A stretch of 64,000 bases of DNA from Promethearchaeia archaeon (GTDB lineage: Archaea; Asgardarchaeota; Lokiarchaeia; Sigyniarchaeales; SOKP01). This document shows, piece by piece, positions 1 to 64,000 of the stretch. Both the position numbers and the translations under genes were made by a program. The notes beneath the pieces were generated by a model, which did not search any database, was not told the origin of the DNA, and saw only the letters and a program-made list of their open reading frames with translations. Numbering within the stretch: position 1 is the stretch's first letter; the number at the start of each line of letters is the position of its first letter. The stretch spans positions 1 through 64,000 of the forward strand of contig JAHQWJ010000139.1 of the NCBI GenBank assembly GCA_029856125.1, in the 5' to 3' direction.

Positions 1-254
1 CTAATTATTGAAAAAAATTACACGAAAATAACTTAAAAGAAGAATTTCTTTTTTGTTTTCTGAATATGCAGAGAAATTTATACCCCAAATATTTAAATAG
101 ATGACTTTATTGTATATATAAAAAGACTTAAGGAATTTTTTATTCGTTTATCACGAATTTAAAAATCTTAGATTAAATTTTTTAGGAGATACTATTATCG
201 CTAAGAAGATAATCAAAAAATTTTAAAAAAGTAATATGGAAAGTTAGAGGTTTA

Positions 255-2513
255 ATGTTGAGGAAAACAAAAATTTTAATCGTAATTAACATAACATTGC
301 TGGTTTTTTTACTAGGGTTAAATTTGCGCCTAAATAACGCTAACGCTCAAAGTAATGGAGATTCTTTAACTATTCCAACTAATTTTAATTTGCTTGAATT
401 CGGGGAAAATAATGGTATTAAAGAAAATGTTAGCTCCATTGATATAGAAATACCCACATCTTCTTGGAATCTGAACGAAGTACAATTAAATTTTACCAAT
501 ATAAAGCTCGGGCAAGAAACTAAAACGATCGAAGATGGGTTTGATTATAAGTATAAACGTATTTATCGCCAAAATCCAACTTGGAGAACTCACGGTTATG
601 GAATTCAGATCAATGTGACTGAACCTACAATTCTCTATGGGGTTGATCTCTATGGTTATAAAAGTCCGTCAACGATCGAGACAATACAAGTTCAAATTAG
701 AGGGTATGACGATGTTGATAACAAACCAAACGACACGATCTATAGAAGTGCCACTTTGAATATGTCTAGCGATTCAGGATGGCACAAACAAATGTTTACT
801 AACTCAATTTCTTTAGAAACGGGTAGCTATTACTTAGTACTAAATGGATCGAATATCATAGATCCCGACACGGATTATTTTTGGGCTTATAATGATTTTA
901 ATCCATTTTACCCGAGTTTGCATTTATCAGAACTTATTAATCAATGGAGTGTTGGAGTTACAAATTCATCTCTCCTCTATAAATTGATTCAACAAGTAGA
1001 TAGAAGCTTTTTTCCGGAAGAAATTAACATGTCAGTTAATTTAAATGGGGATTCTTATAGCGTAAAAGACGGCGCGTCTTTAGGTTCAGGAAATATTCTA
1101 GTAACAAATTTAAACCAGAATCTAGATGGACCAAATCTAAACATTCCGATTATGATAAATAAATCGATTGAGTTAGATTTTAACCTAAATTATAGCGTAG
1201 GAATGAGTAAAAACTTAGAATGTGAGAGCAGTGTTATGATTGATGAAAATTCTTATAATAGTTGGAGTGTAACTCCTCAACTTTTGAGAGAATTCAGTAA
1301 TTATTCTGTTAAATTCTTTTTTCCGGAGAATTGGTTTGATTTAAGTGTGAAAAGAGATTCGGTTGATATCCAATCTCAGATTCAAATTGATAGTATAGAT
1401 CATTTTGTGTTTATTCCAAATAATACCATTTTAGATGGAGTTGATTGGTTGATTACGGCGAATTCGACAAGAAAATCATTCGACCTAGATGTTGATAGAA
1501 CGGAGTTTATAGCGGGTCAGGAATTGAAATTCTTTATCTCAGAGCCCTTGTTAAATGGAAATTATACTTTTATTTTAAACGACCCATTTCACGATGAGAT
1601 TTACACGAGTAATATTTCTATAGATTCACCTTCAGACTCAAATTCGTTTGCTTATATTATCCCATATAGTGCTATTGATGGAAATTACAAAGCATTTGTG
1701 TATTGGTTTAACGGTACTGATGCGGGCGTAGTAACTCAAATTTTTACAGTAATTTTGCCAGTTGTAATCGACTGGACTTTAATAATTGGTATAATAGTTA
1801 TAGTGGGATTAGGATCAGCGGTAACAGCTTCATCAATTATCCTTGCTAAGAAAAGTAAAAGAAAAAAAATTGCAGCAAAAGAAAAAACTATCAATAAGTT
1901 TATGGATATCTTAAATTTAAATTATGTAATTGTCATTGAAAAGAAATCTTCACTGAATGTGTATGATCAAGCTTTTACTGGGAAAAAATTCAACTCTACG
2001 CTTATTTCAGGCTTTTTAGAAGCAATCCGCACTTTTGGATTTGATATATCAGGGTCAGAGGAACGCTCACAAACAGTTAAACTCGAATATCAAAAATCAA
2101 AAATCTTAATGTCAGACTATAAACATTTCAGGCTCATATTTATTATGAAAGACTTACCTTCTTCACAGTTTTATGGAGTAATTGACGACTTGTCCTTAGA
2201 GATTGAGGAGAAATATGGAATGTATTTGAAAGAATTTAAGGGAAATCTCCAACCTTTTGAGGGTATTGAAAAATTATTGAGAAAACACCTTGGCACTGCC
2301 TTCTTATACCCCCTTAAGTTAACCGGAATTGGTAATATGAAAATTTCTCCTACAGAAAAGTCCTTAATTAATAAAGCAATCATTAAGATGAAACAAACTA
2401 AGCTAGATTCTTTTTACGTAACTCAATTAATTGGAGAGAAATCTTTTGATTCGAAGGAGATAGAGGCGTTGTATTCACTAATTATTAAAAGAGTTTTCAA
2501 TCCATTCTCCTAG
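255..2513 (+). CDS. Signal peptide/ectodomain - TM - cytosolic longin-like domain protein
   Basis: N-terminal hydrophobic signal, long Asn/Ser-rich ectodomain, TM near aa 500-530 (VVIDWTLIIGIIVIVGLGSAVTASSIILA) followed by KKSKRKK, then a C-terminal alpha/beta domain (YVIVIEKKSSLNVYDQ...LISGFLEAI); paralogous to 17461-19749. Confidence 0.75.
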   Translation: MLRKTKILIVINITLLVFLLGLNLRLNNANAQSNGDSLTIPTNFNLLEFGENNGIKENVSSIDIEIPTSSWNLNEVQLNFTNIKLGQETKTIEDGFDYKYKRIYRQNPTWRTHGYGIQINVTEPTILYGVDLYGYKSPSTIETIQVQIRGYDDVDNKPNDTIYRSATLNMSSDSGWHKQMFTNSISLETGSYYLVLNGSNIIDPDTDYFWAYNDFNPFYPSLHLSELINQWSVGVTNSSLLYKLIQQVDRSFFPEEINMSVNLNGDSYSVKDGASLGSGNILVTNLNQNLDGPNLNIPIMINKSIELDFNLNYSVGMSKNLECESSVMIDENSYNSWSVTPQLLREFSNYSVKFFFPENWFDLSVKRDSVDIQSQIQIDSIDHFVFIPNNTILDGVDWLITANSTRKSFDLDVDRTEFIAGQELKFFISEPLLNGNYTFILNDPFHDEIYTSNISIDSPSDSNSFAYIIPYSAIDGNYKAFVYWFNGTDAGVVTQIFTVILPVVIDWTLIIGIIVIVGLGSAVTASSIILAKKSKRKKIAAKEKTINKFMDILNLNYVIVIEKKSSLNVYDQAFTGKKFNSTLISGFLEAIRTFGFDISGSEERSQTVKLEYQKSKILMSDYKHFRLIFIMKDLPSSQFYGVIDDLSLEIEEKYGMYLKEFKGNLQPFEGIEKLLRKHLGTAFLYPLKLTGIGNMKISPTEKSLINKAIIKMKQTKLDSFYVTQLIGEKSFDSKEIEALYSLIIKRVFNPFS

Positions 2514-2603
2514 TATTACTTAATTCTATTTGTACTATAGTTTCAATTATTTTTATTAACGGTATATCTAGAAAAAATTAATATCTGAAATTGATATAGC
2601 ATA

Positions 2604-3107
2604 TTAAATCATTCTTTTCTTCGCATAATTAACTAAGCCACCATCAGAAATTATTTCCTGGAGGAAAACTGGTTGTTTTTTAACTGTATAATGGTGTAGT
2701 GAAGTTGTATTATTGATTATCCCTAATTTTAAATCGATCTCTAGCACATCTCCTATTTTTATATCATCAATATTAGATAATTTTACTATTTGTAAGCCAA
2801 TGTTTATAGAATTTCTAAAAAAAATCCTGGCAAATGAAGGTGCGATAATGCATTTTATCCCACTAGCTTTTAGTGCTAAAGGAGCTTGTTCTCTACTTGA
2901 TCCACAACCAAAATTTGAATTCGCAACTAGGATAGAATAATTATATTCATTAACTTTTTTAATAAAATCGCGATCTAAATCCTCCATACAGTGCTGTGCT
3001 AAATAATTCTTATCTGAATTTATTAAATATCTAGCGGGAATTATTAGATCAGTATTTATGTTTTTTATATTATACTTAATTACTTTTCCAATCATTTGTA
3101 ATCTCAC
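2604..3107 (-). CDS. leuD: 3-isopropylmalate dehydratase small subunit (LeuD-like)
   Basis: NTDLIIPARYL, NFGCGSSREQAPLALKASG, IAPSFARIFFRNSIN motifs; adjacent to LeuC. Confidence 0.92.
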   Translation of the reverse strand: MRLQMIGKVIKYNIKNINTDLIIPARYLINSDKNYLAQHCMEDLDRDFIKKVNEYNYSILVANSNFGCGSSREQAPLALKASGIKCIIAPSFARIFFRNSINIGLQIVKLSNIDDIKIGDVLEIDLKLGIINNTTSLHHYTVKKQPVFLQEIISDGGLVNYAKKRMI

Positions 3108-3115
3108 CCTTTTTC

Positions 3116-4390
3116 TTATAAATTTTCTGGGGAAGTAATATACCCTTTTATCGCTGAAGCAGCTGCAACTGCAGGGCTGGATAAAAAAACCTCGCTATTA
3201 ACATGCCCCATTCTCCCTTGGAAGTTTCTATTTGTTGTGGACAACGCCTTCTCTCCTTCGGCTAAGACGCCCATATGGCCTCCTAAACAAGGTCCGCAAG
3301 TAGGGGTTGAGACTATAGCACCAGCATTAACAAAACTTTCAATATATCCTCTTTCCATCGCTTTTAGATATATATTTTGTGTTCCTGGTATTATTATACA
3401 TCTTAGTTTTTTATTGATTTTACGATTTTTAAGAATTTTCGCAGCATTTCTTAAATCGGCAAGCCGACCATTTGTACACGATCCTATGACTACTTGATCT
3501 AATTCTATTTTCATACCGTGCACTTCTGAAATGGATTTCACATTATCAGGTGAATGAGGAAGGGCAATCTGTGGTTCTATCTTAGCACATTCAATATCAA
3601 TAATATCGTAATATTCAGCATCTTTATCACTACTATAAAAACCATCTTTCGATATCTTTAAAGAATCCAAATATGATCTGGTTAGAGTATCAGGTTCAAT
3701 GATTCCACTTTTTCCGCCAGCTTCTATAGCCATATTACACATAGTAAACCGATCTTCTATAGGTAAACCTTTTATCGAATCACCTGTAAATTCCATAGCT
3801 TTGTATGTGGCTCCATCTACGCCAATTTTTCCTATTGTATATAATATCAAGTCTTTTCCAGAAACCCATTCATTTAATCTACCCGAATAAATGAACCTAA
3901 TAGATTCGGGGATTTTAAGCCAACATTTTCCTAACGCCATTGCTACCCCTAAATCTGTAGATCCAACTCCCGTTGCAAACGCCCCAAGTGCTCCATAAGT
4001 GCATGTATGTGAATCAGCCCCTATAAAAACTTCTCCTGGTTTCACCAATCCTTGTTCAGGTACAAGACAATGTTCAATGCCTCCTCTTCCAACCTCAAAA
4101 TAGTTAGTAATATTATGTCTGGTAGCAAAATCTCTAAGGACTTTACACTGAGTAGCAGAAGCCACGTCCTTATTTGGAGTAAAATGGTCAGGGATTAGAA
4201 TGATTTTAGAAGGATCAAAAACTTCTGCTTTAGAATCTTCTGTCACTTTTTCAAATACTTCTATGGCTATGGGCGCAGTAATATCGTTGGCCAAACATTT
4301 ATCGATATTGGCCATAATAAAATCACCAGCAACGGCTTTTTTATTTTGGCAATGGTCTCTAAGAATTTTCTCAGTAATTGTTAAACCCAT
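3116..4390 (-). CDS. leuC: 3-isopropylmalate dehydratase large subunit (LeuC/HacA-like)
   Basis: Aconitase-family motifs: GADSHTCTYGALGAFATGVGSTD, VVIGSCTNGRLADL, PTCGPCLGGHMGVL. Confidence 0.93.
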   Translation of the reverse strand: MGLTITEKILRDHCQNKKAVAGDFIMANIDKCLANDITAPIAIEVFEKVTEDSKAEVFDPSKIILIPDHFTPNKDVASATQCKVLRDFATRHNITNYFEVGRGGIEHCLVPEQGLVKPGEVFIGADSHTCTYGALGAFATGVGSTDLGVAMALGKCWLKIPESIRFIYSGRLNEWVSGKDLILYTIGKIGVDGATYKAMEFTGDSIKGLPIEDRFTMCNMAIEAGGKSGIIEPDTLTRSYLDSLKISKDGFYSSDKDAEYYDIIDIECAKIEPQIALPHSPDNVKSISEVHGMKIELDQVVIGSCTNGRLADLRNAAKILKNRKINKKLRCIIIPGTQNIYLKAMERGYIESFVNAGAIVSTPTCGPCLGGHMGVLAEGEKALSTTNRNFQGRMGHVNSEVFLSSPAVAAASAIKGYITSPENL

Positions 4391-4422
4391 AATTTACATC
4401 ATTCGATTTTTTTAAAAGATAT

Positions 4423-6042
4423 TCATTTCATTTCAGCATTTTTTTTCTTAACTATAAGATTCAAACCTTTTACAAGAGCTAAAACCGAGCACATTACAAT
4501 ATCTTCATGAGTAGCACTTGCTTTAACTATGAGATTACTTTCAATGTCCATAATTTCGATAGCCACATGTCCTAATGCTTCAGTTCCTCCAGTAATCGCG
4601 TCAATTTGGAAGTTTAAAAGCTTAATGTTACTCATGGGTTTAAAACATTTAACAATAGCATTGACTGACGCATCTACTGGACCAACTCCTATTGAGGAAG
4701 CGACTTTTTCTACGAAATCTCCATTTCTTATTTTTAAACGCACAGTTGATGTAGGGGTTATGGAACCAGTCAAAACTGTTAATTCTTCAAGAATGACGTA
4801 TTGTTCTTCTTCGGGTATTTCTCCCATAACATCCTTAACAATTGCTAAAAAATCTTCTTCAGAAACCTCATGTCCTTTATCTCCAAAATCTTTAATATGA
4901 TTCATTATTTTACCGAATTCTTTGTCATTCGTATTAATTCCAAGATCTCCCAATTTTGCTTTTAACGCATGTCCACCACTATGTTTCCCAAATTTAATTG
5001 ATTCCTTAAGAATATCCATAACACTGTCAGATCTGCTTATTCCAATTAACTTAGGAGTGATAGGTTCGTAGGTTCGCGCGTTTTTAATCATGGCGTGGGC
5101 GTGAATGCCTGCTTCGTGAGCAAATGCGTTTTGCCCTATCAAAGGTTGGAGGCGTCCTATCCTAACTTTACCACCACAATAACTTTCGATGAGTTTCGCA
5201 GTGGGAAATATTTTTTGCGTGATGATATTCATAGGTAATTGATACAGAGCATAGAGTGACATTGCTGTTTCTTCAAAGGAAGCATTGCCAGCTCGTTCTC
5301 CTAAACCCATAATTGTAGTTTGTGCTTCCGAGGCTCCATTTTCGAATCCCGCAATAGTGTTTGCGACAGCGAGTCCAAAATCGTTATGACAGTGTACTGC
5401 TATTCTAATGTCACTTGGAATTGCTTTATATACATTATTTACCATATATCCGAACGCTTTTGGCGAGATGGTACCTACAGTATCAGGAATGTTAATTCTC
5501 GTTGCTCCGCTCTCAATTGCATTTAAATTTGCTTTAATTAAGAAATCCAAATCAGTACGAGTTGCATCTTCAGCAGAGAATAATACTGTCGAGTAATGCT
5601 CTTTAGCATAAGAAACATATTTATCAATTTGCTCTATTACTTCATCGCGACTCATTTGAAGTTTAGATTTAAGATGTAAGTCTGATGTAGCAATAAAAAG
5701 GTGAATACTATCCATATCCGCTTCAATAACTTTATCTATATCAATTTTTGCCATCCTCGCTAGTCCCATCACTTCAGAATCTAATCCTAATTTAGCTATG
5801 GATTTACACGCTTCAAAATCGCCTATAGAAGTAACTGGAAATCCCGCTTCAATTACATCAATTTTCATATCATTTAGTGTTTGTGCAATAGATATTTTCT
5901 CTTTGTGAGTAAAACTTATACCGGGGGTTTGTTCACCATCACGAAGCGTTGTATCGAAAAAATAAGCTTTATCCGGAAGACTAAGTGAGTCTCTTATTTC
6001 CCCCATTATTTGCGAAACACTTACATTACTGTTTTTTTCCAT
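4423..6042 (-). CDS. leuA: 2-isopropylmalate synthase (LeuA-like; homocitrate/citramalate synthase specificity not excluded)
   Basis: FFDTTLRDGEQTPGISF, HCHNDFGLAVAN, GLGERAGNASFEE; C-terminal regulatory domain; operon with leuCD. Confidence 0.9.
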   Translation of the reverse strand: MEKNSNVSVSQIMGEIRDSLSLPDKAYFFDTTLRDGEQTPGISFTHKEKISIAQTLNDMKIDVIEAGFPVTSIGDFEACKSIAKLGLDSEVMGLARMAKIDIDKVIEADMDSIHLFIATSDLHLKSKLQMSRDEVIEQIDKYVSYAKEHYSTVLFSAEDATRTDLDFLIKANLNAIESGATRINIPDTVGTISPKAFGYMVNNVYKAIPSDIRIAVHCHNDFGLAVANTIAGFENGASEAQTTIMGLGERAGNASFEETAMSLYALYQLPMNIITQKIFPTAKLIESYCGGKVRIGRLQPLIGQNAFAHEAGIHAHAMIKNARTYEPITPKLIGISRSDSVMDILKESIKFGKHSGGHALKAKLGDLGINTNDKEFGKIMNHIKDFGDKGHEVSEEDFLAIVKDVMGEIPEEEQYVILEELTVLTGSITPTSTVRLKIRNGDFVEKVASSIGVGPVDASVNAIVKCFKPMSNIKLLNFQIDAITGGTEALGHVAIEIMDIESNLIVKASATHEDIVMCSVLALVKGLNLIVKKKNAEMK

Positions 6043-6414
6043 TTTTCTTTACCTATATTAAATTGATCGTTTTTTATACAACCCCCCCTAAAGAGAAAGA
6101 TATCTCCTTCCTTCTAATAGAAGAGAGGGGTATTATAGTAATAATAAGAGAAGATTTAATAATAATAAAAAGGGATAAAATTGCTTAAATGAATTCCTAG
6201 ATTCAATTCTAGTCGTTTTTTGAAGCAGCATTACTTTTAAATCCCTTTAATTATGTATTAAAAAGTGAATTATAGGACACTTATAAAACTTGCCAAAAGC
6301 AATAGGTGTAAGTACTAATATCTACATGAACCTTTATATTATCTAACATCAAAAATGAAATCATAAAATAGACTTTAATTTTAACTAACAAGCAAGATTA
6401 GATTTTTTAGGATT

Positions 6415-7938
6415 ATGAAAGAAAAAATGAATGTTTTATTTATTATTACTGACGCTCAACGGGCCGATCATTTAGGCTGTGCAGGAAATCCCATCCTAAA
6501 AACTCCAAACCTCGATAGGTTGGCAAGTGAGGGTGTGAGGTTTACTAATTATTATTGTACTAATCCAATTTGCATGCCTAACAGAGCGACTTTACTCACA
6601 GGATTATATCCAAATGTGCATGGAGTTAGAAGCAACGGAATTAATTTACCCGAAAATACTCCTACCATTACAAAAACGCTTCGAAAGAGCGGGTGGCATA
6701 CTGCTGCTATTGGAAAAATACACCATCAATTTTGGTTAGGCCCTTTTAAGCAAAAAACAAAATCTGCTGAGAGTTTGTTTAGTTGGGCGGTAGATAAAGG
6801 TAAAAACGATCCTGTAGGAAAGAATTTTCCCCTTCCCTATTACGGTTACAACGAAGTGGAAGTGATTTCAGGAAATGGTACTGTGTGCGCTGGCCATTAT
6901 ACAGAATGGTTGGAAGAAAGAGCCCCTAAAATTGCAGAAGAAATGAAAAAAAGAGTTCAGAATTACGACAATCTTTTTAGTTTATATTGCGAAGGAATAC
7001 CAGAAGATTTATATAATACTACCTATGTTCAAGAACGAACAATTGCGTTCCTCGAAAGACATGCCAAGGGTGAATATGGAGAAAAACCGTTTTATTTGCA
7101 TTGTTCTTTTCCAGATCCACATTATCCCCTATATCCGCCTAAGAGATTTCAAGACTTGTATAAACCAGAAGATATAGAACTCCCCGCAAGTTTTCAAGAT
7201 GCTAAGAATTTATATCACCATGAATATTTAGGATATCATTTGAAAAATCCGCCCTTTAAAAAAGCGTTCTTACGAGAATCTACGGAAGAGGAAGTTCGCA
7301 AGATTACCGCTTTAACATACGCAGCTATTGCGTACGTAGATTATAGCGTAGGTAAAATACTAGCGACTTTAGAAAAGTTGGGGTATTCAGAAAATACAAT
7401 GGTAATTTTTACCAGCGATCACGGCGATTTAATGGGCGATCATGGGTTATTATTCAAAGGGCCATGTCCTTTCGTAGGACCTTGTCACATCCCTTTAATT
7501 TGGAAAGTCCCCGGATTAACAGAGTCAGGAGTGTCTCAATCTTTAGTTAGTACTATCGATCTTCCTAAAACAATTCTTAGACTTTTAAATGTAAAAGAGC
7601 GACACCACCCACCTTATATGCAAGGTCTTGACATTTCACAAGTCTTAGAAAATCCAGCAAAGAAAATACGAGATTGCGTTTTAATAGAGAACGACGAAGA
7701 GGTAGGTCCTCTGGAAGCAAGGATAAGGCATTTAATTACTGAAGATTATAAGTTAACTGTTTACGAAGGGTTAGATAATTTTGGCGATATTTACGATCGT
7801 AAAAACGACCCTCATGAATTGAATAATTTATGGGATAACAAAGATTTCCGAGATAAAAGATTCAAGTTGGTAAATAAATTATTGCAAGAAAATCTTAAAG
7901 CACAATCCAAATTTCCAAAGAGAGTTGCTGCTACGTAA
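6415..7938 (+). CDS. Sulfatase (alkaline phosphatase superfamily), Cys type
   Basis: NVLFIITDAQRADHLGC metal-binding start, ICMPNRATLLTGLYP (CxPxR), FTSDHGDLMGDHGLL; no signal peptide. Confidence 0.92.
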   Translation: MKEKMNVLFIITDAQRADHLGCAGNPILKTPNLDRLASEGVRFTNYYCTNPICMPNRATLLTGLYPNVHGVRSNGINLPENTPTITKTLRKSGWHTAAIGKIHHQFWLGPFKQKTKSAESLFSWAVDKGKNDPVGKNFPLPYYGYNEVEVISGNGTVCAGHYTEWLEERAPKIAEEMKKRVQNYDNLFSLYCEGIPEDLYNTTYVQERTIAFLERHAKGEYGEKPFYLHCSFPDPHYPLYPPKRFQDLYKPEDIELPASFQDAKNLYHHEYLGYHLKNPPFKKAFLRESTEEEVRKITALTYAAIAYVDYSVGKILATLEKLGYSENTMVIFTSDHGDLMGDHGLLFKGPCPFVGPCHIPLIWKVPGLTESGVSQSLVSTIDLPKTILRLLNVKERHHPPYMQGLDISQVLENPAKKIRDCVLIENDEEVGPLEARIRHLITEDYKLTVYEGLDNFGDIYDRKNDPHELNNLWDNKDFRDKRFKLVNKLLQENLKAQSKFPKRVAAT

Positions 7939-8119
7939 ATAGAATGAAAATGATTCATTTTTAAAATTACAATGTAAAAATAAAAGTCATAAATAGAGTT
8001 TTTGTGTCTCTGTGCAATAGAATTATGAAAATAGATATTTTTTTTGGATATTTTTAATAAGAAAGATATTAGAATTTTGGTACGAGCCATCCATATAATT
8101 TAATATTCCAAATAATTTT

Positions 8120-8806
8120 ATGAAAGAACCTAAGAAAAAGAAAACAAAAACTCAAGATCGATATAGGTGGGTATACGATGCTATAATATCAAAGTTTTAT
8201 GATGGTTCAATGAAAATTGGTCTTAGTATCATAGGAGAACAGAAGCTAAGAAAAGCGGTCATAAGCTTAATTTCCCCTTATGTTAAGCATAACGATTCAA
8301 TTTTGGACCTATGTTGCGGCACCGGTACTTTAACGACAACATTAGTAGATTCAGTCTATTCTGATTGTGAAATAGTAGGTGTTGATTTATCGGAAGGACA
8401 AATTTTTCAAGCGGTTAAGAAAAAATATCTTCCTAACTTAGAATTCAAAATAATGGACGCTAGCAATCTCAATTTCGCTTCAGAATCTTTTAATATCGTT
8501 TTAATCTCTGCGGCATTACATGAAATGGATAAATCTCTAAGATTTAGGGTATTACAAGAGGCACATCGCGTTTTAAGGAAAAAAGGGTATCTTTTTATTT
8601 TCGAACATCACGAGCCCTCAGAACCTAAACTTCGGATTTTTTACAACTTCTATTTAGGTTTTTGGGAGAAAATATTGTCTCACTCATCAGAGATGCAAAG
8701 AAATATATTTAATGAACTAAAAGATGTTAAATTTAATCCTATTGACCAAATCATCCTTGATAAAAAAATCTTCAAATTTTTTCAATTAATTATTTCTAGA
8801 AAGTAA
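8120..8806 (+). CDS. Class I SAM-dependent methyltransferase (UbiE-like)
   Basis: ILDLCCGTGTLTTTLVD motif I, EAHRVLRKKGYLFIFEHHE. Confidence 0.82.
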   Translation: MKEPKKKKTKTQDRYRWVYDAIISKFYDGSMKIGLSIIGEQKLRKAVISLISPYVKHNDSILDLCCGTGTLTTTLVDSVYSDCEIVGVDLSEGQIFQAVKKKYLPNLEFKIMDASNLNFASESFNIVLISAALHEMDKSLRFRVLQEAHRVLRKKGYLFIFEHHEPSEPKLRIFYNFYLGFWEKILSHSSEMQRNIFNELKDVKFNPIDQIILDKKIFKFFQLIISRK

Positions 8807-8895
8807 CTTTAAATCTAAGAAAAAATAGTAATTTTTGATTTTGTTTAGCAAATGATAATATTAATAAACTACAAATAAGAAATGTATCTCTCAAA

Positions 8896-9660
8896 TTGAT
8901 AGGTGAAAAAAGTATGACTGAAGATAATAAAAATACTACAAAAGAAGAACAAAATACAAATAAATATCTAATCGGCCCAGGTTTAGGTATTATCATAATG
9001 GGTATGTCGTATTTGGTTTGGTGGCTTATGCCTTTTGCTTTCGATGCATTTAACCAAGATATGCGATGGGCTCATAATTGGGTATATGCTATAGTGATTT
9101 TGAATATCGGTGCAGCGTGGTATTATAAAAGTGCTGTATCACGGATTATAATAGTTTTTCAAGCTTTTATGCTACCAGTGACCGCAAGCGGTTCATTTAA
9201 TACGCTTATTCTTACATATGTTTCTGCTTTTATCGCAATTCTGTGGGTATTTATTGGAATAACTGAAAAAATTAAAGGTAAGAAGTTCTTGATAGAAAAA
9301 CTAAAGCCTAAAACTTGGAATTGGATCAATCTTCATACTATGGTGTTTACTTGGGTACTTCTAGCACATATCAGTTTAGTTTTTTTAATTGGGCGTTTAC
9401 CCTTAGAACATCAACTTCTAGGATTTGGCACATATGCAGGATATTTGGTTAATCTACCCCCTGAAAGCCTTGAATTTGCTACTTGGGCGTTTGATATAAC
9501 CTTACTTGCTTGGGCTGCCATAGTATTATATGAACAAGTCAAAATGGGCTACAACTATAAAAACAAACCATGGCCAAAACTTAGTTTTTGGTGGGTGTTT
9601 GTTTGTATGGGGTCCTCCTTAATAGCTTTACTAATTCAAGAATTAACAATTGGTTTTTAA
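8896..9660 (+). CDS. Polytopic membrane protein of unknown function
   Basis: About six hydrophobic segments; co-directional with neighbours. Confidence 0.65.
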   Translation: MIGEKSMTEDNKNTTKEEQNTNKYLIGPGLGIIIMGMSYLVWWLMPFAFDAFNQDMRWAHNWVYAIVILNIGAAWYYKSAVSRIIIVFQAFMLPVTASGSFNTLILTYVSAFIAILWVFIGITEKIKGKKFLIEKLKPKTWNWINLHTMVFTWVLLAHISLVFLIGRLPLEHQLLGFGTYAGYLVNLPPESLEFATWAFDITLLAWAAIVLYEQVKMGYNYKNKPWPKLSFWWVFVCMGSSLIALLIQELTIGF

Positions 9661-9723
9661 TAATTTACATTTTTAAATTATTTCAATTATAATTGAACCA
9701 AATTACTATCTAAAGAGTGAAAA

Positions 9724-10815
9724 ATGTCAAAAGAAGATATTCCAATGGCTCACGCTGGAATGGCAACAGAAATTGAACTCCAGAAGAAGTACTATGAAGA
9801 CGGTAGAGTATATATATTACAGATCGAATCTACATTAAAATGTCCACAATTATGCAATTACTGTTACGCAGGTAGTTTACCGGATAGCTCAGAAGGCTTA
9901 AAATCTGACAAAATCCGGAGCTTGCTAGATTCTGCTGCAGAAATGGGAGTAAAAATGATTGATTGGTTAGGTGGTGACCCTCTTGTAAGAAAAGATTGGT
10001 ATGAGTTATGCAAATACGCTTCTGATCTAGGGTTGGTTAATAACATATGGACTAGTGGAATACCCTTAGCAAATCCTGAAGTTGCACGGAAGGCAGTTGA
10101 AGTATCAGATAAAGGATTTATATCTACTCACTTGGATACTCTTGATACTGACCTGTATAACCTAATGCATGGAGGAAAACAATACGAAAATACCTCCGAT
10201 AATATAAATCTTATTTTAAAAGGGATAAAAAACACGATGGAAGCTGGAAAAAGTCCAGGGGCAATTGTAAATTGCATCACATATACCACACCTCTATCAA
10301 ATGGAGATGCGAAAGCTATGATTTCATATTTCCAAGAAAAATTTGGAATTAAAACTTGTTTGACGCTCTTTAATCCTGTAATTCACAATACTGGCAATCC
10401 TTCTTGGGAACCGAATAATGAACAGATTAAAGATGCTTACGAACATAGAGATCGAATTAATTATCCTGACGAATCCTCTTGTGGCCCAATGGATGTTTCA
10501 AAATTTTATTGCGGAACGGTTGTATGTGTTACTGCTGAAGGTTGGTTAGTGCCTTGCTCAGTTATAAGAACTAAAGAATTTGGAAATGTTCACGATGAAA
10601 GCTTAGAATTTCTTGTAGAAAAAACTAAACAACGTTTGCTGATGTTAGATTTTAGAGATCCTTCAAAATTACCAGGAAACTGTGTTTCTTGTTCAAATAA
10701 TTCAAATTGTTTTGGTTGCCGGAGTAGTGCCTATTATTATAATGGAGACATTATGGCGCCGGATCCAAAGTGTTTTCAATTCTCAGCTAAATCAAAAAAA
10801 GCGGTAGAAGAATGA
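9724..10815 (+). CDS. Radical SAM protein with SPASM-like C-terminal Fe-S domain
   Basis: CPQLCNYCY (CxxxCxxC), WLGGDPL; C-terminal CVTAEGWLVPC and CVSCSNNSNCFGCRSS...KCF. Confidence 0.88.
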   Translation: MSKEDIPMAHAGMATEIELQKKYYEDGRVYILQIESTLKCPQLCNYCYAGSLPDSSEGLKSDKIRSLLDSAAEMGVKMIDWLGGDPLVRKDWYELCKYASDLGLVNNIWTSGIPLANPEVARKAVEVSDKGFISTHLDTLDTDLYNLMHGGKQYENTSDNINLILKGIKNTMEAGKSPGAIVNCITYTTPLSNGDAKAMISYFQEKFGIKTCLTLFNPVIHNTGNPSWEPNNEQIKDAYEHRDRINYPDESSCGPMDVSKFYCGTVVCVTAEGWLVPCSVIRTKEFGNVHDESLEFLVEKTKQRLLMLDFRDPSKLPGNCVSCSNNSNCFGCRSSAYYYNGDIMAPDPKCFQFSAKSKKAVEE

Positions 10816-10909
10816 TTTTAGGCTTTAAATTTATCATAAATAATATATTATTGACATGTTCTAACTTTTAGATACAATCTATATAAAAATAATACGAGGA
10901 AAAAATTCA

Positions 10910-11719
10910 ATGGTTGATCATAAACGATATGACTTTAGTGTTAATGATGTTAGTGAAGTGTATGCTGGACCTGGTGGAAAACTCTGGGAATTACTTATGG
11001 GGGAGCAAATACATGTGGGTGGTCCAGAACAAACTGATTTACTTGCTAGAAAAGCAGAAATTGATAAGGCAGGGCAAAATTTTGCTTTACTAGATATTTG
11101 TTCTGCATTGGGAGGTCCTGCAAGACATTTAGCTGAAAAATATGGAATAAAAGTAGTAGGTCTTGATATTACTCCAGAGATGGTGTTGGAAGCAAAAAAA
11201 AGAACTGAAGGAAAACCCTACGCAAGTAAGATCGAATACAGAATTGGATCAGGACTCGATATCCCAGCTCATTTAAACTCATTTGAAGTTGTTTGGGGCC
11301 AGGACGCTTGGTGCTATATACGTGATAAGGTACGTCTGATAGAAGAGACATGGCGCGTGTTAAAACCAGGAGGTACATTAGCATTTACTGATTGGATATG
11401 GGGGTCCGTAAGCGTATCAGAAGAGGAATCTGACATTTTGATGGAGTTTATGGTATTTCCCAATTTACAAACTTTAAACGGATATGCTGAGTTAATAAAG
11501 GCTACAGGTTATGAATTGGTTGAAAAGGTGGATCTTCAAGAAGACTTTGCAAATCACATGGATATTTATTTAAATATACTTCAAAAAGCTAAACCGGATA
11601 TTGAGGCTGGTTTTGGCGTCGAGCTCTATGCAGCTGCAGAAAAGGGTGTCATCGCATGGCAACAGGCAGCCCATAACAAAAAAGTAGGAAGAGGACTTTG
11701 GATAGCAAAAAAACCATAA
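10910..11719 (+). CDS. SAM-dependent methyltransferase (phosphoethanolamine/sarcosine MT-like)
   Basis: LLDICSALGGPARHLAEKYGIKVVGLDIT, EETWRVLKPGGTLAFTDW; lacks the Cys pairs typical of ArsM. Confidence 0.85.
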   Translation: MVDHKRYDFSVNDVSEVYAGPGGKLWELLMGEQIHVGGPEQTDLLARKAEIDKAGQNFALLDICSALGGPARHLAEKYGIKVVGLDITPEMVLEAKKRTEGKPYASKIEYRIGSGLDIPAHLNSFEVVWGQDAWCYIRDKVRLIEETWRVLKPGGTLAFTDWIWGSVSVSEEESDILMEFMVFPNLQTLNGYAELIKATGYELVEKVDLQEDFANHMDIYLNILQKAKPDIEAGFGVELYAAAEKGVIAWQQAAHNKKVGRGLWIAKKP

Positions 11720-11745
11720 ATTCAATAAATTAATTTTTTTTTTTT

Positions 11746-12561
11746 ATGATGATGAAAAAATCCGTACTTATTTTTTCAAAAGTACCCGCTATCGGATTTG
11801 TAAAGACTAGGCTTTCACAAACTACAATATTATCTGATAGTGAAGTTAATTTAATAGCGGAAGCAATGTTAAAGGATACAATTATCATAGCTTCTCGAAG
11901 TAAAGCTAATATTATTGAAATCGGATATTATCCTGAGCACAGTTTTAACAAATTAGAGAAGATTGTTGATTCAATCCAAAAAACTCATGATTTAACGATA
12001 CCTATAAGTTATCATCTACAACAAGGATCATCTTTTGATGAGAGATTTGAATCAGTTGTACAAGCATCGATCGATAATGGAAATGATTTTATAGTCGTTC
12101 TTGGAGCAGATTTACCCTATATGCCGTCTTCATTAATTAATTCAGCATTTACCCACCTTAACTTAAAGGAAAATTTAAACAATATCGTGATCGGACCTGC
12201 TGGAGAAGGTGGTGTCTATTTGGTTGGACTTTCTCGAAGTTTTATTCCAAGTTGGTTTAGAAAATTTAAACTGTTTACGGATGGAGTTGAAATTATTCAA
12301 ATTGCTAAATTTTGTAAGTTAGAAGAGATCGAGCTATATTTGTTAACACCCTTAGTTGACATAGATATTGAAGAGGATTTGGTTTCACTTCTTGCTTTTA
12401 TTGAAGTATTAAAAATAGCAGAGAATAATGATAATTTTCATTATCCACATTATACTATTAAGGCGATAGAATCTCTTGGGCTTTATATCAAGGAAATTAA
12501 GGGTAAAACTAGAGATCGCACAATAGGTAAATATAAACCAAGTGATTCCAATGCTAGTTAG
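11746..12561 (+). CDS. DUF2064/TIGR04282-like nucleotidyl/glycosyltransferase
   Basis: VLIFSKVPAIGFVKTRL, FIVVLGADLPYMPSSLI, IGPAGEGGVYLVGL. Confidence 0.8.
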   Translation: MMMKKSVLIFSKVPAIGFVKTRLSQTTILSDSEVNLIAEAMLKDTIIIASRSKANIIEIGYYPEHSFNKLEKIVDSIQKTHDLTIPISYHLQQGSSFDERFESVVQASIDNGNDFIVVLGADLPYMPSSLINSAFTHLNLKENLNNIVIGPAGEGGVYLVGLSRSFIPSWFRKFKLFTDGVEIIQIAKFCKLEEIELYLLTPLVDIDIEEDLVSLLAFIEVLKIAENNDNFHYPHYTIKAIESLGLYIKEIKGKTRDRTIGKYKPSDSNAS

Positions 12562-13363
12562 TATAATAATTATTACATTAAATGAAGTAGAAAATCTTGA
12601 ATCAACAATAAATTCATCTAAAAAGGCTGCTTTAATGAGTACGGGGAAGAAATTACCTATAGAAGTAATCGTAAGTGATGGTGGCTCAACTGATGGTACA
12701 TTAGAGCTCGCTGAAGCGTTTGCTGATAAAATTGTTCATTCCCAAAAAGGAAGATATATGCAATTGAATGCTGGGGCGAAAGCTTCCAGGGGGGATATAT
12801 TACTATTTCTACATGGTGATACGTTATTACCAAGAGGAGCAATAATAAGAATCGTCAAAATTTTTCAAGATTCTAAAGTTTTAGGAGGTGCGTTTAAGAA
12901 ACATTGGAAGTGGAGTCCAGACATTAGCTTATCAAATTTTCTCGATTTCTCCGTAAAATTTTGGCAAGGATTTGGAAATTGGTTAACGCATCTGATTAAA
13001 GAATTTCCTGGGGATAATGCCTTTTTCATTAGACGAGAAATATTTGATCAACTAAATGGATTTTCTCCTATGTGGATTTGCGAGGATTTTGATTTAAGCA
13101 GGAGACTACTAAAATATTCGAAAAAAATTGAAAGAGATTTTTTTAAAAAAATAAAGTATAAGAAGAAAATAGCGTATATTCGCACACCAGTAAAAACATC
13201 CACTAGACGATTTGAAACTTATGGTTTCTTCAAATCTGTGTATTTGTGGTTCAAAATCTATTGGCTCTGGCGAGCAGGTTTTTCTCAAGATCAACTTAGA
13301 GAACTAGTCCCTAAATACATAACCATTCCTCAACATGCTAAGCGATCTATCCTAAGGTTTTAG
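12542..13363 (+). CDS. TIGR04283-like family 2 glycosyltransferase
   Basis: VIVSDGGSTDGTLELAE, GRYMQLNAGAKASRGDILLFLHGDTLLP, PVKTSTRRFETYGFFKS; likely start ATG 12551, overlapping the upstream gene. Confidence 0.82.
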   Translation: MIPMLVSIIIITLNEVENLESTINSSKKAALMSTGKKLPIEVIVSDGGSTDGTLELAEAFADKIVHSQKGRYMQLNAGAKASRGDILLFLHGDTLLPRGAIIRIVKIFQDSKVLGGAFKKHWKWSPDISLSNFLDFSVKFWQGFGNWLTHLIKEFPGDNAFFIRREIFDQLNGFSPMWICEDFDLSRRLLKYSKKIERDFFKKIKYKKKIAYIRTPVKTSTRRFETYGFFKSVYLWFKIYWLWRAGFSQDQLRELVPKYITIPQHAKRSILRF

Positions 13364-13504
13364 AACCTAATAATCATGGATATTTTACTATAAAAAAATT
13401 ATGCTTAAACGATTTAATGGTTTCAGTTTTACTTATTATTAAAGATATAAATAAGACCTAGTAGAATAATAAATATTAGTAAGGAATTATGGAGTGAATT
13501 AACT

Positions 13505-14428
13505 ATGGTATTAGAAATTTATCAAATAGTTATCTTAATTTCAATCGGTGCACTCGTAGGAATAAGTATAAGCTTTATTGGTCAAACTGGATTAGGAATT
13601 GTACTTCCTATTGTTCTGTTATTCACTGGGGATGTGTTTTTAGCTATTGCAATAAATCTATTAAATGATTTGCTTACATCTGCTGCTGTATCAATAGGAT
13701 ATTTTAGAAAAAAACAATTTAAATTAAGGTTAGATATCTTTTTAATAATCGTTATTGGTATAGTTACCACCTTTTTCGGTGTTTTTATTTTAATGACAAC
13801 ACCTCTAGGTTCCATTTACGGGTGGTTTGTTCCAATTTTCATTATGTTCTTAGGGGTTATCTTTCTAAAGAGGGGTTTTCCTACATACGAATCTGTTAAA
13901 AAAATGGCTCAGAACTGGGCAAGTAAAACGGTAAAAAAAGGAAAAAGTGAAGAAGAGCTAACCGAATTAAATAAAAAGATCGACGAGCAGTTAACATCTG
14001 AAACAGATACTATTAAAGGATTTATATCGCGTGGCTCACGAATGTACTATATTTTAGCGATTGGTTTTGGTATTTTTGTTGGGATCAATTCAGGGTTATT
14101 TGGAGCAAGTTCTGGATTAGTTTTTGTGTTAGCACTAGTTGTAATCTATGGATACCCTCTTAAAAAAGGAGTTGGTACAGCTCTAATTCTGAGCATGATA
14201 ATTGGCTTGTGTACTTTCTCATTTTACCAAATTTTCGGTATTACTATTAAAGGACGATTCTTTTTTAATTTCGAACTTTCGTTTTATCTAGCAATCGGTT
14301 CAATTACATCTGGCATAATTGCCTCTACATATATTCAAAAATTATCTGCTAAAACGATGGGAAGGGCTGTTGGAATTGTAATCTTCGTATTAGGAACCTT
14401 GGCGCTGGTTTTTTACTTTATAACTTAA
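13505..14428 (+). CDS. TauE/SafE-family membrane permease
   Basis: Polytopic; two related halves with GxxVGISISFIGQTG and GIFVGINSGLFGASSG signatures. Confidence 0.8.
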   Translation: MVLEIYQIVILISIGALVGISISFIGQTGLGIVLPIVLLFTGDVFLAIAINLLNDLLTSAAVSIGYFRKKQFKLRLDIFLIIVIGIVTTFFGVFILMTTPLGSIYGWFVPIFIMFLGVIFLKRGFPTYESVKKMAQNWASKTVKKGKSEEELTELNKKIDEQLTSETDTIKGFISRGSRMYYILAIGFGIFVGINSGLFGASSGLVFVLALVVIYGYPLKKGVGTALILSMIIGLCTFSFYQIFGITIKGRFFFNFELSFYLAIGSITSGIIASTYIQKLSAKTMGRAVGIVIFVLGTLALVFYFIT

Positions 14429-14509
14429 ATTTGTCACACATCTAAACCCTATAAAAGAAGTAGATATAGATTTATATTGTCTTTAGTTTAAATCTTATTT
14501 AGGTGTAAA

Positions 14510-16039
14510 ATGAAAGAAAAAATGAATGTTTTATTTATCATTAGCGACCAGCATAGATATGACCACATGAGTTGTTCTGGAAATAAAATGTTAAAAACTC
14601 CGAACTTGGATAGATTGGCAAGCGAAGGAGTTCGATTTACAAACGCATTTTGTACAAACCCTATGTGTATGCCAAACAGAGCAACATTGTTAACGGGATT
14701 ATACCCTAATGTACATGGAGTTCGAAGCAACGGTATGATTCTTTCTCAAGATGTCCCAACAATTACTCAAACGTTAGTTGATAGAGGGTGGCACACAGCA
14801 GTTTTTGGAAAGTTGCATCATCAATTTAACACAGCTCCCTATAGAATCGGCGATAAATCTGCTGAATCTTTTTACGATTGGGTTTTCCAAAAAGAAGGGT
14901 GGTATCCCGTACGAGAGAATTTTCCTATTCCTTACTATGGGTACCAAGAAGTGGAAACTGTGATTGGACATGGAGCTTGCTTGACGGGTCATTATTTAGA
15001 TTGGTTGGAGGAAAGATCTCCAAGGCTAGCGGAGAACATGCGGAAAAGGTGGAAAAATATTGATAATTTCTTTTCTGTGTTTTCTGAACACGAATTACCT
15101 GTCGACTTATATTCGAGTGCTTATGTAACTGAACGTACTACCACTTTTTTGGAAAGGCACGCCAATGGAGATTATGGGAATAAGCCTTTCTATGTACATT
15201 GTTCATTCCCCGACCCTCATCAGTCTGTTTATCCCCCTGGAAAATATAGGAATTTGTATAAGCCTGAAGATGTTGAATTGCCAAAAAATTTCAAGGATCT
15301 AGAGAATTTGAGGAAGCATCCCTATCTAGCACCGTATATTAATGTTATGCCTGGGGCGATGTTAAGAGAAACAAATGAAGAAGAGCTTAGAAAATTCATA
15401 GCTTATACATACGGTACTGTGGTATTACTTGACGCTAGTATTGGACAGATCTTAGCGTCTTTAGAAAAATTAGGGTATGCTGACAACACAATCGTAGTAT
15501 ATAACAGTGACCACGGCGATTTAATGGGTGAGCATGGAATGCTTTTTAAAGGTCCATCAGCTTATATGGGCGTGTTTCGGATTCCTATGATTTGGAGAGT
15601 TCCTGGAATAACAAAACCTGCGGTAACAGATGCTTTAATGAGCTCTATAGACTACCCAAAGACGCTCCTAAACCTTTTAGGGATATCAAAAAGAAAACAA
15701 CCACCAGATATGCAAGGTTTTGACATGTCAGCTGTTTTAAAAGACCCCGAGAATTCTGCCAACCAACCACGAGATTGTTGCTACATTGAAAATGATGAGG
15801 AAGTTGGACCTCTGTACGAGAGATTAAGACATATAATAACAAAGGAATTTAAGTTAACTATATACGAAGGTCATAGAGATTATGGAGATCTTTTTGATAG
15901 AAAAAATGATTTAGATGAGTTGAATAACTTGTGGTACGATGAAAAATACAACGGGGTTAAATTTGAATTGGTTAACAAGCTACTCCATGAAAATCTCAGC
16001 GCACAAACTCGATATCCAAAAAGAATAGCTGGTACCTAA
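14510..16039 (+). CDS. Sulfatase, Cys type (paralogue of 6415-7938)
   Basis: NVLFIISDQHRYDHMSCSG, MCMPNRATLLTGLYPNVHGVRSNG, YNSDHGDLMGEHGML. Confidence 0.92.
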   Translation: MKEKMNVLFIISDQHRYDHMSCSGNKMLKTPNLDRLASEGVRFTNAFCTNPMCMPNRATLLTGLYPNVHGVRSNGMILSQDVPTITQTLVDRGWHTAVFGKLHHQFNTAPYRIGDKSAESFYDWVFQKEGWYPVRENFPIPYYGYQEVETVIGHGACLTGHYLDWLEERSPRLAENMRKRWKNIDNFFSVFSEHELPVDLYSSAYVTERTTTFLERHANGDYGNKPFYVHCSFPDPHQSVYPPGKYRNLYKPEDVELPKNFKDLENLRKHPYLAPYINVMPGAMLRETNEEELRKFIAYTYGTVVLLDASIGQILASLEKLGYADNTIVVYNSDHGDLMGEHGMLFKGPSAYMGVFRIPMIWRVPGITKPAVTDALMSSIDYPKTLLNLLGISKRKQPPDMQGFDMSAVLKDPENSANQPRDCCYIENDEEVGPLYERLRHIITKEFKLTIYEGHRDYGDLFDRKNDLDELNNLWYDEKYNGVKFELVNKLLHENLSAQTRYPKRIAGT

Positions 16040-16090
16040 AATAATGTAATTTGTAGCTATTATCCTTTAGTTATTGTGAGAATTTTTAAT

Positions 16091-17377
16091 TTAATCTTGT
16101 TTCAATTCCTTCAATCTTTCTTTTATTTGATGAGCGGCATTATTTATAATGTTCCCTGCTATGAAAGAGGTCTCATTTTTTACTTTTTCTTTTAAGATCT
16201 TAGCTTTTAACTTAAGAGCTTCAACTAAGGTTTCTCCATTTTTCTCATCAGTTCCTTTTACAACTATATCAAGAACGTGTAAAGCAAGTTGTTTTTTATC
16301 TTCAGAGTAAAGCTTTTTAGCGTGCTCCAAATATTTTTCTTCGCTATTAATTTTTAATAATTCCTGGGCAATTTCATCCGTTTTGGCTGGAAAAAGATCA
16401 GTAGGATTTCCACTGTTATACCATCCGTGGTATAGCCTATAAGTCGCATGGATAGCGAAACGGTAACAACCGTATATACCTCTTAAAATCTTATGGTTTC
16501 TGAATTTATCGGGGTAAATTTCTAGCATTTCGTGGTAGATTTCTTCGAACCATTTACCTTCGTTTAGCCTTTTTACCACTTCATCGTGGACAAAATGCAT
16601 AACTTCTGCTGTAATTGATAAAGCATCTCTAACTTTTTCCGTGCCTTCGATAAGTCTCCCATGACCGGGAGCTAAGTATTCTGCGTTTTTTTCTCTCATT
16701 TTTTCCATTGCTATAGCCCAATCTTTAGGATATCTCTGGACCTTAAAAGGATTACCAATATTAGGGAAGGACGAAACCATTAAATCGCCTGTGCAAATAG
16801 TCTTCTTTTCAGGGACCCATAACCAAATTGAATCGTCAGTTTCTCCTATATCATGGTAAATTTCGAAATTTACATCGCCTAATTTAAATAAATGTGAAGA
16901 TTCATTTCCTCTGAGAATAATAGTAGGGATTAATGTTTCGCGAGCGGAAACAACAGCATCTTGCCCCCTACCGCTTACAGAGGCAAATTGTTGCTTATTT
17001 ATCCAATCGTGATATTTATCTAGAATTTCGTATTTCTCAAATCGTCTGATACAATTCTCGTGAGCAATTACTTCGGGCATATCCCAACCTTTTTTTCTTA
17101 TTTCTTCTATAAAAGGACCATAGCCAAAAGCGTGGTCAAAATGCCCATGTGAATAGATAATATATTTAACAGGTTTACTAGTAAAACTCCTTACTTGATC
17201 GAAAGTTTTTTGGGCGAATTGCCTAATTGGAACATCGTAAATCACTAACCCTTCTTTTGTATCAAACACACAAGTATTTGCCATGCTTGGGACAAAAACG
17301 CAGGTGTTATTTTCAAAAGTGGATGCTGGAAACCACCCAAACCAATCACTCATACCATTAGTTATTGTCGGTACCAT
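16091..17377 (-). CDS. MBL-fold hydrolase with SdsA1-like alkylsulfatase dimerisation-type C-terminus
   Basis: YIIYSHGHFDHAFGYGPF metal motif, LAPGHGRLIEG; YRLYHGWYNSGNPTDLFP and following helical region. Confidence 0.75.
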   Translation of the reverse strand: MVPTITNGMSDWFGWFPASTFENNTCVFVPSMANTCVFDTKEGLVIYDVPIRQFAQKTFDQVRSFTSKPVKYIIYSHGHFDHAFGYGPFIEEIRKKGWDMPEVIAHENCIRRFEKYEILDKYHDWINKQQFASVSGRGQDAVVSARETLIPTIILRGNESSHLFKLGDVNFEIYHDIGETDDSIWLWVPEKKTICTGDLMVSSFPNIGNPFKVQRYPKDWAIAMEKMREKNAEYLAPGHGRLIEGTEKVRDALSITAEVMHFVHDEVVKRLNEGKWFEEIYHEMLEIYPDKFRNHKILRGIYGCYRFAIHATYRLYHGWYNSGNPTDLFPAKTDEIAQELLKINSEEKYLEHAKKLYSEDKKQLALHVLDIVVKGTDEKNGETLVEALKLKAKILKEKVKNETSFIAGNIINNAAHQIKERLKELKQD

Positions 17378-17460
17378 AAGTTAACTCCTATCATTTCAAA
17401 TTTCTTATAGAAAATAAACAAAGCTTTTTTATCAAAATTATTACATAATTAAATAATCTT

Positions 17461-19749
17461 ATGAAAAGGGCAAGAGTTATTGATAGAATTAGTGTTATAT
17501 CGATCGTTCTATTTATGTTCTTAATTCTATTTTCAAAAGTAGATTTTGTTAACGCAAACGGCACTGGACCATCCCTCACGTTCAATACAAATTTCGAAAT
17601 GAACGAATATTCCAAATTTAATGAAACTCATCAAAATTTAAATTCAATTAATATTTCATTGCCATCATCTTCATGGTCTATTCAAGATATTGAGCTTAAT
17701 TTTACTGATATAAAATTTGGAAAAGAATTAAAAATTATTGAAAGTCAAAATTACACAGGTGATTATGATCGTGTTCATTATCAACAAGGTTCTGATCGAA
17801 CTCATGGGTTGGGTGTACAACTCAAATTAACTGAACCTACTACTCTTTACGGAGTTGATCTCTATGGTAAAAAAATAGAACGAGGTGTCACGATTATAGA
17901 AGTTCAAATTAGGGGCTATGACGCACTAAATAATAAACCTAATGGTTCAGTTTATTCGACAATGGAAATAAATATATCCATTACTGAAGGATGGCATAGA
18001 CAAAACTTTTCCAGCCCTATTTTATTGCCAAAAGGCAATTATTTTTTAGTAATTAATGGTTCGGATGTTGTATCTGTTAATGACGATAAAATTTGGTGGT
18101 ATTATAACAACATTAATCCTAGTGATCCGAGTTTATACACATCTTATTACAATGAAACTGATCAATGGAGCACAGGAGTACAGAATCATACATACTTACA
18201 TAAATTGATTCAGAAAGTAGAGACTCCGGTTTATCCAGAAGAAATTAATATGACTTTAAGCATTGATAATCAAGTGTATCCGATATCTAATACTACGAGC
18301 GAAGAAGAAGGATATTTAGGAAAGACTGTAGTTGACTTCTCACCGAATAGCGACAATTACCAAATTATCGTGAACAACCAAGCTTCAGAGAGTTTACTTT
18401 TTAACGTTAGTTGTTGCGTAACTCTTTCTAATAATCTTAATTTTCCATGTTCCGTTGCAGTCCAAGATGGTACAACAAATAAGTGGAGTGTAGAACCAAT
18501 AATCTCAAGACAACCCACCAATTATAGCGTTTTGTTCAATTACCCGAGTAGCTGGGAGAATATAAGCGTATTGAGAGATGATGTTCCTATTACATTAGGT
18601 GTCATAGTAGATACAACAGATCATAAAATTATTATTTTAAACGATTCAATAACCATCGGAGCAGATTGGGAGATCGTTGCTGATTCTACTAACGTTGAGT
18701 TTGATTTAAATGTTCAAATAGCAGAATATACCTTAGGTCAAGAGATAGAATTCTTACTTCCTGTAACCTCCTTTTCTGGAACATATATTTTTATTTTGCT
18801 TGATCCTGCTGGTATACCTCAACCGAATCAGACAATAACATTCCCCTCAGCAACTCCCTTTTCTTACAGCCTTAGCTTGTCTGATCTAGAAGGATTTTAT
18901 ACTGCCTATGTGTTCTGGTTTAGTGATACTGAAACAGATGCAGGCGTTCAATCACAAATTTTTGATGTTTCCATTGCAGAACCAACGCCAACGCCAACGC
19001 CTGAATTTCCGTTTCCTTTAATAATTTTAATTAGTGTTCTTGGAGCGGTAACAGTGGGATTGGCATCATTCATAGCATACAAGAGGATCCACTCGCGTCA
19101 AAGAACTAAACTCGAAAAATTCTTGAATCAATTTACAGATATTTCAAAAATCAACGAAATCATCGTGATTGATACGAAATCTGGAATCGATGTATTCTCC
19201 CAATCGTTTGGTGGAAGAAAAATAGATACTAGCTTAATTTCAGGATTCCTGCAAGCTATTAGTAACTTTGGAACGACGATTTCAGAAACAGCAAAGGAAT
19301 CTCGTACATTGAATATAGAGTACAAGGATTCAATAGTAATGCAAACTGAATTTGTAAATTTAAAATTAATTGTAACTTTAAAAGAAAACCCTTCTGCTAA
19401 TTTTAAATTTATAATGGAAGACTTAGCTTATGATATTTATAATCAATATGGAAAAGAGATTGACGACTTCGCAGGAATTTTGAAACCATTCCACAAAATG
19501 AAAGAATTGATAGAAAAGCATTTGAAAGTTTCGTTTCTTTACCAGCTAAAAATCGCAGAAAATCCTAAGATCAAAATAAATACGTCTGAGAAAGAGATGG
19601 TTAGTAAAGCCCGAACTTTTATGAAAGAAAATAATTTCAACTATTTCTATTCGCTTTATTTAATGCCAGAAAACACCTCTTCCCCAAAAGATTATCAAAC
19701 AATTTTTAATCTGATTGAAAAAGGAATATTTCAGCCGACTGAAAAATGA
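17461..19749 (+). CDS. Signal peptide/ectodomain - TM - cytosolic longin-like domain protein (paralogue of 255-2513)
   Basis: Same layout; shared LYGVDLYGKK, VQIRGYDALNNKPNG, LISGFLQAI, YQLKIAENPKIKI blocks; PTPTPTPEFPFP linker before TM. Confidence 0.75.
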   Translation: MKRARVIDRISVISIVLFMFLILFSKVDFVNANGTGPSLTFNTNFEMNEYSKFNETHQNLNSINISLPSSSWSIQDIELNFTDIKFGKELKIIESQNYTGDYDRVHYQQGSDRTHGLGVQLKLTEPTTLYGVDLYGKKIERGVTIIEVQIRGYDALNNKPNGSVYSTMEINISITEGWHRQNFSSPILLPKGNYFLVINGSDVVSVNDDKIWWYYNNINPSDPSLYTSYYNETDQWSTGVQNHTYLHKLIQKVETPVYPEEINMTLSIDNQVYPISNTTSEEEGYLGKTVVDFSPNSDNYQIIVNNQASESLLFNVSCCVTLSNNLNFPCSVAVQDGTTNKWSVEPIISRQPTNYSVLFNYPSSWENISVLRDDVPITLGVIVDTTDHKIIILNDSITIGADWEIVADSTNVEFDLNVQIAEYTLGQEIEFLLPVTSFSGTYIFILLDPAGIPQPNQTITFPSATPFSYSLSLSDLEGFYTAYVFWFSDTETDAGVQSQIFDVSIAEPTPTPTPEFPFPLIILISVLGAVTVGLASFIAYKRIHSRQRTKLEKFLNQFTDISKINEIIVIDTKSGIDVFSQSFGGRKIDTSLISGFLQAISNFGTTISETAKESRTLNIEYKDSIVMQTEFVNLKLIVTLKENPSANFKFIMEDLAYDIYNQYGKEIDDFAGILKPFHKMKELIEKHLKVSFLYQLKIAENPKIKINTSEKEMVSKARTFMKENNFNYFYSLYLMPENTSSPKDYQTIFNLIEKGIFQPTEK

Positions 19750-19816
19750 TTTTTCTAAATACCTTAGTATTTTTATATCTTATCTCTCAGTAAAATAAAA
19801 AAAAAAAAAATTTGTT

Positions 19817-20407
19817 TTATTCTGATTTCTTCCGCCATACCGTCAAATAAACAATAAGGAGAATAATACACGCTGGAATTCCTATAATAATAAATATCCA
19901 CATTAATGTATAGAACATACCATAAACCCAGTAACTATACGGTTGGCTGCTAAATGGAGCATAGTAATTAATACCATTAGAAGAAAGGGAAATATAAATA
20001 CAATATGCTATAAACATAAATAATCCACCTCCACCGCTACCTCCCGCATTTCTCTTTCTATGCTTATTCTTCTTCTCTCTGGCTTTAAACTCGGCTTTCT
20101 CTTCATCTGGTAATCTACTCCACCAGATATAGCCTCCCACTCCAAAAAACAATCCTGCTGGTATCCCCACAAATAATAACTCAAATAGAATTATAAGTAT
20201 ATAAAATCCAACAATCCAATCAAGGCTCCAATCACCAATTAATGCCGTACCTTGCGCTCCAATCGGAGATGTTTCAATAAACCATATTACTACTAGTAGT
20301 GCTCCTATAAAGGCGATAGCTCCAGCTATAATTACTACAATAAATGCCGTCAAATGGTTCTTTATTGTTTTTTTCCAATATAATTCATCGCTTAATTCTT
20401 CACTCAT
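19817..20407 (-). CDS. Polytopic membrane protein, unknown function
   Basis: About four TM segments, charged/Gly-rich loop KARKKKNKHRKRNAGGSGGGG-like. Confidence 0.6.
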   Translation of the reverse strand: MSEELSDELYWKKTIKNHLTAFIVVIIAGAIAFIGALLVVIWFIETSPIGAQGTALIGDWSLDWIVGFYILIILFELLFVGIPAGLFFGVGGYIWWSRLPDEEKAEFKAREKKNKHRKRNAGGSGGGGLFMFIAYCIYISLSSNGINYYAPFSSQPYSYWVYGMFYTLMWIFIIIGIPACIILLIVYLTVWRKKSE

Positions 20408-20660
20408 AAGATTTAACCTCTAATTTTTGAGATTTTCTTTTTATATTAATAGTTAGGAAATAGTAGGATCTCACTTAATTTAAGTTTATATGCAATTATT
20501 ACATGGAAACAAATTGTAGGGCCTATTTTGAATGATTATTCTCTAAAAAGGTAAATAAAACCTTCAATATCCATTTGATTTAGATTATTTGATATAAAAA
20601 GGTTAATGTAAAAATTTCCTCTAATTGATGCATATAGTAATAAACAAAAAAGAAAAAACT

Positions 20661-21554
20661 TTAGATCCATTGAACTCTTAAGGGTTTTCGAGCTGGGATT
20701 CGTTTATACTTTACATCTGGATACCCCATTGTTAAGGAATACCCTACGATATGGTTATTAGGAATCTTGAGTAATTCTCTAATTGTTTGCGATTCGTTTA
20801 TAAAATAGGTCAAATATCCTAATGAACAAGCTCCTAACCCTAAAATTTCAGCAGCGAGCATGATATTAGCTGCTGCTAAAGCGGTATTTGAAGGAATCCC
20901 TCCTACAGTTTTGTCTCCATGAATAATAATTAACTCCCCATTCCAACACCAAAAATCAATACCTTGCTTGATCATTTCGAGTTTTCTTTTTGATTTAGGA
21001 AGATTTTCAACAGCGAGTCTCATTTCATCTTCTGTAAATCTTTTTTCTAATAATTTCCGGCCCTGTTGATCCTCAAGCGCGTTAACTAACTTAGTCACTT
21101 TACTAGTTATGTGTTTTGATATCGCAGTTACAGTTGCTCTTTCTTGAACTATAGTATAGCTGATGTTTTCAGTATTGCTGCCAGTTGGTGAATATTTTCC
21201 GATCTTCAATAATTTTTCTATTAAATCTTTTGGAATTGTTTTTTCTTTAAATCGCCTGATAGATCTCCTATTTAAAACCAGTTTTAAAAAAGAATTATAT
21301 GATGGGAATTCTTCTCTTATCGAACTATGTTCTAGTTCTTCTTCCTCATGAAATTTTAGTTGAATAGCATTTACAGGACACACGGCTTCACAGTGTCCGC
21401 ATTCTATGCAAACTTCCTCAAAAGAATCATCTAAACGCAAAAAACCTTGGTTGAAAGAAAATAAATTAGCTACGCAATCTTTCACGCATTCTTTACATTT
21501 TGTACAATTATCAATATCGATTTTAATTTTTGAATTTTCTATTTCATTTATCAT
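20661..21554 (-). CDS. Nitroreductase with N-terminal 2x[4Fe-4S] ferredoxin domain
   Basis: CTKCKECVKDCVAN and CIECGHCEAVCPV clusters; RRSIRRFKEKTIP and AAEILGLGACSLGYL nitroreductase motifs. Confidence 0.9.
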   Translation of the reverse strand: MINEIENSKIKIDIDNCTKCKECVKDCVANLFSFNQGFLRLDDSFEEVCIECGHCEAVCPVNAIQLKFHEEEELEHSSIREEFPSYNSFLKLVLNRRSIRRFKEKTIPKDLIEKLLKIGKYSPTGSNTENISYTIVQERATVTAISKHITSKVTKLVNALEDQQGRKLLEKRFTEDEMRLAVENLPKSKRKLEMIKQGIDFWCWNGELIIIHGDKTVGGIPSNTALAAANIMLAAEILGLGACSLGYLTYFINESQTIRELLKIPNNHIVGYSLTMGYPDVKYKRIPARKPLRVQWI

Positions 21555-21673
21555 CAGAAATCATTTTAAGAATTCTAAATAGCTATAGAATATGAGCTAA
21601 TTTTGTAAAACTCGTATCCCTTAAAAACATAATTATTTAATTTTAAAAATAGATATCAGTACGGAAAAATTAT

Positions 21674-22459
21674 TTAAGAAATTGTCCAATAACTCTTTTC
21701 CGAGGCTTTATTTTTATTAATTTTCACTTTCTGTATGGAATTATTTTCAAATGCCAAATAAAGCTTTTCTAAACTAGTTTTTTTATAAGGGAGATTCCAA
21801 TGATTTCTTAAGATTTCATAATATATATTTATTGGAATGCCTATATCAGCTACATATAATTCCCCAATGTTTTTAGGCTCTGTAATGAGTAGTCCCTTTT
21901 TTACGAATCCTAGCGTTAAGGTTGCTAATGGATTGATGCTCGAATAACTGCTTCCCGTTGTTGCATCTAGTCCAGATGGAATATCCAAAGAAAGAATTTT
22001 ATTTACGTTTGAAAGAAAATTAAAAACACTTTCAGAAATATCATCTTGACGGGGAGTAAACCCATATCCGAGATAAGCATCTATAAAAAAGCTATCATCC
22101 TTAAACTCTAAATTATTAACTGGTAATTCTTTGACAATTTTGATTCCCAATTGTTTCGCTCTTATAAACTGGTGTTTGGAAACGTCTTTAAGTTCATTTA
22201 CACCCTTTGGAAAGATAATTTGAGCATTTAATCCCCAAGAAGCTAAACGCCTCGCTGCCACAATACCGCCTCCAGCGTTGTTTCCAGTGCCAGCAATTAT
22301 TATGTAGTTAGAATATTTAATTTTTGATAGATTTAGAGCTAAAATTGCTAAGTTTAAGCCTGCGAGTTCCATCATTAGCTCAACAGGGATTTTAAAATCT
22401 TCTACCATTATACGGTCTACTTCAGCCATCTGCTCTTTCGTAATGCCTGGTAAGCCCAT
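21674..22459 (-). CDS. nnrE: NAD(P)H-hydrate epimerase-like (YjeF N-terminal domain)
   Basis: ELMMELAGLNLA, IIAGTGNNAGGGIVAARRLASWG, LSLDIPSGLDATTG. Confidence 0.85.
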   Translation of the reverse strand: MGLPGITKEQMAEVDRIMVEDFKIPVELMMELAGLNLAILALNLSKIKYSNYIIIAGTGNNAGGGIVAARRLASWGLNAQIIFPKGVNELKDVSKHQFIRAKQLGIKIVKELPVNNLEFKDDSFFIDAYLGYGFTPRQDDISESVFNFLSNVNKILSLDIPSGLDATTGSSYSSINPLATLTLGFVKKGLLITEPKNIGELYVADIGIPINIYYEILRNHWNLPYKKTSLEKLYLAFENNSIQKVKINKNKASEKSYWTIS

Positions 22460-22498
22460 AATTACCCCTTTTAGCTTAAATTAGAAAAATAAAAATTA

Positions 22499-23635
22499 TT
22501 AAGTTTGAGTTTTTTCAGCTCTTGCTAGTTCTGCTTTTTTATCCATGATTTTTACGTAAGTTGAGTAAGTATTTTTCGGAGGAAGTGTTTCCTCTTCTTT
22601 CTTAAAAAGCTTCATTGCTTCTGAAGTACAAGTAGGAACGCATACTCCGCATCCTATGCACCTTCCTTTATCTACTTGAGCGATATTGTCTTCAATAGTA
22701 ATGGCATCCAAATTACATCTATCTTCACAGATTCCGCACCCTATGCATAAATCAGGATCAACTTCAGCATAAAAATTAGTAGCGAAAAAATGTGATAATT
22801 CAGGAAGCTGTTTTTGGCTTGTAAGCACTCCGCAACAACAACCACAACAAGTACATATATTCATTGGTCGTTGAGAATTTCCCGGTTGAAGCACTAAACC
22901 ATCTTCTTCGGCTTTCTGTAAGATTTCTAGAGCTTCTTCTTTAGTAATTTCTCTAGCAAGACCTTTTTCTATAAAACTCTTAGCACCAGCTCTAAATGAA
23001 AAGCATGACTCGCGTAGTTTCGTCTTTGTACATGGTTCTCCTATAAGATCATTTCCTTTTCGGCAGATGCAGTCCATTACTGCGATCGGTTCTCCCACAA
23101 TCTCAATAAGTTGTTTAAGATCATCGTAATTCGCAATTGATTGTTCAAAATTAACAGACTGATCTAGCGGAATCACGCGTAATTGAGGAACACCCGAACT
23201 ATTATATTCTTCACTAAAAAATGTTTCACGCGTGTATTGATGGGCATCTTTAAAAAATTCAGGTGTCAATTGATTTAGTTGATACTCAAACATTCCTATT
23301 ACAAAAGGAGCACTACCGTAATATTTAGTTTCTGTTTCTCCTTCTTTTACAACCCCACGATTGATTAAACCCTTGAAATACATCTCATCTAGTTTCTTCT
23401 CCAATTCATCCGAAGAAAAACCACTTTTTTTCAATCTTCTATATATCTTCTTTAGCGGATCTGCAATAAAATTCAACTTTAATGCAATTTGAGCTTGTTC
23501 TGGCGTGAAAAGATGTTTCAAAATTTTAATTTCAAGTCCAGATTCTGTAGCTGGATAACCAACTGGCATCTTATCAAGATGCTTCTGTAATTCTCGATAA
23601 TAATCAAAATTTTCTTGGGTCATACAATATAGCAA
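22499..23635 (-). CDS. 4Fe-4S protein with wHTH-like N-terminus and CxCCxCCC motif
   Basis: ICTCCGCCCGVL, two C-terminal ferredoxin motifs (CIGCGICEDRCN, CIGCGVCVPTC); paralogue at 29897. Confidence 0.85.
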   Translation of the reverse strand: MLYCMTQENFDYYRELQKHLDKMPVGYPATESGLEIKILKHLFTPEQAQIALKLNFIADPLKKIYRRLKKSGFSSDELEKKLDEMYFKGLINRGVVKEGETETKYYGSAPFVIGMFEYQLNQLTPEFFKDAHQYTRETFFSEEYNSSGVPQLRVIPLDQSVNFEQSIANYDDLKQLIEIVGEPIAVMDCICRKGNDLIGEPCTKTKLRESCFSFRAGAKSFIEKGLAREITKEEALEILQKAEEDGLVLQPGNSQRPMNICTCCGCCCGVLTSQKQLPELSHFFATNFYAEVDPDLCIGCGICEDRCNLDAITIEDNIAQVDKGRCIGCGVCVPTCTSEAMKLFKKEEETLPPKNTYSTYVKIMDKKAELARAEKTQT

Positions 23636-23698
23636 TAGTTCTTAATTAAAAAAGTTGATAATTATGTTTTTTAAGGTTGAAGTAGTGAACATGAATTT

Positions 23699-24667
23699 TT
23701 ATTTATTGTAATCTTTCCATTCAGAAGGAACCTTAGATACTTTTTCTCGACCTGTAGGTTGATACACTTTTTTTCCTAAAGGTCTAAATTTTAAATCACC
23801 TTCAAAAAATTGTGTAATTCTTTGCCTAGCTATTTTAATGTATTCCAATTCTTTATCTACACCGATGACCTTTCGAGAATGTTTTAGTCCCGCAACCAAG
23901 GTCGTTCCTACACCGCAAAAAGGATCTAAAACATAATCTCCTTTATTTGTGAGAGCGAGAATACATCTTTCTACTAGTTCTATCGGAAATTGGCAAGGAT
24001 GAATAGTTTTTTCTGGATGGTTAGATTTAACGTTAGGAAACTCCCAGAAAGCAGTCATCCAATCATCTTCTAATATTTTCCACACATCCGAAGGATTTTT
24101 TCCTAATGGGTTTCCGGAAAGTTTACCCTTATTTGGTCCTTTATACGCGCGTTTCCCGGGATATTTAGCTGGTACTCTTATTGAATCTAAATTGAAAACA
24201 TAATTATCAGTTTTTGTAAACCATAGTATTGTCTCATACCTTCCAGATAATCGATTCTTACAATGTAATCCGTGTCCAAAATGCCATACAATTCTATTTC
24301 TCAATTTCATACCTATTCTTTTGAAAATATCGTAAAAATAAATGTCTAAAGGATAAATTTCGCCGTTATTTACGTAATTTCCGACTTCCCAACAAACACT
24401 TCCTTCATTTTTAAGTTTGTTATGAAGCTGTCTAATAATCATTTCTTGATTTTTCAAATATGCTTCTAAGGTTGCTTTTTCTTCATACTCTTTGCCAATA
24501 TTGTAAGGAGGTGAGGTCACGATTAAATTTACGCTGTTATCCGGCACAGTATTCAGGAATTTTAGTGAATCTCCATGATGTAAAATGATCTTCCTTTCTT
24601 TAGCAAATTCGGTATAAATTTTATAAGTTTCCGATTTAGAGGTCATCTTTTTTTGTGTTGTCATCAT
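23699..24667 (-). CDS. DNA N4-cytosine/N6-adenine methyltransferase, beta-class order
   Basis: IVTSPPYNIGKEY motif IV precedes VLDPFCGVGTTLVAGLKHSRKVIGVD motif I. Confidence 0.92.
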   Translation of the reverse strand: MMTTQKKMTSKSETYKIYTEFAKERKIILHHGDSLKFLNTVPDNSVNLIVTSPPYNIGKEYEEKATLEAYLKNQEMIIRQLHNKLKNEGSVCWEVGNYVNNGEIYPLDIYFYDIFKRIGMKLRNRIVWHFGHGLHCKNRLSGRYETILWFTKTDNYVFNLDSIRVPAKYPGKRAYKGPNKGKLSGNPLGKNPSDVWKILEDDWMTAFWEFPNVKSNHPEKTIHPCQFPIELVERCILALTNKGDYVLDPFCGVGTTLVAGLKHSRKVIGVDKELEYIKIARQRITQFFEGDLKFRPLGKKVYQPTGREKVSKVPSEWKDYNK

Positions 24668-24883
24668 TCATTCATTATTAAATCCTAATAAGTGAAGGAT
24701 AAGAATTATTACTACTATTGACCTTTAGTCAGATTTTTTAAATTAAATTATTTGTTAAGCCTTTATCAAAAGTGCAAACCATTTTTTTATCTTTCTAACT
24801 TAAAATGAAACATGTTCGAATTTAGGTTTATAAACACTTTACAATTATAATATTTAAAAAATTATTAAAATTGAAAAGTAGAT

Positions 24884-25222
24884 GTGAAATATTTGAGCGA
24901 CCATAATAAAGAAAATCCTGAAATTTTAGATTTAGAAAGCTTACTTGATTATCAAGAAGGCTCCGTTGTTAGTAGGATGCTGATGAACAAAAAAATAGGC
25001 ACTGTAACATTGTTTTCTTTTGATAAAGGAGAGGGTTTAAGTGAACACACAACTCCATTTGATGCGTTAGTTTACATTATCGATGGCAAGGCGGAAATTA
25101 TAATTTCTAAAAAGCCTTACATTTTAGAAAAAGGGCAAATGATAACGATGCCTGCTAATGACCCACATGCTCTTAAGGCTTTAGAGCGCTTTAAAATGAT
25201 GCTAATAATGGTTAAAGCTTAG
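24884..25222 (+). CDS. Cupin-domain protein
   Basis: EGLSEHTTPFDALVYIIDGKAEIII and LEKGQMITMPANDPHALKA. Confidence 0.88.
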   Translation: MKYLSDHNKENPEILDLESLLDYQEGSVVSRMLMNKKIGTVTLFSFDKGEGLSEHTTPFDALVYIIDGKAEIIISKKPYILEKGQMITMPANDPHALKALERFKMMLIMVKA

Positions 25223-25273
25223 AAAATAAGTGATTTTTTCTTTTATCTCTAATAGAAAAACCCTTTATTTTTT

Positions 25274-26065
25274 CTAATTATATTTTTTCTTTTTCTCCAG
25301 AAATTGTTGATCAATCAAAATATCCATCTGAGCATTCAACCAACACAACTCGTCATAAGTGCTAGATGAATTAAACACTTCTTCTGCCTTTTTGCGAATA
25401 TCTTCAAGCGAAGGCATGTTTAATGCTATGTTTTGAATAACTTCGGCTAATAGCCAACATAAGTCGTTATACGAATATTTTTTTAATGAGAGATAATAAG
25501 CAGCTACTCTGATTTGAGGTTCTAAACCAATCTCTTCATCATCTGTAGGCACTACTTCTTTTTCCATAGATTCCTTAGCTTCAACTTCTTCATTTTCTGT
25601 AATAAGCGTTCTGTGTTTTTTTAGTTGCGTTAACCATGCAAACACCCCTGGTTCAGCGCCTTCCTCTTTTATCTCTGGGCTTTTAATCTCTTGGGGTTCA
25701 TTCTCTGAAATGGTTGATGTGGATGGTGTTTCTTCTTTAGGTGCTACTAGTACCAGCTCAGGTCTGCGTCCAGTTGATTTACCAGGTATTAACCCCTTTT
25801 TTAACTGATCCATCATCGATAAAAATGATCCATATTCTCGTTTTTGCATCATTATTAATATTTTGCACGCACCTCCGCGATCTTTGTCAAATCTTCTAGC
25901 CCAAGCTGCTGTGAGGTCTTTTTTATACTGTGGAACTTTAAGCCCCACCCAAATATAAAGTGTCTTCTTCTCAATATCGTCAATCAAATACACATGATTA
26001 TCGTCAAACTCTAAATTACTTCGATCAATTAAATTTCCTTTTTCATCAAGACTATAAAAAATCAA
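25274..26065 (-). CDS. Gelsolin-like domain protein with C-terminal helical repeats
   Basis: HVYLIDDIEKKTLYIWVGLKVPQYKKDLTAAWARRFDKD...EYGSFLSMMDQL gelsolin-fold signature; Pro/Glu-rich linker. Confidence 0.7.
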   Translation of the reverse strand: MIFYSLDEKGNLIDRSNLEFDDNHVYLIDDIEKKTLYIWVGLKVPQYKKDLTAAWARRFDKDRGGACKILIMMQKREYGSFLSMMDQLKKGLIPGKSTGRRPELVLVAPKEETPSTSTISENEPQEIKSPEIKEEGAEPGVFAWLTQLKKHRTLITENEEVEAKESMEKEVVPTDDEEIGLEPQIRVAAYYLSLKKYSYNDLCWLLAEVIQNIALNMPSLEDIRKKAEEVFNSSSTYDELCWLNAQMDILIDQQFLEKKKKYN

Positions 26066-26462
26066 ATATAAACCACACTAAAGTTGAATAAGCTTATAAA
26101 AATAGATTCAATTAAGGTATAAAAATTTTTATTAATCACATGAATTACTTGAAATATTAATCAATTAATACTTATTAAACTATTAATAAATAGAAATTTC
26201 TTCCATTCTCGTTGAATTAAAATTATGGCATATCTACCATAAAATCTCTACAGGTGTATTTAAAATTAAAAAAATCGAACTTCTCTCTAAAAATGGTGAT
26301 TCTCGCGGTTTTTACGATCTCGCTAATCAGGTTAACGATTTAACAGGTAAAGAGTGGGTATTTTCGACAAAATCAGTAATTCCAAAAGGATATCCTCCGA
26401 GTTTTCAATTAAATCTAAGGAATAAACATGGAGGTCAAAAACCGCCGGAATTATGTGAAAAG

Positions 26463-27212
26463 TTGATTAAAACTTTTACAAAAGAGAATGATCTAATTCT
26501 TGATCCTTTTTGTGGAGTTGGAGGAACTTTGATCGCATGCAATTTGAGCAATCGTAACGGCATTGGGATTGAAATCAACCAAGAATGGATAGACATTTAT
26601 CATAAAGTCTGCGAAATTGAATCTATCCCGCCTCAGAGGGTTATTAAAGGTGATTCTCGCGAGATTCTTCATAATTTAAGTGAAGACCCAAACTTTAAGG
26701 TAGATTTTATATTGACCGATGTTCCATTTTGGAAGATGGACACTGTTGAGAAATCGAAGGGCACCTACAAAAAAGTTGGAGAAGATTCTAAAGGAGTTTA
26801 TTCTGATAAATCAAAATTAACTAGATTTATCCCTAGCTCTCAAGATTCACAACAAAAAAAAAATGATTGGGAACTTTTAATGAAGCAAACTTTCAGCGAA
26901 TGCTTTAAACTTTTAAAGCCCGGGCGATATTGTGCTGTTTTTATAGGAAACATGTATACGGAAGGCCGTTACCATCTTTTAAACGCTGATGTTGCCCGCA
27001 TCTTAAGTCAAATCGGTTACGTCTTAAAATCAGAAATAATATGGTACGATGTTAACAAAAAACTACATCTTTACGGTATCAATTATTCATGGATCCCAAG
27101 CATTGTGCACCAATTTATTATGGTTTTTAGAAAAGAAAGAAGTGAAAAACTTACTCAAGAAGAAAAAGATAAAATCAAAGCGAAAAACCTTAAGATGATT
27201 GAAAAAGGATGA
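26463..27212 (+). CDS. DNA methyltransferase-like protein (5' end uncertain; open frame continues upstream to 26190)
   Basis: LILDPFCGVGGTLIACNLSNRNGIGIEI motif I; ILTDVPFWKMD motif-IV-like; protein-like in-frame sequence upstream of the called TTG. Confidence 0.75.
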   Translation: MIKTFTKENDLILDPFCGVGGTLIACNLSNRNGIGIEINQEWIDIYHKVCEIESIPPQRVIKGDSREILHNLSEDPNFKVDFILTDVPFWKMDTVEKSKGTYKKVGEDSKGVYSDKSKLTRFIPSSQDSQQKKNDWELLMKQTFSECFKLLKPGRYCAVFIGNMYTEGRYHLLNADVARILSQIGYVLKSEIIWYDVNKKLHLYGINYSWIPSIVHQFIMVFRKERSEKLTQEEKDKIKAKNLKMIEKG

Positions 27213-27221
27213 TAAGTGAAA

Positions 27222-27791
27222 TTATCCTTTTTGTTTCATAGCGATAGCAGTAATCCAACCCTTTTCTTTTTGTTCGTATACATCTATTTCAGTAAATCCT
27301 GCTTTCGTTAAAAAATTCCTATACTCCTCAGGTGAATGAAGCTTAAAATCTCCGAGTTTCGCCCAATTCTCTACTACTTTTCTTATCTCTTTGTTTTCGC
27401 ATTTATAACCCTCGTTGACTAATAGTAATACACCGTTGATTTTCAAAACGCGATGTATCTCTTTTAAATCGTTAATTAAATCTGGCCAGAAATAACAAGC
27501 TTCAAAGCCTGAAACTACATCGAAGATTTTATCCTCAAAAGGAAGACTTGAGACTGAGCTCTCATGAATCTCAACAATTCCCTCTTCGATGTATTTTTTA
27601 TTAACTTCTTTACTGACTTTCACTGAAGTGGGTGAATAATCAATTCCGAACACCCTCCCACTTGTCACAATTTGCGCAAAATGATTAATATTAGCTCCAC
27701 CTCCACATCCTACGTCTAAAATTATCATTTCTTTCTTTAATTTTATGTGAGATAAACCCCACTCTGCTAACAAAGCGTGAGAAATGTTCAT
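27222..27791 (-). CDS. Class I SAM-dependent methyltransferase (5' end uncertain)
   Basis: MIILDVGCGGGANINHFAQI; upstream in-frame VKKPRGLFGKRIAKR looks coding. Confidence 0.8.
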   Translation of the reverse strand: MNISHALLAEWGLSHIKLKKEMIILDVGCGGGANINHFAQIVTSGRVFGIDYSPTSVKVSKEVNKKYIEEGIVEIHESSVSSLPFEDKIFDVVSGFEACYFWPDLINDLKEIHRVLKINGVLLLVNEGYKCENKEIRKVVENWAKLGDFKLHSPEEYRNFLTKAGFTEIDVYEQKEKGWITAIAMKQKG

Positions 27792-28049
27792 CCTCTTGGC
27801 GATTCTTTTGCCAAATAATCCCCTTGGTTTTTTTACTTGATTAACAATGTAGTTAAGATATCCGATAAGTACTCACTTCTTTCTGATTTTTGATATTTTT
27901 AGCAATAATTGGTCTATAGAAAATTTTTATTAGGCGTGACTAATTTTTGTAATATAAAGTAACATTTAATTGTTGATATCATTTAACAGTCAATAATTTA
28001 ATTGTTAATCATTATAATTTACTAACTTAAAAACTTAAATTGATAAAAA

Positions 28050-28535
28050 ATGGGCCATAATCATGAACATAGGTTGGGAATCGAGGCACCACATTCTCAT
28101 CTAATACAAGGACTTTCTCCTATTGTTTTTACTATAATATGGATTCTAGATTCACTGGTTTTCTCGTTTTCAACGGTAATGAATAATTTTGTTCCTTGGA
28201 TAGTTAGACTCATCTTGTTTATTATAGTTATCGCCATAGCTTTCGCGTTTATTCGCGCTTCCCACAACATTTTATTTAGGCACCCAGAAAATAAAGACGA
28301 TCTCATAACAGATGGAATACTTGGGCATGTAAGAAATCCGATGTATTTTGGCGTTCTCTTAATTTATCTTGCGTGTATATTTCTATCGATTTCATTAATT
28401 AGCATAGCGATATGGATTGTAATAATTGTTATTTACGATAAGTTGGCTACTTTTGAACAAAAACAACTAGAAAACCTATTTGGAGAGAAATATATAGAAT
28501 ATAAGAAAAAAGTACCTAAATGGATTCCTCGATAG
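28050..28535 (+). CDS. ICMT/PEMT-family membrane methyltransferase
   Basis: GILGHVRNPMYFGVLLIYLA and EKYIEYKKKVPKWIP signatures. Confidence 0.82.
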   Translation: MGHNHEHRLGIEAPHSHLIQGLSPIVFTIIWILDSLVFSFSTVMNNFVPWIVRLILFIIVIAIAFAFIRASHNILFRHPENKDDLITDGILGHVRNPMYFGVLLIYLACIFLSISLISIAIWIVIIVIYDKLATFEQKQLENLFGEKYIEYKKKVPKWIPR

Positions 28536-28968
28536 ATCGATTCTTTCGCAATGTAAAAATAAAAGCAAGTAGATAAGGCAAAGTGGTTATTAGCATTAAT
28601 AATCCCAACATGAAAAGACCAAGAATAAAACTAAAAATAGCGTAAAAACAAGCAATTACTAATAAGCTGCTTGGTGGGATTAGATCAAACCATTCAGTGC
28701 GTTTTAGGTTTTCTCTCTTCCAAATAATAATACCGGAAGCCCACACGATGGTAAAAATCATCCATACCACTAGAAAAATTAAAGGCAAATTAAATATCAA
28801 AGGGATTCGAGTAAACGATCCTACTAAGAATAGTATTCCCAATCCCATTGGAATTACAAGCAACACTGTATATAATCTTCGAAGTAAAGAGCGTCTAGCA
28901 TCAACTTTGGCAACATTCAATAATTTTAGTTTTTTGCTATCTTTCTCCCAACTTAATCCGTAAAGCAC
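28516..28968 (-). CDS. Small polytopic membrane protein (5' end uncertain)
   Basis: Several TM segments; 20-codon in-frame hydrophobic extension 5' of the GTG. Confidence 0.55.
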   Translation of the reverse strand: MLYGLSWEKDSKKLKLLNVAKVDARRSLLRRLYTVLLVIPMGLGILFLVGSFTRIPLIFNLPLIFLVVWMIFTIVWASGIIIWKRENLKRTEWFDLIPPSSLLVIACFYAIFSFILGLFMLGLLMLITTLPYLLAFIFTLRKNRSIEESI

Positions 28969-29177
28969 TAAATACGCTATGGGGATAAAAAACCAACCAA
29001 AAAAATTAAACGCAGGGATATTGAAGTACTAATCCCGACATCTTATCTCTCTAACATCTTGAAATATGATAATATAAATAAATGACTTCAATATTTATTT
29101 TATTGATTATTACTATAAAAATTTAATAAGGAATAGTTTGAAATACAAATCCTTAACTTCTGTAAAGAGGAATCAAA

Positions 29178-29741
29178 TTGGCGAGCATGAATAACATAGA
29201 GGTCAATGAAGACCTTCTACCTCGACCAGGCTCTTCTCTTTATAATCTAAATCATAAGGATGTAATGATTAAGAATAAGACGCTTAAAAAATTTAAAATT
29301 TATAACAAATACATCGTTCTTCCATTATATCGATTAAGAATTTTGCCTCTTTTAGGTTTTGGACGAATTTTTCTCATTTTAACGACACAAGGAAGAAAAA
29401 CAGGGAAGAAAAGAAGAACACCGTTAGAATACCATCGGATAGAGGACAATATTACAATTTTTTCTGGTAGAGGTGAAGATGCAGGCTGGATGAAGAATCT
29501 CCGGGCTCATCCTGATGCTCTTTTGGTAAGACATGGGTTCCATCGTTTCCAACCGCAGGTAGAATTTGTAGCAAATGAAGACCAAAAGCTTGAAATTATG
29601 AAATGGTACGTAGTGAACCATGGAAAATCAGCAAAAATGCTTTTCGGTTGGTATCCTAAAACTGACGATCCAGAAACAACAGATTTCACAAACTTAGTAA
29701 ACCTAATTTCTATAGTAAAATTGCATCGCCAAAAGGATTAG
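29178..29741 (+). CDS. Ddn-like deazaflavin (F420)-dependent nitroreductase-family protein
   Basis: ILTTQGRKTGKKRRTPLEYHRIEDNITIFSGRGEDAGWMKNLRAHPDALL. Confidence 0.88.
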   Translation: MASMNNIEVNEDLLPRPGSSLYNLNHKDVMIKNKTLKKFKIYNKYIVLPLYRLRILPLLGFGRIFLILTTQGRKTGKKRRTPLEYHRIEDNITIFSGRGEDAGWMKNLRAHPDALLVRHGFHRFQPQVEFVANEDQKLEIMKWYVVNHGKSAKMLFGWYPKTDDPETTDFTNLVNLISIVKLHRQKD

Positions 29742-29896
29742 AATTTAGTTTTGAAAATATTCCTTAAACAAATCGAATACAGCACTTTTCGAGCTTATAT
29801 TTCTTCATACAAAGATATTAAAATCAGAAATTTTTATAAAAATCAAGGTAATTAATACTTTAAAATTGTATTTACAGCTCTGGAGCCTAATTTAAT

Positions 29897-31015
29897 ATGA
29901 CAGCAGAGGAAATTACAGACCCTTACGAGATAATTTTGCAAAATATGCGTGAATATCCTAACGATATCCCTTTTGTAGATGGAGAGGTATCAGAAGCATT
30001 TAGGGCGTATATTAAATTATTGTTTACACGTGAAGAGGCAGAAGTTTCTCAATACTTAACTGTTAAGCCCCAATCCATTAATCGAATTGCAAAGAAAATT
30101 GGAAAAAGCAAAGAAGAGATTAAAAAAATTCTGGAAGAAATGACCAATTCGGGTGTTATTCAAGATATCGGTGGTTATTCCTATTTTTTAGCTATGGCAC
30201 ATCTTTTGAATATGGGATTTAAAAACTCAAAAACATTCGAAAGGCTAGGAAAGAAAGGAGCTGAATTGTATCATCAATTCTTCCATGAAGAAAAATATTA
30301 CAAGCGATACGAATCTTCCGACGCTGGTACTCCAATTACTAGAATAGTTCCCATAGACACATCGATTGATCATAAGTCTAAAATATCCAATGCTGAAGAG
30401 ATACATGGAATATTAGACATGTGTAAAGGTCCAATTGTAGTAACAGATTGTCCTTGTCGTAATAGAACAGAGACCTTAGGAATAAGAGAATGTAAAGATA
30501 AATTTCCTATTTCAGAAACCTGTTTTCAAGTTGGTTTGTTCGGGGAATATTTTTTACGAAGAGGAGAAGGACGAGAACTCTCTCGCGTAGAAGCCCATAA
30601 CCTAGTAACGAAATTAGCAAAAAAAGGTTTAGTTTTTACAGTTGCAAACAGTAAAAGTCCAATCCACCAAGTAATTTGTTCTTGTTGCGCCTGTTGTTGT
30701 GCTCTTCTAAGAGGAATGACGCGATTTGAAGATAAAAACGAAAATTGTACAGCTAAATCGAACTATGTCTCTAAAGTTAATCGTAATTTATGCACGGGAT
30801 GTGCTTTGTGTGCTAAAAGATGTCCATTCAATGCAATTACAATAAAAGAAGAGAAAGCTAAAGTAAATCCTAAAAAGTGTTATGGTTGTGGAATTTGTGC
30901 GGTATGTTGCCCTGTAGAAGCAATCAAACTTCATCGAATAGAACAATCTTATATTTATCCTGACACTGTCCAATTATTTGAAAAAATATACCAAGAAAAT
31001 AGGAGAAATGATTAA
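29897..31015 (+). CDS. 4Fe-4S protein with wHTH-like N-terminus and CxCCxCCC motif (paralogue of 22499-23635)
   Basis: VTDCPCRNRTETLG, VICSCCACCCALL, CTGCALCAKRCPF and CYGCGICAVCCPV. Confidence 0.85.
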   Translation: MTAEEITDPYEIILQNMREYPNDIPFVDGEVSEAFRAYIKLLFTREEAEVSQYLTVKPQSINRIAKKIGKSKEEIKKILEEMTNSGVIQDIGGYSYFLAMAHLLNMGFKNSKTFERLGKKGAELYHQFFHEEKYYKRYESSDAGTPITRIVPIDTSIDHKSKISNAEEIHGILDMCKGPIVVTDCPCRNRTETLGIRECKDKFPISETCFQVGLFGEYFLRRGEGRELSRVEAHNLVTKLAKKGLVFTVANSKSPIHQVICSCCACCCALLRGMTRFEDKNENCTAKSNYVSKVNRNLCTGCALCAKRCPFNAITIKEEKAKVNPKKCYGCGICAVCCPVEAIKLHRIEQSYIYPDTVQLFEKIYQENRRND

Positions 31016-31030
31016 CTAGTTACGAGAAAG

Positions 31031-32278
31031 TTAGTCTTTATTCCATTCTGTAGCACATTGTCCGCACTTATATTTTTTCGCATAAAAGCCTGGAAAAATT
31101 ACTCGCGTTTTATCATCAATCTCGCGTATTTGTGATTTATTTGTATTTCCACAATTTGGACAGATTTTTTTACGATAACCAGTTTGTTCATTAATTTCAG
31201 TTGAAACGCCTTCTTCCAATCTTGAATCTTCAGGTTCCGCTAAATTTGGTATCTGATCAATGTTTTCAGTTGCAATTTCTTCTCTACCATTTTTCGATTG
31301 AAGTTCTTCGCTATATACAACTTCTATTGATTTCTCAACGATCTTTTCTTCTTTCTTTTTTAAATCCTTTTCACTAGTATCTATAATATTTATAGATGCC
31401 GCTAAATGTTCTCTTTTTTCATTTTCAATAACATTAATCGTTTTTGCAAGAAGAAGAGCATCATCTTGCTTTAACTTTTCATTTTCCTTTTTTAATTCGA
31501 TAATTTTATTCTCTAAATAAGAAACTTTCCCCTCAAATTCTGTTAAACGAGAGTTTTCATTTTTAACGGTCTCTATTAGCTTAGATGTCTTTTGATTTTG
31601 TTTTGTTAATTCGAGATTATTGTCTTTCAAAACCTCTATTGTCTTTTGTAATTCTTCGACTGAAATTTCTTTGTTTCGAAAAGTAGAATTTATATCTTCA
31701 AGTAATTTCTTTTCTCTCTCCAGATCATTTAATTTTTTGTTTAAATCCTTTAAATCTATCTCTATTTGCTCTACGTTGGAACTTTCAGTTTGAATTTTAG
31801 TGGTGTTTTCTAAAAGTAGCTTGTTTTCGTTTTCTATCGTGGAAATTTCGTCCTTAAGGGATTTATTCGTGCTTTCCAATCTCCCGTAATCTTCGATCAA
31901 ATTATTAAGAGAATTTTGAGTTTTCAATATAATTTGATCTTTTACAGAATCATTTTGACTAAGGGTTTTTAATTCCTGCGTATAACTATCAATATTTTGT
32001 TGAAGTACTTCATTATCCTGTTGCGTTTGAGTTAGTACTTGTTTTTGTGAACTAATTACTTTCTTCAAAATAGGGATCTCTTCGGATTCAGGTTTTTCCT
32101 CTTTAGGTTTTTGATATTCTGGTTTGGAAGAATCTTTTTTTTTTTTTAACTTCGTTTCTAATTTTGCTACCTTCAGCTCTAAATTTTCAACTGTTTTTTC
32201 TAATTGAGCATGTGTTTTTTCTTCTTCTTCAGCGTTGTCTATTAAATCCTTTAAGTTTTTACTCATATCAAATAACAC
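31031..32278 (-). CDS. Long coiled-coil protein with C-terminal zinc ribbon
   Basis: Heptad-rich Lys/Glu/Leu sequence over about 300 aa; C-terminal CPNCGN...KYKCGQCATEW. Confidence 0.75.
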   Translation of the reverse strand: MLFDMSKNLKDLIDNAEEEEKTHAQLEKTVENLELKVAKLETKLKKKKDSSKPEYQKPKEEKPESEEIPILKKVISSQKQVLTQTQQDNEVLQQNIDSYTQELKTLSQNDSVKDQIILKTQNSLNNLIEDYGRLESTNKSLKDEISTIENENKLLLENTTKIQTESSNVEQIEIDLKDLNKKLNDLEREKKLLEDINSTFRNKEISVEELQKTIEVLKDNNLELTKQNQKTSKLIETVKNENSRLTEFEGKVSYLENKIIELKKENEKLKQDDALLLAKTINVIENEKREHLAASINIIDTSEKDLKKKEEKIVEKSIEVVYSEELQSKNGREEIATENIDQIPNLAEPEDSRLEEGVSTEINEQTGYRKKICPNCGNTNKSQIREIDDKTRVIFPGFYAKKYKCGQCATEWNKD

Positions 32279-32449
32279 TCGTTTTTTTTCATTAACTGAT
32301 TACACTTAAAATATAAAAGATTTCATATTATTAATATTTCGAAGTATTACAATGAACTCTACAAATTTCATTGATTTATATCTAATACTTGTATATAATA
32401 TAAAAATATAAGTCCAAATCACTATTTAATTTAGAAATACCGGTTAGGA

Positions 32450-33007
32450 ATGTCAAAAATGGTAGGATCAAACAAATACTTTTTTAAAATTTGTATTGTC
32501 GGCGATTCAGAAGTAGGAAAAACCACTATTCTTAACCAATATTTGAAAAGGAGATTCGTACCTGACGCTCAAAGAACAATTGGCTCTAATTTTTTCGTAA
32601 AATACGTTAAAATCCCCGAAGTTGATAGTATGGTTATTCTGCAGTTCTGGGATTTGGCCGGACAACCGAGATTTAGATGGGTTCGATACGCGTTCTATAA
32701 AGGTGCCAAAGGTATAATATATGCTTTTGATTTAACTAGGAAAGATACTTTGGATCACATATTAACTTGGAAAGAAGAAGTGGAAAGTAAAATTGGAATC
32801 GTTCCAAATATACTCGTCGGAAACAAGGTAGATCTTATAACTTCAGAAAATAGAATAATTAATTTAGATGAAGTAAAGCACGTCAAACAACAAGTTTCCG
32901 CAAGCGAATATATAGAAACAAGCGCAAAAGTTGGAACCAAGGTAGAAGATGTCTTTTCCAAATTAACATTAGAAATATTTAAAGTTAACAAGGAGAACTT
33001 AGAATAA
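32450..33007 (+). CDS. Ras/Rab-like small GTPase
   Basis: GDSEVGKTT (G1), WDLAGQPRF (G3), GNKVDL (G4), ETSAK (G5). Confidence 0.95.
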   Translation: MSKMVGSNKYFFKICIVGDSEVGKTTILNQYLKRRFVPDAQRTIGSNFFVKYVKIPEVDSMVILQFWDLAGQPRFRWVRYAFYKGAKGIIYAFDLTRKDTLDHILTWKEEVESKIGIVPNILVGNKVDLITSENRIINLDEVKHVKQQVSASEYIETSAKVGTKVEDVFSKLTLEIFKVNKENLE

Positions 33008-33055
33008 ACCATTTTTTCGTTAAATATTTGTTTTTTATTGATTCATTTGGCCAAG

Positions 33056-34228
33056 TTATGATAGAGTTTTTATCGATTTAGCCACTGCGTAAGCCATTAA
33101 AGGCGGTACTGCGTTACCAACTTGTTTGTATTTGTCTCTCATGGTCCCGCAAAACTTATATCTATCTGGAAAGGATTGTAATCTCGCTGCTTCTCTAATA
33201 GAGATTGCTCTATTTTGAATTGGATGAATAAATCTCCCCGGTGCACTTACACATCCGCAGTTTCCCGTTATTGTATCTGCTGGGGAATCTAAATGAAGTC
33301 TCCCATAAATGTTCGGGTATCCCCCTTTGAGTTGAAATTCCTTCGGTAAAGAACTATGATTCATCCCCTGGGCAATATGGGATATTCTTCTTTCCACGAT
33401 TTCACCATGATTGGGGGCAAAATGGTCACACAACTCGTCAGAGTTTTCCCTTAAATACTCCTGATAGTTAGTTAATGGTGGTCCGTTATATTTTATTGTT
33501 GAGTTCTCGACTCGCTGTTTTGTCAGGGGATTTATCTTGAGAATATCAGAAAGAGCGTCTTGAACGGTCAAATAAGAAGGTAACGCATTTTTTTCTAAAT
33601 CTGATTTCAATACGATATTATTTTTGTTAGTTTTCTGGATTTTAAAAGAATAAACTGATTTGTTTTGAGTTCCTATAAAAAATACTCGCTGCCGTAATTG
33701 TGGGACACCATAATCTGCTGCCAACAATATTTCCATTTTACAATTATATCCCATTTCTTTGTACATATTAACAACTTTTTCTACTACTTTTCCCTTTCCC
33801 ATAGAAAGAATTCCAGGAACATTTTCCATAACGAAAAATTTCGGTTTAAAGTATTTAACCCACTGAATAAAATAAAAAATTAGCATATTACGAGGATCGT
33901 CGGGTCTCCTATTTCCAACCGAAGAAAATCCTATACATGGAGGACCTCCAATTATTCCGTCTATTTCTTTGTTTTTAAGATATTTATCAGAGATTTTCTC
34001 GCAATTTAATGAGGTTATATCTTTATATAATGACAGAGTTTCAGAATGATTTCTTCTATAGGCTCTATAATAATTTTCTTCCAATTCTATCGCTAAATCA
34101 ATCTTAAAATTAGCCATTTCGAAACCTAGCGATAAACCCCCCGCTCCACAGAACAAATCTATTATATGATTACCTTCTTCAGTCATAGCAATAATAAGGA
34201 ATACAATATATAGTGATAATCTTAACAA
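33056..34228 (-). CDS. dcm: DNA cytosine-5 methyltransferase
   Basis: IDLFCGAGGLSLGFE (I), GGPPCIGFSSVG (IV, catalytic Cys), MENVPGI (VI), AARLQSFPDRYKF, QVGNAVPP (X). Confidence 0.96.
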   Translation of the reverse strand: MLRLSLYIVFLIIAMTEEGNHIIDLFCGAGGLSLGFEMANFKIDLAIELEENYYRAYRRNHSETLSLYKDITSLNCEKISDKYLKNKEIDGIIGGPPCIGFSSVGNRRPDDPRNMLIFYFIQWVKYFKPKFFVMENVPGILSMGKGKVVEKVVNMYKEMGYNCKMEILLAADYGVPQLRQRVFFIGTQNKSVYSFKIQKTNKNNIVLKSDLEKNALPSYLTVQDALSDILKINPLTKQRVENSTIKYNGPPLTNYQEYLRENSDELCDHFAPNHGEIVERRISHIAQGMNHSSLPKEFQLKGGYPNIYGRLHLDSPADTITGNCGCVSAPGRFIHPIQNRAISIREAARLQSFPDRYKFCGTMRDKYKQVGNAVPPLMAYAVAKSIKTLS

Positions 34229-34317
34229 TAAGAATAAAATGAAACTAATCTTTAATTAATAACTATAAAGCTAAGTTGAAAATTGAATAATGCATAATTA
34301 ATCCCAATCAGAAGAAA

Positions 34318-34971
34318 ATGGTTAAGGAAAGTAAATATACCTTGATTAGGAATATACTGCTAAAATGGTACGATGATAACAAGCGCGATTATCCATGGAG
34401 GAAATCAAACGATCTTTATAAAATATTGGTTACGGAAATTTTACTACAAAAAACAATTGCGTTGAACGTCTCCAATATGTATACTCTCTTTTTTAAGAAA
34501 TACAAGGATTTCTCTTCAATTAACAATGCAAATATTTCCGATTTACAACCCACGATAAAAGTATTGGGGTTATCAAATAAACGAGCTCAGATTTTGAAAG
34601 CCTTGAGTCAAATTATCGTAACTAAATATAATGGAGAAATCCCTCGAGATACAGACAAACTTAAAGAAGTAAATGGCATAGCTAATTATGTGAGTAATGC
34701 TTTTGGGTGCTTTGGATTGAACAAAAGAACGTTGTTTTTTGATGTTAACATAAAAAGAGTTATATTGAGGGTGTTTGAACCTCAAGGCTCTAAATTTAAC
34801 CGTGATTCCATGTATTCTCATTTGGACAAATTATTACCTAAAATGGAGTTTAAATACATATACTGGGCAATACTTGACTTTGGAGCCCTGATTTGCTCCA
34901 AAAATAAGCCTAAATGCGAACTATGTCCTATTTCTGATAATTGTTTTTATTTTTTAAAATCTCAGTCGTAA
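34318..34971 (+). CDS. HhH-GPD DNA glycosylase, MutY/Mig-like (candidate T:G mismatch glycosylase)
   Basis: DYPWRKSNDLYKILVTEILLQKT, VNGIANYVSNAFGCFGLNKRTLFFDVNIKRVI, C-x6-C-x2-C-x5-C Fe-S loop (CSKNKPKCELCPISDNC). Confidence 0.9.
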   Translation: MVKESKYTLIRNILLKWYDDNKRDYPWRKSNDLYKILVTEILLQKTIALNVSNMYTLFFKKYKDFSSINNANISDLQPTIKVLGLSNKRAQILKALSQIIVTKYNGEIPRDTDKLKEVNGIANYVSNAFGCFGLNKRTLFFDVNIKRVILRVFEPQGSKFNRDSMYSHLDKLLPKMEFKYIYWAILDFGALICSKNKPKCELCPISDNCFYFLKSQS

Positions 34972-35030
34972 TCAAATCTGATTTACTTGAAAAATTAAAA
35001 AAAAAAAGAGAATTTGGTGTTAATTTTTAT

Positions 35031-35366
35031 TTACTCTGGTATCTTCATCCCTAACATCTCTAAGGCTTCTGTTACTTTAAATCGAACTTCCATTTTGTAT
35101 TTATACCCTGGAATCACATGGTAAGCGAGTAGTTGTTTTTGGTTTAATGCTAGGGCTTCTTCTAGCTTTCCTTCCTTAACATCCCAAACACCAATCACAG
35201 TCATACCTTCTGTAGTTGATTTTACAGCGTTAGGGATTACTTCTTTACCTAAAGGCCTTAAAGCAGCTCGAGCTTCTTTAATTTCCTTTAAATAGACTTT
35301 CGAGATATTTTCTGCTTGATCAGGTGGGAAGATATTATACGTAAATATATATGGCATACTTTTCAC
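35031..35366 (-). CDS. Small conserved alpha+beta protein (paralogue of 61252-61587)
   Basis: Shared V-x-EGKLE-A core and terminal ALxMLGMKIPE/SMALVGLKVPD. Confidence 0.7.
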   Translation of the reverse strand: MKSMPYIFTYNIFPPDQAENISKVYLKEIKEARAALRPLGKEVIPNAVKSTTEGMTVIGVWDVKEGKLEEALALNQKQLLAYHVIPGYKYKMEVRFKVTEALEMLGMKIPE

Positions 35367-35635
35367 CTCTCTATTAGATGTAATTTTTAATAAGGTTCTA
35401 TGAGGTTTTAGTTAAATTGGATTATCATACTTAGAATTTTTTTACTTTTTAATATTTCCATTTGTGTCAAATTTTTTAAACGATGTTAAAAATTAATTTT
35501 AAATACATACACTTTATCTTACTTATGACGTGATCTGAGTATTGAATATAAATTAAAAGAGGAATAATTCAGATTATTGTAAAATTGGTAAATTTAATAA
35601 CAGATTGATAAGTAAAAAAGCATCTGTGAGCAGAT

Positions 35636-36121
35636 ATGCTAGTTAGTTTAAGGGAAGTCTATCTACCGGTTATGATATTTTCGATTATCTTAGACTTTCA
35701 ATTAGCAATATATTTTTTATATTTATATGGTAAACACCGAAAAGATAAAATCGACAAGCTTTTTCTCATGAGGGCTTCTGGAATTTGCGTCTATTATAAA
35801 TTTTTCAAGGATCCAGCAAATAGACGTGGAGATCAAATCATGTCCGGTGCTATAAATACTATTAAAATGATGTTAAAAGAAATCTCTCAGGATGAAGGGG
35901 AGATGGTCATAGAAAAAGAAGGAAAAGTGCTAATAACATACCAAGGCAAATATATTACTGGAGTAATTGTAGCAGATCAAAACTTAAGCTCCCTTAATTT
36001 CTTGCTCAAACGCTTTATTGAGAAAGTAGAATTCCTATATTCTAATATTATACGAGATTGGGATGGAGCTATGGAAATATTTCTCCCAATTGAAAATATT
36101 ACTAAAGAGATCTTCTTTTAA
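35636..36121 (+). CDS. TM-anchored longin/roadblock-like protein
   Basis: N-terminal hydrophobic segment; IDKLFLMRASGICVYYKFF...IMSGAINTIKMMLKEIS...YITGVIVAD...FIEKVEFLYSNII. Confidence 0.65.
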   Translation: MLVSLREVYLPVMIFSIILDFQLAIYFLYLYGKHRKDKIDKLFLMRASGICVYYKFFKDPANRRGDQIMSGAINTIKMMLKEISQDEGEMVIEKEGKVLITYQGKYITGVIVADQNLSSLNFLLKRFIEKVEFLYSNIIRDWDGAMEIFLPIENITKEIFF

Positions 36122-36131
36122 AGGTGAATTC

Positions 36132-36449
36132 TCACTTTCGCTTTTTTGAAAAAACGAGAATCGGCTTTAAAAATACATTTTGGCACATAGGGCAAGAATT
36201 ATGCTTCGTTAACCAAGCAGATACGCAAGAATAATGGTATTGGCTACCGCAGAAAGAACATTTAATCGTTCGACTTCGTCCATGCCAGATAAATTCGTGA
36301 CATACTGTGCATTGTATTCTGTCGTGTAAATTTACCTTCTTAATTTTTAACTCTCGCCCACAATAACAGCAAAAATTAACCTTTTTGCTAGTAGATTTTT
36401 GTATTTTCTTACCACAATTGGGACAATAATTAAAACTGATGCCAGGCAT
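36132..36449 (-). CDS. Zinc ribbon + C4HC3 RING-like (Nse1-type) small protein
   Basis: CPNCGKK...FCCYCGREL, then CTVCHEF-x-KCSFCGSQYHYSCVSAWLTKHNSCPMC. Confidence 0.75.
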   Translation of the reverse strand: MPGISFNYCPNCGKKIQKSTSKKVNFCCYCGRELKIKKVNLHDRIQCTVCHEFIWHGRSRTIKCSFCGSQYHYSCVSAWLTKHNSCPMCQNVFLKPILVFSKKRK

Positions 36450-36702
36450 AAAATTTTCACACTAATAATAATTCAAATATAAATGGTACAATAGTAAAAC
36501 AACATTAACAGTTAAAAAATGATTTTTAGTCCAATTTTTATTAAAGGAGATTAGGGTTGAAATGGAACTAAAATTAAATCGGACTAAAAAATCTAAACAT
36601 CTTTTTTTTCTATTTTTAAACCTATTAATCATCATTTAAGAAAATATTTGAGCAAAGCACTACTTTTTTAAAAAACATAAAAAAAAATAAAGTAATTCTA
36701 TA

Positions 36703-37983
36703 GTGCCATTTTCGAAAATTTTTCCTTTTTATCAAAAAATGCAAAGCAAGAAAGAAATGACCTCAGAATTATATCGAGCTTGGCCGATATTCTTACTTGC
36801 GTTCATTAGATTATTATTTTTTTCTATTTTTGAAAGAGCGCTTTCAAATTACCTTTATTTTGTTGTGGATATTAGTGAAAGCACTCTAGGAATTATATCT
36901 TCTGCTGGAGCAATCGCTTATATTTTTGCTCCTATTCTTGGACAATTTATTACTTCAAAGACAGGAATCCGTAATGCCCTTATATTGTCTTCCGTTTTAG
37001 CACCCATTTTAATGGGAGCTCAAATTATATACTTTGAACCATGGTTTTTAATCCTGTGTCGAGCAACATTAGGATTAACCATGGGGCTCTATTGGCCAAA
37101 TTGTATGAATCTGTTAAGTAAATGGCAGAAGATAAGTAGTCCTGAAAGAGCAAAAAGGGATTTTAGAAATTTTAATTTTTCTTGGAATTTTGGTTTTATC
37201 TTTGGGCTTCTCATTGGTTATGTATGGAGTTTTTCTTGGAATGATTATTCTGCTATGATTTTTTCGTGGTCTCTGTCGTTTTTACTTATCCCAATTAGTT
37301 TTTTTATAAATAAAGATACCAAAAACCATTTTCCAAAAGAGAAATTAGAAATCCACTTAGAAAATCCCGAATATGAAGAAGATTTTAAAATGATTTCCAA
37401 GACCAATTCAAATTCATCTATGATAATTTATCCCATTCTATTCTCGTGGATCGGAATAATTTTCTTAGCTACAACAAAATCAATCTTACTATTTACTTAT
37501 CCGGTTTTTTTAAAATTATACTCATTAGAATCACATTCAACTTACCTTGTCCAAGGGGGTATACAATTAGCTCAACTTATTGGTTTAACTTGGATTAATG
37601 TAATGAATGTATATAAACGAAAAATTTCTGTTTTCATCAGCTTTATTTCCATTATTGTGATTTCGTTCACTATTTTTTCTGTAGGTTCTATATGGTACCT
37701 TGCAATCATATTCTCAGTTACAGGCCTATTTTTTGGTTTTATACACGGAACGTCAATGAAAATCATGCTCGATTATGGATCTGTTAAGAATACAGCGAGA
37801 TATTCAACTATGAATGAAATCATAATAGGAATTGGCTTTGGGGTAACCCCAATCATATCGGGTTATGTTGTAGAAATCAACTTATACGCTGTTTTTGTTT
37901 TTATTATAATATGTGGGTTTGCTTTTTTAGCTACTTTGATATATCTTTCCCGAAACATTAAAAGAGAGAGATTGAATAGCTAA
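36703..37983 (+). CDS. MFS transporter
   Basis: About 12 TM segments; paralogue at 46213; GTG start. Confidence 0.82.
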   Translation: MPFSKIFPFYQKMQSKKEMTSELYRAWPIFLLAFIRLLFFSIFERALSNYLYFVVDISESTLGIISSAGAIAYIFAPILGQFITSKTGIRNALILSSVLAPILMGAQIIYFEPWFLILCRATLGLTMGLYWPNCMNLLSKWQKISSPERAKRDFRNFNFSWNFGFIFGLLIGYVWSFSWNDYSAMIFSWSLSFLLIPISFFINKDTKNHFPKEKLEIHLENPEYEEDFKMISKTNSNSSMIIYPILFSWIGIIFLATTKSILLFTYPVFLKLYSLESHSTYLVQGGIQLAQLIGLTWINVMNVYKRKISVFISFISIIVISFTIFSVGSIWYLAIIFSVTGLFFGFIHGTSMKIMLDYGSVKNTARYSTMNEIIIGIGFGVTPIISGYVVEINLYAVFVFIIICGFAFLATLIYLSRNIKRERLNS

Positions 37984-38087
37984 AAAGTGCGTCATTATTT
38001 ACTATTAGACTTCGAAATTGAATAATCTTTTATTCAAGCCGTCTTAAATGTTAATTAAATAGGAATTATTTATAGGGTGATAATAGT

Positions 38088-38600
38088 ATGACTTTATTTG
38101 ATCAACTCAATAAACATCAATTAAAAGAACTTCTCGTTAAGTGTTGGATGACTCATGACGGTTCGTGGTTTTATAACTGCGTCCTAGAATTTGGTATTGA
38201 GACCGCAAACAAATTAAATAAAGCAGCAATTAAAACACTTTCTCCATTTGAAGTCCAAAGAGTTCAGAAAGCTTTAGAGATGGAGAAAGTCAAAGTAAAA
38301 ACCTTTGAACAATTAAAAGCATTTATCAGCAACGGGTTTTCAATTTTAAAAGGTGATTTCATGGATTTTAACTACACCTTTCCTAGACACAATGTTTTGC
38401 ATTGGGAAATGGGAAAATGTTTCGCTTACGAGGGAATGAAAAGGATTGGAATAAAGGATAAATATGAATGTGGTCTTCTATATCGCCTTGGTTGCTGGCT
38501 AGATGTAATAGGTGTCAAATTTAAACTTGAACCTGAAATTATTGAGTGTTTATTGCATTCTCAAGAAACGTGTGTCGGAGATATGATATTTAATTTTTAA
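38088..38600 (+). CDS. Conserved cytosolic protein (DUF6125-like, tentative)
   Basis: Soluble globular ORF; HNVLHWEMGKCFAYEGMKRIGI...YRLGCWLDVIGV. Confidence 0.6.
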   Translation: MTLFDQLNKHQLKELLVKCWMTHDGSWFYNCVLEFGIETANKLNKAAIKTLSPFEVQRVQKALEMEKVKVKTFEQLKAFISNGFSILKGDFMDFNYTFPRHNVLHWEMGKCFAYEGMKRIGIKDKYECGLLYRLGCWLDVIGVKFKLEPEIIECLLHSQETCVGDMIFNF

Positions 38601-38621
38601 AAATACAAAAGGCTTATAAAA

Positions 38622-39257
38622 ATGTATCCGTGGTTTATTTTATCTATTTTAGGTATGTGTTTTATGGTTCCACTTCATTTTTTATCAGTCGAACATGTAA
38701 AGTTTCAAAAAAAATATGGAGCGGATAAAGGGAATAAAATCACCGGAATACTCGGGCTCACTTCTGGATGGGGGTTTTTTATATTTTGGTTTGGAATATG
38801 GATTTCGCCTCAACCTCGTCTAAGTATTCCTTTTTTTCAAAATCCTAGTTTTTTTATTCCAATTATTAACTTTTCAATACCAATATTCTATTTAATAATC
38901 TCTATTCCTTTAATTTTGATAGGTGCTTGGTTAGGAATTGTGAGCGTAAAAGAAACCTCTCTCAAAGTAGCGGAAACTCATAGGACAGAAAAAATCGTTT
39001 CCTCAAAAATTTATTCTTTAATTAGACATCCACAATACTTTGGGGGATTATTGGCCCATATTGGAATTTCTTTTCTGTTATCGTCGTTATTTTCTTTAAT
39101 TTTTACACCTTTAGTATTTCTACTAAACTTTTTGGTTGCTTGGAAAGAAGAAAAAGAGTTAATTAAAGAATTTGGAAAAGAATATGAGAGCTATAAAGAA
39201 AAAGTCCCGATGTTCTTTCCGAAATTAAAGAAACAAAAGAAAAACTTAGAGAAATAA
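38622..39257 (+). CDS. ICMT-family membrane methyltransferase
   Basis: YSLIRHPQYFGGLLAHIGI, EYESYKEKVPMFFPKLKK. Confidence 0.82.
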   Translation: MYPWFILSILGMCFMVPLHFLSVEHVKFQKKYGADKGNKITGILGLTSGWGFFIFWFGIWISPQPRLSIPFFQNPSFFIPIINFSIPIFYLIISIPLILIGAWLGIVSVKETSLKVAETHRTEKIVSSKIYSLIRHPQYFGGLLAHIGISFLLSSLFSLIFTPLVFLLNFLVAWKEEKELIKEFGKEYESYKEKVPMFFPKLKKQKKNLEK

Positions 39258-40049
39258 TCAAATTTTCTGGTTGGCCATATCTTTAACTGTTATTTCGGGA
39301 TGGTGATATCTCTGCGTTTTTAACGTTTTATCACCAAATTGAATACATTTCTCAGGACAAAAGTTAATACAAGCCAAACATTGCTGGCATTTATGTTCCC
39401 ATTGAGGTATACCCTCTTCAAGCGTGATATTATTTACCGGACATACTTTTACACATATACCGCAACTGGTACAAGTGTCTTCAGCGTAGAATGATTTGTC
39501 GTATCCATAAACATTATCTCGAAAACCCTTATTGAACTTTTCGCTCTTAATTCTACGTTTCTCAAAAATGTCTTTCCCCAGATTCTTTTCATTTTTCTCA
39601 ACGGTTTTATGAATAGATTCAATTTTTTTGTTTGCTTCTTCAAAAAATTCTATTTGGCGTGCTTCTGAGTGAATATCGTAACCAATAATATAGTTGTTAG
39701 GCATCATGATAAAAAATCCAGCGCTCAATGTTTTCGATTTCGTATTTAAAATTGTCTCTATTTGGTGTAAGGGTGTGTTGTTAATATCTCCAGCATTCGT
39801 TATAACAGCAAAGAAATAATTGGATTTAGAGAGTTCTATTTTGCTTAGGAAATCATAGACAATTTTTGGTAATCCTGCGTAATACAGAGGAAAAATAAAA
39901 CCAACTTTTTCGCTGGACGAAGCAAGGTGATCATCCTCCCAAACTTTCGCAATAGGTACAAGTTCACATTCTTCTAATTTTTCTGAAAGGTTCTTGGCAA
40001 TTTTCAACGAATTACCTGTTCCAGTAAAGTAGTATATTGTTGTTTTCAT
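39258..40049 (-). CDS. EFR1-type flavodoxin + 2x[4Fe-4S] ferredoxin
   Basis: YYFTGTGNSLKIAKNL flavodoxin loop; CTSCGICVKVCPV and CQQCLACINFCPE. Confidence 0.93.
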   Translation of the reverse strand: MKTTIYYFTGTGNSLKIAKNLSEKLEECELVPIAKVWEDDHLASSSEKVGFIFPLYYAGLPKIVYDFLSKIELSKSNYFFAVITNAGDINNTPLHQIETILNTKSKTLSAGFFIMMPNNYIIGYDIHSEARQIEFFEEANKKIESIHKTVEKNEKNLGKDIFEKRRIKSEKFNKGFRDNVYGYDKSFYAEDTCTSCGICVKVCPVNNITLEEGIPQWEHKCQQCLACINFCPEKCIQFGDKTLKTQRYHHPEITVKDMANQKI

Positions 40050-40110
40050 ATCTCTTCAAGACTTTTTAGGTTAATAAGTTTTATTAATCGAAATGTTGAT
40101 ATAGTTAGTA

Positions 40111-40686
40111 TTAATAGGTCTTCACTAACTTCCATCTCCTCTTAGAAAAAAGAACTAGAACAAAGATTATTCCTATAATAGAAACAAGAAATACAGGTAA
40201 TGCGAAATCAATGTTATTTACTGCCTCATTTAGCCAATAATCATAACCCTCAGCTATCCACTCAGAAATTCCTCCCAACATGTTATAAACTTTCGTAAAA
40301 TTATAATAATTGTTATCAATCAAGATATCGCTAGCTTGCCCACTTCTAAATCCAGTATTACAATATACTATAATCTCCGTATCATTATAGGGTGCGAGTT
40401 CAGCCAACCTTCCTTCAAGTTCGGCAAGTGGGATCAAAGTAGCGTTGTATAAATGATTCGTGTTAAATTCCCCTGAGGTTCTTACATCTAAAACAAGCAG
40501 ATCCGGATATGCAGTGTTATTATTTATCATATCGTTTGCTACTTGAACGGTAATATCAGTTCTTACCGGATCAGCTGCTATCCCCGGCGAAGCAAAATTA
40601 TAAAATTGGATTAAAAGTAACGAAATCACGATTAGATATAACGTGCTTCTACTCTTCCTACTTTTCTTAAATTTTATTTTTAGCAT
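40111..40686 (-). CDS. Secreted/anchored rhodanese-domain protein
   Basis: Signal-like N-terminus, LLVLDVRTSGEFNTNHLYNATLIPLAEL, IIVYCNTGFRSGQA, C-terminal TM. Confidence 0.88.
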   Translation of the reverse strand: MLKIKFKKSRKSRSTLYLIVISLLLIQFYNFASPGIAADPVRTDITVQVANDMINNNTAYPDLLVLDVRTSGEFNTNHLYNATLIPLAELEGRLAELAPYNDTEIIVYCNTGFRSGQASDILIDNNYYNFTKVYNMLGGISEWIAEGYDYWLNEAVNNIDFALPVFLVSIIGIIFVLVLFSKRRWKLVKTY

Positions 40687-40890
40687 AAGAATCTTAATTT
40701 AGTTTACTAAAACTTAGTTTAAATTAGAATTTCCACTTTTTAATTTTTATTCTTATTTTATAAAGGTTTATTATGTTATAGAACAATTTCCTTGGATGTT
40801 TGAGTGAGTTTAGTGAAGGAAGAATTTATAAAAGAACAAATTCAATTTGATATTTAGGTTAGAAATTTAAATAAAACACGCACGATAATT

Positions 40891-41691
40891 ATGAATGCTG
40901 AAAATAATTTTATGGGTTGGGAGAATCCGGGATCAGCTTTAATAACAGGTTCTTCATCTGGAATTGGAGCTGAATTTGCCCGACAATTAGCACAACAAGG
41001 TTTTAACTTAATTTTAGTAGCTAGAAGAAAAGAAAAGTTAGATGCTCTTAGCAAAACATTACAAGAAAAATATTCTAATGATGTTGAAGTGCTTGTTGCT
41101 GATTTATCCAATATTTCTGATAACAAACAAGTTATTTCAAGAATCAATGAAATAGAAAATCTTGACATACTTATAAACAACGCTGGATTTGGAATTTTGG
41201 ATAATTTCCTACAGATAGAGAGGATGAAACATGTCGAAATGATAAATGTCCATTTCACAAGTCCCGTGATGCTTTGTCACGCTACGATTCCCGGAATGGT
41301 AAGAAGAAAGCGGGGAGTTATTATCAATACATCGTCAATCTTTGCAATAAATAAGGATTCCTCGCTAATAATGTATACAACTACTAAATCAGCTGTAGCT
41401 ATTTTTTCGGAGTTACTCAAAGTAAAAGTCAAGGGAACTGGAATTTTTGTACAAGCATTGTGTCCCGGTTTTACCTATACCGAATTTCACGACACCGATG
41501 CTATGAGCGGCTTTCAAAGAAGCTTGTATAAAGCAGAACAATGGATGAAAGCAGAAGAAGTTGTTTCGCTTTCACTTGACGCTGTTAAATCCAAATCTGT
41601 AATCTTCATACCTGGAGAGATAAATTTAGTTGAAGGTAAAAACTTGCGTAAAAAGAAACTCAAAAAGTACCTTAATTGCGAATGGTTATAA
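40891..41691 (+). CDS. Short-chain dehydrogenase/reductase
   Basis: ALITGSSSGIGAEFARQLA, ILINNAGFG, YTTTKSAVA. Confidence 0.92.
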   Translation: MNAENNFMGWENPGSALITGSSSGIGAEFARQLAQQGFNLILVARRKEKLDALSKTLQEKYSNDVEVLVADLSNISDNKQVISRINEIENLDILINNAGFGILDNFLQIERMKHVEMINVHFTSPVMLCHATIPGMVRRKRGVIINTSSIFAINKDSSLIMYTTTKSAVAIFSELLKVKVKGTGIFVQALCPGFTYTEFHDTDAMSGFQRSLYKAEQWMKAEEVVSLSLDAVKSKSVIFIPGEINLVEGKNLRKKKLKKYLNCEWL

Positions 41692-41806
41692 CTCTTCTTA
41701 TGATTGAGCACCCTATCCACTTAAATTAGTATTTTCTTAAGCTTTAAAATTATAACGTAAATAGTTAAATACTAAATTATTAAATTTAAAACTATTATTC
41801 ACTTAA

Positions 41807-42304
41807 GTGAAGTTCATAACCAATACTTTGATAAAAATGCTAAAAAAAAAAACTTATTATGCTTTATCGGTCTTCTTTATCGTATTCTTAACCATAGCAG
41901 GCGTTAATGTTAGAGCACACCCACCTGATGCTATGTCCCTGGAATTCAATTCAGGTACAAATACACTTAAAGTTTCAATCACGCACGGAGTTTCTGATAA
42001 CACATCTCATTATGTAGTTTCAGTAGTAGTTAGAGTTAATGGATCTATAGACCAGACCGAATTCTACACAAGCCAACCCGATGTGGCTTTTTTTATTTAT
42101 GAGTATACTGTAATAACAAATAATGGGTCTACTATTCAGGTAACAGCAACATGTAGCCAAGGAGGCTCCATAACACGAACATTGGGGGGTGAAAGCACAC
42201 CTACCGATGGAGCTATTCCTGGATATATGGGGCTATATATAGTTCTAGTAGTTTCTGTAATTACTCTACTAATGACTTTTCGTAAAAAATTAAAAAGAAT
42301 ATGA
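41807..42304 (+). CDS. Secreted, C-terminally membrane-anchored Ig-like protein
   Basis: Signal segment, HPPDAMSLEFNSGTNTLKVSITHGVSDNTSHYVVSVVVRVNG, C-terminal TM with KKLKRI. Confidence 0.65.
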   Translation: MKFITNTLIKMLKKKTYYALSVFFIVFLTIAGVNVRAHPPDAMSLEFNSGTNTLKVSITHGVSDNTSHYVVSVVVRVNGSIDQTEFYTSQPDVAFFIYEYTVITNNGSTIQVTATCSQGGSITRTLGGESTPTDGAIPGYMGLYIVLVVSVITLLMTFRKKLKRI

Positions 42305-42440
42305 GTTAAAGCAGTAAACAACAATTTTTTTTTATTTTTTTTTTAAAAGATTAATACTTGGTTGTTACCCAAAAATTAAGATATGATATACAATAGATAC
42401 AATATAGCAAAATTAGAAATAAAACTGAGGTATAAACAAG

Positions 42441-43280
42441 ATGGAAGTAATTATAGGCTTTTTAACGATATTTCTTATTGGGAGTCTCAGTTTAATTGGA
42501 TTATTTATGATTTCAATTAGAGAAAAGACATTAGATAAAATCCTTTTCATTCTGGTGGCGTTTGCAACTGGCACAATTCTGGCATCTGCGTTATTCGATT
42601 TAATTCCAGAATCCATTCACCATCTAGAAGAATTGAATTCAGGTGGAGCTGAAATTGCTGAAAACTTAGTTTTTGTGTTTATTATTTTTGGTTTTGTGAT
42701 ATTTTTTGTCATTGAACGCTTTATTTATTGGTTTCATGGACATGCTCACGAAAATGAAAACAAGTTGGTGTGTTATACCGGATTAGGAGAGGGTGAGGAC
42801 TATTCGTTGTCACGAGATAGTGGCGTTAAAAATTTTGCTCTTCTTAACTTAATCGGGGATGGACTTCATAACTATTTAGATGGGATAATCATAATGGTTG
42901 CTTTTTTAAGTGGAACCAGAAATGGTATAATTATTACACTCGCTGTACTATTCCACGAGTTTCCTCAAGAAATCGGCGATTTCGGAATACTTTTATTCGG
43001 TGGTTTTTCAAAGAAAAAAGCACTATTCTTCAATTTTATGAGTGGAATGATTGCCTTATTAGGTGGATTAACAGCATTTATCTTGTCAGACACAGTAGAA
43101 ATCTTTAATCTGTTTTTCTTAGCATTCTCGGGTGGTGGTTTTTTATATATCGCTAGTACTGAACTCATGCCTGAATTGATAAAGGAAAAGGATTTAAAAA
43201 AATCGATAATACAAGCACTCATTTTTTTATGTGGGGTAATCTTAATAATGTCTTTAGTAACTTTACTACCACATGAATAA
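42441..43280 (+). CDS. ZIP-family metal transporter
   Basis: LNLIGDGLHNYLDGIIIMVAF and LAVLFHEFPQEIGDFGILL signatures. Confidence 0.92.
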   Translation: MEVIIGFLTIFLIGSLSLIGLFMISIREKTLDKILFILVAFATGTILASALFDLIPESIHHLEELNSGGAEIAENLVFVFIIFGFVIFFVIERFIYWFHGHAHENENKLVCYTGLGEGEDYSLSRDSGVKNFALLNLIGDGLHNYLDGIIIMVAFLSGTRNGIIITLAVLFHEFPQEIGDFGILLFGGFSKKKALFFNFMSGMIALLGGLTAFILSDTVEIFNLFFLAFSGGGFLYIASTELMPELIKEKDLKKSIIQALIFLCGVILIMSLVTLLPHE

Positions 43281-43320
43281 ACAACTTATAAGGATATAAA
43301 AAAAAATAAATTAGTATTTT

Positions 43321-43509
43321 TTACTGCTTCTTCCTGGTAATATAAGGAAACTTATCAGAGTATTCGAATAACTCTGGATAATTGAGTTTCCACCCTCGAG
43401 ATTTAAGTATTTTTTTCCTATTTTTTTGTTTATGGATGACTTTTCTACTTATTCTATTTCGAGGATATTTCTTCTTTTTTCTTCTTTGCTTCTGATATAT
43501 TACTGACAT
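43321..43509 (-). CDS. Small highly basic ORF, possible protein
   Basis: 62 codons, many Lys/Arg, fills an intergenic gap; no clear ribosome-binding site. Confidence 0.3.
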   Translation of the reverse strand: MSVIYQKQRRKKKKYPRNRISRKVIHKQKNRKKILKSRGWKLNYPELFEYSDKFPYITRKKQ

Positions 43510-43803
43510 GCTAATCCGTCATATCGAATTAGCCACCTCACCAATTAGGTCTTAATACATTTCTTGTTCAATTAAATGTTACAATATGGTAAATGAAAGT
43601 AAATTTTAATTCAATATAAATAAGATATCAGTTCTCTTATTTAAACCTTTCCTTCTTCTGTATTATTAATCTATCCGTAAATATCACTAGGAAAATCGCT
43701 CGATTTAAATAAATAATCACAAAAATGAAGGTACTCACTTTTTTGAGCCATTATTTAATATATCTTCTATCTATTTTTAACTACTTCCTAATATAATTTC
43801 AAC

Positions 43804-43916
43804 AACTAAATTAGTTGATGGAAGTTAAAAATCTTGCTAATGTGTTTTCCGAAGTAGTCTTCAAGGACTACAAGTGTGCTATTGAAACGAGCATTGAAAA
43901 CAGTCTGTTTTTTTGA
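43804..43916 (+). other. Intergenic structured island, candidate ncRNA (strand tentative)
   Basis: Palindromes caacta-aat-tagttg (43804-43818) and gtagtc-ttcaag-gactac (43855-43872), then TGCT/AGCA arms and a T7 run; no long ORF. Confidence 0.3.
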
Positions 43917-44098
43917 AAGAAAAAAAAGCCAATAGAACCTGGCAACAATAATTCCCCAGATTTAAGTTCAATTTACTAAAATAATGATTCTTTTCTAACA
44001 TTTTTCATCAAATGTTAAAACTAAGTTACTTTTTATTTGATTAAATAAAGTAGATCGTAAGTAATATAAAGAAGAATTAAAATTTAAAAATATCTGAT

Positions 44099-46081
44099 TT
44101 AGTTTTTGTATTCATCTGAGGATTTCATTTCATCTTCATCCTCGATTTCTTCATCATCTTCGGGCTTAGGCTTATAAAAAGGTTCTGAGACTATATCATG
44201 TTCTGGTTCGGGAATAGGTTCGTATACTGGTTCCGGTTCTGATTCCGGCTCTGGTGTAGCTTCATATACTGGTTTTGATTCTGGCTCTGATGTAGCTTCA
44301 TATACTGGTTTTGATTCTGGCTCTGGAGTAGGTTCATATACTGGTTCTGGTTCCGGTTCTGGCGTAGGTTCGTACATTGTTTCATATACTGGTTCCGGTT
44401 CTGGTTCCGGCTCAGTTTCTAGCGTAGGTTCATATACTGGTTCTGGTTCTGGCGTAGGTTCATATACTGGTTCAGGCTCTGGCGTAGGTTCATATACTGG
44501 TTCAGGCTCTGGCGTAGGTTCATATACTGGTTCTGGCGTAGGTTCATATACTGGTTCTGGTTCTGGAGTAGGTTCATATACTGGTTCTGGTTCTGGAGTA
44601 GGTTCATATACTGGTTCTGGTTCCGGTTCTGGCGTAGGTTCGTACATTGTTTCATATACTGGTTCCGGTTCTGGTTCCGGTTCTGGTTCCGGTTCTGGTT
44701 CCGGCTCAGTTTCTAGCGTAGGTTCATATACTGGTTCTGGTTCTGGCGTAGGTTCATATACTGGTTCAGGCTCTGGCGTAGGTTCATATACTGGTTCTGG
44801 TTCAGGCTCTGGCGTAGGTTCATATGCTGGTTCAAGTTCAGGCTCTGGAGTAGATTCATATACTGGTTCTGGTTCCGGTTCAGTTTCTAGCGTAGGTTCA
44901 TATACTGGTTCTGGTTCTGGCGTAGGTTCGTACATTGTTTCATATACTGGTTCCGGTTCTGGTTCCAGTTCTGGTTCCGGCTCAGTTTCTAGCGTAGGTT
45001 CATATACTGGTTCCGGCTCTGGCGTAGGTTCATATGCTGGTTCAAGTTCAGGCTCTGGAGTAGATTCATATACTGGTTCTGGTTCCGGTTCAGTTTCTAG
45101 CGTAGGTTCATATACTGGTTCTGGTTCTGGTTCTGGCGTAGGTTCATATACTGGTTCAGGCTCTGGAGTAGATTCATATACTGGTTCTGGTTCCGGCTCA
45201 GGTTCAGGAGTAGATTCATATACTGGTTCTGGTTCAGGTTCTGGCGTAGGTTCATATACTGGTTCTGGCTCTGGAGTAGGTTCATATAATGGTTCTGGCT
45301 CTGGAGTAGGTTCATATAATGGTTCTGGCTCTGGAGTAGGTTCATATACTGGCTCAGGCTCTGGAGTAGGTTCATATACTGGCTCAGGCTCTGGAGTAGG
45401 TTCATATACTGGCTCAGGCTCTGGAGTAGGTTCATATACTGGCTCAGGCTCTGGAGTAGGTTCATATACTGGCTCAGGTTCCCGCTCAGGTTCAGGAGTA
45501 GGTTCATATACTGGTTCTGGTTCCGGTTCTGGGGTAGGTTCATATACTGGTTCTGGTTCTGGTTCTTGGGTAGGTTCATATACTGGTTCCGGTTCTGGTT
45601 CTTGGGTAGGTTCATATACTGGTTCTGGTTCTGGCTCAGCTCTTTTTTTTACAATGGGTTCATCAATTATATATTTTTTATCAGGAGCTTTTTGAGTTAT
45701 CGTAAATGGATTACTCTCAGGTTGTATCATTTGAGGTCCCAGAAAAATGTTTTTTGGTTTTATTTTTTTCTTATCTATTAGTAGTTCTAATTCGAAGCTT
45801 CCTGGAGTGAGGAAATCTACGCCATCAATATCATTTTTTAATGTAGTATCCCATTCAATCGTTTTACTCTCTGATTTTTTTATATTATCCTTAGATTCTG
45901 GTCTGAGCTTTTTAGTTAGTAAAACTTTAGTCTGAAATATTATCTTTCCTTGAAAATCGTGTTCCTTCTTCCCTTTAGTTGTCCACCTCAGGTGAAAACC
46001 ATCAGAATGTTTCCATAAAACATATCCTAAGAATTGACCTGAACTGAAATCTGTACGACCTTTGATCTCTTTTACATTCAT
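44099..46081 (-). CDS. N-terminal globular domain + very long Pro/Glu/Val/Tyr repeat protein
   Basis: True start probably ATG at 46081 ([12 protein letters not shown]); ([12 protein letters not shown])n over about 470 aa. Confidence 0.75.
44190..45640. repeat. In-frame tandem repeat array (ggttcatatactggttctggttctggcgta-like units)
   Basis: Direct reading; units vary in length by multiples of 3 or 6 nt. Confidence 0.95.
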
Positions 46082-46212
46082 TTTTATTTCTCTTAAATTA
46101 TGAAGTAATTTCAGATAAATTATGTAACAATTTGTTAATAAATTTTTACTAAACGAAAAAGTATTTGAGATATGTTTTGTTCTATTTCTTATTAAAAAAT
46201 TAGGTAACAAAA

Positions 46213-47487
46213 TTGGGGATTACTGAGGATACGCCCTCTTTCCATGCTGGAGAGGTAGATAAATGTGATAATCTATTCTCTTATCGTGTCTGGCCCATTT
46301 TTATGCTTTCCTTTTGTCGATTATTTTTCTTATCTATTTTTGAAAGAGCATTTCAAAATTATATCTATTTCAATCAAGATGTAAGCGAGAGTATGCTAGG
46401 AATAATAAGTTCAGCACCTGCAATTGCTTATATTTTCGGTCCTATTCTTGGCCACCTAATTACAAAAAAACTGGGAATTCGAAATTCAATTATAATATCT
46501 GCGATTGGCACTCCTTTCTTAATAGGTGCTCAGATGATATATTTTGAGCCAATTTATCTCATTTTTATTCGAGTTATAAATGGATTATTATTAGGCATAT
46601 TTTGGCCTAATTGTTATAACTTGCTAAGTAGATGGCAAAGTGTCAGTAGTGATGCTAAATCTAATAAAAATTTTAGGCATTTTAATTTCTCTTGGAATCT
46701 AGGCTTTATTTCTGGACTTTTGGTTGGTTACTTTTTGGCTTTCGCTCAGGACGAATATTTCGCTATGACCTTCGCGTTTGTAATTTCATTTTCACTACCT
46801 TTCTTTAGTCTATTCCTTAAAAAGGAATCAGAATTAAACCATGTGGATAGGAATTTCAAAAACAACAATAATGGCCTGAAACTGAACAGTAATGTCGTAC
46901 CTCAAGACCAACAAAATTCAAACAATAAGATGATTGCTTATCCTATTTTATTTTCATGGATCATTTTATTAATATATGCTGCATCAAAATCTGTATTCCG
47001 GTTTGGTTACCCCGTATTTCTAAAAAATTCAGGTAGTCCCTCATATCATTCATATCTAATTCAACTTTCAATGCAAATCGGACAGTTAGGTGGCTTAACC
47101 TGGAGTAACTCTATGAAAATTTATTCAAGAAAAATATCAGTCTATGTTAGTCTTATTATGATAATACTTAGCTCCATAGCAATCGTATTAGTTCAAGATA
47201 TAATATTTATATCTATAATAAGTGCATCTATCGGACTTTTTATAGGACTGATTCAGGGTACTTCGTTAAAAATTATGATTGATTACGGTGCTGCGAAAAA
47301 TACTAAAAAATATTCTACTATAAATGAAGTATTAAAGGGTATCGGATTTGGTTTAACCCCTATTGCTGCGGGTTTTATCGCAGAAATTAACATCTATGGT
47401 GTCTTTGTATTCCTTATAATCCTTGGAGTGTCCGTCTTAATACCCTTACTTTACCTCTCCCGAAATCTAAAATTTAAAAATCGCTGA
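46213..47487 (+). CDS. MFS transporter (paralogue of 36703-37983)
   Basis: [29 protein letters not shown] aligned with RAWPIFLLAFIRLLFFSIFERALSNYLYF; TTG start. Confidence 0.82.
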
Positions 47488-47501
47488 TATTCTCTGATAG
47501 A

Positions 47502-48095
47502 TTAATCCCCATAGGCGACGTGGGCTATATGGAGGGAAATAATTATTATAAAAATTATTAGGCTAGTGTGGAATCTAAACAAGGGTTTTCTTAGCTTTTT
47601 TAGTTTCTTTATCTTTTTTAGAACTACTTTAATTATTATGCCCGTAATTCCGAAAGTTAGATAGAGACTAGCAGTTGTTAAACCTAATATAGCTTTAATG
47701 TTACCTTCAACTATTAACGTTGCCCCATGTATAAGCAAAAGAGTTATCGCTGTACCCCCAGCAAAAAAGTGTAAGAGTGAAAGTGGTTTTTTAACTTTTA
47801 AAAATGCTTTCTGAATCTTTGCACGCCGTTCTTCAAATTTATCGTTTTTGGGCAAAATCTTCTTTGAATTAATGAAAGTTTGATAAAAAAACACATATAT
47901 AATTGACACCGAAAACAAACCAAGCGCAGCTACACCGAGATTTTTTGCTCTATCTTTGAAATCGTCGTCTTCTCCGTCTTCAGCAACTACTGTCGAAGAC
48001 ACACATATCACTCCTAAAGTAAAAATCGTTAAAAAAAGAACTACTTCTAAATAACGCTTATTGAGAGCTGGGAATTCGAATTTATTATGGAACAT
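47502..48095 (-). CDS. Membrane protein, possible b-type heme four-helix protein
   Basis: TM segments with paired His: LLHFF, LLIHGA, RFHTS, LHIAHVA. Confidence 0.6.
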   Translation of the reverse strand: MFHNKFEFPALNKRYLEVVLFLTIFTLGVICVSSTVVAEDGEDDDFKDRAKNLGVAALGLFSVSIIYVFFYQTFINSKKILPKNDKFEERRAKIQKAFLKVKKPLSLLHFFAGGTAITLLLIHGATLIVEGNIKAILGLTTASLYLTFGITGIIIKVVLKKIKKLKKLRKPLFRFHTSLIIFIIIISLHIAHVAYGD

Positions 48096-48252
48096 TTTTC
48101 TCTTACTTTGTTGATGTTAGCTCAATAGTTAGATTATCCAACTATTCTAATAAGTCTACTATAAGCTAAAGACTTATTATCTTTTTTGGTTCTAATTTGT
48201 TAGATCATAATTTTTTAGAAGAGATTAATAGCAATAGAAAATTACTTTATCT

Positions 48253-48870
48253 GTGTTTAACGACCTAGATAATCTCTTTAGATTCGATAAAACAAATATT
48301 CGTTTAGCTGGAAAAGTTGCTGCTAAAGCTTATTTTGAAGTCGACGATTTTACGAATTCTTCTAAAGATCCCTCTAAACAGATGAAATATTTAATAAAAT
48401 TAATGAACTTAACATTTCAGATATCTGTAAAATTTGGTAGTGTCTATGCTCCAAGCAAAGCTATTGAGGGAGTTGCCGCTTGGCTACCTCATGATGAATT
48501 TAATTTATCAATTTGGCAATACATACGACATGGAGCTCTTTCCGCGTTTTTTAGAGCAGGAAATGAAGGGCGAAGAAATTTACTGCGATATTCCAACATA
48601 GCTAGTAGAAAACATAAGCAGTATGCAAATTTTCCTCACATGTACTTATATAATCTTGCGATAGACCCCAAATATCAAGGTCTTGGTTATGCTAGCAGAT
48701 TATTAAAACCTATGCTTGCCAAAATTGACGAGAACAACTTACCTTGTTATTTAGAATCGCCCGAAAGAAATTTGGCTCTGTACGAACATTTTGGATTTGA
48801 AATTGTTGAACATATAGCTTTGCCTGAATTCGATAATGAAATATGGTTGATGCTCAGAAGTAATAAATAA
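48253..48870 (+). CDS. GNAT-family acetyltransferase
   Basis: HMYLYNLAIDPKYQGLGYASRLLKPML, PCYLESPERNLALYEHFGFEIVE; GTG start. Confidence 0.88.
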   Translation: MFNDLDNLFRFDKTNIRLAGKVAAKAYFEVDDFTNSSKDPSKQMKYLIKLMNLTFQISVKFGSVYAPSKAIEGVAAWLPHDEFNLSIWQYIRHGALSAFFRAGNEGRRNLLRYSNIASRKHKQYANFPHMYLYNLAIDPKYQGLGYASRLLKPMLAKIDENNLPCYLESPERNLALYEHFGFEIVEHIALPEFDNEIWLMLRSNK

Positions 48871-49111
48871 CAATCTACCTAAAGTTTTAATAGCATTGCA
48901 TCTCTATCCATGAAAAATTAGGCTTCAAATATAAATGTGGAAAGGTATTGATTCCTGTTTATAATAGAAGAAATAAAATTAATCCAAAATCCTTTTTCTA
49001 TAGGATCGTAGTTCATAAATATACCATATTCCTTTATTTAATACCTAATGATAGTTATTATTAGGTACACATGAATAAACCACCTAATAATATTTTACGG
49101 AGGTAATAAAA

Positions 49112-49279
49112 ATGAAAGCACTGAAAGAACGGATTTGGTTCGATGAAAGTATAGAAATGCTTACGAAGAGTCCAAAAGAATATTATAGAGGAATTTTCAA
49201 TGAAGTTGTAGAAGAAATTAAAAAAAATAATAAATTCGTTAAAAATTTCGACACTTGTCTTACTTGTCCTGAACTATGA
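49112..49279 (+). CDS. Small CxxC protein, 55 aa
   Basis: Shine-Dalgarno-like ggaggt upstream of ATG 49112; MKALKERIWFDESIEMLTKSPKEYYRGIFNEVVEEIKKNNKFVKNFDTCLTCPEL. Confidence 0.6.
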   Translation: MKALKERIWFDESIEMLTKSPKEYYRGIFNEVVEEIKKNNKFVKNFDTCLTCPEL

Positions 49280-49333
49280 AAATAGAAATAGGGAAAATCC
49301 CTCAGAACAATTAATATTTCTTTTGATCTTTTT

Positions 49334-49912
49334 TTAATTTAATGCTATTCCTTCTAATAACGCTTTTCGATTTAAATCTAAAATTGGGCCTTTAAAATGT
49401 TGATTTATAGATGCTAAAAGATCCTCCTCAGTTAAAGGTAAGAATCTTGCGATGTATCCTAAAATAATCGTGTTTATCATTTTAATGTTCTTAAATTTAT
49501 CAACTATTGGCATTACTGGAACAGTGTAGACATTATCCGAATTCTCATTTAGAACTATTGATAGATCTTCTTCCAAAGGATATTCACGAGTCCGTGTTTC
49601 TTTTTGGTAAGTTGCTACAATCAGTTTAGAACTTCGATCAGGTTTTGCAAATTCTAATACGTCTAAAATGCTTGCCTTTTCAGTGGAGATTATCATATCA
49701 GCTGATCCTATAATAGGTATAGGGGCAGCAATCTTTTCTCCAAAACGAAGGAAGCAAATTACCTTTCCGCCCCTCTGGCTAAGACCGTGTTTTTCAGAAG
49801 TTATTACTTTATATCCTTTTTGCATTAGACTGTTTCCTAATATTTGTAAAAACCTAATTAAACCTTGCCCACCTAAGCCTGTAATAACAATTGTGTAGTT
49901 ATTACTATTCAT
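49334..49912 (-). CDS. iorB: Indolepyruvate:ferredoxin oxidoreductase beta subunit
   Basis: IVITGLGGQGLIRFLQILG, SEKHGLSQRGGKV; overlaps iorA. Confidence 0.9.
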   Translation of the reverse strand: MNSNNYTIVITGLGGQGLIRFLQILGNSLMQKGYKVITSEKHGLSQRGGKVICFLRFGEKIAAPIPIIGSADMIISTEKASILDVLEFAKPDRSSKLIVATYQKETRTREYPLEEDLSIVLNENSDNVYTVPVMPIVDKFKNIKMINTIILGYIARFLPLTEEDLLASINQHFKGPILDLNRKALLEGIALN

Positions 49913-51857
49913 TATTATTTCCTCCTAAAATTGCATCGTTTGGACATAGGTATTCACAGATACCGCACCCTAAGCATTCATTTGAGTTAATATGAGCGAT
50001 GTCGTTTTTTTTAGTTAACGCAGGACAGTAAAATTGATTGTAACACAAACCACAGTTAGTGCATAATTCTTCGTCAACATACCTTACTTCCAGTGTGTTT
50101 CTTTGATTATATTTTTGGATGCATTCATCTTCAATTACAATAACTTGCATGTCATTTTTCTCTAAGACACTTTGACCTTTTTCATATAAAATTTCTTCCA
50201 GATTATGGAGATAATTCTCATCATTTCCTTTTTGGTGCTTGATTATACTGACATTTGCACCAGTACCTTGTAAAAGCCTCCCTAAATCTACTTTTTTCTT
50301 ATTGGATCCTTCCTGATAATAACGATTATCACTTCCTGGGTGTGGTTGTTGGCCAGTCATCCCGATCCACCCATTATCTAAAATTAATACTAAAATAGGG
50401 GCTTTATTGTAGACACCATTTATTAATGCCGGTATTCCAGAATGAAAAAAAGTGCCATCTCCAATAATAGCAATATTTAAGCTGTCGTCAGTGTGCGCAA
50501 CTCCTTGAGCTAACGCAATACTCGATCCCATACAGTACTTCACGTTAGCAAACGAATACGGCGAGAAAGAAAGAAGTGTATAGCACCCAATATCTTGATA
50601 AAAGTAAATTTCTTTTGCGAAGTCTAATTTTAATTTCTTGACCGCTTTCCTTAAAGCATATCCAATCGTACCGTAAGGACAACCTGGGCATAATATGGGC
50701 CTCCTTCTAACTGTTTCATATCTTTTACCGTTAATTTGCCTTAGGTTTGTTATTGGTGTTAGATTAGTTATTTTTGTTAACGCAAGAGCAACTTTAGTCG
50801 GATTTAATTCTCCAACAAAATTCAATGCTGAACTTTCTTTTGAATAGGAAAATGGATCTTTCCCGTGTATTTTCGTTTGAACGCCGTTCTTTTGAGCAAT
50901 CGCTAAAACTTCTGTTTCGATGTACGCATCGTTTTCTTCTACTACAAATACTTGTTTAAACTGTTTAAGGAATGTAACGATTTTTCTTTCAGGTAGAGGG
51001 TTAATAAAGCCAAGTTTAAGGACAGGTGCTTTTATGTTAAGTGATTCTAGTGCTTCAAGCACATATGTATATGACACTCCACTTGTAATGATTCCTAAAT
51101 CGAATTCATTTGACACATTTTTATATTCGATTTTATTTAAAGAGCTATTTTCTGACTTTGATAATGCTCGATTCATCCTATTATATATCTGATCTTGCTT
51201 CAAATCTAAGAAATAGAGTCTTGACGCTACATTAACCTCAGGTGATAAATCAAAATTTTCGTTAAGTTTAGGTGGTACTAGTTTTCCAACTTTAACATTA
51301 CTCCTTGCGTGAGCCACCATAGTAACCAACCGTATAATTACAGGAATTTTTAACTCCCTTGAAATTTCGAACGCAAGTTTAGTATATTCCAAACATTCTT
51401 GGGGATTACTGGGTTCCAGAGCGGGCACCTTTAATAGTTTCAAGTAATATCTTGAATCCATTTCGACAGCACTGGAATACTGTTGAGGATCGTCAGCAAC
51501 TAAAACAACCATAGCGGAATTTTCATTTTTTGGGCGTGTAGTAGCAAGAGCAAAGAAGGCATCTGAAGCGACGTTCAAACCTACATTTTTCATACCAACC
51601 ATAGCTTTAGCTCCTCGAGAATATGCAGCACCTGCAACTTCAATTGCAACCTTTTCGTTAACGCTACTTTCTACCCAATTCAATCCTGCATCTTTAAATA
51701 ATTCTGTAAAAGTCTCTCCTACTTCTGAACTTGGAGTACCTGGGTAATAGGTGTAAACATTTATACCGCTTTCCAGAGCACCACGAGTAACGGCTACATT
51801 CCCTAAAAGAAAGAATTCTTCACCAAATTGGCCTTGTAAGATTTTGGAGCGTTCCAT
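49905..51857 (-). CDS. iorA: Indolepyruvate:ferredoxin oxidoreductase alpha subunit
   Basis: YYPGTPSSEVGE, CPGCPYGTIGYALRK, IIGDGTFFHSGIPALI, ferredoxin motifs at C-terminus. Confidence 0.93.
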   Translation of the reverse strand: MERSKILQGQFGEEFFLLGNVAVTRGALESGINVYTYYPGTPSSEVGETFTELFKDAGLNWVESSVNEKVAIEVAGAAYSRGAKAMVGMKNVGLNVASDAFFALATTRPKNENSAMVVLVADDPQQYSSAVEMDSRYYLKLLKVPALEPSNPQECLEYTKLAFEISRELKIPVIIRLVTMVAHARSNVKVGKLVPPKLNENFDLSPEVNVASRLYFLDLKQDQIYNRMNRALSKSENSSLNKIEYKNVSNEFDLGIITSGVSYTYVLEALESLNIKAPVLKLGFINPLPERKIVTFLKQFKQVFVVEENDAYIETEVLAIAQKNGVQTKIHGKDPFSYSKESSALNFVGELNPTKVALALTKITNLTPITNLRQINGKRYETVRRRPILCPGCPYGTIGYALRKAVKKLKLDFAKEIYFYQDIGCYTLLSFSPYSFANVKYCMGSSIALAQGVAHTDDSLNIAIIGDGTFFHSGIPALINGVYNKAPILVLILDNGWIGMTGQQPHPGSDNRYYQEGSNKKKVDLGRLLQGTGANVSIIKHQKGNDENYLHNLEEILYEKGQSVLEKNDMQVIVIEDECIQKYNQRNTLEVRYVDEELCTNCGLCYNQFYCPALTKKNDIAHINSNECLGCGICEYLCPNDAILGGNNNE

Positions 51858-52021
51858 TGTCTTGTGAAATTACTTTCCTAATTAATTTTTAATTTAGTAA
51901 ATTGTACTTTCACTTGCATTAAACTTTTATATAAATAAAATAAATGCATTTTATCGGTATTAAATTGAATTCTATTACTAATGATACCATCTAAGAGAAA
52001 AAATTAACAATAGCTTGCGAG

Positions 52022-53680
52022 GTGCAAGAATTGGTCAAATACAAAAGAGGTCACCTTTATTATCCCACAATTCCTATCCATAAAGTTTTAGAGGATACTG
52101 CTGAAAGATTTCCGGACAAATTAGCTTTTCTTTACCCTATGGAAATGACTTTCAAACAGTTTAAAGAGCAAGTAGATATCTTCGCTACTGCATTGAAAAA
52201 CTTAGGTGTGAAAAAGGGCGATAGAGTAGCCCTTTATATCCCAAATTCCATCCAGTGGGAAATCGCGTTTTATGGGTTAGAGAAAGCAGGGGCAACAATG
52301 GTGCCCATGAATCCCTTATTTAAAGAAACTGAGGTCAAATACGAAGCTAATGACTCTGGAGCGAAAACTATAGTAGTTTTCCAGCCATTATACCCAATTG
52401 TAGCTGCAGTCAAAGATAAAACAGAACTTAATACAATAATAATAATCGAATCAGAAGAGAATAAGGAGAATCTTAAAATGCCGGAGGGGACCATAGGATG
52501 GTCAGAACTAATGAAAAGTACAAAATCTGATCCTCCAGAATATGTATTCAATCCGAAAGAGGATCTTGCTGCGCTGGTATACACAAGCGGAACTACAGGA
52601 TTACCAAAAGGAACAATGCTTACGCATTACAATATGGTATCAAATGTAGTTCAAGCTAGTACAATGTTCGAGTTAAGTGAATTTGATATCGCCATGACTG
52701 TGCTTCCACTTTATCATATCTATGGCCTTAATGTTTGTATGAACCAGGCTATTTGGTTAGGTGCATCACAGGTTGTGACACCTCGATTCGATGCGAAAGA
52801 GTTTTGTGAGTTGGTAGAAAAATATAGAATTACCTACAGCCTATGTGTCCCTCCAATATTTCTCGCAGTTGTTAGACACTTAGAAGAACCGAGAGTTAAA
52901 GGATACGATTGGGAGGATCTTAAAATTGTTAATAATGGTGGGGCTCCAATTCCGCTAGAACTTCTTGAGAGGTTTTATAAATTAGCAAAAAAGAAATGTA
53001 ACGCTAAAAATGTAACCATCCAACACGGTTGGGGATTAACCGAAGCTTCCCCTGTAGTTGCCGCTAATCCTATGTCTCGACCTAAGATGGAATCCCAAGG
53101 AATTTTAATTCCAGATACTTTTCATAAGATTATCGACTTAGAAACAGGTGAAGAACTACCAAAACGCGGAGATGTTGGTGAGCTTGTTATAAAGGGCCCT
53201 CAAGTTATGAAAGGCTATTGGAACCGATCAGAGGCTACCGAAAGCGCATTTTGGACAGATTCTAAAACCGGAGAAAAATGGTTAAGAACGGGCGATATGG
53301 CATACATAGACGAAGAAGAATACGAACACCTTCTTGATCGGATAAAAGAAATGATTAAATATAAAGGTTGGAGTATCGCACCTGCAGAACTTGAAGACAT
53401 GCTCTTTAACAATCCTCATATCTTTGACGCTGCTGTTATAGGCAAACCATCTAAAGAATTAGATGTAGGAGAAATTCCGAAAGCTTTCATCATTTTAAAA
53501 CCAGAGTCCAAAGGAAAAGTGTCAGAACTAGAAATTATAGATTGGATTGCCGAAAGGATTTCTGCTTACAAAAAGATTCGAGAGGTTGAATTCGTTGATG
53601 AAATTCCAAAATCAGGCTCTGGAAAAATTTTGAGAAGAGAACTGGTCGAATTAGAAAAAAAAAGGCTTGGTATAAAATAA
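52022..53680 (+). CDS. AMP-forming acyl-CoA synthetase/ligase
   Basis: LVYTSGTTGLPKGTMLTH, GWGLTEASP, WLRTGDMAYID, KSGSGKILRREL; GTG start. Confidence 0.93.
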   Translation: MQELVKYKRGHLYYPTIPIHKVLEDTAERFPDKLAFLYPMEMTFKQFKEQVDIFATALKNLGVKKGDRVALYIPNSIQWEIAFYGLEKAGATMVPMNPLFKETEVKYEANDSGAKTIVVFQPLYPIVAAVKDKTELNTIIIIESEENKENLKMPEGTIGWSELMKSTKSDPPEYVFNPKEDLAALVYTSGTTGLPKGTMLTHYNMVSNVVQASTMFELSEFDIAMTVLPLYHIYGLNVCMNQAIWLGASQVVTPRFDAKEFCELVEKYRITYSLCVPPIFLAVVRHLEEPRVKGYDWEDLKIVNNGGAPIPLELLERFYKLAKKKCNAKNVTIQHGWGLTEASPVVAANPMSRPKMESQGILIPDTFHKIIDLETGEELPKRGDVGELVIKGPQVMKGYWNRSEATESAFWTDSKTGEKWLRTGDMAYIDEEEYEHLLDRIKEMIKYKGWSIAPAELEDMLFNNPHIFDAAVIGKPSKELDVGEIPKAFIILKPESKGKVSELEIIDWIAERISAYKKIREVEFVDEIPKSGSGKILRRELVELEKKRLGIK

Positions 53681-53687
53681 AAAAAAA

Positions 53688-54056
53688 TTATATGGCAGTA
53701 GGATCGTTCTGCATAATTCCGGAAATAACACCCTCAGAATCTTTAAAATAAGCTAACCAGCCTACATGAGGCACTGCGTGCTTTGGCCTCACGATTTCGC
53801 CGCCTTTACTTTCGATTTTCTCGATTATATCGTCAATATTAGCTACATCAATAGTGTTTACCACTTTTGGGAAACCTTCTTCTGCGTAACCTAAACCCCC
53901 ATCAATCCCTGTTTCGTCTTCGTCACCAGTCATAATGAGCCAATAATCCATAGGGCCATCCCATTTTTCAAACCTCCAACCAAATACATCTTCATAAAAA
54001 GATATTGCCTTATGAACATCCTTTACATTCATTTCAAAATGCACTAATCTCGGCAT
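53688..54056 (-). CDS. VOC-family (glyoxalase-like) protein
   Basis: VHFEMNVKDVHKAISFYEDVFGWRFEKWDG...YFKDSEGVISGIMQND. Confidence 0.9.
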   Translation of the reverse strand: MPRLVHFEMNVKDVHKAISFYEDVFGWRFEKWDGPMDYWLIMTGDEDETGIDGGLGYAEEGFPKVVNTIDVANIDDIIEKIESKGGEIVRPKHAVPHVGWLAYFKDSEGVISGIMQNDPTAI

Positions 54057-54137
54057 TAAAACACCTCTTAATGTTTTTACATTATAACTTAAAAGTTAAT
54101 TATAAAAAAGTTTTACTTATAATGTAAAAATTCCACT

Positions 54138-54737
54138 CTATACTTTTCTTTCTTTTTTACCTGCCTTCCTTAAAATAATTAAACCAATTATCGCTCCTAT
54201 AATAAAGGGAATGATTATTTGAAGCCACATTAATTCAATAGGTAGCAAGTAAATAGGGGGATGATGTTGTGTAAGGGGTGGTATTGTTCTTAAGTAATAA
54301 GAAATAGCAGAAGTAATCCAATTATAAGACCACGCAATAAAAGTGGCAACTCCTAACCAATTCCATGTCTTATAAATTAATCGCTTATTAAAGTATGATA
54401 GATATGTCTTTAGTATTACTATAACTGCAATGGGAAAACTAGGCCAAAAGTGAAAGTTAAAGCTTAAACTAGTTATTTCAAATGGCGGTGATGCATAGAT
54501 TAAAGATCCAATATACCCCGTGATCCCTGCAAATAATCCCAAAAAGAAGAGCGTTGTAGCAAATCCACCAAAAGCCCTGTGGGATCTAAACAATATATCG
54601 TTTGTTTTTAATAAACCTATCTTTTTCTTCCTAAAACCGGCGTAGTAGCCGGTTGCCGCTTGCACTGTAGCACATAAACACCCTAACATGGTAACAATTG
54701 TGTTAAATTCTGCTGGTTCAGCTGTAAATCCCGCCAT
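54138..54737 (-). CDS. Polytopic membrane protein (DUF4079-like, tentative)
   Basis: About five TM segments; SHRAFGGFATTLFFLGLFAG and FHFWPSFP. Confidence 0.55.
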   Translation of the reverse strand: MAGFTAEPAEFNTIVTMLGCLCATVQAATGYYAGFRKKKIGLLKTNDILFRSHRAFGGFATTLFFLGLFAGITGYIGSLIYASPPFEITSLSFNFHFWPSFPIAVIVILKTYLSYFNKRLIYKTWNWLGVATFIAWSYNWITSAISYYLRTIPPLTQHHPPIYLLPIELMWLQIIIPFIIGAIIGLIILRKAGKKERKV

Positions 54738-54892
54738 AATTAGTCGATTCCTTATTTTGTGATAAAACTCGCTTAATCAAGAGTATGTTTTAGATTATAA
54801 TAATATATGATATAGTTTAACATTCAGTATAGATTTTTGTTCTTCTTAATAATTTTGATTATACTCTATGAATTGCTCAAATAAGGTTTAAT

Positions 54893-55342
54893 TTATTTTA
54901 TTATTGCCTCGCAAGGAGGTGCGTCCTCTCCAATTGACCATAAGAAAAAATGGGCTCCTGTTGGTCCTAACCACTTAAACTGTTTTGCTATTATTTTCTG
55001 TTTTTCTCCGTAGGGTTTATCTCTAAAAGATTTCAAATAATTGTCAAACGAACTGTGCTTTTCTATTAGTTCAAGAAAAATTTTAGCATTAGAAATTATT
55101 GCTTGTACTTTCTTTCCGTTACGGATAATTTTAGGTGATTCTAACGCATCAGAAATTTCATCTATAGTCCAATTCGAGATAATTTCGGGGTCGAATTCGT
55201 TAAAAACTTCTTTGATACCCTTCCATTTTGTATTCACCACTTGATATGAGAATCCCGCATTAAAAACAGCTTTACTTAAAATTTCAAAGTATCCCTTTTC
55301 GTCATCAGGCTTTTCTTGAGGTGGAATAATTTTGTGCGCCAT
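54893..55342 (-). CDS. Tag-like (DNA-3-methyladenine glycosylase I fold) protein
   Basis: YFEILSKAVFNAGFSYQVVNTKWKGIKEVFNEFDP, IIRNGKKVQAIISNAKIFLEL, FKWLGPTGAHFFLWSIGE. Confidence 0.75.
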   Translation of the reverse strand: MAHKIIPPQEKPDDEKGYFEILSKAVFNAGFSYQVVNTKWKGIKEVFNEFDPEIISNWTIDEISDALESPKIIRNGKKVQAIISNAKIFLELIEKHSSFDNYLKSFRDKPYGEKQKIIAKQFKWLGPTGAHFFLWSIGEDAPPCEAIIK

Positions 55343-55488
55343 GGTTATTTCGTAAATTTGACAAAATTATACTTTAGGATTATTTTTCATTAAAAGAAAA
55401 CCTCATAAGGTTATTAAAAATTAAGCGTATTAAAAAATAATAATTTTAAAAGATAAATACGATAAGTAAGAATTAAACCAACCAACCC

Positions 55489-56586
55489 TCATGACTCAAA
55501 ATCTAATTTTGTTTGACGAAACTTAATTTCTTGTTCCCTTTTTTTATTTAAGGACTCCTTAAAATGAGTAATCCTTTTTTCAAGGCTTCTCTTAAACGAA
55601 TTGTCAATATTTAGATTATTTAAGACTTCATTAACAATTCGAAAATTATTAAATTCCGCTTTAGACTTAATTACAGGTATTATTATTGAGGTGTCTGACA
55701 AAAAATCATTTATTAAATTTAGGGATAGCTCTAAATGAGGTATCAGATTTTCTTCACTTTCGTGAAAGTTTTTTCCTTCAAGAATTCTCGATTTAATAAC
55801 TTCAACGCGGGGGTATTTTTCGTAAGCATACCCCTTTATCCCTAATTTCAGACAAGCCGCTAAGGTTGAACAGGTCCCCCCAAAGGGGTCTAATACTGTT
55901 TTTGCATCTGGAACCATTTTAATACATTTATGTGGGAGACCTATTGGAAATGGAGCCTCGTGCCCTTTTTTAATCGATGCTCCTGTAGTCTTCATATATG
56001 GGATTAACCATACATTGCCGGGATCTCTTAAATCGGTGTCAGAATACCTTCCAATATTGGATTTATCTGTGTAAGGTATACCAATCGCTTTTGGGTCGAT
56101 CTTGTATTCTTTAGTATTTTTTGCAAAGAGGAAAATATGTTCCCAGAGATTATTTAACCGTCGATTTCCTCCGGAGGGAGTGTAGTGTCCTTTCCCAAGA
56201 AACGATTTAACCCAGATAATATCTTGAATTCGCTTCCAGGATGCGTTTTCAGCAGATTTAGCGACTTTTTCAGATTTCCCTTGATCTCCGGCAGAATCAC
56301 CAATATTCAGAAAGAATAATGCACTTTTTTTTGCTACTCTATAACATTCAGACCAGATGGTAGTTAAGAAGGAATAATATTCAGCATCATCCATTTTATC
56401 ATCATGAATTTCACCGTTATCTGAAGAATATGTTTTTCCACGATTATAAGGGGGAGAAGTTATTACTACATCAATTGATTCGTCCTCTAATTCAGACATG
56501 TGTTCTGACGATTTGAAAAAAATCGTCTGATTTTTAAATTCCAATTTTCCCTCATTAATAATGTTACCTTTTTTTTCTAGTGCCAC
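55489..56586 (-). CDS. DNA N4-cytosine/N6-adenine methyltransferase, beta-class order
   Basis: VVITSPPYNRGKTYSSD then TVLDPFGGTCSTLAACLKLGIKGYAYE. Confidence 0.92.
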   Translation of the reverse strand: MALEKKGNIINEGKLEFKNQTIFFKSSEHMSELEDESIDVVITSPPYNRGKTYSSDNGEIHDDKMDDAEYYSFLTTIWSECYRVAKKSALFFLNIGDSAGDQGKSEKVAKSAENASWKRIQDIIWVKSFLGKGHYTPSGGNRRLNNLWEHIFLFAKNTKEYKIDPKAIGIPYTDKSNIGRYSDTDLRDPGNVWLIPYMKTTGASIKKGHEAPFPIGLPHKCIKMVPDAKTVLDPFGGTCSTLAACLKLGIKGYAYEKYPRVEVIKSRILEGKNFHESEENLIPHLELSLNLINDFLSDTSIIIPVIKSKAEFNNFRIVNEVLNNLNIDNSFKRSLEKRITHFKESLNKKREQEIKFRQTKLDFES

Positions 56587-56758
56587 AATTCGTCCTTCCT
56601 ATATGGTTATGCTCAATCTAAGAGAAAGTTTGCATAAAATCTCTCAATCAAGTTGTTTAAAATCCTTTTTAATATTTTAATAGGAAATCGTAATTTATTT
56701 ATTTGAGCCTTATGCTGTTAAAGTTATTTTTAATTTCCTTTCATGGAATTAAAATTTT

Positions 56759-56798
56759 ATTCTATCGAATTCTATATTTACAATATAGCAATAGAATA
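56759..56798 (-). ncRNA. Two-tier hairpin over tnpB stop codon, candidate omegaRNA/right-end element
   Basis: Outer arms tattctat/atagaata (56759-56766/56791-56798), inner arms ctatatt/aatatag with TAC loop. Confidence 0.35.
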
Positions 56799-57983
56799 CG
56801 GATATAACCCTACACCCTCTATCCCATCAACCAATACGGCATTTGGGATTACTTTCTTAATTATATTATACCCCGCGTTGACATCGGCATTTATGATAAT
56901 TCCTTTCTTACTTCGAAATAGCCCTCTGTTAATTCGCTTCCCGGCATAGGATTTGTGTTTTTGAATCGATTCGTTATCTAAAAAACTGCATTTAGATGTA
57001 TAAGATTCCTTTTCTAAGATAACATCAATTCCTATTAATTTGGATTTGTATTGAATTTGAGAAATCAATTTGAAATAGGGAAGTTGAACGAATTTTTGGT
57101 TATTTCTCCGCCCCATGTTAACTTTTTGTTTCCAGAAGCGATTATACCCTATAACAATCGTTCCAAAATTATTTACGACACAATGGTTAATAATTTTCCT
57201 TGAAATTTTATGAAATTGGTCGTTAATCTTGTTATTTCGTCTTTGAGTAAGTTTCTGAATTCTTCTCGTTCCAAGCGGGATACCCTGCTTATCTTTAATT
57301 CTATTATATTTTGCAACTTGTTTATTGTAAAATTGATTAGTGGACTTCGCAATACCGCCTTTAATAATTACAGGTTGTAGTCCTGCATTATTTACCATAG
57401 TTACAATATTTGCTAATCCTAAATCAATCCCTAATATTCTTTTTTTATCTACTTTTAGATTTTTTACTTCTTTCTCGTATATAATCTCTACAATATAATA
57501 AAATCCTCTAGGAACGAGCCTTACCTGATGTAATTGGTTTTTAATGCGCGTTTTTATAGGAGATATGGCGACTTTTTTAGGAAAATATAAGTTGCCCTCC
57601 CTGATTCGGCATTGTTGATTAGTGAAAATTAGTGTGAACTCTCCGTTTCTTTTCTTATACTTTGGAGGTCTAGGGCGTCCTTGATACTTTCTTGGTTGTA
57701 CCTTCCAATTTTTAAGAGATTTAAAAAATGATTTCCAATTCTTATCAACTAATCTTAATATCTGCTGAGATGTTTGCGACGGAAGTTTTTGATATGTTTT
57801 TTTATCTTTTAACATATACCATAAATCGTAGTATCTTAACCAGTTTCCTAGATAAAATAATTCTTGCCTTACATAATAATTTGCTACATTATAGAGGTTT
57901 TTGGATAAATGACATAAGCACGAGATGTGTGGTGTCTTTTTTGTTTGAATTTGTTCTGTCAGTCTCATCCCTATGTCTTTCAA
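56778..57983 (-). mobile_element. tnpB: IS200/IS605-family TnpB nuclease gene (no TnpA visible)
   Basis: RuvC motifs ILGIDLGLANIVTM, EKESYTSKCSFLDNE, INADVNAGYNI; C-terminal zinc-finger CxxC pairs absent. Confidence 0.9.
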
Positions 57984-58384
57984 TAGATAAATATACTAAT
58001 AAAAAATAAGAGAGTGTAAATTTACAGATAATTTAGAGGGATTTTAAGGAAGATATAAATGAAGGGAAATTAAAATTAATCTGCTGTTAATAAGGTAAAA
58101 TTACGAGACTCATTATCTTTTCAATTTATAGATTTCATATTTAGATAGAGAGCGAATAATTTAAAATTCAGCGAGATCAGGCGGTTTTCTTGATATGAGG
58201 AAATAAGGAAGAACACCAACACATTAAGAGTTTCACAGATACTCCTCTTTGTATAAACAAATCGTTATACAAATTAACATTGGTTTGAGGAATTAAGAGA
58301 ATATAATAGTTACATTTAATAATCTCCAAATTAAACTTTCTATCGGAGAAGAAAGGTTACTTTTTCCAAATGAGGAGGTATAAA

Positions 58385-58555
58385 ATGAATACGGAAGTCA
58401 AACCTTGGGAAGACTCGTTATTATCGTGCCCATTTACGCGTTCGTGCCACCTACCCAAAGCTAAGGAAGTTTGTGACTTTCCTAATTACAAAATGTGCTC
58501 CGATTACCAATCTGGGTTAAATAAACTTAAATCTACTTCTAAGGTATTACATTAA
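58385..58555 (+). CDS. Small Cys-rich protein, 56 aa
   Basis: Strong gaggaggt 5 nt upstream of ATG 58385; MNTEVKPWEDSLLSCPFTRSCHLPKAKEVCDFPNYKMCSDYQ (4 Cys). Confidence 0.65.
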   Translation: MNTEVKPWEDSLLSCPFTRSCHLPKAKEVCDFPNYKMCSDYQSGLNKLKSTSKVLH

Positions 58556-58657
58556 TAGTATAGCAGTCTTATTTTTTAACTTCTTTTTTCATATTACTGA
58601 TTTCAAGTTTATTTAATATGCGACAATTAATTTAGATATTCAAATATCAAATTTTTA

Positions 58658-60004
58658 GTGGAAAAAATGGCTAGACCTAAAGTAGTATTACCAGAAAATG
58701 GAATCTCAGAAGAAGAACTTCTTAAAAAAATGGAAGTAATTCGTGAAGACGACATAAAGTGGAAGGATGGAAAAGTATGGAGCCTCGTGTATCACGCTTC
58801 AGAAAAACACACAGAAATGCTTAAAAAAGCCTCTGCAATGTTTTTTTCAAAGAACGCCCTTAGTCCCATGGCTTTTCCCAGTTTAAAACAATTTGAAACG
58901 GAAGTAATTTCCATGGCAATAGACTTGTTTGGAGGAGATAATAGGTGTTGCGGAAGTATGACCTCGGGTGGAACTGAAAGTCTTTTAATGGCAGTAAAAA
59001 CGTATAGAGATTGGGCACGGGAAAAATTCCCCCATATTAAAGAACCTGAGATGGTTGTACCCAGTTCAGCACATCCATCCTTTGACAAAGCAGCAGATTA
59101 TTTTGGAGTAAAAATAGTTAAAGCACCAGTGGATAAAGAAACTCATCGGGCAGATGTAAAAGCTATGGAAAACGCACTGACCGAGAACACTATACTAATG
59201 GTCGGTTCTGCGTGTGATTTTCCAAGGGGCGTAGTGGATCCCATCTCCGAACTCGCATCTATTGCTCGCGAACGAGGCATTGGAATGCATGTTGATGCGT
59301 GTCTTGGAGGTTTTATGCTTCCTTTTGTAAAGAAACTTGGAAATAATATTCCTGATTTTGATTTCTCAGTCCCGGGAGTGACCTCTATTTCGGCAGATGT
59401 CCACAAGTATGGGTATGGAGCAAAGGGTGCCTCTACAATAATGTATCGCAAAGAAAGAGTGTGGAAGCATCAATTTTCAGTCTATACGGACTGGTCAGGT
59501 GGCATTTATATATCTCCTTCTATGAGAGGCACTCGGCCTGGCGGTCCAATTGCTGCAGCATGGGCTTCAATGAAGGCTTTAGGAAACGATGGTTATTTAC
59601 AGCTGGCTAAAATCGTCATGAAGGCTACCAAAGAATTAATTGACGGAATTAATCAAATCCCTGAACTATATATTATTGGAGACCCGGTAATGAGCGTTTT
59701 CTCCTTTACATCTGACATAGTGGACATCTATAATTTAGGAGACATAATGGATAAAAAAGGGTGGCATTTAGACCGAATTCAATTTCCAAACGCTTTACAC
59801 ATGATGGTTAATCCTCACCATGCTAGTATAGTAGCTACATTCTTGAACGATCTTAAGGACGCTGTTAAAGATATTAAGGAGCATCCCGAAGCATCTTCAG
59901 ATGGGGATGCTGCTATATACGGTATGGTAGCAAGTTTACCGGACCGAAATAAAGTCAAAGACTACATAACCAATTTCTTAAAAGCCCAATATAAAATTAA
60001 ATAA
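58658..60004 (+). CDS. PLP-dependent decarboxylase/lyase, sphingosine-1-phosphate lyase-like
   Basis: GSMTSGGTESLLMAVKTYRDWA, MHVDACLGGFMLPF, SISADVHKYGYGAKGASTIMYR. Confidence 0.9.
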   Translation: MEKMARPKVVLPENGISEEELLKKMEVIREDDIKWKDGKVWSLVYHASEKHTEMLKKASAMFFSKNALSPMAFPSLKQFETEVISMAIDLFGGDNRCCGSMTSGGTESLLMAVKTYRDWAREKFPHIKEPEMVVPSSAHPSFDKAADYFGVKIVKAPVDKETHRADVKAMENALTENTILMVGSACDFPRGVVDPISELASIARERGIGMHVDACLGGFMLPFVKKLGNNIPDFDFSVPGVTSISADVHKYGYGAKGASTIMYRKERVWKHQFSVYTDWSGGIYISPSMRGTRPGGPIAAAWASMKALGNDGYLQLAKIVMKATKELIDGINQIPELYIIGDPVMSVFSFTSDIVDIYNLGDIMDKKGWHLDRIQFPNALHMMVNPHHASIVATFLNDLKDAVKDIKEHPEASSDGDAAIYGMVASLPDRNKVKDYITNFLKAQYKIK

Positions 60005-60028
60005 TTTTAAAATCCTATTTTTATTAAT

Positions 60029-60367
60029 ATGAAGCTAAACAGATTAAAATCTATAGTTAACGATGGTGTAAGAACGTCCATTTCTAGCTCAAATGGTAAT
60101 TATTTACTTGATCCTTTTGAACATTATACACCTAAAGTAGAAATTAATATAGATTTGAAAAATAAGACGTTCACACCTGAATTAGAGGGGGACGCCGTTG
60201 AAACGTATTATAGCGCTATTTGTGACTGGTTTCATGAAGTGTTACCAAAAGAAGGAATCCCAATCGATGTAATCGATAGCGCAATTCTAAATATTTCTCC
60301 GAATGGAAAAGAATGTATTATAAAAGCTAACAAAAGAGAATTTAGATCTTTCTATTCATTTAAATGA
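60029..60367 (+). CDS. Conserved-looking small protein, unknown function
   Basis: 112-aa ORF, co-directional with the S1P-lyase-like gene. Confidence 0.55.
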   Translation: MKLNRLKSIVNDGVRTSISSSNGNYLLDPFEHYTPKVEINIDLKNKTFTPELEGDAVETYYSAICDWFHEVLPKEGIPIDVIDSAILNISPNGKECIIKANKREFRSFYSFK

Positions 60368-60389
60368 AAATACCATAAAGCAACATCAA

Positions 60390-60902
60390 TCAAAATCTAC
60401 TTAACATCATTCTTGTTAATTTTTCAAACGATTCTTCTACATTTTCACCCGTCTTGCTAGAGCATTCAGTGAAACCGCTAAAACCCTTTGCTTTAGCAAA
60501 TTTTTTACCTTCTTTAAAAGGAATTTCTCTAATTATATCTAAATCCGCTTTACCACCAAGTAAAACAAGTGGAAATCGTTCCTTTTTACCGTTTATAACG
60601 GATAACCATTCGTCAATGTGAATAAGAGAAGGATAATGTGTAATATCGTACATTAATATCCCTCCCATTGTACCATTTAAATATTCAGGCATCATGAATC
60701 GAAATCTTTCCTCACCACCAAAATCCCAGATCATTAACTTTATGGTTTTTCCATCAACCTCAAAAGTTTTAGTTTCAAAGTCAACTCCGATAGTCATCTG
60801 AGAATCTGATATGAATAAATCTGTTTTAAATCTTTTTGTTAGTGTTGTTTTTCCACTACCCGCATCACCGAAAATGATAATTTTAAAAATTGCGTCAAGC
60901 AT
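60390..60902 (-). CDS. Ras/Rab-like small GTPase with variant G4 motif
   Basis: GDAGSGKTT, WDFGGEERF, GGKADL (instead of NKxD), CSSKTGEN. Confidence 0.93.
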   Translation of the reverse strand: MLDAIFKIIIFGDAGSGKTTLTKRFKTDLFISDSQMTIGVDFETKTFEVDGKTIKLMIWDFGGEERFRFMMPEYLNGTMGGILMYDITHYPSLIHIDEWLSVINGKKERFPLVLLGGKADLDIIREIPFKEGKKFAKAKGFSGFTECSSKTGENVEESFEKLTRMMLSRF

Positions 60903-61251
60903 GATATCCTAATTAAAACTCTTTAATTTTTTTAACCAACTTTGTTGAAAGTGTATTATCTTTATGAAACTTGCCCCGCCGTAATGTTTCTCTTAAACAC
61001 GCCTTTTTTGTAAAAAAATAATACAAATATAGACATAATAATTTTAATATTTAAATCTTTTCTAATTCTTTAACCCGTTTTTCATTTTTTTCACGCTGAT
61101 TAATAGTAAAATTAAATTCCGTAAGACACATACGACTTTTTCCTTTTTGTCCTATGAATTGAGGGAAAAAATTAACACATATCTAAATTTCTAAATGTAT
61201 TCTTTATAATTGCCAAAATAAAAAAAAATAGAGTTTAATGTTTATGTTAAA

Positions 61252-61587
61252 TTAATCGGGTACTTTAAGCCCTACAAGGGCCATAGATTCTACTAGTGTT
61301 GCCATTGTGTGTATTGTCGAATTCACGCCCTCAATTTCAGAGTAACCGGCTAAAATTTCATTAAGCCAATCAAAAGCGGCTTCAAGTTTTCCTTCCTTTA
61401 CTTCGAAAATCGATATAACTTTAATACCATATTTGGTTCTCATTAACGCGCCAGCTAATACCGTTTTTCCAATGCTTTTATCTGCAGGATGTTTCTTCAT
61501 AACTTCAAGAAACTTCTTTCCAACTTCCTCTCCCTTAACGGGAGGAAACCATACTGTCGAAAACAAATAACCCATAAATTTCACCAT
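61252..61587 (-). CDS. Small conserved alpha+beta protein (paralogue of 35031-35366)
   Basis: FPPVKGEEVGKKFLEVMKK...FEVKEGKLEAAFDWLNE...ALVGLKVPD. Confidence 0.7.
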   Translation of the reverse strand: MVKFMGYLFSTVWFPPVKGEEVGKKFLEVMKKHPADKSIGKTVLAGALMRTKYGIKVISIFEVKEGKLEAAFDWLNEILAGYSEIEGVNSTIHTMATLVESMALVGLKVPD

Positions 61588-61738
61588 AAATTAATTTGTA
61601 TTGAAATTAATCGAGTTTTATTAGAAATTCGCAATGATAAGAATGCGAATCATCTATTTAAACTTTTAGATTATCGTCAAGAATGTAATAAGAAGAAATT
61701 TACAATATACAAGGAATTGTAAAGAGGAGAGAAACGTT

Positions 61739-62245
61739 TTATTTTTCTCTTAATTGAAGCATGAGATCAAATTTCATATTAATTGTGTTTTTCTCAACTA
61801 AAGTAGAATACCAGTTTAAATATTCCTCAAAACCTAATTCATATCCATATTCTCCTTTCGTTTCACCAATATACTGATGTTCGCTATTTTCAACCCATTT
61901 CCATAATCCTGGCCAGATAATACTCATTTCTTCCACTCCGTTGCATTTAACCACTGCATAAAGTCCTCCCGGTATTAAACGGACTGGTACTTCGCTCTCT
62001 ACTTTAGTATTGGGTGGAATTGTTATATATATCCCATATCCATGTGGCTCAGGGTTTTCCGTTGGATAAATATTTCTACCAAAAATCCGAATATTTGAAT
62101 CAATTTGCAGAAATCCTCTCTCTTTAACCCAAGATTCTGCTTTATTCCAAGCATCTTCTTCCGGGGTATTTGAGAGGGAATAGAAAAACGCTGCACGCAT
62201 ATCTTCCAACTTTTTAAGTCTAACTTTAATTTTTTCACTCATCAT
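61739..62245 (-). CDS. GyrI-like/effector-binding domain protein
   Basis: PEPHGYGIYITIPPNTKVESEVPVRLIPGGLYAVVKCNG...WPGLWKWV. Confidence 0.75.
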   Translation of the reverse strand: MMSEKIKVRLKKLEDMRAAFFYSLSNTPEEDAWNKAESWVKERGFLQIDSNIRIFGRNIYPTENPEPHGYGIYITIPPNTKVESEVPVRLIPGGLYAVVKCNGVEEMSIIWPGLWKWVENSEHQYIGETKGEYGYELGFEEYLNWYSTLVEKNTINMKFDLMLQLREK

Positions 62246-62483
62246 TCTTGCTCCGTTTAATTATAAACTTCTTTTTAGAACTATACAAGTGCTACTATTG
62301 ATTTCTATTAAATTTTAACAATACCGTCTTAAGAAATCTAATTTATAGTATTTTTTATTGTTTGTTCTTAAGCTCACAAATTTGAAGAATTGTTTGGTAG
62401 ATAATTTAGCTTTATAACATAAGATTTCTTAAAGTAAAGTAAAACCTTTACGATAAATATTAAAATTATTAGAGGGAATCAGG

Positions 62484-62669
62484 TTGCCAGATTATGAAGT
62501 TAAGGTAAAATTCCACATTTTTCCATATAGGAAATTCAAAATAGGCGCTAAAAATGAAGAGGAAGCAAGAGAAATCGCAACTGATCAGGCCCAACATATC
62601 ATTGACACTTTAGATTTTAGCATAACTGATATAAAGGCAAAGAAATACCTCATGGACAAATTTCTGTGA
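62484..62669 (+). CDS. Small 61-aa protein, unknown function
   Basis: Upstream agaggga, TTG start; compact alpha/beta-looking sequence. Confidence 0.5.
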   Translation: MPDYEVKVKFHIFPYRKFKIGAKNEEEAREIATDQAQHIIDTLDFSITDIKAKKYLMDKFL

Positions 62670-62675
62670 AAATTA

Positions 62676-63098
62676 TTATTTCTCTAGCATTTCTTTAAGC
62701 GGTTCCCAATAATAAGTTTCCCATCCTTCTTTCACAGATTCATAAGACGCTTCAGGAATGTCTATATGCGTAAATTTTATCAAAGTTCCCTTATCATCGG
62801 GTTCAAAGATGAGTGTAATTGTAGAATAATACCCCTTTGGCCAATTCTCGCCATCACCACGCCATGTTTGGACTATCTTCTTATCTTGGATTAATTCGAC
62901 ATTTTTTCCACTTAATGCTCCTTCGAATATTGAAAAACTTCCACCAATTTTACGACTTACCTTAGCTTTGCTCTCAGTTAATTTAGAATGTTTTTTTGTA
63001 TCCATAAACACTTCATAAATTTCATGAGGGGTGCCCTTAATTTTTATTTCCTGTTCAATACTTTTTTTCTTATTCATCATGATCATCTCTTTAGACAT
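62676..63098 (-). CDS. SRPBCC/AHSA1-domain protein
   Basis: IKGTPHEIYEVFMDTKKHSKLTESKAKVSRKIGGSFSIFEG...QTWRGDGENWP...LIKFTHIDIPE. Confidence 0.92.
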   Translation of the reverse strand: MSKEMIMMNKKKSIEQEIKIKGTPHEIYEVFMDTKKHSKLTESKAKVSRKIGGSFSIFEGALSGKNVELIQDKKIVQTWRGDGENWPKGYYSTITLIFEPDDKGTLIKFTHIDIPEASYESVKEGWETYYWEPLKEMLEK

Positions 63099-63139
63099 AC
63101 CTAAATTGATTACAACAAAAAATTGAAAAATAAAAAAAA

Positions 63140-63664
63140 TTATTTAGCGATTAAAACATCCACGTTCACGTGATTAATAACATACTCAGGGACCGTACCG
63201 ACAAACGTACGTCTTAACTTTGAATGTTTCCCTCCACATCCTAACACAACAAGATCAAACCCTTCTTCTTTTACCCTTTCTTCAATGTAATACTCTGGTC
63301 CAAAGTCAAAAATCCTTCTGGTTTCGACTTTTAATCCTTTGCTCTCAAATTTTTTCTTAATATCATCTAAGAGTTTAGTTCCCTCTTTAACAATATCGGT
63401 GTGGATCTCATAACTTAATGACGTGTCAGGTATATGACTTACCCCAAAGGCGGGTCTCATTTCTGAAATGTGGTGCAAAAACGAGTGGAACAATACAACT
63501 TCAGAGTTAGTTTCTTTCTGTATCTCGATTACTTTATCAACAGCTTTCGTCGAATTTTCAGAATTGTCAACGCCTAGCAATATTTTTTTAAACATTTTAT
63601 TCATCTCTATTATAATTATTTGTCTAATTATTAGACGCATAACTACCCGTATAAAGCTCTCCAT
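63140..63664 (-). CDS. Universal stress protein (UspA family)
   Basis: KKILLGVDNSENSTKAVDKVIE, DLVVLGCGGKHSKLRRTFVGTVPEYVINHVNVDVLIAK. Confidence 0.93.
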   Translation of the reverse strand: MESFIRVVMRLIIRQIIIIEMNKMFKKILLGVDNSENSTKAVDKVIEIQKETNSEVVLFHSFLHHISEMRPAFGVSHIPDTSLSYEIHTDIVKEGTKLLDDIKKKFESKGLKVETRRIFDFGPEYYIEERVKEEGFDLVVLGCGGKHSKLRRTFVGTVPEYVINHVNVDVLIAK

Positions 63665-63817
63665 TATAGATTATTAAAGAGTTCTATTTCTGATAGTAGA
63701 TTCATAATAATAAGACCACCAGAATTAATGATTTATAAAATTCAAATAAAAGACGATTTTAAATAATACTACATATTCAATCAACTAATTTTCATAAAAA
63801 AAAAGAGTGGAGTCTAT

Positions 63818-64000
63818 ATGGGACATAAATTTGGATACTACTCCTTAGATTTGCCTTTAGAAGAAGTCCTCAATAGAACAAACTCATTTTGGGCAAATAA
63901 TAGCGGAAAAATTAACAGTCAAATAAAATCACCAAATTCGCTAATATATACCCTTATTATCCAGCGCGATATATCTATGATGTCGTACGGAGAAACGTAC
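63818..64000 (+). CDS. 5' part of an uncharacterised CDS running off the window
   Basis: ATG 63818, open for 61 codons to the window end (MGHKFGYYSLDLPLEEVLNRTNSFWANNSGKINSQ...). Confidence 0.5.
   Translation, partial: MGHKFGYYSLDLPLEEVLNRTNSFWANNSGKINSQIKSPNSLIYTLIIQRDISMMSYGETY

Follow-up and report, generated by a model that had tools for sequence, protein, structure and literature searches.

The window, meaning the whole 64,000-nucleotide stretch of Lokiarchaeial DNA analysed here, carries an intact open reading frame on the forward strand at positions 255–2513. The frame has 752 codons, starts with ATG, ends with TAG, and is preceded by an in-frame stop codon just upstream. It is not a chance reading frame because its orthologues are syntenic, its longin part is constrained, and the window contains a similarly built paralogue. 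The features of the locus are as follows:

255–2513, + strand: receptor-like longin protein (P0001), 752 aa, defined by the open reading frame and homologues
255–350, + strand: signal peptide, residues ~1–32, from sequence; corresponds to the first hydrophobic segment across the family
351–1019, + strand: N-terminal ectodomain module, residues ~33–255, swapped between strains
1020–1769, + strand: membrane-proximal ectodomain module, residues ~256–505, partly swapped separately
1779–1844, + strand: transmembrane helix, residues 509–530, followed by basic AKKSKRKK, from hydropathy
1875–2294, + strand: cytosolic longin domain, residues 541–680, assigned by profile comparison, model and fold search
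2295–2510, + strand: winged-helix-like C-terminal extension, residues 681–752, from the secondary structure of models
6415–7938, + strand: sulfatase (PF00884 and SGSH_C), recurrent receptor neighbour
13505–14428, + strand: TauE/SafE sulfite exporter family protein, recurrent neighbour
14510–16039, + strand: second sulfatase
16091–17377, − strand: alkyl-sulfatase-like MBL protein (PF14863 and PF00753), recurrent neighbour
17461–19749, + strand: paralogue P0002 of the same architecture, 762 aa, 39% identical over the whole length

Architecture of the protein and its family

The protein has the plan of a type I membrane protein, with a signal peptide, an ectodomain, one transmembrane helix, a basic inner flank, and a cytosolic domain, as determined from hydropathy and flank charge. 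The signal segment (MLRKTKILIVINITLLVFLLGLNLRLNNANAQ, residues ~1–32) and the single transmembrane helix with KKSKRKK on its inner side had been described in the initial annotation, and both are borne out: the helix of residues 509–530, followed by AKKSKRKK, is the sole hydrophobic helix besides the signal peptide. The same holds for the predicted Asn/Ser-rich ectodomain of ~470 residues (33–505), which contains 10.4% Asn and 16.9% Ser and Thr. Its 16 N-x-S/T sequons compare with 8.0 in shuffled sequences (p = 0.0024), and the ectodomain of P0002 has 18 as against 7.6 (p = 0.0004). The cytosolic part of the 752-residue protein contains one sequon, compared with 1.1 in shuffles, and the excess is absent from the cytosolic parts and from six other window proteins in the same comparison. 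The limitation of the excess to the outer part fits an exported ectodomain, which, judged from these motifs, is probably N-glycosylated.

The AlphaFold models are poor, with pLDDT values of 54.6 for the tail and 50.7 for the whole protein, because the alignments held only seven sequences. The ectodomain, annotated initially as of the beta type, is nearly all beta in the model, at low confidence. None of the domains of the protein reaches a Pfam cut-off, and searches of Pfam, NCBIfam, and PDB sequences returned no significant match for the tail or the ectodomain. Residues 105–196 of the ectodomain have a weak match to PHR/DUF4082, below the Pfam cut-off. Weak matches to OXA beta-lactamase, PhiKZ gp85, and TNFR_16_TM were judged to be due to chance or transmembrane composition, and Foldseek matches of the full-length model to phage baseplate and fibre proteins, immunoglobulin chains, and complement were disregarded as beta matches of low confidence.

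Orthologues of the gene are 46–86% identical to it, and many genomes have them in a matching gene neighbourhood. The genome that contains the window encodes two more proteins of the same plan, of 1,387 and 772 residues, and a soluble 458-residue protein that combines a longin domain with a winged helix. Matches to P0001 were found in 54 of 60 relatives, and 144 of 149 genomes sampled from the phylum contain a match to the profile of the cytosolic tail. The sequence relatives on named contigs all belong to Candidatus Lokiarchaeota/Lokiarchaeia metagenome-assembled genomes (MAGs). Each of the 22 long members that were read has a single transmembrane helix ~38 residues before the longin domain (27 or fewer in the 772-residue protein), and a signal segment is present in most of the long members that are complete at the 5′ end. 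Their ectodomains span ~500–1,400 residues, with weak matches to Big_1 and invasin D3. Long members are also present in complete single-contig genomes of the same order, with open frames of up to 3,033 residues in one single-contig genome. Of the surface receptor or adaptor suggested initially, membership in a family of type I membrane proteins (single transmembrane helix, signal segment in most) is supported; the role as a receptor is considered below. At loci L094, L095, L096, and L099, as many as five receptor paralogues stand in tandem, interspersed with sulfatase, TauE, and MBL genes.

The longin domain and its proposed link to small GTPases

The longin fold serves small GTPases in eukaryotes. 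The cytosolic region of the 255–2513 protein has an alpha/beta domain in the longin order with a helical C-terminus. This domain has no direct match above the cut-off of a Pfam longin family; the link runs through intermediate Lokiarchaeal longins. A profile built from 22 tails matched at 18 sites in the genome that contains the window; five of these are full-length tails, and the other 13 are shorter and mostly confined to the core. One match (L048, E = 3e-9) is an N-terminal longin domain in fusion with an Arf-like GTPase (Pfam Arf, 1e-15). Others are small soluble proteins, among which L055 passes the Pfam cut-off for Fuz_longin_1 (PF19036), the first longin domain of Fuz, Mon1, and HPS1. 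PF19036 is above the cut-off in 31 of 40 relatives, compared with none of 14 control genomes. HHalign comparison of 61 tails with the PF19036-positive small Lokiarchaeal longins gave a probability of 96.3 (P = 1.8e-9) over 117 columns, which is the whole core, whereas eight unrelated control families gave P values of 0.075–0.89. Membership in the Roadblock/LC7 family (PF03259) was rejected, as the comparison with 20 Lokiarchaeal roadblocks gave a probability of 0.3 (P = 0.18). The dN/dS ratio of the longin part is ~0.1–0.2. By sequence comparison, residues 541–680 are a longin domain and not a roadblock domain.

In the low-confidence tail model, strand 2 of the longin order β1-β2-α1-β3-β4-β5-α2-α3 is not formed. 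The initial annotation had proposed a domain like those of longin or roadblock folds, and had set as a check whether the predicted fold is unrelated to both. That was not the outcome: the leading Foldseek matches of this model are mainly longin or roadblock chains, headed by the longin domain of Sec22b (probability 1.00, E = 0.011), although the search, in which no match reached E = 0.001 or better, is taken as supporting evidence alone. Further matches include Mon1-Ccz1, TRAPPII, VAMP7, AP sigma subunits, and LAMTOR. The longin half of the proposal is upheld by the profile comparison, the Pfam-positive intermediates, and the fold search, and the roadblock half fails by sequence. A longin SNARE is ruled out, since the order is ectodomain, transmembrane helix, longin, and winged helix, not N-terminal longin, SNARE coiled coil, and C-terminal transmembrane helix. 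Residues 681–752 are modelled, at low confidence, as three helices and short strands resembling a truncated winged helix, and the segment is described as winged-helix-like from this predicted secondary structure.

Longin domains also occur in other settings. A 161-residue protein in the window (35636–36121) is a further membrane-tethered longin, with a transmembrane helix at its N-terminus and the longin core (profile E ~2e-7) in the cytosol. The window's own genome encodes multi-transmembrane proteins with a C-terminal cytosolic longin domain, L046, L052 (C4:1827, C126:228544), and L045 (C59:752), two of which have ~7 transmembrane helices by eye; they are possibly further longin-tailed receptors. 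In the soluble protein L044 (C63:116815), a winged helix (HTH_47) comes after the longin core, whose match to PF13774 (E = 1.5e-4) is below the cut-off.

The neighbourhoods of the 255–2513 gene and its orthologues were searched, and no adjoining GTPase gene was found. The GTPases at 32450 and 60390 are 30–58 kb from the gene, and nothing connects them to it. The gene of the soluble 458-residue protein (L107:8035–9408 and orthologues) directly precedes that of a Ras-like GTPase, in the same orientation, in five genomes of the genus, and in three more a single gene separates the two; the pairing is not kept outside the genus. From this gene order, the two are a candidate GTPase-regulator pair. 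At loci L164–L167, four long receptors of 1,100–1,350 residues lie in a conserved block with a GTPase gene 2–4 kb away. Longin and roadblock proteins are dimeric platforms that bind small GTPases, mostly within GEFs (PMC10933270). Based on the longin-Arf-like fusion, the GTPase pairing of the soluble relative, and the L164–L167 block, we infer that the tail acts on a small GTPase, by recruitment or regulation; by analogy with these proteins, GTPase coupling of the 255–2513 protein is plausible. The L164–L167 block also contains genes for ~420- and ~275-residue proteins downstream of the receptor, followed by an oppositely oriented gene for a ~187-residue protein and the GTPase gene.

Exchange of ectodomain modules between strains

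The most telling property of the 255–2513 gene is the exchange of its ectodomain. The locus is conserved: at 15 of 16 orthologous loci a gene for a U32 peptidase precedes it, and at 11 of 16 leuD or the sulfatase follows downstream. Between the window and strain G002, the neighbouring genes differ by dS values of 0.05–0.32, and the signal peptide by 0.15. The two halves of the ectodomain, however, have dS values of 2.42 and 1.22 (44% and 51% amino-acid identity), which return to 0.30 in the transmembrane helix, 0.34 in the longin domain, and 0.21 in the winged-helix part (86–91% identity). In P0002, compared between G000 and G002 on the same two contigs, dS is 0.15–0.36 throughout with no step, and the ectodomain has not been exchanged, which argues against an assembly or alignment artefact.

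Other strain pairs differ in other segments. Strains G003 and G009, whose U32 proteins are 95% identical, have pS values of 0.59–0.74 in codons 51–250 and of 0.07–0.23 after codon 250. Strains G002 and G008 (U32 79% identical) have pS values of 0.13–0.29 in the ectodomain, but pS is 0.69 over codons 1–50 and reaches 0.56 in the tail. Since these two genes are close in the ectodomain and distant elsewhere, the cassette moved between diverged lineages. The breakpoints are near codons 45, 250, and 450.

Trees of the N-module, C-module, and tail from 17 orthologues conflict, with p-values of the AU test down to <1e-37. Three groupings were rejected. Imposing the tail clade G003/G010/G009/G014/G022 on the N-module lowers lnL by 145 (p = 2e-4), imposing the N-module clade G016/G009/G014/G022 on the tail lowers it by 96 (p = 2e-38), and imposing G000/G013/G002 on the two ectodomain modules lowers it by 127–150; the tested clades were chosen after the identity matrices had been seen, which makes the p-values optimistic, but the likelihood gaps are large. 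The ectodomain at the 255–2513 locus is a recombining cassette, and the tail is kept. The average dN/dS of the ectodomain is roughly 0.2–0.5, and domain averages do not support positive selection, the maximum being ~0.5, with two short segments near 1 on few changes. The variation of the ectodomain is mainly due to the import of old divergent modules, not to visible positive selection on point changes. The dS contrast and the incongruent module trees display the trait of a polymorphic receptor, in which the outer domain is swapped on a constant body. The exchangeable ectodomain shows where selection acts and supplies natural chimeras for swap experiments.

Proposed function and alternative explanations

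The architecture, longin homology, pattern of constraint, and module exchange were established computationally; surface display, ligand binding, and GTPase coupling are inferred. We consider it reasonably likely that the 255–2513 protein is a type I receptor or adhesin of Lokiarchaeia with a variable binding ectodomain and a constant longin-winged-helix output tail, which likely acts on a small GTPase. The beta-rich, probably N-glycosylated ectodomain would bind something outside the cell, and one helix would span the membrane. The longin domain and the winged-helix-like tail would form the constant cytosolic output module, most likely a platform that dimerises and either recruits a small GTPase or regulates it. 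Selection would hold the tail fixed while letting the ectodomain vary. New ectodomain modules would enter by homologous recombination at the locus, so that specificity for the ligand or partner could be swapped while the inner wiring stays.

The protein could alternatively serve adhesion or attachment at the cell surface, with variation that helps to evade viruses or to recognise partner or kin cells. Its tail would then tether it to the cytoskeleton or a coat, and GTPase signalling would play no part. Exchange of whole ectodomains on a constant tail is the kind of trace that arms races or self-recognition leave, longin domains double as non-GTPase interaction modules, for example in SNAREs (PMC10933270), and Lokiarchaeal cells have prominent surface proteins (PMC9834061). 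We regard this function as possible but not probable, because the nearest characterised use of the same longin type in the same genome is the fusion to a GTPase, and because the domain-average dN/dS of the ectodomain, at most ~0.5, gives no direct sign of positive selection. The module mosaic is very unlikely to be an artefact of chimeric metagenome assembly. The compared genomes are mostly fragmented MAGs, but the swapped modules are common to several independent MAGs at 70–93%, not 100%, identity; the reading frames are all intact, the flanking genes are syntenic, and P0002 has no such break on the same contigs.

The sulfur-ester genes (sulfatase PF00884, TauE/SafE, and alkyl-sulfatase-like MBL) recur beside receptors in several genera, which makes a sulfated ligand possible. 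The protein may further sense sulfated compounds, either glycans or alkyl sulfates, and control the nearby sulfatase and sulfite-export genes, and the winged-helix-like end of its tail would suit such control. We consider this unlikely: the sulfatases have no evident signal peptides, so their substrate would need prior uptake, the neighbours of the long relatives are quite different, and adjacency by itself is no proof of regulation. It is similarly improbable that the protein is a cargo receptor or adaptor in ESCRT- or adaptin-like trafficking, whose longin-winged-helix tail recruits a membrane-remodelling complex so that bound cargo is internalised or shed. A survey of ESCRT proteins mentions Asgard proteins that combine longin with Ig-like, HTH/PCI, and Vps28-C or adaptin-appendage domains (PMC10936438), but Pfam searches found no Vps28-C, appendage, or adaptin domain in the 255–2513 protein, and no ESCRT gene was recognised near its gene.

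The proposed receptor is assembled from known parts in a new order and has an unexpected evolutionary behaviour. The first longin domain of Mon1/Fuz/HPS1 (PF19036) is the best-matching named family for the small Lokiarchaeal longins that link to the tail. In eukaryotes, this family is found in soluble subunits of Rab-GEFs that contain several longins, whereas the 255–2513 protein is itself below that Pfam cut-off. The longin SNAREs Sec22b, the top Foldseek match, and VAMP7 share with it a membrane anchor and the longin fold, which is predicted here at low confidence. However, the 255–2513 protein has the transmembrane helix before the longin domain, a large ectodomain, and no SNARE motif between helix and longin domain. 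TraA of Myxococcus is a polymorphic bacterial recognition receptor with a variable outer part on a constant body; the two proteins are unrelated, and the likeness is in this build. Longin domains of Lokiarchaeum, some fused to GTPases and others soluble, have been described previously (PMC4917890; structural work in PMC10933270). The longin-Arf-like fusions and soluble longins have a core homologous to that of the 255–2513 protein and occur in the same genomes, but here the longin domain lies on the cytosolic side of a type I membrane protein, with a winged-helix-like extension. The Asgard multidomain proteins with longin, Ig-like, and HTH/PCI domains in the ESCRT survey (PMC10936438) have the same kinds of parts but an ESCRT context, and the available part of that survey describes no receptor with a signal peptide, a single transmembrane helix, and an exchanged ectodomain. 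Searches of an open-access library that lacks most subscription journals and bioRxiv returned no account of longin tails on type I surface proteins, nor of Asgard archaea exchanging ectodomains.

Asgard archaea are close kin of eukaryotes and have dozens of small GTPases and longin or roadblock proteins. To our knowledge, hardly any upstream inputs of this GTPase machinery have been identified. A broad Asgard family of surface proteins with longin tails is a concrete candidate for the missing connection from the outside to the GTPases, and Lokiarchaeal cells may wire variable outer sensors to eukaryote-like GTPase machinery. More tentatively, Lokiarchaeia might possess a family of transmembrane receptors that signal to Ras/Arf-type GTPases through longin tails, with one locus encoding a polymorphic recognition receptor with traded outer modules. 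If this were true, both receptor-to-small-GTPase signalling and polymorphic surface recognition would predate eukaryotes.

Elsewhere in the window, positions 9724–13363 contain in a row genes for a radical SAM protein, a SAM methyltransferase, and two small sugar-transferase-like proteins, the last two recognised by eye, and this row resembles arsenosugar-type clusters. Positions 44099–46210 encode a protein that consists largely, over ~500 residues, of repeats of a 10-residue type.

Follow-up and report, generated by a model that had tools for sequence, protein, structure and literature searches.

A divergent gene pair in a Lokiarchaeal genome, in which an m5C DNA methyltransferase is transcribed away from an HhH-GPD protein predicted to be a Mig-type T:G mismatch glycosylase, probably forms a two-gene module that combines an orphan methyltransferase with dedicated T:G repair, as a new Asgard member of the Mig/restriction-modification (R-M) kind. 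The pair lies within a stretch of 64,000 nucleotides, hereafter the window, from genome G000 (3.69 Mb, 153 contigs), whose close relatives are named Candidatus Lokiarchaeota. The locus comprises the following features, in window coordinates:

33056..34186, minus strand: m5C DNA methyltransferase, 376 aa from the ATG at 34186 (PF00145, E 5.6e-73, 246.6 bits)
33935..33949, minus strand: methyltransferase motif IV (GGPPC), which holds the catalytic Cys (motif scan)
34187..34317, no strand assigned: divergent intergenic (promoter) region, 131 bp
34318..34971, plus strand: predicted Mig-type HhH-GPD 4Fe-4S mismatch glycosylase, 217 aa (PF00730, E 3.4e-11; best PDB match 1kea; AlphaFold pLDDT 96)

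Both open reading frames and their Pfam matches bear out the first-pass annotation, which had described a C5-cytosine methyltransferase divergent from an HhH-GPD protein. The methyltransferase, which likely starts at the ATG at 34186, the TTG at 34228 (giving a 390-aa version) being less likely, shows in the motif scan the complete set of motifs I, IV (GGPPC), VI (ENV), VIII, IX and X. No second PF00145 gene was found in the 3.69 Mb of G000. Examination of the DNA fold of the intergenic region (34187..34317) revealed no notable structure. Purifying selection acts on both genes (dN/dS 0.09-0.26), and the pair is therefore far beyond what chance would leave. When G000 and G017 are compared (window 34200-34900 versus L037), the glycosylase alone is strongly diverged, with a dS of 2.1 versus 0.28-0.63 for the methyltransferase and flanks, which suggests an in-place allele replacement of the glycosylase between both genomes. 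Elsewhere in the window, a small RING-finger-like protein (36132-36449; zf-RING_2, E 5e-7) is encoded in this archaeon near a Ras-like small GTPase (32450-33007), while positions 44001-46000, over a long minus-strand ORF (44099-46210), reach a local GC of up to 0.42 with an AT skew of -0.35.

Alignment of the glycosylase with Mig, MutY and EndoIII places its main residues as follows, all on the plus strand:

34435..34437, plus strand: Glu40, equivalent to Mig Glu42
34459..34461, plus strand: Ala48, equivalent to Mig Ala50, at the position of MutY Val45 (role from PMC2714593)
34687..34689, plus strand: Tyr124, equivalent to Mig Tyr126, at the position of EndoIII Lys120
34741..34743, plus strand: catalytic Asp142, equivalent to Mig Asp144
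34864..34866, plus strand: Trp183, at the position of Mig Leu187 and MutY Gln182, a fixed Trp in the orthologue group
34894..34944, plus strand: 4Fe-4S cluster loop C193-x6-C200-x2-C203-x5-C209

The Fe-S loop, the Tyr at the EndoIII Lys120 position and the conserved Asp are as originally described, C193, C200, C203, C209, Tyr124 and Asp142 being invariant or nearly so in an alignment of 42 sequences. In Mig numbering the window glycosylase reads Y27, R30, E42, K47, A50, Y126, D144 and W187, and its Ala48, Trp183, Glu40, Tyr124, Asp142 and Arg28 fit Mig and not MutY. Among solved structures, Mig.MthI (1kea) is the top phmmer match (5.4e-42, 147 bits), followed by E. coli MutY (88 bits, 5e-24) and EndoIII (48-62 bits). 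The AlphaFold model (pLDDT 96) likewise has 1kea as its best Foldseek match (TM 0.90, rmsd 2.1), with MutY cores close behind. Trp at the Mig Leu187 position has, to our knowledge, no characterised precedent. It nonetheless falls within the family range, since nearly all methyltransferase-linked homologues have Leu, Trp, Tyr or Phe at this position.

The Tyr in place of EndoIII Lys120 had been advanced as the mark of a Mig enzyme. It does set the protein apart from EndoIII, but BsMutY also carries Tyr (Y126) at this position (PMC2714593), so that MutY is not excluded, and Tyr124 was consequently discarded as proof of the Mig type. For that reason the typing rests better on the missing MutY determinants and on the absence from this 217-aa protein of a C-terminal NUDIX domain. 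Val45 and Gln182 are the adenine determinants of MutY, and the A50V/L187Q substitutions turn Mig into an A/G glycosylase (PMC2714593); in the window protein both determinants are replaced, by Ala48 and Trp183, so that its specificity residues are Mig-like, in line with the proposal of the first-pass annotation. Altogether, the best reading of residues, sequence matches and modelled fold is that of a predicted Mig-type T:G mismatch glycosylase.

A MutY-type adenine glycosylase acting on A:G or A:oxoG, with the methyltransferase as a chance neighbour, is an alternative that we judge highly improbable. MutY and MUTYH share with the window protein the HhH-GPD 4Fe-4S core and, in some members, Tyr at the Lys120 position, but differ from it by the NUDIX domain and by conservation of Val45 and Gln182. 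The best NCBIfam match of the protein is mutY TIGR01084, far under its cut-off (147 versus 286 bits), and Mig.MthI is itself weakly active on A:G (PMC2714593). Placement within MutY, named at the outset as the phylogenetic outcome that would speak against Mig, found weak opposition: MutY forms its own clade (support 98/98) with the window protein outside, but a clade uniting the window protein with MutY is not rejected by an AU test (p 0.50), and AU tests of clades generally gave p about 0.5. The window group adjoins Mig as sister in one tree (SH-aLRT 90), the more careful tree leaving this placement unsettled. On the other hand, G000 already encodes a clusterless MutYX besides an Nth with Lys at the EndoIII Lys120 position, these being its other HhH-GPD genes, and the genomic neighbourhoods considered below also argue against MutY. 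The MutYX-type adenine glycosylase (L002, G000:C5:9247-9804) has 8uuc as best match, and MutYX-like genes occur in roughly every second related genome that was searched.

Linkage of the glycosylase to a methyltransferase is strongly non-random and recurs in bacteria, archaea and viral contigs. Orthologues were found in 15 of 58 related genomes, 11 of the 15 with the methyltransferase adjacent and divergent, while the contig with the methyltransferase of G010 breaks off at the point at which a glycosylase gene would come next. Methyltransferases adjoin 21 of 36 Mig-like genes versus 0 of 73 Nth and MutYX genes (Fisher p 4e-13), a contrast that weighs against MutY. In a named survey of GTDB genomes, whose search pattern by itself favours Mig-type over MutY, an m5C methyltransferase lies no more than 1 kb away at 43 of the 80 Mig-like loci, two of these being single fused proteins. 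Besides divergent pairs, the linked genes include overlapping ones and fusions, the latter being single ORFs with the m5C methyltransferase N-terminal and the Mig-type glycosylase C-terminal in a Planctomycetota MAG (L130:280-2070) and a Chloroflexi MAG (L131:913-2838), which are placed apart from each other in the tree. The three viral contigs (IMG/VR) with a Mig-type gene all carry a methyltransferase as well, of PF00145 type and adjoining in two (L158, L160) and about 2.4 kb away in the third (L159). In other Lokiarchaea (L053, L150, L155), a three-gene cluster joins a D12-class adenine methyltransferase to a Mig-type glycosylase and an m5C methyltransferase. With Mig.MthI closest by sequence and fold, Mig-like residues, non-random linkage and fusions, the earlier idea of a methylation-plus-deamination-repair module is sustained.

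This linkage also bears on whether the enzyme is instead a glycosylase for U:G and T:G repair in general, of the Pa-MIG kind, in an archaeon devoid of UDG, the methyltransferase being incidental. UDG-superfamily (PF03167), NucS (PF01939) and ExoIII-type (PF03372) genes were not found in G000, where AP_endonuc_2 gave three matches; neither UDG nor NucS thus provides an evident rival on T:G or U:G. Moreover, the glycosylase is under purifying selection in two genomes with no PF00145 gene (G008, G021). Both points favour general repair, but a linkage far over chance, expressed in divergent pairs, overlapping genes and fusions, and several near-complete congeners without the glycosylase gene make it an unlikely account.

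In congeners the pair occupies a conserved chromosomal site, between the small GTPase gene and the gene at 35031. G006, G007, G008 and G021 keep the glycosylase at this site, from which the methyltransferase is gone; G006 and G007 have elsewhere a 65% identical methyltransferase copy with a very similar target-recognition region, while no PF00145 gene was found anywhere in G008 or G021. Second, solo methyltransferase paralogues, 63-68% identical, occur in G009:C69, G012:C240, G006:C101 and G007:C81, those of G006 and G007, the ones aligned, having nearly identical recognition regions.

Among the neighbours checked with Pfam and PADLOC and by synteny in congeners, no restriction nuclease adjoins the pair. 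The pair is hence not a complete R-M system, and a type II system was discarded, as Pfam and PADLOC place no cognate restriction endonuclease next to it; the methyltransferase is accordingly best read as an orphan, either an R-M remnant or one with an epigenetic role. A PADLOC match of the glycosylase to a 'Type II nicking endonuclease' (PDLC03398) was set aside as evidence of nicking, because that model is built on Mig.MthI and also matches MutY and Nth.

A further alternative is that the HhH-GPD protein does not process mismatches but cuts methylated or unmethylated target sites, as a base-excision restriction enzyme or an m5C demethylase. Plant ROS1 and DME are HhH-GPD enzymes that excise m5C, which lends the idea some plausibility, but the Lys of such bifunctional ROS1-type enzymes is missing here. 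PabI, with its HALFPIPE fold, is unrelated to the window glycosylase, whose fold and pocket are those of Mig. PabI restriction glycosylases do pair with methyltransferases (PMC10273834), and self-restriction would also deplete ACGT, the tetramer discussed below; yet a restriction glycosylase left without its methylase should be toxic, and the gene is intact in G008 and G021. We regard this alternative as extremely improbable.

Known systems provide close parallels to a Mig-type enzyme paired with an m5C methyltransferase. Mig.MthI, of the MthTI R-M system on Methanothermobacter plasmid pFV1, resembles the window glycosylase in its 4Fe-4S cluster, length of about 220 aa and conserved A50, Y126, D144, E42 and R30, although they are 34% identical and Trp, Tyr and Lys replace Leu187, Phe27 and Arg47 in the window protein. 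The pFV1 mig gene is divergent from NgoPII-type R-M genes, including an m5C methyltransferase, similarly to the window pair; M.MthTI and the window methyltransferase are 31% identical, with GGCC and a predicted ACGT as respective targets, and pFV1 carries a plasmid R-M system, whereas the Lokiarchaeal pair is chromosomal, syntenic and free of a restriction endonuclease gene. On Caldicellulosiruptor pCALKR01 the methyltransferase (minus strand) is also directly divergent from Mig (plus strand), this being, unlike the window, a bacterial plasmid with an adjacent PLD-type restriction endonuclease. Vsr, paired with Dcm-type methyltransferases, similarly serves T:G repair at m5C deamination sites from a gene adjoining the methyltransferase, but this very-short-patch endonuclease has an unrelated nuclease fold and nicks DNA.

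The most likely target of the methyltransferase is ACGT, as this tetramer is depleted in genomes with the pair and not in most congeners without it. When genomes with the methyltransferase (MTase+) and congeners without it (MTase-) were compared, ACGT alone stood out among 136 tetramers (z -8.7), with observed/expected (o/e) ratios of 0.48, 0.51 and 0.48 versus 0.99, 0.91 and 0.96, and its loss was uniform across flanking bases. In the extended set, o/e ranged from 0.24 to 0.65 in 13 MTase+ genomes versus 0.90-1.02 in five lacking both genes, although the MTase+ genomes belong mostly to one genus clade with its own codon bias, so that the contrast reflects few independent events (the genus clade plus G035, of another genus) and phylogenetic confounding and restriction avoidance may contribute to it. 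ACGT ranked first or second among the most depleted of the 136 tetramers in all 11 MTase+ genomes ranked, and synonymous choice followed the same trend, with ratios for C-ending codons before GT of 0.24-0.63 in MTase+ versus 0.65-1.10 in MTase- genomes. Two glycosylase-only genomes still show low o/e values (0.52 and 0.42), as expected after recent methyltransferase loss. Against the contrast, the o/e value of L067 is only 0.70 (25/36), and G023, where neither gene was found, is somewhat depleted at 0.62 (19/31), the latter in a small sample. GGCC, considered by analogy with MthTI, was rejected as target, since its deficit in MTase+ genomes is slight (z -1.9), and no ACGT-type restriction endonuclease was found beside annotated plasmid homologues of the methyltransferase.

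M.Hpy99XI, for which we know of no Mig partner, provides a parallel at the level of the predicted motif. This Helicobacter pylori enzyme places m5C at ACGT, and its ACGT depletion is linked to m5C deamination, sites being lost to ATGT/ACAT (PMC10423294). Deamination may similarly explain the Lokiarchaeal depletion, with ACAT/ATGT, the deamination product, slightly raised in MTase+ genomes. Alternatively, the genomes could have shed ACGT to escape a restriction enzyme for this site, past or unlinked, or the loss could be a lineage-specific quirk, a possibility that deserves weight even if we think it the unlikelier cause. Diff-in-diff analysis of the Thr codons that replace ACG before T shows ACA and ACT rising equally, which does not separate deamination from avoidance, and MTase+ genomes have a different codon bias in common; on the contrary, the rise of ACAT/ATGT is in the direction expected for deamination, no restriction nuclease adjoins the pair, the genome has a single PF00145 gene, and the strongest depletion (o/e 0.24) is that of G035, from a second genus. 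If deamination is the cause, losing roughly half of the ACGT sites implies that repair works incompletely or was at times absent.

Under the preferred reading of methylation with dedicated repair, the methyltransferase would place m5C in a short palindrome, most likely A-m5C-G-T, whose hydrolytic deamination would leave T opposite G. The Mig-type glycosylase would flip this T out and hydrolyse its glycosidic bond via Asp142, probably as a monofunctional enzyme because the Schiff-base Lys has given way to Tyr124, and an Nfo-type AP endonuclease followed by base excision repair and resynthesis would restore C:G. A broader picture can be offered tentatively and is rather doubtful as a whole: where the methyltransferase is lost, the glycosylase would outlive it, and Lokiarchaea would possess a restriction-free, chromosomally inherited m5C system at ACGT (CpG-containing), served by a T:G repair enzyme of its own, kept for epigenetic or regulatory purposes and leaving a readable genome-wide deamination scar.

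Asgard archaea are the closest archaeal relatives of eukaryotes, and the pair described here would extend to them, without a restriction enzyme, the single well-studied Mig/methyltransferase pairing, that of the thermophile plasmid pFV1. ACGT depletion provides a specific and cheap prediction of the methylated motif. Since neither UDG-superfamily nor NucS genes were found in G000, the Mig-type enzyme may be the glycosylase on which this genome chiefly relies for deaminated cytosine facing G, and the genomes that have naturally lost the methyltransferase offer a way to study how a genome is shaped by m5C deamination and by the repair dedicated to it.
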